This document shows positions 1 through 41,066 of a stretch of 41,066 bases of DNA, piece by piece. The notes beneath the pieces were generated by a model. That model was given only the letters and a program-made list of their open reading frames with translations, was not told the origin of the DNA and did no database searches. The position numbers and the translations under genes were made by a program. The stretch's first letter is position 1; every line of letters starts with the position of its first letter. The stretch comes from Clostridia bacterium (GTDB taxonomy: Bacteria > Bacillota > Clostridia > Christensenellales > Aristaeellaceae), in the NCBI GenBank assembly GCA_017412715.1, contig JAFPWU010000027.1, forward strand, positions 1 to 41,066. Reading direction: 5' to 3'.

Positions 1-320
1 ACACCGGCGGTATCCAGAGCACCGCGGATGATGTGATAACGAACGCCGGGCAGATCCCGCACACGGCCGCCGCGGATCAGCACAACGCTATGCTCCTGCA
101 GGTTGTGGCCGATACCGGGGATGTAGCAGGTACCTTCGATGGAGTTCGTCAGGCGGATTCTCGCGATCTTCCGCAGGGCGGAGTTGGGCTTCTTGGGAGT
201 CTGAGTCTTTACGCTCAGGCACACACCGCGCTTCTGCGGGCATCCCTGCAGAATGGGGGCGGTGGACTTTTTGGTCGCCCGTTCGCGTCCCTTACGGACA
301 AGCTGATTAATAGTGGGCAT
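1..320 (-). CDS. rpsL: 30S ribosomal protein S12 (partial, 3' end off the window)
   Basis: S12 sits in the decoding centre of the small ribosomal subunit. The first 106 codons are present; the C-terminus lies beyond the left edge. Start is ATG at 318-320, with a GGAGG ribosome site just upstream. The protein begins [13 protein letters not shown] and holds the diagnostic [10 protein letters not shown] loop (K43, K44), the [17 protein letters not shown] stretch and DLPGVRYH. Residue 88 (E. coli numbering including Met, which aligns without gaps here) is Arg where most bacteria have Lys; D89, the site methylthiolated by RimO in E. coli, is kept. It lies 60 bp downstream of the L7Ae-like gene, as in the Firmicutes rpoBC-rplGB-rpsL-rpsG-fusA order, so rpsG and fusA are expected further left. 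Confidence 0.98.
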
Positions 321-380
321 TTGCGCACCTCCTGAAAAATATCCTCAAGATCCCGCAACCCTCAGGATCTAAAAGGCTGA

Positions 381-623
381 TTATTTGAGCACGGCCGCCG
401 CCGCGGCGGAAACATCCACCCCGCAGACCATGCCGAGCTCCTTCATGGTGTTCACCCTCACGCAGGGAACCCCGGCTTCTTCCGCCGCACGGACCACCTG
501 CTGATAGATGAACGTATCCGCGTCGTTCGCCACGTAGGCCCGAGCCGCCGCCCCCGCTTTCAGCGCGCGGGTAACCTGTTTCGTCCCAACGACCTTCCGC
601 CGGGCGGAACGCAATGCATCCAT
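381..623 (-). CDS. rplGB: L7Ae/L30e-family K-turn-binding ribosomal protein (YbxF/RplGB-like)
   Basis: An 80-residue protein of the L7Ae family that recognises kink-turn RNA; in Bacillus the equivalent (YbxF/RplGB) is encoded just before rpsL. The sequence begins MDALRSARRKVVGTKQVTRAL and holds the family's conserved Lys/Arg-rich GTKQVTRALKAG start, an ANDAD segment and a NTMKELGMVCGVD C-terminal portion. The ATG at 621-623 is chosen because AAAGGAGGT lies directly upstream; the same frame stays open for about 50 further codons but lacks a comparable ribosome site and the extra residues look non-coding. Followed 60 bp later by rpsL, so both are probably co-transcribed from the promoter at 705-733. 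Confidence 0.9.
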   Translation of the reverse strand: MDALRSARRKVVGTKQVTRALKAGAAARAYVANDADTFIYQQVVRAAEEAGVPCVRVNTMKELGMVCGVDVSAAAAAVLK

Positions 624-704
624 GGCTCGAACCTCCTTTCCTGCCCCCTCGAAAATGCGCCGCAAAAAGGGCGCACCCCTCCCGAGGCATGCGACAACTT
701 CGTT

Positions 705-733
705 ATCATAGCACCCGACCCCTGCTTTGTCAA
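705..733 (-). promoter_or_regulatory. Consensus sigma-A promoter of the str operon
   Basis: On the minus strand: TTGACA (728-733), a 17-bp spacer, then TATGAT (705-710). Predicted transcription start is near 698, about 75 nt ahead of the L7Ae-like gene. This would drive L7Ae-rpsL and whatever follows to the left. Confidence 0.85.
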
Positions 734-787
734 CGTTTTTTTCACGGTTCATGGGTTTCATTTTCCTGGGTTCCACGTTTCACCCGC

Positions 788-814
788 AAAAAAAGGAGCC
801 GGCTTTCCGGCCCC
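788..814 (-). terminator. Rho-independent terminator after miaA
   Basis: On the minus strand GGGGCCGG-AAAG-CCGGCTCC forms an 8-bp stem (one G-T pair), followed at once by seven T residues (plus-strand A run 788-794). It begins 12 bases after the miaA stop and separates miaA from the str operon promoter. Confidence 0.88.
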
Positions 815-825
815 TGAGCTTCTGT

Positions 826-1719
826 TCAGCGATCCTCCAGGAACGCGTCCGCCAGCTCCCTGGCTTCCTGCAGCGGATCCCCGGCCATGTCCAGCCAGTG
901 AATCTCCGGATCCTTCCGGAACCAGGTCATCTGGCGCTTGGCAAACCGCTTGATCGCCAGGCGCAGCTCCCCCTTCATCCGGTCATAATCCATTTTCCCC
1001 GTCAGATACCAGGTCAGGTATTTGTATTCCAGCCCCAGCTTGGTCAGAAATTCCTCGCTGACCCCGGCCTCCAGCATGGCGCGGACCTCCTCGACCATGC
1101 CCTGCTCCAGCCTCCGATCCAGCCGCTCGTCGATCCGTTCCTTCAGGATCTCCCGGGGCCAGGTCACGCCCAGCTTCAGCGTTTCATACCGGGGGGCCCG
1201 GGGGGCCGGCCCCTCGTCTCCCGCCTCCAGCTTTTCCAGCATCCGCATGACCCGGTGACGGTTCTTCGGATCCACGTCCGTGTCCGGAATCCGCTCCCGC
1301 AGCATCTCATAGAGCGCCGGGGTATCGTAGGTTTCCAGATGAGCCCTCAGCCCCGGATCCGGTTTCCGGTCGCTGAGCACATATCCCTCCGTCACCGCGT
1401 CCACGTAAAGCCCGGTACCCCCTACCAGGAAGGGCTGTCTTCCCCGGGCCAGAATGTCCTCTATGGCTTCGTAGGCCAGGCGCTGGAAATCCGCCATGGA
1501 AAAGAATTCCCCCGGTTTCACCACGTCCAGCAGATGGTGCGGGACGCCGTCCATTTCCTCCGGCGTCACCTTCCCGGAGCCCAGATCCATGCCCTCATAG
1601 ACCTGGCGGGAGTCGGCGGATACGATCTCCCCGCCGTATGCCTTCGCCAGCCGGATTCCCAGGCCGCTTTTCCCGGAGGCGTTGGTCCCCACCACCGCGA
1701 TCAGTTTCTTTTTCATCAT
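826..1719 (-). CDS. miaA: tRNA dimethylallyltransferase (MiaA family, divergent)
   Basis: MiaA transfers a dimethylallyl group to A37 of tRNAs that read UNN codons. The 297-residue length fits the family (about 300). Visible motifs: P-loop GTNASGKS (residues 11-18), SADSRQVYEGMD, GGTGLYVDAV, the NRHRVMRMLE helix, and near the C-terminus the tRNA-binding signature FAKRQMTWFRK. Several positions depart from the common form: GTNASGKS instead of G-P-T-A-x-GK, DLGSGKV instead of DIGTAKP, and a LEYKYL segment where GYKEL is usual. Two ATGs in tandem are available as start (1719 or 1716); the ribosome site is weak. It lies 25 bp after metY and may be translated from the same transcript. A divergent MiaA is the best call; another isopentenyltransferase of the same superfamily is less likely. 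Confidence 0.88.
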   Translation of the reverse strand: MMKKKLIAVVGTNASGKSGLGIRLAKAYGGEIVSADSRQVYEGMDLGSGKVTPEEMDGVPHHLLDVVKPGEFFSMADFQRLAYEAIEDILARGRQPFLVGGTGLYVDAVTEGYVLSDRKPDPGLRAHLETYDTPALYEMLRERIPDTDVDPKNRHRVMRMLEKLEAGDEGPAPRAPRYETLKLGVTWPREILKERIDERLDRRLEQGMVEEVRAMLEAGVSEEFLTKLGLEYKYLTWYLTGKMDYDRMKGELRLAIKRFAKRQMTWFRKDPEIHWLDMAGDPLQEARELADAFLEDR

Positions 1720-1744
1720 CTTCTACCGTATCCCGTCTGAAAAA

Positions 1745-3028
1745 TCAGCATTTTTCCAGTGCCTGGGCGATATCCGCAATCAGATCCCTGCTGTTTTCCA
1801 GGCCGCAGCTCATGCGAACCAGCCCCGCGGGAACCCCGCAGGCTTCCAGCTGGTCATCGTTCATCTGGCGGTGGGTCGTGCTGGCCGGATTCAGGCAGCA
1901 GGTACGCGCGTCCGCCACATGGGTTTCGATGGCAGCCAGCCGCAGGCTGTTCATGAACAGGGCCGCCGCCTCCCTGCCGCCCTTCAGCTCAAAGCTGACC
2001 ACCCCGCAGGATCCGCCGGGGAGATACTTCTGAGCCCGGGCATAATAGGGATCCCCCGGCAGCCCGCAGTAATGCACCTTCTCCACCTTGGGATGGGCGG
2101 CCAGGTATTCCGCCGCCGCCTGCCCATTTTCGCAGTGCCGCTGCATGCGCACATGGAGGCTCTCCAGCCCCAGATTCAGATAGAAGGCGTGCTGAGGGGA
2201 CTGGATGGAACCGAAGTCCCGCATCAGCTGGGCCGTGCACTTGGTAATAAAGGCGCCTCCCATGCCGAATTTCTCCGCGTAGGTGATCCCGTGGTAGCTC
2301 TCGTCCGGGGTGCAGAGCCCCGGGAATTTCTCCTTATGAGCCATCCAGTCGAAGGTTCCCCCGTCCACGATGGCTCCGCCCACGGCGGTACCGTGGCCGT
2401 CCATGTACTTCGTGGTGGAATGGGTCACAATGTTCGCCCCCCACTCAAAGGGACGGCAGTTCACCGGCGTGGCGAAGGTATTGTCGATAATCAGCGGCAC
2501 CCCGTGATCATGGGCGGCCCTGGCGAACATCTCCAGATCCAGCACCGTCAGGGCCGGATTGGCGATGGTTTCCCCGAAGACGCATTTGGTATTCTCCCGG
2601 AAGGCGGCGTTCAGCTCCGCCTCCGTGCAGTCCGGGGACACGAAGGTGGTCTCGATGCCCATGCGGGCCATGGTCACGCTGATCAGATTAAAGGTTCCGC
2701 CATAGATGCTGGAGGAAGCCACAATATGGTCCCCGCATCCGCAGAGATTGAACAGGGCGAAGAAATTGGCTGCCTGCCCGGAGGAGGTCAGCATGGCCGC
2801 CGTGCCTCCCTCCAGCGCGGCTATTTTGGCCGCCACCATGTCGTTGGTCGGGTTCTGCAGCCTGGTATAGAAGTAGCCGGAAGCCTCCAGGTCAAACAGC
2901 TTTCCCATGTCCTCCCCGGTTTCATATTTAAAGGTGGTGGACTGGATGATGGGAATCTGGCGGGGCTCTCCGTTGGCCGGGGTATATCCCCCCTGCACGC
3001 AAAGGGTATCCTGATGATACTGGCTCAT
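1745..3028 (-). CDS. metY: O-acetylhomoserine aminocarboxypropyltransferase (O-acetylhomoserine sulfhydrylase)
   Basis: A cytosolic PLP enzyme that makes homocysteine (methionine branch) from O-acetylhomoserine and sulfide. The 427-residue length is typical of MetY and longer than cystathionine gamma-synthase/lyase (about 380-400). It opens with HQDTLCVQGGYTP; YFYTRLQNPTNDMVAAKIAALEGG and LTSSGQAANFFAL are the substrate and cofactor-binding segments; PLIIDNTFATP precedes the PLP-lysine motif HSTTKYMDGHG; RMSCGLENSRDLIADIAQAL closes the protein. An AGGAGG-like site precedes the ATG at 3028. It lies between the SdrD-B-like gene and miaA. No SAM riboswitch or T-box is visible in the 98-bp leader, which instead carries a REP-like hairpin. 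Confidence 0.93.
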   Translation of the reverse strand: MSQYHQDTLCVQGGYTPANGEPRQIPIIQSTTFKYETGEDMGKLFDLEASGYFYTRLQNPTNDMVAAKIAALEGGTAAMLTSSGQAANFFALFNLCGCGDHIVASSSIYGGTFNLISVTMARMGIETTFVSPDCTEAELNAAFRENTKCVFGETIANPALTVLDLEMFARAAHDHGVPLIIDNTFATPVNCRPFEWGANIVTHSTTKYMDGHGTAVGGAIVDGGTFDWMAHKEKFPGLCTPDESYHGITYAEKFGMGGAFITKCTAQLMRDFGSIQSPQHAFYLNLGLESLHVRMQRHCENGQAAAEYLAAHPKVEKVHYCGLPGDPYYARAQKYLPGGSCGVVSFELKGGREAAALFMNSLRLAAIETHVADARTCCLNPASTTHRQMNDDQLEACGVPAGLVRMSCGLENSRDLIADIAQALEKC

Positions 3029-3063
3029 CCTTCTTCTGCCTCCTGTCTGTTTTGAATCCGGGG

Positions 3064-3094
3064 CTGAAGCCGCCTTCGCTCAGGCGGATTTCAG
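3064..3094. repeat. REP-like palindrome
   Basis: CTGAAGCCGCCT and AGGCGGATTTCAG flank a TCGCTC loop, giving a near-perfect 12-bp stem with one bulge. The arm and loop recur at 12624-12643 and, in weaker form, at 37180-37199. No T run follows on either strand, so it is not an ordinary terminator. Confidence 0.6.
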
Positions 3095-3126
3095 TCCTGC
3101 GGCATTGATTCTGCCTTTCCCGGGTT

Positions 3127-5589
3127 TCAGTTTCCCGCGGGAACCATGCCGGCGTTGATCCGTTCGTCCCCTCCCATGGAAAGCTGCAGCTCGGGCAGGG
3201 TGCTCCTCCGGCCCGAGCCCTGCTCGAACCGGTTTCCATCCTCCGCCCCGCTCACGGCGGTATAGGCATACTTGACGTCGGGAAGCCGGGCCTCCACCCG
3301 ATAGCTCCCCGGCCGAAGTCCCGAAATGAGGTAGGTGCCGTCAGCGCCGGAAACCGTCTCTGCCGCCATGCGGTCCTCCTCCAGGTTCCACAGTCTGATC
3401 TCCACGTCCCGGATACCCTTCTCCCCCTCCCCGGGCCGTCCGTCGCCGTTCCGGTCCAGGAAGCAGAAGCCCTGCACCCGGGCGGGCTCATAGACGCCGA
3501 TATTCTGGCCGCTCATGGCCTGCGTCGCGCCGCTCAGCACGTATTCCGCGCTGATGGCCGTCCGGCCCTCTTTCGCGTTCATGTCCTGATACTGCGCTTT
3601 GCGCACATAGCGGGTCAGCACATAGGGCTCGGGGACGGAAACCTGCAGCCGGTAGCTTCCCTGCCGCAGCTGGGTGAAGGTATAGTTTCCGCTTTCGTCC
3701 GTCTTCGTCCTGTAAATCAGCCCGTTTCGGATGCCCGCCATTTCGACGGTAAGCCCGGTCAGGGGCTTCTCCCCCTCCTCCATCAGGCCGTTCCCGTTCT
3801 CGTCGATCCAGGCCCGTCCGGAAAACTGGGCGGACTGCGTCGCGCCGATTCCCACATCCCAGACCGCCTCTTCCTCCAGGAGGAACAGGGGGCCCTCCTG
3901 CTGGGGCGCGCTGTACCGCTCCATGATATTGTCCTTCAGGGTGTTGGTCTTCCTCGATTTTTCGCTGTATCCGTATCCTTTGGGCAGATAGCAGCGCACC
4001 CGGTAATTTCCCGCCGGAAGCCGGCTGAAGGTGAGGAATCCGTCCTCCCCGGTAATTCCGGAGGCCACTATCCTGCCGTCCAGGCCCTCCTCATCGTATC
4101 TGGCCAGCTCAATCAGCGCGCCGCTCAGGCCCTTATCATCGTCCCCCTGGTTGCTGTTATGGTTCATGTCCTGGAACACATTGACATTCACGGTTCCGTT
4201 CCCGAATTCATAAACCGATTTCAGATCCGGCAGCTCCGTCGTCTCCGGCTCGGCCGGAACGGGCGTGGGAACCGGTTTGCCATCAGGGCCGATTTCCGGA
4301 GTTGGGTCGGGCGTCGGCGTGGAGGAAATCTCAGGGGTCGGGTTCGGCGCCGGGGTCGTTGTGGGCGCAGGCGTCGGCGTCGCCGTCGGCGTGGCCGTAG
4401 GTGTCGCTGTGGGTGTCGCCGTCGGCGTCGCTGTCGGCGTTGCTGTGGGCGTCGCCGTAGGCGTTGCTGTCGGCGTTGCTGTCGGAGTCGCCGTGGGCGT
4501 GGCCGTCGGCGTTGCTGTGGGCGTCGCTGTCGGCGTTGCTGTGGGCGTCGCTGTGGGTGTCGCTGTCGGCGTGGCTGTGGGTGTGGCCGTAGGCGTCGCT
4601 GTCGGCGTGGCCGTAGGTGTCGCTGTCGGAGTCGCCGTCGGCGTCGCCGTCGGAGTTGCCGTTGGCGTGGCCGTAGGCGTCGCTGTCGGCGTCGCCGTCG
4701 GAGTTGCTGTCGGAGTGGCCGTAGGCGTCGCTGTCGGTGTGGCCGTTGGCGTTGCTGTCGGTGTGGCCGTTGGCGTTGCTGTCGGTGTCGCTGTCGGAGT
4801 CGCCGTTGGCGTTGCAGTCGGTGTCGCTGTCGGAGTCGCCGTCGGCGTGGGCGTCGGAGTTGGCGTAGGTGTGGCTGTAGGTACAGCTGTGGGCGTCGGC
4901 GTTGGCACGGGAGTTGCCGTCGGTGTGGCCGTCGGAACGATCACCGGCTCCTCCGCCCCCTCCCGGGTATCAATGATGGTCATATTCCCCAGCGCGGGAT
5001 CGAAGGGCACAATTCGGAAGGAAAAGGAAATCTCCCGGTTGTCCGGATCGGTTATCGTATATTCTCCGGCAGGAATCGGCTTCTCCAGCAGATAGGAACC
5101 CTCCGCGTCCGTCCGGAAGGTCAGGGACGTGATCCCTTCCTGAAAGGAAAAGCCGCCGCTGTCCTCCGCGTCCGCCTCGGTCACCTGGTACTCATGATTT
5201 CCCTGGGCATGCACCCGGAAGAACCCGCTGTCGGATTCCAGCAGAATCCGGACCGTCGTATCCTCCGGGGAGAGGGAAAAGACATACTCCTTCTCCGCCC
5301 GGAAGCCCGGGGAGAGGGTATCCTGCCGGGGAATCAGCCGCAGCGTGCCTCCGCTTCGAAAGGCGAGCTTCGTACTGCCGAAGGAATTCGACACGATCTT
5401 TCCGATCAGCTCCTCCCCCAGGTAGGCGTCAAAGGTCCCCGAGGCGGATTTTTCCTGCCATGTTCCGTCAGGCGCGTACACCTTTCCCGTCAGCTCCAGC
5501 CGCAGCGCGTAATCCTCCGCCCCGGCCCACCCGGTCGCGGTCACCAGGGCGAGAATCATCAACGCCACCACAAACCTCTTCCTATACAC
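3127..5589 (-). CDS. Secreted protein with long Thr-Pro-Thr-Ala linker and SdrD-B-like domains
   Basis: An 820-residue exported protein of unknown role. The N-terminus [20 protein letters not shown] with a WAGA-E site is a Sec signal peptide. Residues about 30-215 form a beta-rich region with a prealbumin-like piece ([17 protein letters not shown]). Residues about 218-405 are an almost pure Thr/Pro/Ala tetrapeptide array. Three SdrD B-like domains follow, each with a D-x-N-x-N/D-G calcium-loop motif and a closing GxYR segment: [44 protein letters not shown]. There is no LPXTG or C-terminal membrane anchor, so it is released or held non-covalently. Start is GTG (5587-5589) behind GGGGAGGA. It ends 98 bp before metY. 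The array suggests a flexible, possibly glycosylated stalk. Confidence 0.85.
4370..4935 (-). repeat. 12-bp tandem array encoding (TPTA)n
   Basis: About 565 bp of imperfect 12-nt units, each encoding Thr-Pro-Thr-Ala on the minus strand, roughly 45 units with synonymous third-base variation. Frame is preserved throughout. The composition opens long overlapping frames on both strands, which are artefacts. Confidence 0.95.
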
Positions 5590-5704
5590 AGAAACGGTCC
5601 TCCCCGAATTCCTTTCATTTTTATGCCTGCCGCGGCCCGGGATAATCCCCGCGCCCGCCGTCCCGGCAGCTCATTCGTTCAATCATCAGAAACGCATATA
5701 GTTC

Positions 5705-5710
5705 AGTATA
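5705..5710 (-). promoter_or_regulatory. Extended -10 promoter of the TPTA/SdrD-B gene
   Basis: On the minus strand TGG precedes TATACT, an extended -10 element; the -35 region is weak. Predicted start is near 5698, giving a leader of about 110 nt before the GTG at 5589. Confidence 0.55.
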
Positions 5711-5744
5711 CCATTATCTCCCGCTTTTTTCCATAAAAAACTGC

Positions 5745-5776
5745 CAAAAAGCAAAAGCGGGAGCCGAAGCTCCCGC
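5745..5776 (-). terminator. Rho-independent terminator after the coiled-coil gene
   Basis: On the minus strand GCGGGAGC-TTCG-GCTCCCGC, a perfect 8-bp stem, is followed by TTTTGCTTTTT. It ends the transcript of the 5833-7116 gene just before the next promoter. Confidence 0.9.
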
Positions 5777-5793
5777 ATATGAACCCTTTAAGA

Positions 5794-5826
5794 AACGCTG
5801 ATCCGGCCCTTCCGGCCTTCAGCGTT
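5794..5826. repeat. Palindrome with AACGCTGA arms
   Basis: AACGCTGA and TCAGCGTT enclose a CCGG/CCGG inner stem, immediately after the stop of the 5833-7116 gene. The AACGCTGA arm recurs at 12564-12571 and 37151-37158, always in intergenic DNA. Confidence 0.55.
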
Positions 5827-5832
5827 TTGAAA

Positions 5833-7116
5833 TTACTGGACGACAGTCAGGCTGGTGGCCTGCAGGTTGGCTCCATTGTACCAGTACAGGAAGCCTTCGA
5901 TATCCACCTTATCACCCACGTTCAGGGCTTCCACAGCCTTGTACACATCGGTGTCCTGGCCCCGCAGATAGAACTCCACGCAGAAGTTATAAACAGCGCC
6001 GTTCACGTCCACCGCGAAATACAGGTCATCCGTCTTCTCTTCCGTGTTCTTGTAGGCGAAGGCCGCGCCGTCTTCCTGGGCCACGATGGTGGCGCCCTTC
6101 ACGGCCACGAACTCGTTCATGTGATCCGCCAGGCTTTCGTCCGCCAGGATCCCGGTCACATCGGCAGCTTCCGCGATCCAGGGCTCTGCTTCGACGAACT
6201 CGAAGGTGCCGTCCATGATCTCCACTTCACCGGCCCATTCTCCCTTGTAGCCCTTGACCCGGATCTTCGTGCCGGGAACCAGCTTCGCCGCGTCCTCCTC
6301 GGAGCAGGCCATCTCATAGGCGAAATAGGCGCCGTCTTCGCTCTGCAGGTACACGGTCACCTTGTTGTCCCACCAGGACTGATGATCCTGCACATAGCTC
6401 TCGATCACGACTTCGGCGTCGTTCTCGGCAGCAATATAATCCGCATGGCTCATCACAGCGACTTCTTCCGCAGCAGCTTCAGCGGTCTCGGCAGCTTCTT
6501 CCACAGCGGCTTCAGCGGTCTCAGCAGCTTCTTCCACAGCGGCTTCAGCGGTCTCAGCAGCTTCTTCCACAGCGGCTTCAGCGGTCTCGGCAGCTTCTTC
6601 CACAGCGGCCTCAGCGGTCTCGGTGGCGGCAGCGGCGGTCTCGGTCACCGCGGCAGCGGCTTCTTCCACCGCTTCGGTGGCTTCTTCCTTGGCGCCCTCA
6701 GCGCCATCCGCGATCTGCTTTTCCAGATCCGCAACCTTGGTCTCCAGCTCGGAAATCTTCGCCTGCGCTTCCGCGGCGGCATCCTCGGCGGCCTTGGTCA
6801 CTTCATCCAGCTTCGCCTGAGCCGCGGCGGCGGCATCCTCGGCAGCCTTGGTCACTTCGTCCAGCTTCGCCTGGGCTTCTTCCGAGGCCTTGGCAGCGGC
6901 TTCCTCGGCGGCCTTGTTCGCTTCGTCCAGCTTCGCCTGGGCTTCTTCAGCGGCGGTGGCGGCGGCCGTCTCAGCGGACTTGGTCGCTTCGTCCAGCTTC
7001 GCCTGCAGATCCGTCAGCTGAGTATTCAGCGTGCCCTTCTGTCCGTTGGTCACGAAGCAGAAGATGATCGCGATCACCGCGATGACTGCCAGAATGGGGG
7101 TTAATGCCTTTTTCAT
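5833..7116 (-). CDS. Membrane-anchored Ala/Glu coiled-coil protein with OB-like C-terminal domain
   Basis: A 427-residue protein with no assigned function. Residues 4-23 are a hydrophobic anchor or uncleaved signal (LTPILAVIAVIAIIFCF). Residues about 30-145 form a charged helical region built on EAQAKLDE-x-KAAE repeats. Residues about 150-215 are a low-complexity Glu/Ala/Thr segment with four near-identical 11-residue units (EEAAETAEAAV). The remaining 200 residues form a compact region with two segments resembling an OB fold: VVIESYVQDHQSWWDNKVTVYL followed by VPGTKIRVKGYKGEW, then AFVAVKGATI-like and ALNVGDKVDIEGFL strands. The likely arrangement is an N-terminal anchor, an extracellular helical stalk and a terminal binding domain. 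ATG at 7116 has AAAGGAGAAGG upstream. It has its own promoter and terminator and is probably monocistronic. Confidence 0.85.
   Translation of the reverse strand: MKKALTPILAVIAVIAIIFCFVTNGQKGTLNTQLTDLQAKLDEATKSAETAAATAAEEAQAKLDEANKAAEEAAAKASEEAQAKLDEVTKAAEDAAAAAQAKLDEVTKAAEDAAAEAQAKISELETKVADLEKQIADGAEGAKEEATEAVEEAAAAVTETAAAATETAEAAVEEAAETAEAAVEEAAETAEAAVEEAAETAEAAVEEAAETAEAAAEEVAVMSHADYIAAENDAEVVIESYVQDHQSWWDNKVTVYLQSEDGAYFAYEMACSEEDAAKLVPGTKIRVKGYKGEWAGEVEIMDGTFEFVEAEPWIAEAADVTGILADESLADHMNEFVAVKGATIVAQEDGAAFAYKNTEEKTDDLYFAVDVNGAVYNFCVEFYLRGQDTDVYKAVEALNVGDKVDIEGFLYWYNGANLQATSLTVVQ
6463..6621 (-). repeat. 33-bp tandem repeats within the coiled-coil gene
   Basis: Four to five 33-nt units, nearly identical at DNA level, encode the 11-residue EEAAETAEAAV repeat. 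The low divergence suggests recent expansion or recombination-prone DNA. Confidence 0.9.
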
Positions 7117-7155
7117 ATTCGTCCCTTCTCCTTTCGAATGTTCCAGGTTCTTTTC

Positions 7156-7175
7156 CGATTTCCGTTCGGAAATCG
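7156..7175 (-). promoter_or_regulatory. Perfect 8-bp hairpin at the predicted 5' end of the coiled-coil mRNA
   Basis: CGATTTCC and GGAAATCG flank a 4-base loop. The promoter at 7182-7210 predicts transcription start near 7175, so the RNA would begin with this stem. 5'-terminal stems are known to stabilise bacterial mRNAs. Confidence 0.55.
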
Positions 7176-7181
7176 TTGCCT

Positions 7182-7210
7182 ATTTTACCTCATACCGATT
7201 ACTTTTTCAA
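7182..7210 (-). promoter_or_regulatory. Sigma-A promoter of the coiled-coil gene
   Basis: Minus strand TTGAAA (7205-7210), 17-bp spacer, TAAAAT (7182-7187). It lies between the stop of the sugar-binding protein gene and the ATG at 7116. Confidence 0.8.
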
Positions 7211-7226
7211 CGTTTTTTCCAATCTT

Positions 7227-8846
7227 TCAGTTTTTCTCCCTGCTCTTTCTGGCCGCGGCCGTCAGCCTGCCGATGCCGATCACGATCCAGATGGCCGCGA
7301 TGGCCCCCAGCAGCACCCGGGACTCCGTAGGAAGGGGGGTATCGCTCTCCGTCCTTCCCGCGTCCTCCGCCGTCTCCCCCTCCTCCCGGGTCACCTGGAT
7401 CTGGTCCAGGTGGTACAGGCTGGTCATATCGCTGTAGAGCGTCTCAATGAACTCCCTGTTCATTTCCTTCTTCCGCCGGGCGGCCTTGGCCGACTCCTCA
7501 ATCAGCTGGCCCGCCGCCTGCCTCAGATCGGCGCTTCCGTTGAAAACCGGGGTGGTGAAGGTATTGCTCATATTCCGCATCAGCAATTCGCTGGCCTCGA
7601 TCTTGACCGCGTAATGCTCCCGGTTGTCCTCCCCCTTCCGGGCCAGATAGTCCCGGTATTCCTGGCTTTCCTGGGCCTTCAGGGTCACGGGCAGATATCC
7701 CTCCGTGCCGCTGTAGGCGATCTGGACTTCATTGGTCAGCAGATACTGGACGAACAGCCAGCTGGCCAGCACCTGCTGGGTATCGTCCTTGGAGAAGATG
7801 CAGACGCTGGGGCCCTGGCTGATCATCTTCGGGTTTTCCGGATCAAACTGGGGAATCATCCGGACGGCGGTGGTAAAGGGCACCACCTGCTCCTTGTGGA
7901 TGTCCAGCAGGGGAGCGTCGGAACCCATCCAGGTGGCTCCCGCCGTGGAGTCAATGGCAAAGACGCACTGCCCCGCGTTCAGGAAATTGCCGGGATAGCT
8001 GCTGATGCCGAAGGTGGAAAAGGCCCGGCTCCTGGCGTGGGCATAGACCTCCTCCAGCAGGGCGGTGGTGGTGTCATTAAAGATCAGCACCTCCCCCGCC
8101 TCGGTAGAATATCCGGCGTCCAGCTGCCGCAGCATGGAGATCATCATATTGTCCGTGCTTTTATAGATGAAGGGAATCAGGGTCTTCTGCCCGTTCAGCA
8201 GGAAGTTCCCCTCCTCATCCTTCGCCATGGCCTTCTCCGACACCTCCCAGACGAAATCCCAGGTCAGGATCTCCGGCACCTCGTATCCCAGCGCTTCCAC
8301 GAAATCCTGATTGAGATACACCGCCTCCGTGGAGCGCATGTAGGGCAGGGCATACTGCTGCCCGCCGATGATTCCCTCCGCCAGAAATTCCGGCACGATC
8401 TCCTCCCGGGAGGGGCCGTCGAACCGCAGCTCACTGCCTCCCAGCCCGTACAGGGGATCCTCCATCAGGTCGTCCAGGGGAACCACCACATTGTTGCCCG
8501 TCAGATAGGTGGCGATATGGTCCGGATAGGTAATGCAGACATTGGGCGTGGTGTCCGTGGAGATATTGGTCAGCACGTCCCGGTAAATCTGGTTGTAGTC
8601 CGTATACAGGCGCATGGTCACCTTCACGTTGGGATACAGCGCCTCAAAGTCGGCCATGGCCTGCTTGTAGATATCCGTCTGGGTCTGGTTCGTGTCGTTC
8701 TTCGCCCAGAAGACAATCTCCACCGGAGTGCTTTCATCAAAGCTCTCCGGAATCGTAAAGCTGGCCCGGTCCACCTGATGGTGGCAGGCCGTCAGGACCG
8801 TCAGGCACATCAGCAGGGCGCAGACGAGCGCCGCCTTTTTTCTCAT
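7227..8846 (-). CDS. ABC transporter carbohydrate-binding lipoprotein with C-terminal membrane helix
   Basis: Captures a sugar outside the cell and delivers it to the permeases encoded just upstream. The 539 residues begin MRKKAALVCALLMCLTVL and have a lipobox LTAC (Cys21), so the mature protein is lipid-anchored. The family-1 solute-binding fold shows in PVEIVFWAKND, the ALYPNVKVTMR segment, VVPLDDLMED and ALPYMRSTEAVYLNQDF. Unusually it also ends in a predicted membrane helix (about residues 511-526, VLLGAIAAIWIVIGIG) followed by a basic tail, giving anchors at both ends. The ATG at 8844-8846 overlaps the permease stop as ATGA, indicating translational coupling; the frame is open further upstream but that part overlaps the permease. 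The substrate cannot be told from sequence. Confidence 0.9.
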   Translation of the reverse strand: MRKKAALVCALLMCLTVLTACHHQVDRASFTIPESFDESTPVEIVFWAKNDTNQTQTDIYKQAMADFEALYPNVKVTMRLYTDYNQIYRDVLTNISTDTTPNVCITYPDHIATYLTGNNVVVPLDDLMEDPLYGLGGSELRFDGPSREEIVPEFLAEGIIGGQQYALPYMRSTEAVYLNQDFVEALGYEVPEILTWDFVWEVSEKAMAKDEEGNFLLNGQKTLIPFIYKSTDNMMISMLRQLDAGYSTEAGEVLIFNDTTTALLEEVYAHARSRAFSTFGISSYPGNFLNAGQCVFAIDSTAGATWMGSDAPLLDIHKEQVVPFTTAVRMIPQFDPENPKMISQGPSVCIFSKDDTQQVLASWLFVQYLLTNEVQIAYSGTEGYLPVTLKAQESQEYRDYLARKGEDNREHYAVKIEASELLMRNMSNTFTTPVFNGSADLRQAAGQLIEESAKAARRKKEMNREFIETLYSDMTSLYHLDQIQVTREEGETAEDAGRTESDTPLPTESRVLLGAIAAIWIVIGIGRLTAAARKSREKN

Positions 8847-9682
8847 CCCTTGGTCCCTCCTCTCGATACCCCGGCCATAATCTTCTTCCGGAAGATCAGG
8901 AACAGCACGATCAGCGGCACGCTGATCACCACCACGGCCGCCATCATGGCGGGGGTGTTCTCCCGGCCGAAGCCGCTCTCCCGGATCTGCTGGATGCCGT
9001 TGGACACCAGGAAATAGTTCTGATCGTAGGTGATCAGCCGGGGCCATACATAGCTGTTCCAGCACTCGATCACCTTCAGGATCATGATGGTAACGATGGT
9101 GGGCTGGGCGATGGGAATCATCACCCGCAGCAGATACTTCAGGTCGCTGGTGCCGTCCACCTTCGCCGCCTTGTACAGCTCATCGGGAATGGCCTCGAAG
9201 TTCTCCTTCAGCAGGTAGATATAGAAGATGCTGGTCACCGAGGGCAGAATCAGCCCCCAGTAGGTATTCCGCATGTTCCAGTTCACGATGGTGACATAAT
9301 TGGTGATGATGACCAGCTCCGTAGGAATCATCATCAGGCTCAGGAAGAAGGCGAAGACCGCGTTCTTCCCCTTGAACTCCAGCCGGGCGAAGGCGAAGGC
9401 CGCCGGCACGATGACCAGCATCATCAGCCCCGTGGTGGCCACGGTGAAGATCAGGGTGTTGAGGAAATACCGTCCCAGAGGCACCGTAGTAAAGGCGGAG
9501 GCATAATTCTCCAGGGTGGGGTTCGGGGTCCAGAACCGGGGAATATACTCGCTGTTATAGGCCGCGAAGCTCTTCACGCTGGTCAGAATCATCCAGTAGA
9601 AGGGGAAGAGCACCACGATGGCCCAGATCACCAGGAACAGGTAGATCAGGGCCATGCCCAGGCGGCTGTTCTTTTTCTCCAT
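8843..9682 (-). CDS. Carbohydrate ABC transporter permease (MalG/UgpE type)
   Basis: A 279-residue inner-membrane permease of the CUT1 sugar family, with about six helices and a first helix at residues 10-32. The EAA cytoplasmic loop that contacts the ATPase reads DELYKAAKVDGTSDLKYLLRV and continues into IPIAQP. The FPFYWMILTSVKS segment after helix 1 is typical of MalG-type subunits. It lies 13 bp after the other permease gene and overlaps the binding-protein gene by 4 nt, so all are in one operon. Confidence 0.92.
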   Translation of the reverse strand: MEKKNSRLGMALIYLFLVIWAIVVLFPFYWMILTSVKSFAAYNSEYIPRFWTPNPTLENYASAFTTVPLGRYFLNTLIFTVATTGLMMLVIVPAAFAFARLEFKGKNAVFAFFLSLMMIPTELVIITNYVTIVNWNMRNTYWGLILPSVTSIFYIYLLKENFEAIPDELYKAAKVDGTSDLKYLLRVMIPIAQPTIVTIMILKVIECWNSYVWPRLITYDQNYFLVSNGIQQIRESGFGRENTPAMMAAVVVISVPLIVLFLIFRKKIMAGVSRGGTKG

Positions 9683-9695
9683 TGCGCCGCCCCCC

Positions 9696-10592
9696 TTACA
9701 CGTACTGAACCGTCTTCCGGCTGACGGTCAGATTGATATAGGTAATCGTAAAGACGATGGCAAACAGGATCAGGGCCGCCGCCGCCGCGTAGGAGGGGTA
9801 GCCGCCGCTGGAGCCGTAGAGCATGTCATACACATAGCCCACGATGGTATTCATCCCCGCCTGGTTCAGATTGGTGCCGAAGAGCGCCACCTCATCGCTG
9901 TAGGCCTTGAAGGCGCCGATGAAGCCGGTGATGATCAGGTAAAACACCGTGGAGGAGATCATGGGCAGGGTAATCTTCCGGAAGATGCGGAAGGAGGAAG
10001 CCCCGTCCACCCGGGCCGCCTTATAGTAGTCCGGATTCACGCTGGCCAGGGCGCTGGTCATGATCAGGATCTTGAAGGGCATGACCACCCAGACCGTATA
10101 GAAGCACATGACGAACATCTTCGCCCAGTAGGGCCCCTCGATGAAATCCACGCCCCCCAGGCCCACCCTGGCCAGCAGCAGGTTCACCAGGCCCTCGGTA
10201 TAATCCGTCCGCCGGAACAGGATCATGAAGACCAGCCCCACCGCCAGGGTATTGGTTACATAGGGCAGGAAATAGATGGTCTGAAAGGCGTTCTGCAGCC
10301 TTTTGATGGAGCTGAGCCCCAGGGAAATCAGCAGGGAAACCCCGGTGCTGACCGGCACGGTGATCACCACGATGAGGAAGGTGTTCTTCACCGCCTGCAC
10401 AAAATAGGGATCCGTCAGCACGTGACGGAAGTTGGCCAGTCCGATGCCCGTGGCCTCTCCCTGGGCAAAGCTGTAATTCTCCTCCAGGGCATAGATGCAC
10501 ACGTCGATCAGGGGATAGACCATGAAGACCGCCAGGAATATGATGGCCGGCATCAGATAAAGCCAGGCCTTCCAGTTGTTCTCCTTTTTCAT
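9696..10592 (-). CDS. Carbohydrate ABC transporter permease (MalF/UgpA type)
   Basis: A 298-residue membrane permease and partner of the 8843-9682 subunit. An N-terminal helix (WLYLMPAIIFLAVFMVYPL) and the VKNTFLIVVITVPVSTG segment are typical of the MalF/UgpA side of CUT1 transporters; the EAA loop reads YYKAARVDGASSFRIFRKI and ends TLPMISS. Its ATG at 10592 overlaps the stop of the ATPase gene by 4 nt. Confidence 0.92.
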   Translation of the reverse strand: MKKENNWKAWLYLMPAIIFLAVFMVYPLIDVCIYALEENYSFAQGEATGIGLANFRHVLTDPYFVQAVKNTFLIVVITVPVSTGVSLLISLGLSSIKRLQNAFQTIYFLPYVTNTLAVGLVFMILFRRTDYTEGLVNLLLARVGLGGVDFIEGPYWAKMFVMCFYTVWVVMPFKILIMTSALASVNPDYYKAARVDGASSFRIFRKITLPMISSTVFYLIITGFIGAFKAYSDEVALFGTNLNQAGMNTIVGYVYDMLYGSSGGYPSYAAAAALILFAIVFTITYINLTVSRKTVQYV

Positions 10593-11674
10593 AGCCGCGC
10601 CTCGCTCTCCCGGTCAAAGACGTGCACCTTGAAGGGCTTCAGGCGGAATTTCACGTCCTTTTTTCCCGCGTCCGCGATGTTTTCCGACGGAATGATGGCC
10701 CTCAGGTTCCGCCCGGTCATCTTCTCATGGGTGCAGACCACGCTCACGTCCCGGCCCATCACCTCCACCCGGTCCATCCGGCAGGTGAAGGGGCCGTCCG
10801 AATCCAGGATGAAGCCCTCCGGCCGGATGCCCACCCAGACCTGTCCATCCGGCTTGCCCGGCATATCCAGCACCGCCTCGGCGCCGATGTACAGCTTCCC
10901 GCCCCGGATTTCCCCTTCCAGCACGTTGATGGCCGGGGTTCCCAGGAATTGGGCCACAAACAGATTGACCGGGTAATCATAGACCTCCTGGGGTCTCCCG
11001 ATCTGATGCACCACGCCCTCCTTCATGACGATGATCAGGTCAGAGATGCTCATGGCCTCCTCCTGGTCATGGGTCACGAAGATGGTGGTCACCCCCGTCT
11101 CCCGCTGGATCCGGCGCAGTTCCTCCCGGGTCTGCAGCCGCAGCCGGGCGTCCAGATTGCTCAGGGGCTCATCCAGCAGCAGCACATCCGGGATCTTCAC
11201 CAGGGCACGGGCGATGGCCACCCGCTGCTGCTGCCCGCCGGAGAGCTGCCGGGGCTTCCGCCCCATGAGCCGCTCGATCTGGACCAGACCGGCCGCCTCC
11301 ATGGCCTTGGCATGCATGGCTTCCTTCGTCATCTTCTTCTTCCCCTTCAGGTTCTGCAGGGGGAAGATGATGTTCTCCTCCACCGTCAGATGGGGATACA
11401 GGGCATAGTTCTGGAACACCAGGCCCACCCCCCGGTCCTCCGGCGGCAGGTTCGTCACGTCCCGGTCCCCAAAGATAATTTTTCCCTCCGTGGGCGCTTC
11501 CAGGCCGCTGATCAGGTTCAGCGTCGTGCTCTTGCCGCAGCCGCTGGGCCCCAGCAGGCCCACCAGCTGGCCGTCCGGTATTTCGAAGTTGAAGTTGTTG
11601 ACCGCCGTAATCTCCTTCCCCTTCTCCGACCGGGAGGCAAACCGCTTCGTCAGATTCTCCAGCAATACTCTCAT
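10589..11674 (-). CDS. Carbohydrate ABC transporter ATPase (MalK/UgpC/MsmX type)
   Basis: Hydrolyses ATP to power the two permeases. The 361-residue protein has Walker A GPSGCGKST (residues 42-50), a Q-loop at VFQNYALYPHLTV, ABC signature LSGGQQQR (around 144), Walker B VLLLDEPLSNLD, and the H-loop IFVTHDQEEAMS. The C-terminal third is a TOBE/OB regulatory domain (QVWVGIRPEGF). Many Firmicutes share one orphan MsmX among several sugar importers; here the ATPase is encoded with its own permeases. Start and stop codons overlap both neighbours by 4 nt. Confidence 0.95.
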   Translation of the reverse strand: MRVLLENLTKRFASRSEKGKEITAVNNFNFEIPDGQLVGLLGPSGCGKSTTLNLISGLEAPTEGKIIFGDRDVTNLPPEDRGVGLVFQNYALYPHLTVEENIIFPLQNLKGKKKMTKEAMHAKAMEAAGLVQIERLMGRKPRQLSGGQQQRVAIARALVKIPDVLLLDEPLSNLDARLRLQTREELRRIQRETGVTTIFVTHDQEEAMSISDLIIVMKEGVVHQIGRPQEVYDYPVNLFVAQFLGTPAINVLEGEIRGGKLYIGAEAVLDMPGKPDGQVWVGIRPEGFILDSDGPFTCRMDRVEVMGRDVSVVCTHEKMTGRNLRAIIPSENIADAGKKDVKFRLKPFKVHVFDRESEARL

Positions 11675-12471
11675 TGGTCTTCTTCCCCCTCTTCCCCTTG
11701 GTCCTTCCTGTCTTCCGTTCCGCCGTCCTCGGCCCCGGGAGTCAGCTTCTCCGTTTTCTTTCTCCGTTTTTCCGCCGGCCCCTCTTCCTCCGGCCCGTCG
11801 TAATATCCCGCCGGAGCGATGCTCTCCGGCGCCTCTCCGCCTGCTCCCGGCTCCTGTTCCTGATCAATCCGGTCCAGCAGCTCCTCGGAGAAATCCGGCG
11901 TCCAGGCGGTCAGCCATTCGTCCGTCTCGTCCTCCAGCATATCCTCCGTCGGGGAGAGGGGAACGCCGTTCCCGTCCACCAGCCGGTAATTCATGGTGAT
12001 AATCTTCGTCTGTCCCACCAGGTTGACCTTCATCTTCACTTCCCGCTTCCGGCGGCTGACGGAAAGGACTTCTCCCTTCAGCTTTTCCAGCAGGAAGTCC
12101 GTCACCCGGATGAAACCGTCCTCATCCACCGCGTTCAGGATATCCAGCTTCCCGTCCAGCTCCTGAACAGTCCTTGCGAATTCCAGATCCTGCCCCCGGA
12201 GATATCCGTCCGGCTCCCGGTCGTAGCGGAGCACCTTCAGCACCCTCTCCAGCCGCTGATACCGCCAGATGGGAATCTCCTCCCCGGCGAATACAAAAAC
12301 ATAACCCGGAAGCAGCCGGATGGTATCCTGCCGCCACTTTCCCTGGATCTTTCTTACCCGTATCCGCTGGGGATAGATTCCCCGGCCCAGCCCCGCGGCC
12401 CGCAGCAGCTGGAGCACGACCTTTTCCTCCCCGCTTTCCACCATCAGGCAGCGGACATAACTTTCTTCCAC
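11671..12471 (-). CDS. NusG paralog, LoaP-type processive antiterminator
   Basis: A specialised NusG-like protein expected to bind RNA polymerase and help it read through terminators in a specific operon. Residues 4-85 form an NGN domain (YVRCLMVESGEEKVVLQLL, then LLPGYVFVFAGE, matching the LFPGYVF signature). Residues about 117-165 resemble a KOW domain of the LoaP kind (RKREVKMKVNLVGQTKII), though the usual GPF-x-G core is DFLLEKLKGE here. An acidic, Lys-rich tail of about 85 residues (IDQEQEPGAGGE onward) is extra: LoaP and RfaH are usually about 160-180 residues and this is 266. Start is GTG (12469-12471); the ribosome site is weak. It overlaps the ABC ATPase gene by 4 nt and so heads that operon. 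Confidence 0.82.
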   Translation of the reverse strand: MEESYVRCLMVESGEEKVVLQLLRAAGLGRGIYPQRIRVRKIQGKWRQDTIRLLPGYVFVFAGEEIPIWRYQRLERVLKVLRYDREPDGYLRGQDLEFARTVQELDGKLDILNAVDEDGFIRVTDFLLEKLKGEVLSVSRRKREVKMKVNLVGQTKIITMNYRLVDGNGVPLSPTEDMLEDETDEWLTAWTPDFSEELLDRIDQEQEPGAGGEAPESIAPAGYYDGPEEEGPAEKRRKKTEKLTPGAEDGGTEDRKDQGEEGEEDQ

Positions 12472-12501
12472 AAAGGATGACCCCCTGTTTTTTCTGCCCG
12501 T

Positions 12502-12531
12502 ATCTTAGCATAATTTCCCGGGCTTTTGCAA
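12502..12531 (-). promoter_or_regulatory. Extended -10 promoter of the NusG-like/sugar ABC operon
   Basis: Minus strand TTGCAA (12526-12531), 18-bp spacer ending TGC, then TAAGAT (12502-12507). Predicted start near 12495 gives a leader of only about 24 nt before the GTG. Confidence 0.6.
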
Positions 12532-12533
12532 CG

Positions 12534-12573
12534 GAAAATCAGCGTCTCCGCCGTCCTCAGGGAAACGCTGATT
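12534..12573. repeat. Inverted repeat with AAATCAGCGT arms
   Basis: AAATCAGCGT and ACGCTGATTT are perfect complements, extended by a further TCC/GGA match after one mismatch. The right arm carries the GGAAACGCTGATT core also found at 37147-37160. Confidence 0.65.
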
Positions 12574-12584
12574 TACTCCATTCG

Positions 12585-12645
12585 GGCTGAAACCGTCTTC
12601 GCTCAGGCGATGGATGCCAAGCCCTCGCTCAGGCGGATTTCAGCC
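12585..12645. repeat. REP-like composite element
   Basis: GGCTGAAACCG at the left end pairs with CGGATTTCAGCC at the right; inside, CGCTCAGGCG occurs twice. The right half matches the 3064-3094 palindrome. Confidence 0.6.
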
Positions 12646-12691
12646 CCTGAGCCATTTATTCGGCGTTTGCCTGTCTGTTTCCAAAAATCGT

Positions 12692-12740
12692 CTGTCCCGC
12701 TCCGGAGCGGAACTTTTTTCATCCGATCAGAGCGGGACAG
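12692..12740 (-). terminator. Terminator after the degV operon (nested hairpin)
   Basis: CTGTCCCGCTC (12692-12702) and GAGCGGGACAG (12730-12740) are perfect 11-bp arms, followed on the minus strand by ACGATTTTT. A competing inner palindrome CCGCTCCGGAGCGG (12697-12710) is followed on the plus strand by AAC and six Ts. The two structures are mutually exclusive. Confidence 0.65.
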
Positions 12741-12855
12741 GGATCTATGTAAAGAATGAGGGTTCTGCTTCCTCCTTCGTTGTGACTGTATTGTACCCGA
12801 AGAAGGTTAAAACCCCTGGTAGATTATGTGAAAATCGGGTGAAAAATCCACCTGA

Positions 12856-13293
12856 TCATTCGGATGCGTTTTCTTCCGCCGCCCAGGGCTTCGCCTCCGG
12901 GGAAAAGAGCACCGCCTTGGTTTCGGCGCCCACAATGCCGTCCGCCCCCAGCCCGTTCCGGCGCTGGAAGGCCATCACCGCCTCCTTCGTCCCGGGTCCG
13001 AACTGTCCGTCGATCTCCGCGGTGTAATACCCCAGGGCATAGAGGCGGCTCTGCAGGTCCTTCACGCTCTGCCCCGTCATCCCGGACCGGAGCACCGGCT
13101 CCGCGGTGGGCCGGGAGGGATCCGGCGTCTCCGCCATCACGGAGGCCGGCCAGGCCGGCTCCGGTGTAGGCGTCAGGCTCATCTCCAGGCGCACCTGCCC
13201 GATGGTGGGAATCATCTGGCCGATCAGAATTCCCAGCGCAAGCAGCATCACCCCCAGGGCGATGAGGCCCGCCACGGTCTTCGGATTACGCAT
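12856..13293 (-). CDS. Membrane-anchored peptidoglycan-binding domain protein
   Basis: A 145-residue protein: residues 7-30 are a membrane helix (VAGLIALGVMLLALGILIGQM), residues 40-65 a Pro/Thr-rich linker, and residues 70-130 a PG_binding_1 domain (GMTGQSVKDLQSRLYALGYY, then DGQFGPGTKEAVMAFQRRNGL and DGIVGAET). Such domains bind the cell wall; no catalytic domain is attached, so it is probably a wall-tethering or accessory protein. It starts 13 bp after the degV stop and is likely co-transcribed. Confidence 0.88.
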   Translation of the reverse strand: MRNPKTVAGLIALGVMLLALGILIGQMIPTIGQVRLEMSLTPTPEPAWPASVMAETPDPSRPTAEPVLRSGMTGQSVKDLQSRLYALGYYTAEIDGQFGPGTKEAVMAFQRRNGLGADGIVGAETKAVLFSPEAKPWAAEENASE

Positions 13294-13306
13294 GCCGCTC
13301 TTTCCT

Positions 13307-14146
13307 TTACTTCTTCATAAACAGGATGCCCAGGGTATTCGGGCCGCAGTGGACGCAGATGGTGCCCCCGGCGGTGGTCTCCAGAATCTCCCGGAAATGG
13401 CCGTATTCCTTCACGCAAGAGATCGCGAAGTCCGCCATCCCCTCCTCGCAGGGGGAATGGGTCACGAACACCCGCTTATAGTCGATATCCTCCGTCTCCT
13501 TCAGCACGTCCTTGATGTAGTGCTTCAGGTAGTGCTCATAGCTGCCCCGGTATTTGCTTCCGGGATGCATTTTTCCGTTCTCCACCACGATTTCCGGCCG
13601 GATGCGCAGCATCTTGGCCCCCAGGGCCTCCAGCCCGCTGCACCTTCCGCCCCGGTACAGGTATCCGATGTCCTGCACCACGAAGGTGGCGACCACCTTG
13701 TCCGTCCGGGACTGGACGAGGTCGAAAATCTCCTGGGCGCTCTTTCCCATGGCCGCCAGCTCGCAGGCCTCCAGCACCAGCAGGCCGATCCCCGTGCTCA
13801 GGTTCCGGCTGTCCACCACGTAGACGTTTCCCAGCCGCTCCGCCACCTCGCAGGCGTCGGAATAGCAGGAGCTCATCTCCTTGCTGATGCAGAAATGCAC
13901 CACCGCGTCGTACTCCTTCAGTATCCCGGAGAAAAGCTCCTTATACTCGAACTGGTTGACCGCCGCCGTCTGGACCTTTTTACCGTGGTCCACCGCCCGG
14001 AAGATGGCCTCCGGGTTCACGTCCACCCCGTCCTTATAGTTGTTTCCGTCAATGATGACGCTCAGGGGGATGATCGTAATGTTGTATTTCCGGATCAGCT
14101 CCGGGCTCAGGTCACAGGTGGAATCCGCTGTAATCTTTACTTTCAT
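13307..14146 (-). CDS. DegV family fatty-acid-binding protein
   Basis: DegV proteins bind long-chain fatty acids; the FakB members hand them to the kinase FakA. About 279 residues: it begins MKVKITADSTCDLSPELI (the TADST motif contacts the acyl carboxylate), followed by IIPLSVIIDGNNYKDGVDV, FCISKEMSSCYSDA, VVDSRNLSTGIGL, the YLYRGGRCSG segment and a closing HCGPNTLGILFM. No fakA-like gene lies in the window. The alternative ATG six bases upstream (14152) is closer to AAAGGA and cannot be excluded; the open frame beyond it runs into the terminator and promoter region and is not coding. Confidence 0.92.
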   Translation of the reverse strand: MKVKITADSTCDLSPELIRKYNITIIPLSVIIDGNNYKDGVDVNPEAIFRAVDHGKKVQTAAVNQFEYKELFSGILKEYDAVVHFCISKEMSSCYSDACEVAERLGNVYVVDSRNLSTGIGLLVLEACELAAMGKSAQEIFDLVQSRTDKVVATFVVQDIGYLYRGGRCSGLEALGAKMLRIRPEIVVENGKMHPGSKYRGSYEHYLKHYIKDVLKETEDIDYKRVFVTHSPCEEGMADFAISCVKEYGHFREILETTAGGTICVHCGPNTLGILFMKK

Positions 14147-14172
14147 GGTCATCCGTTCCTTTCTCTCCCCGG

Positions 14173-14213
14173 AAAAAAGCGGGAAGCCGGGGAAGATTAT
14201 ACCCCCGGCTTCC
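14173..14213 (-). terminator. Rho-independent terminator of the nucleoside ABC operon
   Basis: Perfect 11-bp stem (GGAAGCCGGGG at 14182-14192, CCCCGGCTTCC at 14203-14213), followed on the minus strand by CG and then CTTTTTT. Its loop contains the -10 hexamer of the degV promoter. Confidence 0.85.
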
Positions 14214-14224
14214 TGAAAACGCAA
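14196..14224 (-). promoter_or_regulatory. Probable degV promoter embedded in the terminator
   Basis: Minus strand TTGCGT (14219-14224), 17-bp spacer, TATAAT (14196-14201). The -10 lies in the loop of the terminator hairpin and the spacer in its stem. Confidence 0.65.
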
Positions 14225-14310
14225 TACATGCCCCGTAAACTCCCGCCGGAAGCCCTTCGCTTCCTTCGGGCGGGTCTGGAGGGGGAAGGCTGATATCCTC
14301 CCGCCTCCGC

Positions 14311-15264
14311 CTATCTCTCTTCGCGGAAATAGCTCTGGCCCAGGCTGGCCGGAGGCTGATTCTCCCGTTTATTCCGGATGCTGGTCACGATCAGCACCAG
14401 AACGGTCACCAGGTAGGGCAGCATTTTCAGGATCGGCTTAGCCGCCATGGTGATCTGCACCCCCGGGATATTGGCGATATAGCTGGAGCAGGAGAAAAGC
14501 AGGCCGAAGACGGTGGACCCCAGAATGGTCAGATGGGGCCGCCACAGGGCAAAGATCACCAGCGCGATGGAAAGCCATCCGAAGGCCTCGATGCTCAGGT
14601 ACGCCTCCTGGCTGGCCATGTAGTCGATGATGTAGTAGAAGCCGCCCAGGCCGGCGATTCCGCTGCCGATCATGGTGGCCGCATACTTATACCGGGTCAC
14701 GTTGATCCCTACCGCGTCCGCCGTGGCCGGGCTCTCGCCCACCGCCCGCAGGTTCAGCCCGGCCCGGGTCCGGAACAGCACCCAGCTGGCCGCGATGGCC
14801 ACCGCAACCGCCAGGAAGAAAAGCACGCCCAGGCGCTGCAGGCTGTCCGTCCGTCCTGCGAAGGGGAAGCGGAAAAGCTGCTTGGGGCCCACCAGATAGA
14901 CCACCGGATCCGTCAGCTTCATCAGCACCTTCATCAGCCCGGCGCCGAAGGTGGTGAGGGCCAGGCCCGTCACGTTCTGGTTCGCCCGCAGGGTCACCGT
15001 CAGGAAGGAATAGATCAGGCCCATCAACATGCCCGCCGCCAGGGAACCCAGGGTGCCCAGCAGTACGATCAGAAATCCGGGCATGCCGCTTTTTCCGATC
15101 AGGTTCAGCACCAGGCATCCGCCCGCGCCGCCCATGCACATGATGCCGGGAATACCCAGATTCAGGTGGCCCGCCTTCTCCGTCAGAATCTCTCCGGTGG
15201 AACCGTAAATGAAGGTCGCTCCGAAGGCCAGGGAGTCAATAAAGAAATCAAGCCAGATGTTCAT
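14311..15264 (-). CDS. Nucleoside ABC transporter permease (NupQ/YufQ type)
   Basis: A 317-residue membrane permease of the BPD_transp_2 family, equivalent to B. subtilis NupQ in guanosine/nucleoside uptake. Typical segments are the N-terminal YGSTGEILTEKAGHLNLGIPG, the central ANQNVTGLALTTFGAG, and the RAVGESPATADAVGINVTRYK cytoplasmic loop. Its ATG overlaps the end of the other permease gene by 4 nt. The transcript ends at the hairpin at 14173-14213. Confidence 0.93.
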   Translation of the reverse strand: MNIWLDFFIDSLAFGATFIYGSTGEILTEKAGHLNLGIPGIMCMGGAGGCLVLNLIGKSGMPGFLIVLLGTLGSLAAGMLMGLIYSFLTVTLRANQNVTGLALTTFGAGLMKVLMKLTDPVVYLVGPKQLFRFPFAGRTDSLQRLGVLFFLAVAVAIAASWVLFRTRAGLNLRAVGESPATADAVGINVTRYKYAATMIGSGIAGLGGFYYIIDYMASQEAYLSIEAFGWLSIALVIFALWRPHLTILGSTVFGLLFSCSSYIANIPGVQITMAAKPILKMLPYLVTVLVLIVTSIRNKRENQPPASLGQSYFREER

Positions 15265-16379
15265 TTCACGCTGCCCTCCTTCTCATGCCCCCGAAAATGC
15301 AGCTGATAATTAATGAAGAATTCGCTGCCGATCACGAAGAACAGGATGATGCCCACCACCACGTCCGGGAAGTCCGACGCGACGCTGAAATCCTGGCTGA
15401 TCTGGGCCGCCCCGTGATCCAGCAGGGTCACCAGCCCGGCGGTCAGAATCATGCCCAGGGGATGGAATTTGGCCAGCCAGCAGACCATGATGGCGGTAAA
15501 GCCCTGTCCTCCCACGCTCTCCGTGGTAATGGTCTGATCCAGCCCCGCGGCGATCAGGTATCCCGCCAGTCCGCACAGGGCGCCGGAGAGAATCATGGTG
15601 CGGATAATCACCTTGCCCACGCCGATGCCCACATACTTCGCGGTCCGGATGCTCTCCCCCACCACGTTGAGCTCATATCCGTGCTTGGAATAGTTCAGAT
15701 AGATATGCAGCCCGATGGTCAGCAGCAGCGTCACCAGGATGATGAGCAGATAATCATGCCCCAGGGAGGGCAGCTTGCCGTATTTCAGCTTGCCCAGGTT
15801 GGAGGAGCCGCTGGGCACCCAGACCACCAGGAAGTAGGCCACCACATAGCTGGCCACATAATTCATCATCAGGGTAAACAGGGTCTCGTTGGTATTCCAT
15901 TTGGCCTTGAACAGGGCGGGAATCAGCCCCCAGGCCGCCCCGCACAGCAGGGAGGCGGCAAACATCAGCACCAGCAGCAGCCCCTCGGGAATCTTTCCGC
16001 CCCAGTAGAAGGCCACCGCGATGGCGCCCCAGATGCCCATCAGGGTCTGCCCCTCCGCCCCGGTATTCCAGAACCGCATCCGGAAGGCCGGCGTCAGCGC
16101 CAGGGCGATGCACAGCAGGATCGCCAGATCCTTGAAGAATTTCCAGGCCTTCCGGGGGGTGGAAAAGCTTCCCTTGATAAAGGTGTAATAGAACTCGCCG
16201 ATCCTCCCCGGATTCTGCCGAAGCTTGTCCACCAGCAGGAAAGCCACGATCCCGCAGACCAGGAGGCCCAGCAGGACGGCCATCACCCGGATTCCCCAGG
16301 CTTTGGCGGGGCTCATGATGCTCCGCCGGGTCAGATGAACCAGCGGCTCCCGAACCTTCTTTTCCCGGTTCTCACTCAT
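15261..16379 (-). CDS. Nucleoside ABC transporter permease (NupP/YufP type)
   Basis: A 372-residue permease partnering the 14311-15264 subunit. Family marks include ALTPAFRMRFWNTGAEGQ, the NTNETLFTLMMNYVA segment and VVGESIRTAKYVGIGV. An N-terminal cytoplasmic tail of about 28 residues precedes the first helix. It overlaps the ATPase gene by 8 nt (16372-16379) and the next permease by 4. Confidence 0.93.
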   Translation of the reverse strand: MSENREKKVREPLVHLTRRSIMSPAKAWGIRVMAVLLGLLVCGIVAFLLVDKLRQNPGRIGEFYYTFIKGSFSTPRKAWKFFKDLAILLCIALALTPAFRMRFWNTGAEGQTLMGIWGAIAVAFYWGGKIPEGLLLVLMFAASLLCGAAWGLIPALFKAKWNTNETLFTLMMNYVASYVVAYFLVVWVPSGSSNLGKLKYGKLPSLGHDYLLIILVTLLLTIGLHIYLNYSKHGYELNVVGESIRTAKYVGIGVGKVIIRTMILSGALCGLAGYLIAAGLDQTITTESVGGQGFTAIMVCWLAKFHPLGMILTAGLVTLLDHGAAQISQDFSVASDFPDVVVGIILFFVIGSEFFINYQLHFRGHEKEGSVK

Positions 16380-18081
16380 GGGCCTCCCCTCCTTCCCTGC
16401 TTTCCGTCCGGGTCATCATCAGACCGATCTCCTCCTTGGTGGCGCTCCTGGCGTCCACCAGGCCTGTCACCCGTCCTCCGTTCATCACCAGAATCCGGTC
16501 GCTCAGGGCCAGCAGCACGTCCAGATCCTCGCCGACGAAAATGACGGCCACGCCGTTCTCCTTCTGCCGGGTCAGCAGGTGGTAGATCGTATAGCTGGAG
16601 TTGATATCCAGCCCGCGCACGGGATAGGCGGCCATCAGCACCTTCGGGGCAAAGGCGATCTCCCGCCCCACCAGCACCTTCTGCACATTGCCGCCGGACA
16701 GCCGCCGCACCGGGGTCGCCGTTCCGGGGGTGGACACCTGCAGGCTCTGGATGATTTCCTCCGCCAGCGCCCGGGGCTTCTTCCGGTCCAGCAAGCCCCC
16801 GGGGCCCTTCCGGTAGGAGCGGAGCATCATGTTATCGGTGATGTCCATGTTGCCTACCAGGCCCATGCCCAGCCGGTCCTCCGGCACGAAGGACAGCCGG
16901 ATGCCCAGCTCCCGGATCTCCAGGGGATTCTTGTTCCGAAGGTCGATAATCTCGTCCTCCTTGAACAGCACCTCCCCGCTGTCCACCCATTTGCGGATGT
17001 CCTTCCGGCTCATCCCCTTGAAGGAGATTTCCTTCCCCTGGGGGTCATGGAAGGCGTGTTCCCGGTCCAGCTCCTCCACCCGGCGCAGGCTCTTGTGAAA
17101 GAAGGTGACCGGCTTGTCCTTTTTCGGGTTCCGGAAGGTGATCTCCCCGCTCTCCAGGGGCTGGAGCCCGGCGATGGCCTCCAGCAGCTCCCTCTGTCCG
17201 CTGCCGGCGATCCCCGCGATGCCCAGGATCTCCCCCGCGTAGGCGGTGAAGCTCACATCCTTCAGCACATGCACCCGCTCGCTGTCATACAGGTTCAGCC
17301 CGTTGATGATCAGCCGGGGCTGCACATTGACCGGATCGGAGCGGCGGATATTCAGGTCGATCTTCTGGCCCATCATCATCTCCGTCAGCTCCGCCTCATT
17401 GGTGTCCGCCGTATTCACCGTGGCGATGTGCTCGCCCCGCCGGAGAATGGCCACCCGGTCGCTGACCTCCAGCACCTCGTTCAGCTTATGGGTAATGATG
17501 ATGATGGACTTCCCGTCCTCCTTCATCTTCCGCAGCACGGCAAACAGCCGGTCGATCTCCTGGGGCGTCAGCACCGCGGTAGGCTCGTCCAGAATCAGCA
17601 CGTCCGCTCCCCGGTACAGCACCTTGATGATCTCCACCGTCTGCTTCTCGGAGACGGACATGTCGTAAACCTTTTTCTCCGGATCCAGCCGAAAGCCGTA
17701 TTTCTCCGCGATCTCCCGGACCCGGGCGTTCACGTCCTTCAGGTTGTACCGTCCCTGATCCTCCATGCCCAGAATGATGTTCTGGGCCGCGGTAAAAAGG
17801 TCCACCAGCTTGAAATGCTGATGGATCATGCCGATCCGATGATCAAAGGCATCCTTCGGGGAGCGGATGACCACCTCCCGGCCCTCCATATAGATATGCC
17901 CCTCATCCGGATAATAAATGCCCGCGATCATGTTCATCAGGGTGGTTTTGCCGCATCCGTTCTCTCCCAGGATCGCCAGGATCTCCCCTTCGTACACGTC
18001 CAGATCCACATGGTTGTTCGCCAGGACGGACCCGAACCGCTTGGTGATCCCCCGCATCTGCAGCGCCAGCTTCTTTTCCAA
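16372..18081 (-). CDS. Nucleoside ABC transporter ATPase (NupO/YufO type, two ABC domains)
   Basis: A 569-residue protein with tandem ABC domains powering nucleoside import. Domain 1 has Walker A GENGCGKTT and the DVLILDEPTAVLTP Walker B; its signature SVSEKQTVEI is non-canonical, as in the family. Domain 2 has the usual degenerate P-loop GIAGSGQRELL and signature LSGGNVQKVLVGRE. It is about 60 residues longer than the usual 510: an insertion (about residues 315-385, starting NPKKDKPVTFFH) sits before the FVPEDRLGMG motif. TTG at 18079-18081 is chosen as start because GGAGGAGGAG lies just upstream; the nine preceding codons are probably leader. A hairpin separates it from the binding-protein gene. 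Confidence 0.9.
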   Translation of the reverse strand: MEKKLALQMRGITKRFGSVLANNHVDLDVYEGEILAILGENGCGKTTLMNMIAGIYYPDEGHIYMEGREVVIRSPKDAFDHRIGMIHQHFKLVDLFTAAQNIILGMEDQGRYNLKDVNARVREIAEKYGFRLDPEKKVYDMSVSEKQTVEIIKVLYRGADVLILDEPTAVLTPQEIDRLFAVLRKMKEDGKSIIIITHKLNEVLEVSDRVAILRRGEHIATVNTADTNEAELTEMMMGQKIDLNIRRSDPVNVQPRLIINGLNLYDSERVHVLKDVSFTAYAGEILGIAGIAGSGQRELLEAIAGLQPLESGEITFRNPKKDKPVTFFHKSLRRVEELDREHAFHDPQGKEISFKGMSRKDIRKWVDSGEVLFKEDEIIDLRNKNPLEIRELGIRLSFVPEDRLGMGLVGNMDITDNMMLRSYRKGPGGLLDRKKPRALAEEIIQSLQVSTPGTATPVRRLSGGNVQKVLVGREIAFAPKVLMAAYPVRGLDINSSYTIYHLLTRQKENGVAVIFVGEDLDVLLALSDRILVMNGGRVTGLVDARSATKEEIGLMMTRTESREGGEAHE

Positions 18082-18097
18082 ATTCTCCTCCTCCAGG

Positions 18098-18143
18098 ATA
18101 AAAAGCAACGGACTGCCACCCCGGAAACCCGAAGTGGCAGTCC
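18098..18143 (-). terminator. Internal hairpin between the binding protein and ATPase genes
   Basis: GGACTGCCAC (18110-18119) and GTGGCAGTCC (18134-18143) form a perfect 10-bp stem; on the minus strand GTTGCTTTTT follows. A partial terminator here would make the binding protein more abundant than the membrane parts, a common pattern in ABC operons. Confidence 0.7.
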
Positions 18144-18161
18144 AAATCAGATTGTGTCTAA

Positions 18162-19367
18162 TCAGAAGGCGGTGTTCACCAGGGTGATGCCATCGATCTG
18201 CACGTCGAAGTAGGGAGCGGAACGATATTCGGACTCATGGAAGAAGCCGTCCGCCACAACCTCGGTATCCGGGGTGAAGGCTTCGTCGGTATCCACATCC
18301 GCGGTATAGCTGGCCAGCGCTTCGCCGCCCACGGTGATGAAGCCTTCGGTCGCGGTGTCGAACACCTTCAGGGAGCCGTCTTCCAGGGCAGCCTTCACTT
18401 CCGCCAGCTTCTCCACGGTGCCGGCGGCAGCGGCCTTCTCGTTCACGTCGGTCAGCAGCACGCTGCCGGTGGCGATGGTGCCGGTCCAGTCGGTGTCAAT
18501 GGCTTCGCCCTTGGCCTTCTGGGTCAGGATGTACTCGAAGTAGGGAGCCCAGTTGATGCGGCTGGCCACGATGAAGGTGTTGGGGCAGCTCTCCACGGTG
18601 GAGCCGTTGTAGCTCACGTTGGGGATGCCGGCATCCTCGCAGGCGGAGGGAGCACCCATGGAGTCCGCGTGCTGGCTGATCAGGTCCGCGTCGGCGATCA
18701 GAGCCTGGGCGGCGTTCTTCTCTTCGGTCTCGTCATACCAGGAGCCGGTGAACTGCACGTTCATGGTCACGTCCGGCACGATGGACTTGGCGCCCAGATA
18801 GAAGCTGGTGTAGCCGGAAATCACTTCCGCGTAGGTGAAGGCGCCCACATAGCCGATCACGGGATGATCGCCCTTCAGGCTGCCCGCGTCCTGCAGCTCC
18901 TTCAGCTTCAGGCCGGCGGCCACGCCAGCCAGATAGCGGCCTTCGTAGATGGAAGCAAAAGCGTTGTGGAAGTTGGCCAGGCCTTCGGTGTGAGCCTTGG
19001 TGCCGGTGGCATGGCAGAATTCCACATTCTCGTTTTCCTTGGCGGCGGCGATCATGAAGTCCTCATGGCCGAAGCTGTCCGCGAAGATCACGTTGCAGCC
19101 CTCGTCCACCAGGTCCATGGCGGCCTCGTAGCACTCATTGGATTCCGGAATGCCGGTTTTGACGATCACCTGGCTGTCATCCAGGCCCAGGTTGGCGGCG
19201 GCTTCCTTAATGCCGTTCAGGAAGTTCAGGTCGTAGGTGGAGTTCTCGTCATGCAGCAGGATCGCGCCCAGCTTCACGCCGGAATAGTCCACGCTCTCGG
19301 CACCGGCGGTCATGGCCATCGCGGCCACCATGGCCAGGGTCAGAATCACGGCCAACAGTTTCTTCAT
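18162..19367 (-). CDS. BMP family nucleoside-binding protein (NupN/BmpA type)
   Basis: A 401-residue extracytoplasmic binding protein for purine nucleosides. It has a BMP domain with SGVKLGAILLHDEN, the VIFADSFGHEDFMIAAAKENENVEFCHATG motif region (20-residue pieces typical of the family) and AGVAAGLKL. The signal peptide MKKLLAVILTLAMVAAMAMT ends in AGA-E; there is no lipobox Cys, unlike most Gram-positive BMP proteins. GGAGG precedes the ATG at 19367. It follows xpt by 66 bp, in which GGCCTCC/GGAGGCC forms a hairpin without a T run, so the two genes are probably linked in a purine salvage operon. Confidence 0.92.
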   Translation of the reverse strand: MKKLLAVILTLAMVAAMAMTAGAESVDYSGVKLGAILLHDENSTYDLNFLNGIKEAAANLGLDDSQVIVKTGIPESNECYEAAMDLVDEGCNVIFADSFGHEDFMIAAAKENENVEFCHATGTKAHTEGLANFHNAFASIYEGRYLAGVAAGLKLKELQDAGSLKGDHPVIGYVGAFTYAEVISGYTSFYLGAKSIVPDVTMNVQFTGSWYDETEEKNAAQALIADADLISQHADSMGAPSACEDAGIPNVSYNGSTVESCPNTFIVASRINWAPYFEYILTQKAKGEAIDTDWTGTIATGSVLLTDVNEKAAAAGTVEKLAEVKAALEDGSLKVFDTATEGFITVGGEALASYTADVDTDEAFTPDTEVVADGFFHESEYRSAPYFDVQIDGITLVNTAF

Positions 19368-19433
19368 GTTTTCATGTCCTCCATTTTTTCTTTATGATCA
19401 ACGGCCTCCGGCGGGGAGGCCCTGGTCACCGGA

Positions 19434-20015
19434 TTAATTCTCCTCCCGCAGGCGGATCTTCCCGTCCTCAATCCCGTCCACAATGGCCAGGCTCTTCAGA
19501 TGGATCCCCATCTCCCGCAGCTGTTTTCCGCCGGGCTGGAATCCCTTTTCCACGGCGATGCCTACGCCGACCACCTTGGCCATCCGCTGATCGCAGAGGG
19601 ACATCATCCCCCGGACGGCTTCCCCGTCCGCCAGGAAATCGTCAATGATCAGCACCCGGCTGCCCTCCGGAAGATACTTCCGGTCCACGCAGATCATGTT
19701 CTGCTTCTTGTGGGTAAAGGAATACACCGGCGCCTCCACCATCTCCCCCGTATTGGTCACGGCGGGATTCTTCTTGGCGAAGACCACGGGAATGTCCCCC
19801 AGCTCATGGGCCGCAGCCGCGGCCATGGCGATGCCGCTGGCTTCCACCGTCAGCACCAGATCCGGCTTCTCCTCCCGGAACTCCTCCGCCCAGGCTCTTC
19901 CCATAGCAAAAAGCAGCCCCGTATCGATCCGGTGATTCAGGAACATATCCACCTTCACAATATCCGACCCGATCCCGATTGCCTGGGTCTCGATCGCCTT
20001 CCGAAGCTGCTCCAT
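19434..20015 (-). CDS. xpt: Xanthine phosphoribosyltransferase
   Basis: Converts xanthine and PRPP to XMP in purine salvage. The 193-residue length and the sequence follow B. subtilis Xpt closely: KVDMFLNHRID, VEASGIAMA, PVVFAKK, the VYSFTHKK segment, the PRPP loop VLIIDDFLADGEA, and EKGFQPGGKQL. Start is ATG (20013-20015); its ribosome site GGAGGA lies inside the right arm of a leader hairpin. Followed on the same strand by the BMP nucleoside importer, which makes a coherent uptake and salvage unit. Confidence 0.95.
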   Translation of the reverse strand: MEQLRKAIETQAIGIGSDIVKVDMFLNHRIDTGLLFAMGRAWAEEFREEKPDLVLTVEASGIAMAAAAAHELGDIPVVFAKKNPAVTNTGEMVEAPVYSFTHKKQNMICVDRKYLPEGSRVLIIDDFLADGEAVRGMMSLCDQRMAKVVGVGIAVEKGFQPGGKQLREMGIHLKSLAIVDGIEDGKIRLREEN

Positions 20016-20018
20016 GCC

Positions 20019-20090
20019 GGTCCTCCGCGCGTAGGTTTGGCTCCCTGCGGAGACCGCCCTGCAGTTCTGCCGAACGATCCCCGCGGGAAT
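20019..20090 (-). promoter_or_regulatory. xpt leader with ribosome-site-sequestering hairpin
   Basis: The predicted 75-nt leader contains GGTCTCCGC pairing with GCGGAGGACC (one bulge), and the right arm includes the GGAGGA ribosome site. An alternative stem, CTGC with GCAG, uses part of the left arm and would free it. A 4-bp GTTC/GAAC hairpin precedes both. It lacks the conserved purine-riboswitch core. Confidence 0.5.
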
Positions 20091-20201
20091 AGGCTGATTA
20101 TACCCATAATTTCCGAATATTACAACCCCGTATTTATCTCATTTTTATTAAGAATTCGGTGATTTCCGTTCGTTTCATGCCGTTTTTCAGATAATCGTTC
20201 G
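20071..20201. promoter_or_regulatory. CGAAC boxes resembling PurR operator sites
   Basis: CGAACGAT occurs on the plus strand at 20071-20078 and on the minus strand at 20194-20201; a third minus-strand copy, GAAACGAACGG, lies near 20166-20176. The Bacillus PurBox core is CGAAC followed by R-W-T. The boxes surround the xpt promoter. Confidence 0.45.
20097..20125 (-). promoter_or_regulatory. Sigma-A promoter of xpt
   Basis: Minus strand TTGTAA (20120-20125), 17-bp spacer, TATAAT (20097-20102). Predicted start near 20090. Confidence 0.8.
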
Positions 20202-20229
20202 GATTTTCCCGGATTATCCTGCCGCTCCC

Positions 20230-20258
20230 TTGCCTCCCCTTCGTGAATTTGCTATAAT
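20230..20258 (+). promoter_or_regulatory. Sigma-A promoter of the DedA-like/DUF368 operon
   Basis: TTGCCT (20230-20235), 17-bp spacer ending TGC, TATAAT (20253-20258), with an extended -10. Predicted start is near 20265. The leader opens with a perfect 14-bp palindrome, ACGTCCGCGGACGT (20270-20283), and a second stem GCGGAA/TTCCGC (20292-20309). Confidence 0.85.
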
Positions 20259-20333
20259 ATTTTAGTTGTACGTCCGCGGACGTGCCGAAAAGCGGAACGG
20301 TGATTCCGCCCCAAGGCGATCAATGGAGGTTCT

Positions 20334-20813
20334 ATGCTGAAACATTATGTGATTTCATTCCTGATTTCCATGGTTCCCCTGATTGAGCTCAGAGGAGCCC
20401 TGCCCTATGCCCTGGCCAACGGCATTCCCACCCTGCCCGCCTATCTGGTCTGCATGGTGGGGAATATGCTGCCGGTGCCGGTGATCTTCTTCTTCGCCCG
20501 CAAGGTGCTGGAGTGGGGCGCGGATAAAAAGGTCATCGGACCCTTCTTCACCTGGTGCCTGGAAAAGGGCCATAAGGCGGGCCTCAAGCTTCAGGAAAAG
20601 GCCGGCTCCAAGGGCCTGTTCGTCGCCCTTATGCTGTTCGTCGGCATCCCCCTCCCCGGAACCGGGGCCTGGACGGGAACCCTGGCTGCGAGCATTCTGG
20701 ATATGGATTTCAAGTCCAGCATCCTGGCGGTTCTCCTGGGCGTCATGCTGGCCGCCATCATCATGGGGGTCGGAAGCCTGCTGGTCATTAACGGCATTCA
20801 TCTGTTTGCGTGA
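20334..20813 (+). CDS. Small membrane protein, Sm_multidrug_ex (PF06695-like) family
   Basis: A 159-residue integral membrane protein. Family marks are the IELRGALPYALANGIP segment after helix 1 and VGIPLPGTGAWTGTLAAS near residue 105, which resembles a re-entrant loop. The database name 'small multidrug export' is historic and unproven; from memory the family has been grouped by predicted fold with DedA/VTT membrane proteins, some of which move polyprenyl phosphate or lipids. GGAGG precedes the ATG. The DUF368 gene starts 14 bp after its stop. Confidence 0.85.
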   Translation: MLKHYVISFLISMVPLIELRGALPYALANGIPTLPAYLVCMVGNMLPVPVIFFFARKVLEWGADKKVIGPFFTWCLEKGHKAGLKLQEKAGSKGLFVALMLFVGIPLPGTGAWTGTLAASILDMDFKSSILAVLLGVMLAAIIMGVGSLLVINGIHLFA

Positions 20814-20827
20814 AAGAGGTTATATCT

Positions 20828-21706
20828 ATGCTGCAGTGGATTCTTGATATTGTGCGCGGTGCAGTGATCGGTGTTTCCAATATTATTCCCGGCGTATCCG
20901 GCGGAACCATGGCGGTGTCCATGGGCATCTATGACCGGATCATCTACGCGGTCAATCAGCTCTTCCGGGATTTCAAAAAGAACTTTCGTCAGCTTCTCCC
21001 GATTCTGATCGGGGTCCTGATCGGCCTGTTTGCTTTCGCCGCGCTGATCGGCACCCTGCTGGGGACGGATTCGGACACGATTCCGGGCACCCGGCTTCCC
21101 ACCAATTTCGCCTTCATCGGCCTGATTCTCGGCGGGCTTCCCGCCATTTACAAGCGGATCAATCTGCGCAGCGCCGGGATTCCCGGCCTGATCCTGTTCC
21201 TGGTTTTCCTGGCGCTGGTGGTGGTGCTTCCCCTGCTGAACCCGCCGGAGGTAAAAACGGTCACGCCTTCCCTCGGCACGGCGCTGCTGATGATCCTGCT
21301 GGGCGCCATCGCTTCCGCCACCATGGTCATTCCGGGGATCTCCGGCTCCATGATTCTGATGCTTCTGGGCTACTATAATTCCGTCATCAATGCCATGAAC
21401 GCCCTGCGGGGCGGGGACTGGTCCAGCCTGGCGATCCTGCTTCCCTACGTCATCGGGCTGCTGGTGGGCATCGTGTTCATCGCCAAGCTCATGAACTTCC
21501 TGTTTAAGAAGCACGCGGCCATCACCTTCTGCGCCATCTTCGGCTTGGTGATCGGCTCCCCTGTGGCGCTGCTTCTGCAGAACCGGGAATGCTTCCCGCT
21601 GGCCGGCGCCGGCACCTGGATCGCCTGCGCGGTCTGTCTGGTCCTCGGCTTCGCCGCGGCCTGGTTCCTGTCCACCCTGGACAAAAAAGAGTCGGAAACG
21701 GCGTAA
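20828..21706 (+). CDS. DUF368 membrane protein, putative polyprenyl-phosphate translocase (PopT-like)
   Basis: A 292-residue polytopic protein. DUF368 proteins were recently shown to recycle undecaprenyl phosphate across the membrane (PopT). The diagnostic feature is two related re-entrant motifs in an internal repeat: NIIPGVSGGTMAVSMGIYDR (about residues 18-37) and VIPGISGSMILMLLGYYNS (about 166-184). ATG at 20828 is preferred to GTG at 20810 because AAGAGGT lies 7 nt before it and the GTG overlaps the upstream stop. It is encoded directly after the DedA-like gene. Confidence 0.85.
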   Translation: MLQWILDIVRGAVIGVSNIIPGVSGGTMAVSMGIYDRIIYAVNQLFRDFKKNFRQLLPILIGVLIGLFAFAALIGTLLGTDSDTIPGTRLPTNFAFIGLILGGLPAIYKRINLRSAGIPGLILFLVFLALVVVLPLLNPPEVKTVTPSLGTALLMILLGAIASATMVIPGISGSMILMLLGYYNSVINAMNALRGGDWSSLAILLPYVIGLLVGIVFIAKLMNFLFKKHAAITFCAIFGLVIGSPVALLLQNRECFPLAGAGTWIACAVCLVLGFAAAWFLSTLDKKESETA

Positions 21707-21731
21707 AGCAATCCTGTTGGAAACATAACAG

Positions 21732-21907
21732 TTCAGTCCTGAAAGCGGAGCGCTGAGTTATTCCACTTCCGGGGGCCTCGATTCTCGCCGGTACTTAGCG
21801 ATTGCCAAGCCGTAAGGCGCAGACAGAGCTTAGTACCGCTGCGTAAGTGAGCGGAGCCGAGAGGCGTCCCCCGGAGTGGAATAACCTCAGAGAGCGGAGC
21901 GACTGAA
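21732..21907. repeat. 176-bp inverted-repeat element (MITE-like or structured RNA)
   Basis: Ends in TTCAGTC/GACTGAA, with long imperfect inner arms: CTGAG-TTATTCCACT-CCGGGGG on the left matches the complement of the right, and GGTACTTAGC near the centre pairs with GCTTAGTACC save for one base. It starts 25 bp after the DUF368 stop and ends 36 bp before the next gene. No transposase is present. A 116-codon frame over it reflects the repeat only. Confidence 0.65.
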
Positions 21908-21943
21908 TAGATACCAGGAAACGAAGAAAGGCGGAGAGGCACA

Positions 21944-22222
21944 ATGCGATGCAGCTGCAAGGTCTGCGGACCGGAAATCTGGATGGTGCAGGCGGACAGC
22001 GACCGGCTGGGCTGTGTCTGCACGGTCTGCGGATACCGCTGCAATGACTGTCTGGGAACGGATACCGTTGTTCCCCGGAGCAACCTGTCCGCCCTGGCCG
22101 GCGATCCCCGCTTCTCCCCGGAGCGGCTCAGCCGGCTCTTCGAGCCGGAGGCGGAAGATGAAGACGGCTGGACCGAGGAAAACCCCTGGAATAACGGAAA
22201 TGAAGGAATCCGATACGATTGA
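21944..22222 (+). CDS. Small Cys-rich protein, probable zinc ribbon
   Basis: A 92-residue protein of unknown function. The N-terminal half holds nine-odd Cys-containing positions arranged as CSCKVC and CVCTVCGYRCNDC, suggesting one or two zinc sites; the rest is acidic and probably disordered (FEPEAEDEDGWTEEN). AGGCGGAGAGG precedes the ATG. It stands alone between the inverted-repeat element and a lower-GC region. Ribosome- or DNA-associated roles are common for such mini-proteins but nothing here proves one. Confidence 0.65.
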   Translation: MRCSCKVCGPEIWMVQADSDRLGCVCTVCGYRCNDCLGTDTVVPRSNLSALAGDPRFSPERLSRLFEPEAEDEDGWTEENPWNNGNEGIRYD

Positions 22223-22333
22223 GGATGACTTCCAAAAATACGATGTAATCTTAATTGTAGCCGTTTTTTCTCAATATCAAGCTTTGTTTTCTGTATAACG
22301 GAATAAAATATCTTATTTCATGGGCCTGATGAT

Positions 22334-23320
22334 TTATTCCATTTCTTTGGCCTGTTCCCACAGATTGTCCTCTATTGTCCGCATGTCTGTCAATTCGTAA
22401 TGGCATGAGATGTACCGGCCGAGGTAGTCGGCAACCTTCACGGCACCGCTGGTATTCAGGTGGCCCGTATCGGAAAAGTCCGTTTTTCCGTCCAGTCCTG
22501 TTTCTTCCGCCAATTCGAAAAAATCAAAATAATCGCAGCCGTTTCCCTTGGCAATTGTTTTCATGGCATCACCGTATTCGTAGTCTTCCTGCCAGGGAAC
22601 GGTAAAGAAAATGACCTGGATCCCTTTCTCATGGCAGGTTTCAATGATTCCGAGCAGCTCTTCGCGAGCCGCCTCGCTGAAATCCCTCTGCCTGAAGGTA
22701 TGATAATCCGGGATCCGGATTTCCGTCACGTCATCGGAAGCGAAAAATCCCATATTCTTACGGAGAAAGGTCCCTTTTTCCAGTTTTCTGAAACTTTGCT
22801 CCTCCAGCGTACTCCAGTTGTCATGGAAAGCGCAGAGAGGCATGTAGAAGGACAGGTATCTTTCCGGGTCATTGCCGAAGCATTGCTTCAGAAAGGCTGC
22901 CCGGGCAGCACCGTTGTGGAGGTATCGGGAGAAATAGATTTCCGCGGTGATGTCAGTATCCTGCACCACATTATTGGCCAGTCCTGCTTCGATGAGCACC
23001 AGCCGCGGTGTCTGAACCTCCAGGGAATCCTTCAGGAAAAGATGAACCGTATTGATTTTCAGCCAGTGCCATCCATAATTGTACGCGCCGATTCCGTATC
23101 TGTCATACAGCTCCATCGCGCTGATTCCACGAAAAGCATGACTGGATCCGTAGATCATTACTTCCACCGAATCCCTGGGCAGGCTGTGCAGCGTTTCCAC
23201 CTGGGAATAGACCTCGTCCGTACTTACGGGCCGGACAAGAAAGCCCAGCTTCGAAACCATAAGCCAGGTGAGAAGGCAGGTAAGCGCAACACCAGCAATC
23301 CTTTGAACAACTGTTTTCAT
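22334..23320 (-). CDS. SGNH-hydrolase-like exported protein, partner of MBOAT
   Basis: A 328-residue protein anchored by an N-terminal helix (residues 7-24). The SGNH nucleophile block reads VMIYGSSHAFRG (Ser60 as likely nucleophile) and the catalytic D-x-x-H block reads FSDTGHLNTSG near residue 283. DltD, AlgX/AlgJ and PatB-like proteins with this fold transfer acyl groups to wall or exported polymers. It starts 13 bp after the MBOAT gene and shares its transcript. The polymer and acyl group are unknown; acetate is the usual donor group. Confidence 0.82.
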   Translation of the reverse strand: MKTVVQRIAGVALTCLLTWLMVSKLGFLVRPVSTDEVYSQVETLHSLPRDSVEVMIYGSSHAFRGISAMELYDRYGIGAYNYGWHWLKINTVHLFLKDSLEVQTPRLVLIEAGLANNVVQDTDITAEIYFSRYLHNGAARAAFLKQCFGNDPERYLSFYMPLCAFHDNWSTLEEQSFRKLEKGTFLRKNMGFFASDDVTEIRIPDYHTFRQRDFSEAAREELLGIIETCHEKGIQVIFFTVPWQEDYEYGDAMKTIAKGNGCDYFDFFELAEETGLDGKTDFSDTGHLNTSGAVKVADYLGRYISCHYELTDMRTIEDNLWEQAKEME

Positions 23321-23333
23321 CGCAGGGCTCCTC

Positions 23334-24830
23334 TTAAAACTGGAAGTAGATAAAGCTTGCCTTGTCGAAAGCAGGTCCCCACTTGCCGAACAGCAGGATT
23401 GCGCTGACGGCCCCAGCGATAAAGAGGCACTGGAACCACCAATCCTGCTCCGCGATCAGCTTCCGGATTACAATGCCCTTTCTTTTGCAGACGTCAGCGG
23501 CGATCAGGATCAGTATGCAGCCCAGCGCGAGCTGGAAATTCGGCTGGTCCAGACCGCATGTATAGAGCGAGCCGTCAAACAGAACCCAGAAATTATCCGA
23601 AGTAAAGATGCTTTTGATGATCTCAAAGGCCTGGCGGTAGTTTTCCGCCCTGAAGAAAATCCATGAAAAATCAACAAGCGCGAAGGTTCCAACCATTTGC
23701 ATCAGCCTGTGGCCGAGGGTCTCCCGGCGCAGTCCGAGCGCCTTGACTATCCTGTCTCTCAGCGGTTTTAAAGCCTCGCCGGCCACCTGGCAGCAACCGT
23801 TGATGCCGCCCCAGATCACATAGGATAAGTCCGCGCCGTGCCACAGTCCGCTGACGAGGAATACGATGAGCTGGTTGATCCATTTGCGGAATCTGCCTTT
23901 CCTGCTTCCTCCCAGCGGAATGTACAGATAGTCTTTAAACCAGGAGGTCAATGAGATATGCCATCTTCTCCAGAAATCGGAAACAGAAAGCGCCAGATAG
24001 GGCGAGTTGAAATTATCCATCAGGGTAATTCCGAGGATTTTTGCAGTTCCCATGGCGATAACCGAGTATCCGGCAAAATCGCAATAGATCTGGACTGCGA
24101 AAAGAACGGTGGCAGCGATCAGATAGGCTCCCGTGAGGATTCGGTAATTGAGATACACCGTATCGACAAAAGCGGCAATCCGGTCCGCAATCACAATCTT
24201 CAGAAAAAAACCCCAAAGCATCAGCAGGAGGCCTTCCCGGACGTTCTCGAAGCTGAACCTGCAGGGTTCAGATAACTGCTTCAGCAGATTTTTGGATCTT
24301 TCGATCGGGCCAGCTACCAGCTGAGGGAAGAAGGATACAAATAGCGCGTACCGAAAGAAATTCCTTTCCGCGCTGATCTCGTCCCTGTACACGTCGAGGG
24401 TGTAGCTCAGAGCCTGGAACGTATAAAACGAGATGCCCACCGGAAGAAGGACGTCGACCGCAGGAATCCGGACGCTGATGCTGACCCTGGCCAGGGCCTT
24501 TCCGAGAAGTTCCGCCGTGAAGTTGTAGTATTTGAAAAAGAACAGAATCCCCAGATTAACGATCAGGCAGCACGCAGCCGTTATTTTTTTCAGCAATTCT
24601 TTTCTTTCCGGGCTGCGGGTTGACCATTTGATTTTCTCCAGGATAATCCCGCTTCCGTACGTAATGAGGGTGGAGGCCAGGATCAGCAGCGCATACTGCG
24701 CGTTCCAGGACATATAGAAGAAGTAGCTTGCAAGAAGCAGCCAGACGTGGCGCAGCTTTTGCGGGATCAGGAAACAGACCAGAACCACAACCGGGAGAAA
24801 GATCAGAAAATCAATTGAGTTGAAAGACAT
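23334..24830 (-). CDS. MBOAT family membrane O-acyltransferase (AlgI/DltB-like)
   Basis: A 498-residue polytopic protein that passes an acyl group across the membrane for O-acylation of an extracellular polymer. It has the family's GISFYTFQALSYTLDVYR segment, FFPQLVAGPIER, the DFWRRWHISLTSWFKDYLY block and the catalytic-histidine region SGLWHGADLSYVIWGG (near residue 328). GGAGGAG precedes the ATG at 24830. With the SGNH protein it forms the standard two-gene acylation module. AlgI-type polysaccharide acetylation is more likely than teichoic acid D-alanylation since no dltA or dltC is near. Confidence 0.92.
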   Translation of the reverse strand: MSFNSIDFLIFLPVVVLVCFLIPQKLRHVWLLLASYFFYMSWNAQYALLILASTLITYGSGIILEKIKWSTRSPERKELLKKITAACCLIVNLGILFFFKYYNFTAELLGKALARVSISVRIPAVDVLLPVGISFYTFQALSYTLDVYRDEISAERNFFRYALFVSFFPQLVAGPIERSKNLLKQLSEPCRFSFENVREGLLLMLWGFFLKIVIADRIAAFVDTVYLNYRILTGAYLIAATVLFAVQIYCDFAGYSVIAMGTAKILGITLMDNFNSPYLALSVSDFWRRWHISLTSWFKDYLYIPLGGSRKGRFRKWINQLIVFLVSGLWHGADLSYVIWGGINGCCQVAGEALKPLRDRIVKALGLRRETLGHRLMQMVGTFALVDFSWIFFRAENYRQAFEIIKSIFTSDNFWVLFDGSLYTCGLDQPNFQLALGCILILIAADVCKRKGIVIRKLIAEQDWWFQCLFIAGAVSAILLFGKWGPAFDKASFIYFQF

Positions 24831-24916
24831 ATCTCCTCCTCATTTCCCTCCCGGGGGCTGGGAAACACTGAACATTCGCTCTTTCCGCGGCGGCCGCCTG
24901 AACAAATGCCGTGACC

Positions 24917-24947
24917 GCCAGCATACTTCAGGACAGAGTTTGCTGGC
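24917..24947 (-). promoter_or_regulatory. Inverted repeat at the start of the MBOAT transcript
   Basis: GCCAGCA (24917-24923) and TGCTGGC (24941-24947) are separated by 17 bp and overlap the predicted transcription start near 24941. It may be an operator or a 5'-terminal RNA stem. Confidence 0.45.
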
Positions 24948-24976
24948 ATTTTACATTTCCTTCCATGTGATGTCAA
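24948..24976 (-). promoter_or_regulatory. Sigma-A promoter of the MBOAT/SGNH pair
   Basis: Minus strand TTGACA (24971-24976), 17-bp spacer, TAAAAT (24948-24953). The leader to the ATG is about 110 nt. Confidence 0.82.
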
Positions 24977-25041
24977 TTAATTCCGGCCGTCAGGCCGTCT
25001 CCGGCTGCTCTCCTGCGTACCGGTTCGGTTCAGGCTTTTCC

Positions 25042-25070
25042 TTTACAAAGATTGAATTTTGAGCTATCAT
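25042..25070 (+). promoter_or_regulatory. Sigma-A promoter of the NlpC/P60 gene
   Basis: TTTACA (25042-25047), 17-bp spacer, TATCAT (25065-25070). The ribosome site AGGAGGAAG follows at once, so the leader is very short. Confidence 0.75.
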
Positions 25071-25093
25071 CCTGACAGGAGGAAGCGCTGAGA

Positions 25094-26965
25094 ATGATGC
25101 GAAAACGGAAAATTTTACTGCTGCTGGCGCTGCTGATCGGGCTGACGGCCGGAGCAGCCCGGGGAGAAGCCCCGGGAGAGGAAATCACCGGATATTTCCC
25201 GGATCAGGCCTTCGTGCGCCCTTCCATGGAATCCACGCTGGAATATGTGGACGTGATTAACGGGCTGCATGTCGTGACCCTGAAGAAGGTGGACGAAACC
25301 TGGGCGGAATACACCGGAGAAAAGGGCATCACGGGATATGTCAAAACCGCTTCCTTCCTGCCCGTTCCGGAATATGAGCCGGAGGAGCCCTGGGATGTGT
25401 ATCCCGAGAACCGGACGGAGGTCCGCAGCCTGCCGGATTATAACGCGGAGCGCATCTATACCGCGGCGGCGGGAGAGCTGCTGACCGTAAACGGGCGGAT
25501 CAAAGGCTTCCTGCACGTCACCGCCCGGGACGGCACGGAAGGCTACGTCATGAAGGCCTGGGTGAAGGAGGCGGTCTTCCGTCCGAAGGACATCCGGGCG
25601 GTAACGGTCTGCACGGGGGAAAAGGTTCCCCTGCTGACCTATCCCCTGCTGGGGGCCCGAACCGCGGGAACGCTGGAGCGGGGCGCCCTGATCAGGGTCG
25701 GGAAATCCTGGGGAGATTATTATGCCCTGGAGACGAAGGACGGCGTCCGGTATGTGGAAAAGCAGCGGGTCGGCATCCTCGCCCTGACGGGAGGAGAGGA
25801 CCGGCTCTTCTTCCGGCTGCCGAATGTCAAGGGGAAGCCGCGGAGGGACGGGGTGGAGGAAATCTACTGCCCCGGGCTGATCACCGCGGAGGGTGCCGCT
25901 CTGCGCAGGCCCGGGGAAAAGGATCTCCCCCTGAAGAAGGGAAGTACGGTCTATGTGTATACCGCCTACGGGGACTGGTACGGAGTCTCCCGGGGCGGAA
26001 CCGCCGGATATATCCGGCGGTCGGATGCGGAGCTGCTGATGGGAAAAAGGTTGACGGCCCACCTGCAGGAGAAGGATCTCTCCGGGGGCCGCATCCGGCG
26101 GAACAAGCTGCTGGATATCGCCTTTTCCATGGTCGAACGGGGAAATCCCTTCCAGGCCAGATACAACCTGATTACCGGGGCAAAGGTGAAAAGCCTGTTT
26201 CCCCTGGGGGTCCCCTACTTCTGGGGCGGAACAAGCTATCGGATCCTGACGGAAAAGTATCCCCGGTATACCACCCGGACGGCCTGGCAGTCCTCGCCGG
26301 TGTTCTACCGGAAAGGAACGGTCTACCTGTACGGATTTGACTGCGTAGGATTCGTGAAAAGCGTCTATCAGCAGGCGGGGCAGAGGATCTCCGGCACCCT
26401 GACGGGAAGGCGGGATCCTGCCTGGTGCCGTGCCGGCACTCACGTTTACTGCGACGATGTCCATCCCCTGCCGACGGACTGGCGGAAGGCGGCCCGGAGG
26501 ATGCAGGTGGGGGATATCATGGTGATCCACCATCCCGGCACCCATGCCATGATGTATATGGGAACGCTGCGGGATTACGGATATACCGAACAGCAGCTGC
26601 CCGCCCTGGCGAAGTATCTGGACTACCCCCTGATGCTCCAGAGCGGGGAGAATCACTACAGTTATCAGCGGTTCCAGAGCCTGATCGCCTCCGGCAGCCA
26701 AATGGGTTCCCCGGCGGCCTCGCCCACGGACGGCGGCGTCGGCATCTGCATTCTGGGGGTGCCCCGGAAGGACGCGGAAATGACCCTCACCCTCCACGGC
26801 GCCGTCAGCCGGTGCTTCGATGTGGAAGGTTGCTGCGTCACCATGCTGGATTTCAATTCTGTGACGGATTACTTCGTCTGGCGGATGGGAAACGAAAGGA
26901 CCGCCTGGACTGCTGCGCCGGGTGCAGCGGAAGAGGCCGAGGGCGGCATGGATCTGGAGAATTGA
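25094..26965 (+). CDS. Exported SH3-domain NlpC/P60 peptidoglycan hydrolase
   Basis: A 623-residue cell-wall protein. Residues 1-24 are a signal peptide (ILLLLALLIGLTAGAARG-E). Residues about 30-320 contain several SH3-like wall-binding repeats (EYTGEKGITGYVKTASF, TARDGTEGYVMKAWV, GDWYGVSRGGTAGYIRRSD). Residues about 370-500 form an NlpC/P60 endopeptidase domain: PYFWGGTSY, the nucleophile in YGFDCVGFVKSVYQQAG, and the histidine in VGDIMVIHHPGTHAMMYMG. Inserts make this domain longer than usual. The C-terminal stretch is beta-rich. Two ATGs in tandem are available at 25094 and 25097. It probably cleaves stem peptides, releasing products near the amino-sugar kinase encoded next. Confidence 0.9.
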   Translation: MMRKRKILLLLALLIGLTAGAARGEAPGEEITGYFPDQAFVRPSMESTLEYVDVINGLHVVTLKKVDETWAEYTGEKGITGYVKTASFLPVPEYEPEEPWDVYPENRTEVRSLPDYNAERIYTAAAGELLTVNGRIKGFLHVTARDGTEGYVMKAWVKEAVFRPKDIRAVTVCTGEKVPLLTYPLLGARTAGTLERGALIRVGKSWGDYYALETKDGVRYVEKQRVGILALTGGEDRLFFRLPNVKGKPRRDGVEEIYCPGLITAEGAALRRPGEKDLPLKKGSTVYVYTAYGDWYGVSRGGTAGYIRRSDAELLMGKRLTAHLQEKDLSGGRIRRNKLLDIAFSMVERGNPFQARYNLITGAKVKSLFPLGVPYFWGGTSYRILTEKYPRYTTRTAWQSSPVFYRKGTVYLYGFDCVGFVKSVYQQAGQRISGTLTGRRDPAWCRAGTHVYCDDVHPLPTDWRKAARRMQVGDIMVIHHPGTHAMMYMGTLRDYGYTEQQLPALAKYLDYPLMLQSGENHYSYQRFQSLIASGSQMGSPAASPTDGGVGICILGVPRKDAEMTLTLHGAVSRCFDVEGCCVTMLDFNSVTDYFVWRMGNERTAWTAAPGAAEEAEGGMDLEN

Positions 26966-27022
26966 AGCAAACGGAATCCCGCATCATCCGGGCTTATGCG
27001 GGAACCCTATGAGGAGCAGGGA

Positions 27023-28129
27023 ATGAAGATGGAGACGGCAAACGGAGCGCAAATGGAATTCCTTCCGCTTATTCAGGCTTTTGATATTCCTGAGGGCAGC
27101 TGGAAGGCGGAGGCCTTCGGAAACGGACATATCAACCGGACCTACCGGGTCACGGCGCCGGAGAGACAGGAAGAATATATCCTGCAGTGGATCAACCAGC
27201 ACGTGTTTCATTACCCGGATCAGGTGCAGGAGAACATCCTGGCGGTCACCTCCCATCTGCGGGAGAAAATCCTCGCAGAGGGCGGGGATCCGAACCGGGA
27301 AACCCTGCGTGTCATTCCCGCCCGGGATGGCAGGTCCTGGGTGCGGACGGCGGAAGGCGACTGGTGGCGCATGTTCCTGAACGTGGAGCGAACCTTCAGC
27401 ATGGATCTGCCGGACAGCCCGGACCGCTTCCGGAAATGCGGGGAAGCCTTCGGACGGTTCCAGCGGCGGCTGGGTGATTTCCCGGTGGAGAAGCTCCACG
27501 AAACCATCCCGAATTTCCACAATACGCCCTGGCGGCTGGAAAATCTGGAGAAGGCCGCCCGGGAGGATGCCCTGGGCCGGCTGAAGGAGGTCCGCCCCGA
27601 GCTGGATTTCTGCCTGAAGCGGGCGGAATGGACCGGAAAGCTGGTCTCCGGCCTGCGGGAGGGAACGCTGCCCCTCCGGGTGACTCACAATGATACGAAG
27701 CTGAACAACGTGCTGCTGGACCGGGAAACCGGGGAGGCGGTCTGCGTGGTGGATCTGGATACGGTGATGCCCGGCCTCATGGCCTACGATTACGGAGAGG
27801 CGATCCGCACCGGGGCCAGCACCGCGCCGGAGGATGAGACGAATCCGGAAAAAATTCAGATCTCCCTGCCCCTGGTGCAGGCCTATACCCGGGGCTTCCT
27901 GGCCGAACTGGGCGCCATCACCCCGGAGGAACGGCTGTCCCTGCCCTGGGGTGCCCGCATGATGACGCTGGAAAACGGCATGCGCTTCCTGACGGATTAC
28001 CTGGAGGGAGATCACTACTTCGCGATTCACCGGCCTCGTCATAACCTGGATCGGGCCCGGGCCCAGCTGACGCTGCTTTCCCGGATGGAGGAAAAATGGG
28101 ACGAGCTGCTGGCCGCCCTGGAAGAATAA
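27023..28129 (+). CDS. nahK: N-acetylhexosamine 1-kinase (NahK-like phosphotransferase)
   Basis: A 368-residue cytosolic kinase of the aminoglycoside-phosphotransferase fold, closely like Bifidobacterium NahK, which phosphorylates GlcNAc and GalNAc at C1. Shared blocks are the nucleotide loop FGNGHINRTY, the catalytic loop VTHNDTKLNNVLLD, the metal-binding CVVDLDTVMPG, YDYGEAIRTGAST and NGMRFLTDYLEGDHYF. GAGGAG lies before ATG 27023; the frame opens at 26996 but lacks a ribosome site there. It follows the NlpC/P60 gene by 57 bp and ends at a terminator. No lacto-N-biose phosphorylase is nearby, so the amino sugar may come from wall or mucin breakdown. Confidence 0.88.
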   Translation: MKMETANGAQMEFLPLIQAFDIPEGSWKAEAFGNGHINRTYRVTAPERQEEYILQWINQHVFHYPDQVQENILAVTSHLREKILAEGGDPNRETLRVIPARDGRSWVRTAEGDWWRMFLNVERTFSMDLPDSPDRFRKCGEAFGRFQRRLGDFPVEKLHETIPNFHNTPWRLENLEKAAREDALGRLKEVRPELDFCLKRAEWTGKLVSGLREGTLPLRVTHNDTKLNNVLLDRETGEAVCVVDLDTVMPGLMAYDYGEAIRTGASTAPEDETNPEKIQISLPLVQAYTRGFLAELGAITPEERLSLPWGARMMTLENGMRFLTDYLEGDHYFAIHRPRHNLDRARAQLTLLSRMEEKWDELLAALEE

Positions 28130-28144
28130 GGAAAAACGGATTTT

Positions 28145-28177
28145 CGGCGCTTCCTTCGGGAAGCGCCGTTAGCTTTT
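28145..28177 (+). terminator. Terminator after nahK
   Basis: CGGCGCTTCC-TTCG-GGAAGCGCCG, a perfect 10-bp stem with a stable TTCG loop, followed by TTAGCTTTT. Confidence 0.82.
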
Positions 28178-28193
28178 CCAGGCCGGAAGGCGC

Positions 28194-28220
28194 AAAAAAT
28201 GGGGCCGCCTGCGCGGCCCC
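28194..28220 (-). terminator. Terminator after hpf
   Basis: Minus strand GGGGCCGC-GCAG-GCGGCCCC followed by ATTTTTT. It lies 26 bases beyond the hpf stop and converges with the nahK terminator. Confidence 0.88.
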
Positions 28221-28246
28221 GGGACGAGGGGATGGAATTTTCCGTC

Positions 28247-28780
28247 TTATGCTTCCGGCTCCAGCAGACCGAGGTTGCCGTCCTTGCGCAGGTACAGCAC
28301 GTTGGTCCGCTCCGTGTCGATATTTACAAAGGCGAAGAAGTTGTGGCCCAGCATCTCCATCTGGATGATGGCATCCTCGACGCTCATGGGGCGTACGGGG
28401 AAGGTCTTGTGCCGGACAATCTTCCGATCCTCTTCTTCCTGTTCTTCCTCGTAGAATTCGGGCATCTCGGTGAAGGCGTCCTCCCGGATGCGCTTGGCCA
28501 GCTTGGTCCTGTGCTTCCGGATCTGGCGCTCCGTCTTGGCCAGCGCCTGGTCGATGGCGACGAAGAGGTTCTGGTCCACCGCCTCGCTCCGAAGAATCAC
28601 GTTGTTCCCCATGGGAACCGTAATCTCCACAACCCGGTTATCGTTCTTTTCCTTCCGCATCCGAACCTGCAGCTCCGTCTCCGGCAGCAGGTACCGGCTC
28701 ATGGTCTGGGTCTTTTTCTCAATCCGCTGGGTAATCCCGGGGGTTACCGACATATTCCTTGCATTGATGGTCAGTTTCAT
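28247..28780 (-). CDS. hpf: Long-form ribosome hibernation promoting factor
   Basis: Dimerises 70S ribosomes into inactive 100S particles in stationary phase. The 177 residues show the long form: an N-terminal HPF/RaiA domain (MKLTINARNMSVTPGI to KHRTKLAKRIRE), a Glu-rich linker (FYEEEQEEEDRK), and the C-terminal dimerisation domain (RHKTFPVRPMSVEDAIIQM, then LGHNFFAFVNIDTERTNVLY). GGAG precedes the ATG at 28780. A sigma-H-type promoter lies upstream. It stands alone. Confidence 0.95.
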   Translation of the reverse strand: MKLTINARNMSVTPGITQRIEKKTQTMSRYLLPETELQVRMRKEKNDNRVVEITVPMGNNVILRSEAVDQNLFVAIDQALAKTERQIRKHRTKLAKRIREDAFTEMPEFYEEEQEEEDRKIVRHKTFPVRPMSVEDAIIQMEMLGHNFFAFVNIDTERTNVLYLRKDGNLGLLEPEA

Positions 28781-28925
28781 ACAGTCTGGGAACTCCTTTC
28801 AATTTCGTAAATCCCGTTCAGGGGTAGGCAAACATCCGAAGAGTCGGGCCCCCTCAGACCCTCTGCTCTCCGTGTCCCTTCCGTGCCATGGGCACCACAC
28901 CCTTTCTTCTCTTTTCGCCTGTAAT

Positions 28926-28953
28926 ATTCGGTACGATATCACCATTTTCCTGC
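28926..28953 (-). promoter_or_regulatory. Sigma-H-type promoter upstream of hpf
   Basis: Minus strand reads GCAGGAAAA, 12 bp, then ACCGAAT, matching the Bacillus sigma-H form RnAGGAwww-N11-12-RnnGAAT at every defined position. The predicted leader is about 138 nt. B. subtilis hpf (yvyD) is known to use sigma-H as well as sigma-B. The rest of the 28781-29033 gap is AT-rich; I see nothing else definite in it. Confidence 0.65.
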
Positions 28954-29033
28954 CAAATCTTTAAAAAAATTTTCTTCTTTTGCCTTATTATCCTCTTCTT
29001 CCGTCACTCCTTTTATTTTTCAACGGAAGATGA

Positions 29034-29039
29034 TATAAT
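29034..29039 (+). promoter_or_regulatory. Extended -10 promoter of the giant-protein operon
   Basis: TGA followed by TATAAT gives a strong extended -10; the -35 region is a T-rich stretch without a clear hexamer. Predicted start is near 29046, with a leader of about 73 nt that includes a GGGGCCCGATGCCGGGCCCC palindrome. Confidence 0.7.
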
Positions 29040-29118
29040 AGTTTGTTCTCTGTACCTTTGATTTCAGGGGGCCCGATGCCGGGCCCCGCAGGATATATTC
29101 CGGAAAGAAGGAAAAAGC

Positions 29119-32100
29119 GTGAAATCCTGGTTTCTCCCTCTGGGCGCCGGCGCGGACCGGGCCCTCCCCGGGCTGCTCTCCGCCTTCGGTTGCGGCGCCG
29201 CCCGTCAGGCCCCTTCCGTCTCCATGCTGCGGATTCCCGCCTCCCGTCCGGAGGAGCTGGCGGATCGGCTGCTGGCGGATCTGAATTTCTGTCATCGCCT
29301 GCTGGCCCCAAGGGAGGAGTTTGCCTTTTTCCGGACGGAGTGGACCGCCGACCTGTGGCTTCCCCGGCTTCCCGACCGGGATCAGCTGGTGGAAAATCAG
29401 CAGAGCCGCCTCCTGCTGCAGGCCCTTCGGGGGGAGGGAGTTCCCTTCTCCTTCCGTACGGACCGGGAGGCCGCTGAATGGAGCCTCTCCGCCCTGCTGC
29501 AGCCCCTTCTGTCCCCGGAGACCGTCTCCCAGGAGGTCCCTGAAAAGACTGCTGCCCCGGAAGCTTCCGGGGCTGACGCCGAATCCCTGGCCCCTTTCCG
29601 CGCTTTCCTGTCACAGGTCCGGGCGGCGCTGGACGCCGGGGAGGAAGTCCGGATCCTGCTGATGTGTGACCTGTGCGAGGGCTATGCCGCCGGGCTGGCC
29701 CTGGGGCTGATGCGGTTCCTGCGGGCGTATTTCCGTCAGGATTCCCTCTTTCTGGGCCTGGTGGGACAGGTCCGGGCCTTCGGCGCCTCCGCCCTGGAGG
29801 ATCTTGCCGCCGCCCGGGAAACCCTCGCCGTCCTGAGCGACCGGAACCTGGTCCGCGCCTCCGAGGAGCGGGATACCCTGGGAGCTGACGCCTGCTGGCT
29901 GCTGGGGCTGCCCTCCGCCCTGATGACCGGAGAAGAAAGCTGCCTGCTGCTGGACTGGGCCGCCGCCCGGGTGCTGGGAGAAGTCTGGACGGCTTCCGAC
30001 CGTCCCTCCCCCGGCCTGCATACCCGGGAGCTGCCGGGCACTCTGACCCTGAAGGCGCTGGATCAGGAGGCCAAACCCGCCGCCGCCTTTCTGCGGGGCA
30101 GTTTCTGGTGCCTGAGCGATCTGTTTCCCGCCCTCCGCTCCTGGATGGAGCATCCCGCCCTGCTGCGGGGGCTGGCTCCGGCTACCCGGGGCGGCCTTTT
30201 CCGCAGGCTTTTCCGGGATCAGGATCTGGAAAAGTCCGGCCAGGATCTTTCCTCCCTGGAGCGGACCTTCCGGGCCCTGACGCTGCAGTTCCTGTCCCTT
30301 CTCCAGTCCGTTCCTTCCCTCCTGCGGGAGGAGGCTCCCGTCTCCGCCCTGTGGCAGGAGGCGGTGCAGGCCTGCGGCCGGACGGTAACCCTGGCCTCGG
30401 AATATGACGTCCGCCGTCAGGAGGCCGAGGAGTCCGGCGTGGACCAGGTGATGCCCGTCCATCGGGTCTCCCTTTCGGATACGGAGGAGGAGCAGCTTCT
30501 CCATCAGCTGGACCGGATGGCCGAGGAGCTCAGCGGACTGCGCAGCGAGCGTTCCGGCATCTTTCACCGGGCCGGGGGATACCTTTCCCGCCTCTCCCTG
30601 GAGGACTGCCTGGCCAAATGCCGGGTGGCCCGGGTCAGCGCCGCGGAAAAACTGTCCCTGCTCCCCTCCGATACCCCGGAGGAGCGTTTCGAGCTGGCCC
30701 GTCAGGCCCGGAGGGTCCGGCTGCTGGAGGCCGCCATTCTCCGCTGCCAGCAGGATCTGAAGGAATCCCAGAACTTTGAGACCCTCCGTTTTCCGGGAAC
30801 CCTGCGGCCTTCCGCCCTCTTCGCCGGGGAGATCCTGTCCCCGGAGGCGGCCGCCCAGGCCCTGACCCTGCTGTCCTCGGAGGGAGAAGCGGCGGAAGCC
30901 GCCGCCAAAGCCCTTCGGGAATCGCTGGAGTCCCTGCTGGTGGGGCAGACCCTGAACGACGGCAAAACCCTGCTGAAAAACCTGATCGCCACCTGCCGCC
31001 AGCCGGAGCCGGAATCTCCCCTGCGGGGGCTGATGGCGGGCATTTTCTCCGTCTGCGGCGTGGAGGTTTCCGGCCTTCGCTTCCACAGCGCCGGCCAGCT
31101 GCCCGCTGTGCCGCTGCTGCCGGATCTGACGGAGCCCGGCCGTTTCTTCTCCCTGGCCTCCGCCCCCGGCCGGATGCTGGCCTCGGTTCCGGAGGAAAAC
31201 CTCTCCCGGAAGCGGGGATTGCTGGCCCTGATGCTCCTCCGGCAGTACCGCCGGCGGAATCTGGGCGAGGCCGCCCTGGAGATCCTCCCCCTGCGGGAGG
31301 AGGATTCGGTGCTGACCCGGGTCTGGCTTTCCTCCCGGGGCATTTCCCAGGCCTTTCTCTGCACCCTGCGTTCCGGGGAAGGGGAGGAAGCCCGCAACCT
31401 GCCCCTGGCGCTGCTGCTGCCGGAAGTCGGCCTGGAGCCCGCCCGGCCCCAGCCCTCCCGGATGGATCTCGTTCCCTCCTTCTGCTTCTGGGCGGACCGG
31501 GATACCGGTCTTTTCCGGGATCCCTGCGCCTATTTTTCCGAAGCGGACCGGCGCATTCTCACGGAGCAGCTGACCCGCCTGCGGGCCTGCCTGAAATCTC
31601 CCCGGAGCCGGGTCTTCGTGGATTTCCTCAGCGACTGGCACCAGGACATCATGCGTTCTCCCCGTCAGGGGGAGGATCCGGAAGCCCTGAAAAAGCGCCT
31701 GCGGGTCGCCTGCGGGCTCACCTCCCTCCCCTCCTGGCAGAAGGAGCTGCAGCGGGTTTCCGCCTTCTATGAGGGCACCCTGACCGACGACCCCCTCTGC
31801 GCCGCCCTCTGCGGCCAGGAATCCTTCGAGCCGGCCTCCTGCGAGATCCGGGAGGATATCCTCTATGCCTTCCGGGGGACCCCCCTGGCCCGGGAACATG
31901 CCCGGCTGCTGCTGGAGGGCACCCATGCCCCGGAGGAGGATCTTTGCCTGGCCTCCCTGGATACGGAGTGCGGCATCCTGCTTCACTCCTCCGACGATTA
32001 TCACGAAGCGCTGGCCGCTTCCCTCCGGGCCCTGATGGACCGGTATCCCCAGGCGGATCCGGACGCCCGGGAGACGGCGGAAAGTCTCCTGCAGGAAGCC

Positions 32101-34425
32101 CTGGCTCCCATCTCGGATCAGGTGACGGACCTGACCTGGCCCTGGGATACCTATTCCGCCTCGGTGCTGACCATCCTGACGGAATGCCTGGGACCGGAGC
32201 TGGCCGCCTCCGCCCTGCATGCCTTCTCGGACAAACTGGCTCTGTTCCCCGCCCGGGGAGGAGAGATTCTGGGGGATGTGCTGCTCAGCGGCCTTTGCGT
32301 CCTGGGCAACGAACCCGAACCGTCTTCCGGGGAGGAAGCCTCTTCCGCCCCGGCGGAAGCTTCCCCGGCCCCGGAGACCGGAGCGGAGCCCCCGCAGGAA
32401 GCCTCGGTCCGCACCGATGCGGTGCTTCCGCCCCTCTCCCGGGATTTCGCGGCGGCCCTCTGCCGCCTGCCCCGGGGCCAGAGCCTGCTGACCCCCGGCT
32501 TCCTGGCCTTTGACCGGGAAGGGGGCGGCGTCCGGGTGACCCTGACGCTGGAGGGCGCCTTTACCCTTCGGCTGATCCGCAGATACGCTCCGGAGGAAGT
32601 GCTTTCCTTCTATGCCCACGATCTGCCCACCCTGGCCCTGTGGCCTTCCCTGCCCTTCCCTTCCGGCGCCTGGCAGGCTTATCATTCCTATGCCCACGGG
32701 CCGGAGGATTTCCGCTTTACCGCCCTTTCCCGGGAGGAGGAGATTCCCCTCACCGGCAGCGCCCCGCGCTACGCGGCCTGCCAGCGGGAGTATCCCCTCT
32801 GCTACCTGATCTCCTGGCAGGGGGAGGATATCGGCGCCGTGCCGAACCTGCTGCCGGCCCCGGAGATTCCGGAGGGCGGGGATCAGATCGCCTGCCTGGA
32901 TTTCGGCGCCGCCGCCACCTCCGTCATCTTCTCGGACGGCCGCACCCGCTGGCCCATGCAGGGGCCGGTCACGGTGCGGACCCTGCTGCGTTCCCCCGCG
33001 GTCACGGAGGAACTGCTCTGGCGGGAATTTCTGCCCGCCGTGCCCGTCTCCGCCCTGCTGCCCGGGGCCCTGAGGATCTTCCGAAACGACCTGACCGGGG
33101 ATGACCTTCCCCTGCGGGACGGGGCCATCTTCATGTCCTCCTCCCTGCGGGATGTGCTGGAGGTCTCCTCCGAGGCCCTGTATACGGATCTGAAGTGGAA
33201 CGGGGAGAAGGGCCGGGCCGCCCGGCTCTATCTCCATCAGGTGATGCTCATGGCTGCCCTCCAGGCCCGCTGCACCGGGGCTGCCACCCTCCGCTGGCGG
33301 ACCACCCTGCCGGAGGAAATGCCCCCGGAGGGCCGGCAGCGTCTGGCGGATCTGTTCCGCAGCCTGGCCGGGACCGTCGCCGAGGAAAGCGGCATCCCCC
33401 TGCCGGCCAAGGAGCCCCCGGCGGCCTTCTCCTCGGAGAGCGGCGCCCTGGGCGCCTACTTCCGCTTCTGCTCCCCGGATCAGACCCGGGGCGGCTTCAT
33501 GGCGCTGGATCTTGGCGCGGATACCGCCGACCTGTCCCTGTATCTGCGGGGACGGGAGGAAGCGGTGCGCTCCCTGCAGCTGCCCCTGGGGCTGCATAAT
33601 ATGCTGCTGCCGGCCCTGCTTTCCAGGCCCGGCATCCTGGAGGAGGATTTCGGTTATCTGCAGGATCCCCTTTTCCGGCGGGATCTGTCGGATCTGCAGG
33701 CCCTGCTGGAGCGGGCCCGGCGGGATCCGGCCGCCCTGCGCCAGGCCAGGTACGCCCTGGACGCACTGGTGGCGGATCATATGCCCCTCCTGCTCTCCGC
33801 CCTTGCGGAGCGCCGGGCCGCGGGCCAGCCGGGACGGACCGGGGCCCTGATCCTGCTGCACTTTAGCTTCCTGATGATGTCCGCGGGGCTGCTCCTCCTG
33901 CAGATTGCGGGGGATTCCCTGCAGAATGACGGCCTGCCGGAAACCATGACCCTTTTCCTGGCCGGCCGGGGCAGCCAGCTGATGGAAGCCCTGAGCCCCC
34001 AGACCCGGGCCTCTCTGTGGAAGCTGCTGACCATGTTCCGCAATCCCCGGGTCAGCTCCATGAATCTGCTCTTCTCCGCGGAGAAGAAGCTGGAAATCCC
34101 CGTGGGGCTCTCCGTACTGGACCGGCTGACCGCCGTCCCGCCCCGCCCCGTCACCGTCCCCGCCGCCATCGCGGTCCGGCCGGAGGAGCTGATGCCGGAG
34201 TTTCTCCTGCGTTTCCGGCGGGAATTCCCGGAGGAGGCGCAGCTGCTCTTCCCCGGCCTCTATGCCAATGACTATTATTCCCCCTTCACCCCCTACGGCC
34301 AGCAGCTCCTGATGCAGGCGCTGCAGGCGGCCTTCGGGGGACGGGAAGCCGGCCGGCCCTTCGACGGGCTTTCCGCCTTCCTGAGCCATCTGATGGAAAT
34401 GATACAGGAGGTTCGCCCCGCTTGA
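29119..34425 (+). CDS. Giant protein with C-terminal actin/Hsp70-fold ATPase domain
   Basis: A 1768-residue protein with no signal peptide. Residues about 1250-1640 carry the ATP-binding signature of the actin/Hsp70 (ASKHA) fold in correct order and spacing: phosphate-1 ACLDFGAAATSVIFSDG (near 1258), phosphate-2 MALDLGADTADLSLYLRG (near 1461) and an adenosine motif TLFLAGRGSQLMEAL (near 1613). The N-terminal 280 residues begin FLPLGAGADRALPGLLSAFG and include VRILLMCDLCEGYAAGLALG, a strand-loop-helix placed like the tubulin/FtsZ signature but without GGTGTG; a degenerate tubulin-like domain is a guess. Residues about 450-560 are helical. GTG start at 29119 follows GAAGGA. The stop overlaps the methyltransferase ATG by one base. 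Length and position suggest a scaffold or remodelling machine; its function is unknown. Confidence 0.85.
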   Translation: MKSWFLPLGAGADRALPGLLSAFGCGAARQAPSVSMLRIPASRPEELADRLLADLNFCHRLLAPREEFAFFRTEWTADLWLPRLPDRDQLVENQQSRLLLQALRGEGVPFSFRTDREAAEWSLSALLQPLLSPETVSQEVPEKTAAPEASGADAESLAPFRAFLSQVRAALDAGEEVRILLMCDLCEGYAAGLALGLMRFLRAYFRQDSLFLGLVGQVRAFGASALEDLAAARETLAVLSDRNLVRASEERDTLGADACWLLGLPSALMTGEESCLLLDWAAARVLGEVWTASDRPSPGLHTRELPGTLTLKALDQEAKPAAAFLRGSFWCLSDLFPALRSWMEHPALLRGLAPATRGGLFRRLFRDQDLEKSGQDLSSLERTFRALTLQFLSLLQSVPSLLREEAPVSALWQEAVQACGRTVTLASEYDVRRQEAEESGVDQVMPVHRVSLSDTEEEQLLHQLDRMAEELSGLRSERSGIFHRAGGYLSRLSLEDCLAKCRVARVSAAEKLSLLPSDTPEERFELARQARRVRLLEAAILRCQQDLKESQNFETLRFPGTLRPSALFAGEILSPEAAAQALTLLSSEGEAAEAAAKALRESLESLLVGQTLNDGKTLLKNLIATCRQPEPESPLRGLMAGIFSVCGVEVSGLRFHSAGQLPAVPLLPDLTEPGRFFSLASAPGRMLASVPEENLSRKRGLLALMLLRQYRRRNLGEAALEILPLREEDSVLTRVWLSSRGISQAFLCTLRSGEGEEARNLPLALLLPEVGLEPARPQPSRMDLVPSFCFWADRDTGLFRDPCAYFSEADRRILTEQLTRLRACLKSPRSRVFVDFLSDWHQDIMRSPRQGEDPEALKKRLRVACGLTSLPSWQKELQRVSAFYEGTLTDDPLCAALCGQESFEPASCEIREDILYAFRGTPLAREHARLLLEGTHAPEEDLCLASLDTECGILLHSSDDYHEALAASLRALMDRYPQADPDARETAESLLQEALAPISDQVTDLTWPWDTYSASVLTILTECLGPELAASALHAFSDKLALFPARGGEILGDVLLSGLCVLGNEPEPSSGEEASSAPAEASPAPETGAEPPQEASVRTDAVLPPLSRDFAAALCRLPRGQSLLTPGFLAFDREGGGVRVTLTLEGAFTLRLIRRYAPEEVLSFYAHDLPTLALWPSLPFPSGAWQAYHSYAHGPEDFRFTALSREEEIPLTGSAPRYAACQREYPLCYLISWQGEDIGAVPNLLPAPEIPEGGDQIACLDFGAAATSVIFSDGRTRWPMQGPVTVRTLLRSPAVTEELLWREFLPAVPVSALLPGALRIFRNDLTGDDLPLRDGAIFMSSSLRDVLEVSSEALYTDLKWNGEKGRAARLYLHQVMLMAALQARCTGAATLRWRTTLPEEMPPEGRQRLADLFRSLAGTVAEESGIPLPAKEPPAAFSSESGALGAYFRFCSPDQTRGGFMALDLGADTADLSLYLRGREEAVRSLQLPLGLHNMLLPALLSRPGILEEDFGYLQDPLFRRDLSDLQALLERARRDPAALRQARYALDALVADHMPLLLSALAERRAAGQPGRTGALILLHFSFLMMSAGLLLLQIAGDSLQNDGLPETMTLFLAGRGSQLMEALSPQTRASLWKLLTMFRNPRVSSMNLLFSAEKKLEIPVGLSVLDRLTAVPPRPVTVPAAIAVRPEELMPEFLLRFRREFPEEAQLLFPGLYANDYYSPFTPYGQQLLMQALQAAFGGREAGRPFDGLSAFLSHLMEMIQEVRPA

Positions 34426-35186
34426 TGGAACATATTACCTCCCCGAAGAACCCGAAGATTCTGGCCTGGCGCTCCCTGAAGGAGCGGAAGGGCCGTCTGG
34501 CCCACGGCAGCTTCCTGGTGGAAGGGGACCGGATGGTGAAGGAGGCCCTCTCCTCCGGCTTTCCGGTCCGGGCGCTGCTGATCCGGGGGGACCGGGTCCG
34601 GGATTTTGATCCGGGTCCTCTCCCGGAAAGCCTCCCCTGCTGCCAGCTCTCCGATCAGGCCTTCGCGGCCGTCTCGGATACGAAAACCCCCCAGGGGGTG
34701 GCCGCGGTGCTGGGCATGCAGCCCATCTCCCCCCGGGGAAGCCGCCTGCTGGCCCTGGACTGCGTCCAGGATCCGGGAAACGTGGGCACCATCCTCCGGA
34801 CCGCGGACGCCGCCGGGCTGGACGGCATCCTGCTGAGCCCGGATTGCGCGGACATCTTCGCCCCGAAGGTGCTCCGGGCCACCATGGGCAGCATCTTCCG
34901 GGTAGGTCTCAGCTTTCCGGAGAACCTGGCGGATCAGCTGAACGCCCTGCGGGAGGAAGGCTTCGAAATCCTCTCCTCCCAGCTGGACGGAACCCCCTTC
35001 TATGACCGGCCGGACCCGGGGGAAAAATGGGTGCTGGTCATCGGAAACGAGGGAAACGGCGTCTCCCTCCCGGTTCAGGCCGCCGCCACCCAGCGCCTCC
35101 GCCTCCCCATGCGGGGCGGAGCCGAATCCCTGAACGCCGCGGTGGCCGCAGGAATTATGATGTATGAGCTGATGAAAGGAAACTGA
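34425..35186 (+). CDS. SpoU/TrmH family RNA 2'-O-methyltransferase
   Basis: A 253-residue knotted SPOUT methyltransferase acting on rRNA or tRNA ribose. An N-terminal SpoU substrate-binding domain (SPKNPKILAWRSL, then FLVEGDRMVKEAL) precedes the catalytic domain with motif 1 DCVQDPGNVGTILRTADAAG, motif 2 VLVIGNEGNGVS and motif 3 RLPMRGGAESLNAAVAAGI. The site modified cannot be told from sequence. ATG 34425 overlaps the upstream stop (TGATG); a TTG one codon earlier is better spaced from AGGAGG and may be the true start. Followed after 2 bp by the BMP-like gene. Confidence 0.93.
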   Translation: MEHITSPKNPKILAWRSLKERKGRLAHGSFLVEGDRMVKEALSSGFPVRALLIRGDRVRDFDPGPLPESLPCCQLSDQAFAAVSDTKTPQGVAAVLGMQPISPRGSRLLALDCVQDPGNVGTILRTADAAGLDGILLSPDCADIFAPKVLRATMGSIFRVGLSFPENLADQLNALREEGFEILSSQLDGTPFYDRPDPGEKWVLVIGNEGNGVSLPVQAAATQRLRLPMRGGAESLNAAVAAGIMMYELMKGN

Positions 35187-35188
35187 AA

Positions 35189-37129
35189 ATGGATATCAGA
35201 AATTATGACCGTGCAAGACAGAGGGGCCTCAGGGCCTATAGCCAGGCCGTCTCCGAGGGCAAGGATCCCTATCTCCCGGTGCTGGAGGAAAAAGTCCCCG
35301 GCCTGAACGGGCTGAACCGCCTGTCCCTGGGCATTATGAGCATCCCCCTGGATCGGGTGGTGGGCTCCGTGTCCCGGGGCCGGTCCTTTGCCTTTGCCTG
35401 CAATTTTATGCCCATCCTGGAAAACCACTCCGAGTTCGGCACCAAATGGGGCACCCTCTACGAGAGCGTCGCGGAGCAGGGGCTCCGGGATCCGGTCAAA
35501 GTGCTGGAATACATGGGCTATTATTACATGATCGAGGGGAATAAGCGCGCCAGCGTCATGAAATACATCGGCGCGGAGGATGTCGAAGCGGATGTGACCC
35601 GGGTGATTCCTGTCCGGCAGGATACGCCGGAGAGCACCGCCTACTTCGAGTACTGCGCCTTCTCCAGGGAGACCGGCCTCTATGACCTGTTCTGCACCCG
35701 TCCCGGCTCCTATGACCGGCTTTCCGCGCTGCCCGGCATGAAGTCCGGGGAGAAGTGGAGCCAGGACGATGTGATGTCCCTGCGGAAACTCTTCCGCTAC
35801 TTCAGCACCGCCTATCATAAGATCATGCAGGATCAGCCGGCCATTCCCGTGGGGGATGCCTTCCTCCGCTGGCTGCTGGCCTTCGGGTATGAGGATACCC
35901 GGGACAACTCCATGCAGGAGGTGGAAAAGAGCCTCAAGCTGATGCAGGAGGAATTCCGCGCCCGGGAGGATGCCATGAATCTGGTGCTGGAGCACTCGGA
36001 TTCCACCCCCGCCCCCAGCATTCTGCAGGCCCTCTTCCATCCCAGCAAGATCAAGGCCGCATTCCTCTATACCCGGCCGGTAAACGAGTCCGCCTGGAAC
36101 TACTGGCACGAGATGGGCCGCCTGGAGGCCCAGGAGAAGCTGGGCAGCAAGGTGGAAACCGTGGGCCGGGTGGTCTCCTCCCGGACCGACACGGAGGAGG
36201 AGATCGAAAAGCTGGTCAAGGAGGGCTTCAACGTCATTTTCGCCACCTCCCCCGTCATGCTGAACAGCTGCGTGGAGCCGGCCCTGAAGCATCCGGAAAC
36301 CCGCCTGCTGGTCTCCAGCCAGCTGGCCGGATACCATCACGTGCATACCTATTACCTGCGCTTCTATGAGGCCAAATTCCTTCTTGGGATGCTGGCGGGC
36401 ATCCTGTCCGACAACGGGAAGATCGGATATATCACCGATTATCCCATCTACGGATCCCCCTCCATGATCAACGCCTTCGCCATCGGCGCCCGCATGGTGA
36501 ATCCCCAGGCCCGGATCTATCTGAACTGGACCTCCCTCCAGAGCTTTGACCAGAATGAGCCCTTCCATGATCCGGAAATCCGGGTCATCTGCAACCGGGA
36601 TCTGACCGCTCCCAATCGGGACTCCAGGGATTCCGGGCTTTATGTGCGGGAGGGCGGAGAGATCCTTTCCATGGCCACCCTGGTCCCCCGCTGGGGTATT
36701 TTCTACCGCCATGTCATGGAGCTGATGCTGAAGGGCGTCTTCGATTCCGCCTCCGCGACCAGTTCCGCTTCCCTGTCCTATTGGTGGGGCATCGCCTCGG
36801 ATACCCTGGATCTGGCCTTCTCCTCCCGCTGCAATCCGCCCACCGTGCGGCTGATCCGGAATCTGCAGGAGCAGTTCCGCTCCCAGTCCTTTACCCCCTT
36901 CGAAGGGGAGCTGCGGGATCAGAAGGGTGAAATCCGCTGCATGACGGATCAGCGGCTGACCCCGGCGGAAGTGCTTTGTATGGATTACCTGGCCGACTGC
37001 GTCGTGGGCTCCCTGCCCTCCCCGGAGGAGCTGGTCCCCTCCGCCCGCAGCCTGCTCCTGACCCAGGGCATCGGCAGCCTGGCCAAAGCCGACGTGGGCT
37101 CCATCTCCTGGACAGATCCGAGGAAATAA
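35189..37129 (+). CDS. Cytosolic ParB-like/BMP nucleoside-binding fusion protein
   Basis: A 646-residue protein without signal peptide or membrane helix. Residues about 88-145 resemble the ParB/Spo0J N-terminal fold: LYESVAEQGLRDPVKVLEYM followed by YYMIEGNKRASVMKYIGAE, close to the ParB G-x-R-R helix. Residues about 190-280 are helical. Residues about 288-560 match the BMP (type-1 periplasmic-binding) fold: KAAFLYTRPVNESAWNYWHE, NVIFATSPVMLNSCVEPALK, EAKFLLGMLAGILSDNGKIGYI and SMINAFAIGARMVN. Database names would call it a transporter substrate-binding protein, but a cytosolic location and the ParB-like segment argue for a purine or nucleoside sensor, perhaps nucleotide- or DNA-binding. It starts 2 bp after the methyltransferase. 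Confidence 0.85.
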   Translation: MDIRNYDRARQRGLRAYSQAVSEGKDPYLPVLEEKVPGLNGLNRLSLGIMSIPLDRVVGSVSRGRSFAFACNFMPILENHSEFGTKWGTLYESVAEQGLRDPVKVLEYMGYYYMIEGNKRASVMKYIGAEDVEADVTRVIPVRQDTPESTAYFEYCAFSRETGLYDLFCTRPGSYDRLSALPGMKSGEKWSQDDVMSLRKLFRYFSTAYHKIMQDQPAIPVGDAFLRWLLAFGYEDTRDNSMQEVEKSLKLMQEEFRAREDAMNLVLEHSDSTPAPSILQALFHPSKIKAAFLYTRPVNESAWNYWHEMGRLEAQEKLGSKVETVGRVVSSRTDTEEEIEKLVKEGFNVIFATSPVMLNSCVEPALKHPETRLLVSSQLAGYHHVHTYYLRFYEAKFLLGMLAGILSDNGKIGYITDYPIYGSPSMINAFAIGARMVNPQARIYLNWTSLQSFDQNEPFHDPEIRVICNRDLTAPNRDSRDSGLYVREGGEILSMATLVPRWGIFYRHVMELMLKGVFDSASATSSASLSYWWGIASDTLDLAFSSRCNPPTVRLIRNLQEQFRSQSFTPFEGELRDQKGEIRCMTDQRLTPAEVLCMDYLADCVVGSLPSPEELVPSARSLLLTQGIGSLAKADVGSISWTDPRK

Positions 37130-37146
37130 TCAGCTGATTCCCGCCG

Positions 37147-37205
37147 GGGAAACGCTGATTAATCCCCTTCCGGCCGTCATCGCCTTCGCTCACGCGCTGA
37201 CCCGG
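37147..37205. repeat. Degenerate member of the intergenic repeat family
   Basis: GGGGAAACGCTGATTAATCCCC forms a short stem, and 30 bp later CGCCTTCGCTCACGCG matches the REP-like core seen at 3064-3094 and 12585-12645. It follows the BMP-fusion stop. Confidence 0.5.
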
Positions 37206-37263
37206 AAAGAGCTTGTATTCAGTTTTTCCCTGAAAATATGAAAGCCAAGGGAGCACAACCGTC

Positions 37264-37953
37264 ATGAAAATTCTTGTTCTGGCAGATGAGCCGGTTCAGC
37301 GGCTCTGGGGCGAGTATGGCCTGGATACCCTGCGTCAGGCGGACCTGGTCCTCTCCTGCGGGGATCTTCCCTCCTCCTATCTCAGCTATATGACCTGCTT
37401 CTGCCCCGGACCCGTGGTCTATGTCCACGGCAACCATGACGATCACTATGACAAGAAGCCTCCGGAGGGCTGCATCAACGCGGAGGGGCACGTGGTCATG
37501 GTCAACGGCATCCGCATCCTGGGGCTGGGAGGCTCCATGCGCTACCGTCCGGGCTGTCCCACCATGTTCTCCGAGGCGGAGATGTCCGCCCGGATCCGGA
37601 AGCTGCGCCGGGAGCTGAAGGGCACCGGCGGCTTCGATCTGCTGCTGGCCCACTCCCCCATCGCGGGGGTGGGGGATCAGCCGGATCTGCCCCATCGGGG
37701 ATTCGAATGCTTCAAGCCCCTGCTGAGCGAATACCGCCCCCGGGTCATGTTCCACGGCCATGTGCACCAGGCCTATGCCGCGGTTAACTTCGTCCGGGAG
37801 CGGGAGTATGAGGGCATCCCCGTCATCAATGCCTGCGGCTCCTATCTCTATGACTGGCCGGATGAATGGAAGGTCTCCTCCCTGCCCGGCCGCCTGGCCC
37901 TGCGCAGAATGATGAAGCGCAGCCAGCCCGGGGAGGAATATGAACATTTCTGA
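37264..37953 (+). CDS. Calcineurin-like metallophosphoesterase with altered motif I
   Basis: A 229-residue phosphoesterase. Metal-binding motifs II to V are present: LSCGDLPSSYL, VHGNHDD, LLLAHSPIAG and MFHGHVHQAY. Motif I, normally D-x-H, reads LADEPVQRLW: the Asp is there but the His is replaced by Pro. This may lower activity or change metal use. GGGAG lies before the ATG. It is separated from the upstream operon by a repeat-bearing gap and could be a lone gene. Substrate unknown; nucleotides, phosphoproteins or RNA ends are possible. Confidence 0.88.
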   Translation: MKILVLADEPVQRLWGEYGLDTLRQADLVLSCGDLPSSYLSYMTCFCPGPVVYVHGNHDDHYDKKPPEGCINAEGHVVMVNGIRILGLGGSMRYRPGCPTMFSEAEMSARIRKLRRELKGTGGFDLLLAHSPIAGVGDQPDLPHRGFECFKPLLSEYRPRVMFHGHVHQAYAAVNFVREREYEGIPVINACGSYLYDWPDEWKVSSLPGRLALRRMMKRSQPGEEYEHF

Positions 37954-38026
37954 CGCAATGCCTCTTTCACTCAGGCCTGTTCTGACAGGCAGACAGAGGA
38001 CGGATTTACCAAGGAGGAAAAATGCG

Positions 38027-41000
38027 ATGCTGAAGAAGAAGCTGATCGGTTGGATCATCTTTCTGTGCGTGATGTTCCTTTGCTGCTCCGCCTGCGCGGA
38101 AATCTCCACCAATCTCCGGAAGGAGACCACCTATACGAGAAACAATAAGATCCTGACCCAAAGCTTTGTGGATTCCGAAGGGAATACCGTCATGGCGGAG
38201 GACCTGGGGTATGCCACCCTGGTGAACACCTACACCTCCGGCAACAAGCTCGTACAGACGGAGTACCTGGACGCAGCAGGGAATCCCGTAAACAACGCCT
38301 ACGGGTTTTCCGTCCGGCGGCTGACCTATGCCATGAAGAAAATCCGGCTGGAGGAGTTCCTGGATACGGAGGGCAATCCCGCCCCGGGGCCCCAGGGTTA
38401 TGCCCGCTGCGAAACGGACTGGGAGCAGGGGAAAAAGCACATCGAGACCCGGTATTACGATCCGGAGGGAAACCTCTTCCGTTCCTCCTCGCTGTTTGCC
38501 CGGCGCACCACCGTCTATTCCGATGACGAGAAGCTGAAATGGTCCCAGCCGCTCAGCGACACCTGGTACGACGCGGACGGAAACATGATGCGGGGCCCGG
38601 ACGGCTATGCCCGGGTGGAGTATGAGTATGTGCCCGGCACCAGGCGGGTCAGCAAAACCACCTATCTGGACGAGGCGGGAAACCTGTATTATAACCGAAA
38701 GGTAGGGTACGCCATCCTGGAGCGGACCAACAAGGACGGATTATTCATCCGGGACTCTTATTACGGAGCGGACGGAAATCTCTGCGCCGGGCCGAAGGGG
38801 TACGCTTATGTGGAGCTGAAATACGGGAATGAAAGGAAGCCCATTGAGGAAAAGTACTTCGATGTCAAAGGGAATCCCTATAAGATGCCCGGCGGATACT
38901 ATATGCTCACCCGGAAATACGCCCTGAAAAGCCGGATAGCTGAGGAGGCCTATTTCGATGCTGACGGCAGCCCCTGCCTCAGCTCGGAGGGCGTGCACGC
39001 CATTCGCACCACCTATCGGAAGGACGGAAAGATCACCCAGCGATTCTATGCGGGCCTGGATGATAAGTTCATGATGCATCCCACCCTGGGCTACGCATAC
39101 TATGTGAATGATTATACCGGGAAAACCCTGACGAAAACCACCTATTACGACGCCAGCCGGAAGGTGGTCGACTGCGCCGCCGGCTACGCGGTCTATCTGT
39201 TCTCCCGGGACGCGAACCGGGCTCCCTCCGGGGCCTCCTATCTGCACGCGGACGGCTCTCCGGCCGTGGGCCCTGAGGGTTATTCCCGCGTGGTATATAC
39301 CAGCGACAAAAATAAGAATATTCTTACGGAAGTCTTCTATGATACCGAGGGAAACCCGACCACCAATGAAGATGGCGTTTACGAAGCCCGTTACACCTGG
39401 AACGGAACGCTTCAAACCTCCGCCTCTTTCTTTGAAAACGGCCAGCCCGCCTCGAACCTGAACGGGGTGCATGAAATTCGCTGGCAGTATAACGGGGACG
39501 GTAAAATCACGAGCACCTCGTATTTGGGCCCGGATGGAAACCCGGTGATGGGAGAGGACGGCTTCTCCGTCCAGGTCACGGAATACCTGGCCAGCGGAAA
39601 GCCCGCCGCGGTCCGGTACTATGATGAAGCAGGCCGCCTGATCCTGACCCCCGGCGAAGAATTCGCCTATCAGCTGACGGAATATAACGAAGAAGGCGAT
39701 GCCTATACGGTAAGCAGCTATGGCACGGACGACCGGCTGATGATCGTCGGCGGTTATGCCGCTCAGGTCTGCGAGCTGGATGAGGACGGCCGGGTCATTC
39801 GCACCTCCTGGCTGGATGAAAACGAGGATCCCATTGCCAATGCCAAAGGCATCGGCTCCACAGAAAACGAATATAACGATGAGGGCCAGATCGTTTCCAT
39901 CACCTACCGGGATCTGGAAGGGAATCTGATGCTGACCGGGGACGGCTATGCCATCCTTCTGAGGGGCTACGACCAGTATGGCAATGTGAATGAGGAAAGC
40001 TACCTGGATACGGATCGCAGTCCCGTTCTCCGGAAGGGCGGTTATGCCAGCATCCACCGGATCTACGCGGCCAAAGGCCGTCTGATGGAAGTCACATATT
40101 TCGGCACATCGGGAGAAAAAGTGCTCATCCCCGCAGGCTATGCCCGGGAGGTACGCACCCTGGATGAACACGGAAACATAAGTTCCGTCACCTATCTGGA
40201 CACCCAGAATCAGCGGATCGCCAATTCGGACGGTTACGCGGAGATCCGCCGGGTCTACAATGCAAAAAAGAAAGTTATCCACGAGGAATGGTATGACGCG
40301 GAAGGCCGGCCCACCCACATCAAGGGGGATGAATATTTCCAGGTGGACCGGGCCTATGACGAGGCGGGAAATGTGGTCGCTGAAATCTATCGGGACGCCT
40401 CCGGTAATCCCATGCCTGACAAAAACGGAGTCTTCGAGGCACGGAGCGTCTGGGAGAACAAACTCCGTCTTTCCATCGCCTATTTCCGGGAGGATCAGCC
40501 GGCTCTCGATGCCAATGGCGTCCACAGCATCCGCTACGAATATAATGAGAACCGGAAGCAGACCCTGCTTTCCCGTTTCGACGTGAACGGCGCCCCGGTC
40601 ATGGGCAAAGACGGATACTCCGTCAAAGCCACGGAGTACCTGTCCAACGGAAAGACCGCCGCTGTCCGGTACTATGACGAAGCCGGCCGTCTGGTCCTGA
40701 CCCCCGGCAAGGAATTTGCCTATCAGCTTACGGAGTATAATAAAGACGGCACCGGCTATACCGTCAGCAATTATGATACGGAAAACAAACGCCTGATGCT
40801 GGGCGGTTACGCCGTCAAGGTCTGCGAGATCGACGAAAACGGGCGCGCAACTAAGACGTCCTGGCTGGATGATCAGCTGCAGCCCGTCACGGTGAATACC
40901 TTCGGGTTCATCGAGAACACCTATCATGAGGACGGTCAGATCGCTTCCGAGACCTACAGGGATCTGGACGGAAATCTCATGAACCACAGCGACGGCTATG

Positions 41001-41066
41001 CCTCCGTGCAGCGGCTCTCCTATGACAGCTTTGGGAATGTCACGGAGGAACGCTATTTCGGAACCG
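38027..41066 (+). CDS. Giant exported tandem-repeat protein (partial, 3' end off the window)
   Basis: An open frame of 1013 codons reaches the right edge with no stop. Residues 1-22 are a signal peptide (KLIGWIIFLCVMFLCCSACA-E), with AxA-type cleavage more likely than a lipobox. The rest is built of some two dozen repeats of about 36 residues: a GYA-like start, a YxxxG turn, then YYDxEGNP. It recalls YD or Rhs-type repeats but is not a clear match to either; extended beta structure is likely. From 39374 a 1053-bp block is repeated in register from 40427. AAGGAGGA precedes the ATG at 38027; an earlier ATG at 38022 reads only three codons. No function is assigned; adhesion or wall-surface roles fit. 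Confidence 0.85.
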   Translation, partial: MLKKKLIGWIIFLCVMFLCCSACAEISTNLRKETTYTRNNKILTQSFVDSEGNTVMAEDLGYATLVNTYTSGNKLVQTEYLDAAGNPVNNAYGFSVRRLTYAMKKIRLEEFLDTEGNPAPGPQGYARCETDWEQGKKHIETRYYDPEGNLFRSSSLFARRTTVYSDDEKLKWSQPLSDTWYDADGNMMRGPDGYARVEYEYVPGTRRVSKTTYLDEAGNLYYNRKVGYAILERTNKDGLFIRDSYYGADGNLCAGPKGYAYVELKYGNERKPIEEKYFDVKGNPYKMPGGYYMLTRKYALKSRIAEEAYFDADGSPCLSSEGVHAIRTTYRKDGKITQRFYAGLDDKFMMHPTLGYAYYVNDYTGKTLTKTTYYDASRKVVDCAAGYAVYLFSRDANRAPSGASYLHADGSPAVGPEGYSRVVYTSDKNKNILTEVFYDTEGNPTTNEDGVYEARYTWNGTLQTSASFFENGQPASNLNGVHEIRWQYNGDGKITSTSYLGPDGNPVMGEDGFSVQVTEYLASGKPAAVRYYDEAGRLILTPGEEFAYQLTEYNEEGDAYTVSSYGTDDRLMIVGGYAAQVCELDEDGRVIRTSWLDENEDPIANAKGIGSTENEYNDEGQIVSITYRDLEGNLMLTGDGYAILLRGYDQYGNVNEESYLDTDRSPVLRKGGYASIHRIYAAKGRLMEVTYFGTSGEKVLIPAGYAREVRTLDEHGNISSVTYLDTQNQRIANSDGYAEIRRVYNAKKKVIHEEWYDAEGRPTHIKGDEYFQVDRAYDEAGNVVAEIYRDASGNPMPDKNGVFEARSVWENKLRLSIAYFREDQPALDANGVHSIRYEYNENRKQTLLSRFDVNGAPVMGKDGYSVKATEYLSNGKTAAVRYYDEAGRLVLTPGKEFAYQLTEYNKDGTGYTVSNYDTENKRLMLGGYAVKVCEIDENGRATKTSWLDDQLQPVTVNTFGFIENTYHEDGQIASETYRDLDGNLMNHSDGYASVQRLSYDSFGNVTEERYFGT
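39374..41066 (+). repeat. 1053-bp tandem duplication within the repeat protein gene
   Basis: Block one (39374-40426) and block two (from 40427) align without gaps over the visible part: GVYEARY with GVFEARS, TEYLASGK with TEYLSNGK, EFAYQLTEYNEEG with EFAYQLTEYNKDG, and TYRDLEGNL with TYRDLDGNL. Confidence 0.85.

Follow-up and report, generated by a model that had tools for sequence, protein, structure and literature searches.

Can a single bacterial protein join a tubulin-like and an actin-like domain? Tubulin-like and actin-like proteins make up the two major families of the cytoskeleton, and work on them usually proceeds separately. The question is raised by a 41,066-nt stretch of DNA (the window) from a member of Clostridia, for which the initial annotation had proposed a 1768-residue protein with actin/Hsp70-type (ASKHA) nucleotide motifs in its C-terminal third and, speculatively, a degenerate tubulin-like N-terminus. 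Our best explanation, to which we assign a probability of about 0.6, is that the protein is a single-chain fusion of a tubulin-superfamily and an ASKHA protein that derives from coupled genes of an envelope-linked operon and acts by the mechanism proposed below. The features on which the argument draws are collected in Table 1.

Table 1. The fused gene, its parts and its immediate neighbours in the window
Feature	Position (nt)	Strand	Residues	Remarks
Ribosome hibernation factor HPF/YfiA	28247..28780	-		divergent
Fused tubulin-like/ASKHA gene	29119..34425	+	1768 aa	GTG start
Tubulin-like domain	29119..30108	+	~1-330	GTP loops degenerate; hhalign A5 vs A3, E 3.8e-15
Place of T1 loop, PLGAGADRALPGLL	29137..29178	+	7-20	GGxGxK in canonical split relatives
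Place of T4 signature loop, CDLCEGYAAG	29665..29694	+	183-192	GSIFGGTGA in canonical split relatives
Mostly helical stretch	30109..31188	+	~331-690	ancestral gene junction near its end; low-confidence model
Middle region of second ancestral protein	31153..32403	+	679-1095	no known domain found
ASKHA ATPase-type region (predicted)	32404..34422	+	~1096-1768	
Phosphate-1 motif CLDFGAAATSV	32893..32925	+	1259-1269	
Phosphate-2 motif LDLGADTADLSLYLRG	33505..33552	+	1463-1478	
Adenosine motif LFLAGRGSQL	33952..33981	+	1612-1621	
SpoU-family RNA methyltransferase	34422..35186	+		start overlaps fusion stop by 4 nt

The reading frame and its ASKHA-type half

Translation of the window returned the 1768-residue open reading frame (ORF) where it had been placed. 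The GTG start is directly preceded by GGAAAGAAGGAAAAAGC, a plausible ribosome site, and the eight fused ORFs that were translated, the window's included, contain no internal stops. The fused gene has a G+C content of 0.83 at third codon positions, and such GC-rich positions probably account for the long antisense frames that lie over the fusion. One of these, of 1592 codons, runs opposite the gene in the window (29611-34389, minus strand), and one of 2238 codons was seen in locus L056. ORF cluster 37 was rejected for its antisense look, the real gene being HPF on the other strand, and clusters 1 and 5 were set aside as they look like antisense ORFs in GC-rich loci. Searches of the window protein with Pfam and NCBIfam gave no credible family match, and Hsp70 (PF00012) was absent among the Pfam families listed for it.

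The three ASKHA motifs occur in order in the C-terminal half, about 203 and 152 residues apart, a spacing that agrees with the one first reported. Their acidic residues are kept, and the phosphate-2 GGGT is worn to GADT in the window. The profile evidence came from a canonical ASKHA alignment of 11 rows, window included (A4). In an hhalign comparison A4 matched MreB (Prob 97.4, E 1e-11), and a search of the PDB recovered MreB, FtsA and Hsp70 chains, the best being MreB at E 1.6e-4, which bears out the assignment of the C-terminus to the ASKHA superfamily. The ASKHA protein of genome G721 falls just over the MreB_Mbl cut-off (28.4 vs 27 bits). Alignment A2 reached FtsA in the PDB at E 0.12, and the ASKHA half of five fused proteins alone gave a weak match to MreB (Prob 24.7, E 7.9e-4). 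Across the 41 members of A2, no known domain was matched in the ~400 residues before the ASKHA region. AlphaFold models of five sequences (the window and four fused relatives) had a mean pLDDT of 36.5 for this half, which is too low for a fold search.

A motif table of 51 first-half rows was scored with loose patterns. Phosphate-1 and phosphate-2 were kept in 13/13 fused rows, and both tubulin loops, the T1 glycine loop and T4 GGGTG(S/T)G, were lost (0/13, window protein included). This better retention of the ASKHA motifs, together with the Hsp70 chains among the PDB matches of A4, would also fit a chaperone-like machine, in which the ASKHA half is an Hsp70-type remodelling ATPase and the pseudo-tubulin a client adaptor, with no polymerisation. 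We consider such a machine unlikely: the best matches were to MreB and FtsA, none of the 41 A2 members had PF00012 in its list of matched families, and neither DnaJ nor GrpE was found in the selection of neighbours that was scanned.

Split relatives, operon context and distribution

Within its genus the fusion belongs to the core gene set. It was matched in 38 of 45 genomes, in 33 of them nearly full-length and in one piece; in one genome (G880) the match lies in two pieces of one frame, and four others (G175, G882, G890 and G903) have partial matches. All 13 high-quality genomes (≥90% complete, ≤5% contaminated) carry it, and the seven genomes with no match are 60-83% complete. The window's own assembly comprises 1.77 Mb in 36 contigs and is 54.7% complete. 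One in-frame TGA was seen inside the fusion match in each of two genomes, G112 and G904.

At the level of the family, the window protein matched 62 of 200 sampled genomes. The 11 sampled genomes of the window's genus encode one long protein (cut by a contig end in G175, and with one TGA in the match in G112), and the other genera have shorter ORFs. Forty loci, of which 30 belong to other genera within the family, were fetched and compared with profiles grown from one split pair. In these 30 loci the first half was matched in 29 and the second half in all, the stretch fetched for L071 containing the second half alone, and two adjacent genes, tubulin-like and then ASKHA, are present in 29/30. 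The two halves of the window protein match the same profiles at E 1.6e-167 and 0, values obtained with the window inside the profiles by iteration. In 23 of the 29 pairs, the closest potential start codon for the second gene shares 1 or 4 nt with the stop of the first, and in all 29 it lies within 33 nt, a spacing as would be seen in translational coupling.

The motif table also follows the fate of the loops. Nineteen rows were counted with a lipoprotein gene, and these have T4 GGTG in 19/19 and T1 GGxGxK in 18/19; the 32 rows counted without it have T1 in 0/32 and T4 in 4/32. Among the 20 split rows scored as lipoprotein-free, the phosphate-2 pattern appears in only 3, one of the three being L071, which is mislabelled (its genome has a lipoprotein gene on another contig), so ATP use may not be important in every member. 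A quick-method tree of 51 second-half rows, with SH-aLRT as its only support measure, places the fused rows in one clade (support 100). Changes on this tree number one for T1, two for T4 and two for the lipoprotein, one of the latter being L071. Since the lipoprotein loss and the T1 loss fall on about one branch, their association represents about one event and is given no significance. Read at the level of sequence, these comparisons show that the history ran from a split gene pair to a fused chain. The unusual architecture suspected from the window, with both domains joined in one chain, is real and specific to this clade.

The split pair is part of a larger gene set. Nine loci of the family, G721 and three cyanobacterial plasmids (Gloeothece PCC 7822, NIES-970 and Picosynechococcus PCC 73109) bring together genes for a lipoprotein, a small membrane protein, the tubulin-like protein and the ASKHA protein; several of these loci were seeds of the profiles used, and in Gloeothece the lipoprotein gene is on the opposite strand. 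Five plasmid records from cyanobacteria contain matches to both halves. In a different family of the same order, three loci combine a lipoprotein gene with tubulin-like and ASKHA genes, the intervening membrane protein having been checked in two of them. Three or four hydrophobic segments were seen in each small membrane protein examined. The lipoprotein gave no credible Pfam domain, and we read it as vWA-like from a MIDAS-like DGSGSM visible in some members. This vWA-like gene stands beside the tubulin-like gene in the older split loci, and there is no such gene at the fused form. A lipoprotein profile search of 11 genomes of the genus found no match in ten and, in the remaining one, a 4e-4 match to the first 71 positions, the signal-peptide end. 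In Prevotella F0039, tubulin-like and ASKHA genes were found by profile, and our reading of the ORFs suggests a lipoprotein with an SGSM loop, a coiled-coil protein and a zinc-ribbon protein; the lipoprotein profile did not report this candidate lipoprotein. A 1.77 Mb Prevotella record filed as a plasmid (L101, NC_022111.1) carries the pair, and its size suggests a chromosome.

A search of 398 genomes sampled from the phylum returned G721 and two very weak matches for the tubulin-like set, and the window's genome, G721 and one partial match for the ASKHA set. These few matches indicate that the system is rare. Other phyla were covered through plasmid and phage records. Genes of the FtsZ and MreB types are present besides in 15/15 genomes checked. 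Genome G721 also has a second, more divergent FtsZ-type gene (contig C1, 1441383-1441868), some 20 kb from the canonical operon. Tubulin_2 proteins above the cut-off were found in 2 of 41 genomes of the genus. Loci L104 and L105 hold a separate Tubulin_2 protein in open frames of 1210 and 1203 codons, and in L104 it is adjoined by a membrane protein whose vWA-like loop reads DKSGSM, an arrangement like that of classical FtsZl1.

On the downstream side of the fusion, the SpoU-family RNA methyltransferase is the next gene in 8 of the 12 fused loci listed, and HPF/YfiA is not thought to belong to the system. Further downstream in the window are a protein of 646 aa (35189-37129), in which a partial Bmp/PnrA domain follows an N-terminal portion that gave no match, and, at 37940-41065, a metallophosphatase followed by a long protein with weak RHS/YD-like matches that is cut at the window end. 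In other genomes, galE lies ≤0.8 kb upstream on the same strand in 14/41 loci and an exopolysaccharide sugar transferase lies within 6 kb in 12/41, neighbours that only hint at a role in surface-glycan synthesis. Glycan synthesis was not adopted as the function, since neither galE nor the exopolysaccharide genes occur at the window locus and their presence elsewhere may reflect plain synteny.

The patchy distribution and the plasmid location in cyanobacteria invite another explanation, namely that the protein is a conflict or defence component that responds to invaders and is related to the GTPase-centred tubulin and HSP70 systems of Kaur et al. 2020. The accessible part of that article (PMC7159879) describes systems that bring TRAFAC GTPases together with homologues of tubulin and an HSP70 protein, as well as tubulin neighbourhoods with vWA and membrane proteins, but it also calls the tubulin and HSP70 themes non-overlapping. 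Moreover, the selected neighbours scanned by Pfam included no GTPase, GAP1 or FNIII, PADLOC produced only one weak match (E 0.009, to a lipoprotein), 50,697 phage records gave no match, and the fusion is a core gene in its genus. We regard a conflict role as quite unlikely.

The tubulin-like half and selection on the fused protein

The case for the N-terminal half runs through its canonical split relatives, which have GGTGNK or GGTGAK close to the N-terminus and, further along, GSIFGGTGASG or a close variant. Within the canonical tubulin-like set of 11 members (A3), Tubulin_2 was matched in 10/11 (best 2.2e-10) and Tubulin in 7/11 (best 2.5e-5); among 41 first-half proteins, 13 matched Tubulin_2 (best 1.9e-7) and 13 matched Tubulin (best 4.1e-5). 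The Gloeothece protein, which is named tubulin-like in the public record, is the sole canonical member above the Tubulin_2 cut-off (40.8 bits, cut-off 27), the G721, NIES-970 and Prevotella proteins being below it. A profile of five fused proteins (A5) aligned to A3 by hhalign with a Prob of 98.5 over 384 columns and with both loops in register (E-value in Table 1), as compared to control E-values of 0.85 against MreB and 0.51 against the lipoprotein. The proposed degenerate tubulin-like N-terminus therefore holds by way of the canonical intermediates but not by direct comparison with tubulin profiles, in which the five fused proteins gave a non-significant E of 0.1 against Tubulin_2. The tubulin Pfam models did not match the window half, and an A3 profile search of the window's genome (G000) at E 0.001 did not pick up the window's own gene. 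Taken together, the profiles support homology of the fused N-terminal half to the tubulin superfamily through its canonical relatives only.

Searches at greater distance were weaker. A3 gave E 0.0047 against a small Tubulin_2 alignment and 0.086 against an FtsZ alignment, both at low probabilities and with an MreB control of 0.41. In the PDB, the top matches of alignment A1 were designed proteins, with chains of the tubulin family at E 0.08, 3.1 and 9.3, and the A3 profile found nothing relevant. The AlphaFold models of the same five sequences had a mean pLDDT of 44.0 for the tubulin-like half, again too low for a fold search. In the helical stretch that follows, where the N-terminal profile stops and the C-terminal profile starts, blocks with a pLDDT of 65-77 occur only around residues 490-550. 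The weak direct comparisons with FtsZ and Tubulin_2, and a predicted model that showed no fold, could mean that this half is some other Rossmann-type domain with glycine loops that merely resemble those of tubulin. We find this highly improbable given the Tubulin_2 and Tubulin matches across the canonical members, one of them above a curated cut-off, the two loops in the right order, and the public naming of the Gloeothece protein.

The fused protein is under purifying selection. In comparisons of the window with five fused relatives, dN was below dS in every segment compared, and dN/dS was 0.30-0.47 for residues 1-330 and 0.26-0.37 for residues 1096-1768. The ASKHA part had the lowest dN/dS of the four main segments in 4/5 comparisons, the fifth (L059) being near saturation. 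For the short T4 region the window and L034 gave a dN/dS of 0.77. A decaying relic with no function, which the loss of both tubulin loops and the absence of the ASKHA motifs from several split relatives might bring to mind, was already disfavoured and is barely conceivable in view of this constraint, a frame open over ~1750 codons and the presence of the fusion in every high-quality genome of the genus.

Proposed mechanism and relation to known systems

Returning to the single-chain fusion of a tubulin-superfamily and an ASKHA protein, we propose that the source operon encoded an extracytoplasmic vWA-like lipoprotein, a small membrane protein, a tubulin-like GTPase and an ASKHA ATPase. In the ancestral system the GTPase and the ATPase would have acted as partners on the cytoplasmic side of the membrane, where assembly or a change of shape, driven by nucleotide, would have been relayed to the membrane protein and to the external lipoprotein. 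Here we infer nucleotide binding, assembly, membrane linkage and partner interaction. Along the branch that produced the fused chain, the genes for the lipoprotein and the membrane protein have disappeared from the locus and the tubulin loops have decayed. The tubulin half of the fused form may now be a pseudo-GTPase that provides a fixed assembly or docking surface, with the ASKHA half as the remaining ATP-gated switch of a cytosolic scaffold. A bolder version is possible but doubtful: a two-superfamily envelope machine of two filaments or two switches, found in at least three bacterial phyla and membrane-linked to a surface vWA lipoprotein, of which one genus would have welded the pair together and turned one filament former into a pseudo-enzyme.

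A conserved tubulin-like/actin-like pair with a fused lineage would give a defined system for asking how the two families cooperate, and the cyanobacterial copies in cultured strains make this question testable. The series from canonical pair to loop-less fusion also illustrates the stepwise turn of a tubulin-like GTPase into a pseudo-enzyme.

A tubulin-like/ASKHA pair of this kind and its fusion were not found in full-text searches of main articles available without subscription. The nearest published counterparts appear to be of two types. The GTPase-centric (GAP1) systems of Kaur et al. 2020 are, in the accessible part of PMC7159879, built round GAP1 and DO-GTPase genes, with HSP70 given together with GrpE. 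Like the system described here they include, in Firmicutes, homologues of tubulin accompanied by vWA and membrane components, plus an HSP70 theme, whereas no GAP1 or DO-GTPase was found among the selected neighbours scanned (by Pfam, with no GAP1-specific model used) and no tubulin-HSP70 fusion was found in that part of the article. The FtsZl1 family (Pfam Tubulin_2) of Makarova and Koonin 2010, as presented in the accessible part of PMC2875224, occurs in vWA operons, has a type member of 1051 aa with a coiled coil, and has kinases, P-loop GTPases and OmpA-type proteins as operon partners; the words hsp70 and dnak are absent from that part, and its actin passages concern other systems. FtsZ-like Tubulin_2 proteins are also met in a survey, as far as the accessible part of PMC9871819 goes. 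To the extent that these portions describe FtsZl1, it and the present system both have a tubulin-superfamily protein that bears a GTP loop, is often encoded in one operon with vWA and membrane proteins, and exists beside an ordinary FtsZ. The present system differs in that the partner is an ASKHA protein of ~1100 aa and that one clade has a single chain with the tubulin loops lost. No P-loop GTPase, kinase or OmpA-type partner was found among the selected neighbours scanned, most neighbours lying outside the scan. As in MreB, FtsA and other ASKHA proteins, the phosphate-1, phosphate-2 and adenosine motifs follow one another in order. Unlike in MreB and FtsA, the ASKHA region forms the end of an ~1100-aa protein with a large unmatched front, and it is found beside, or fused to, a tubulin-like partner.
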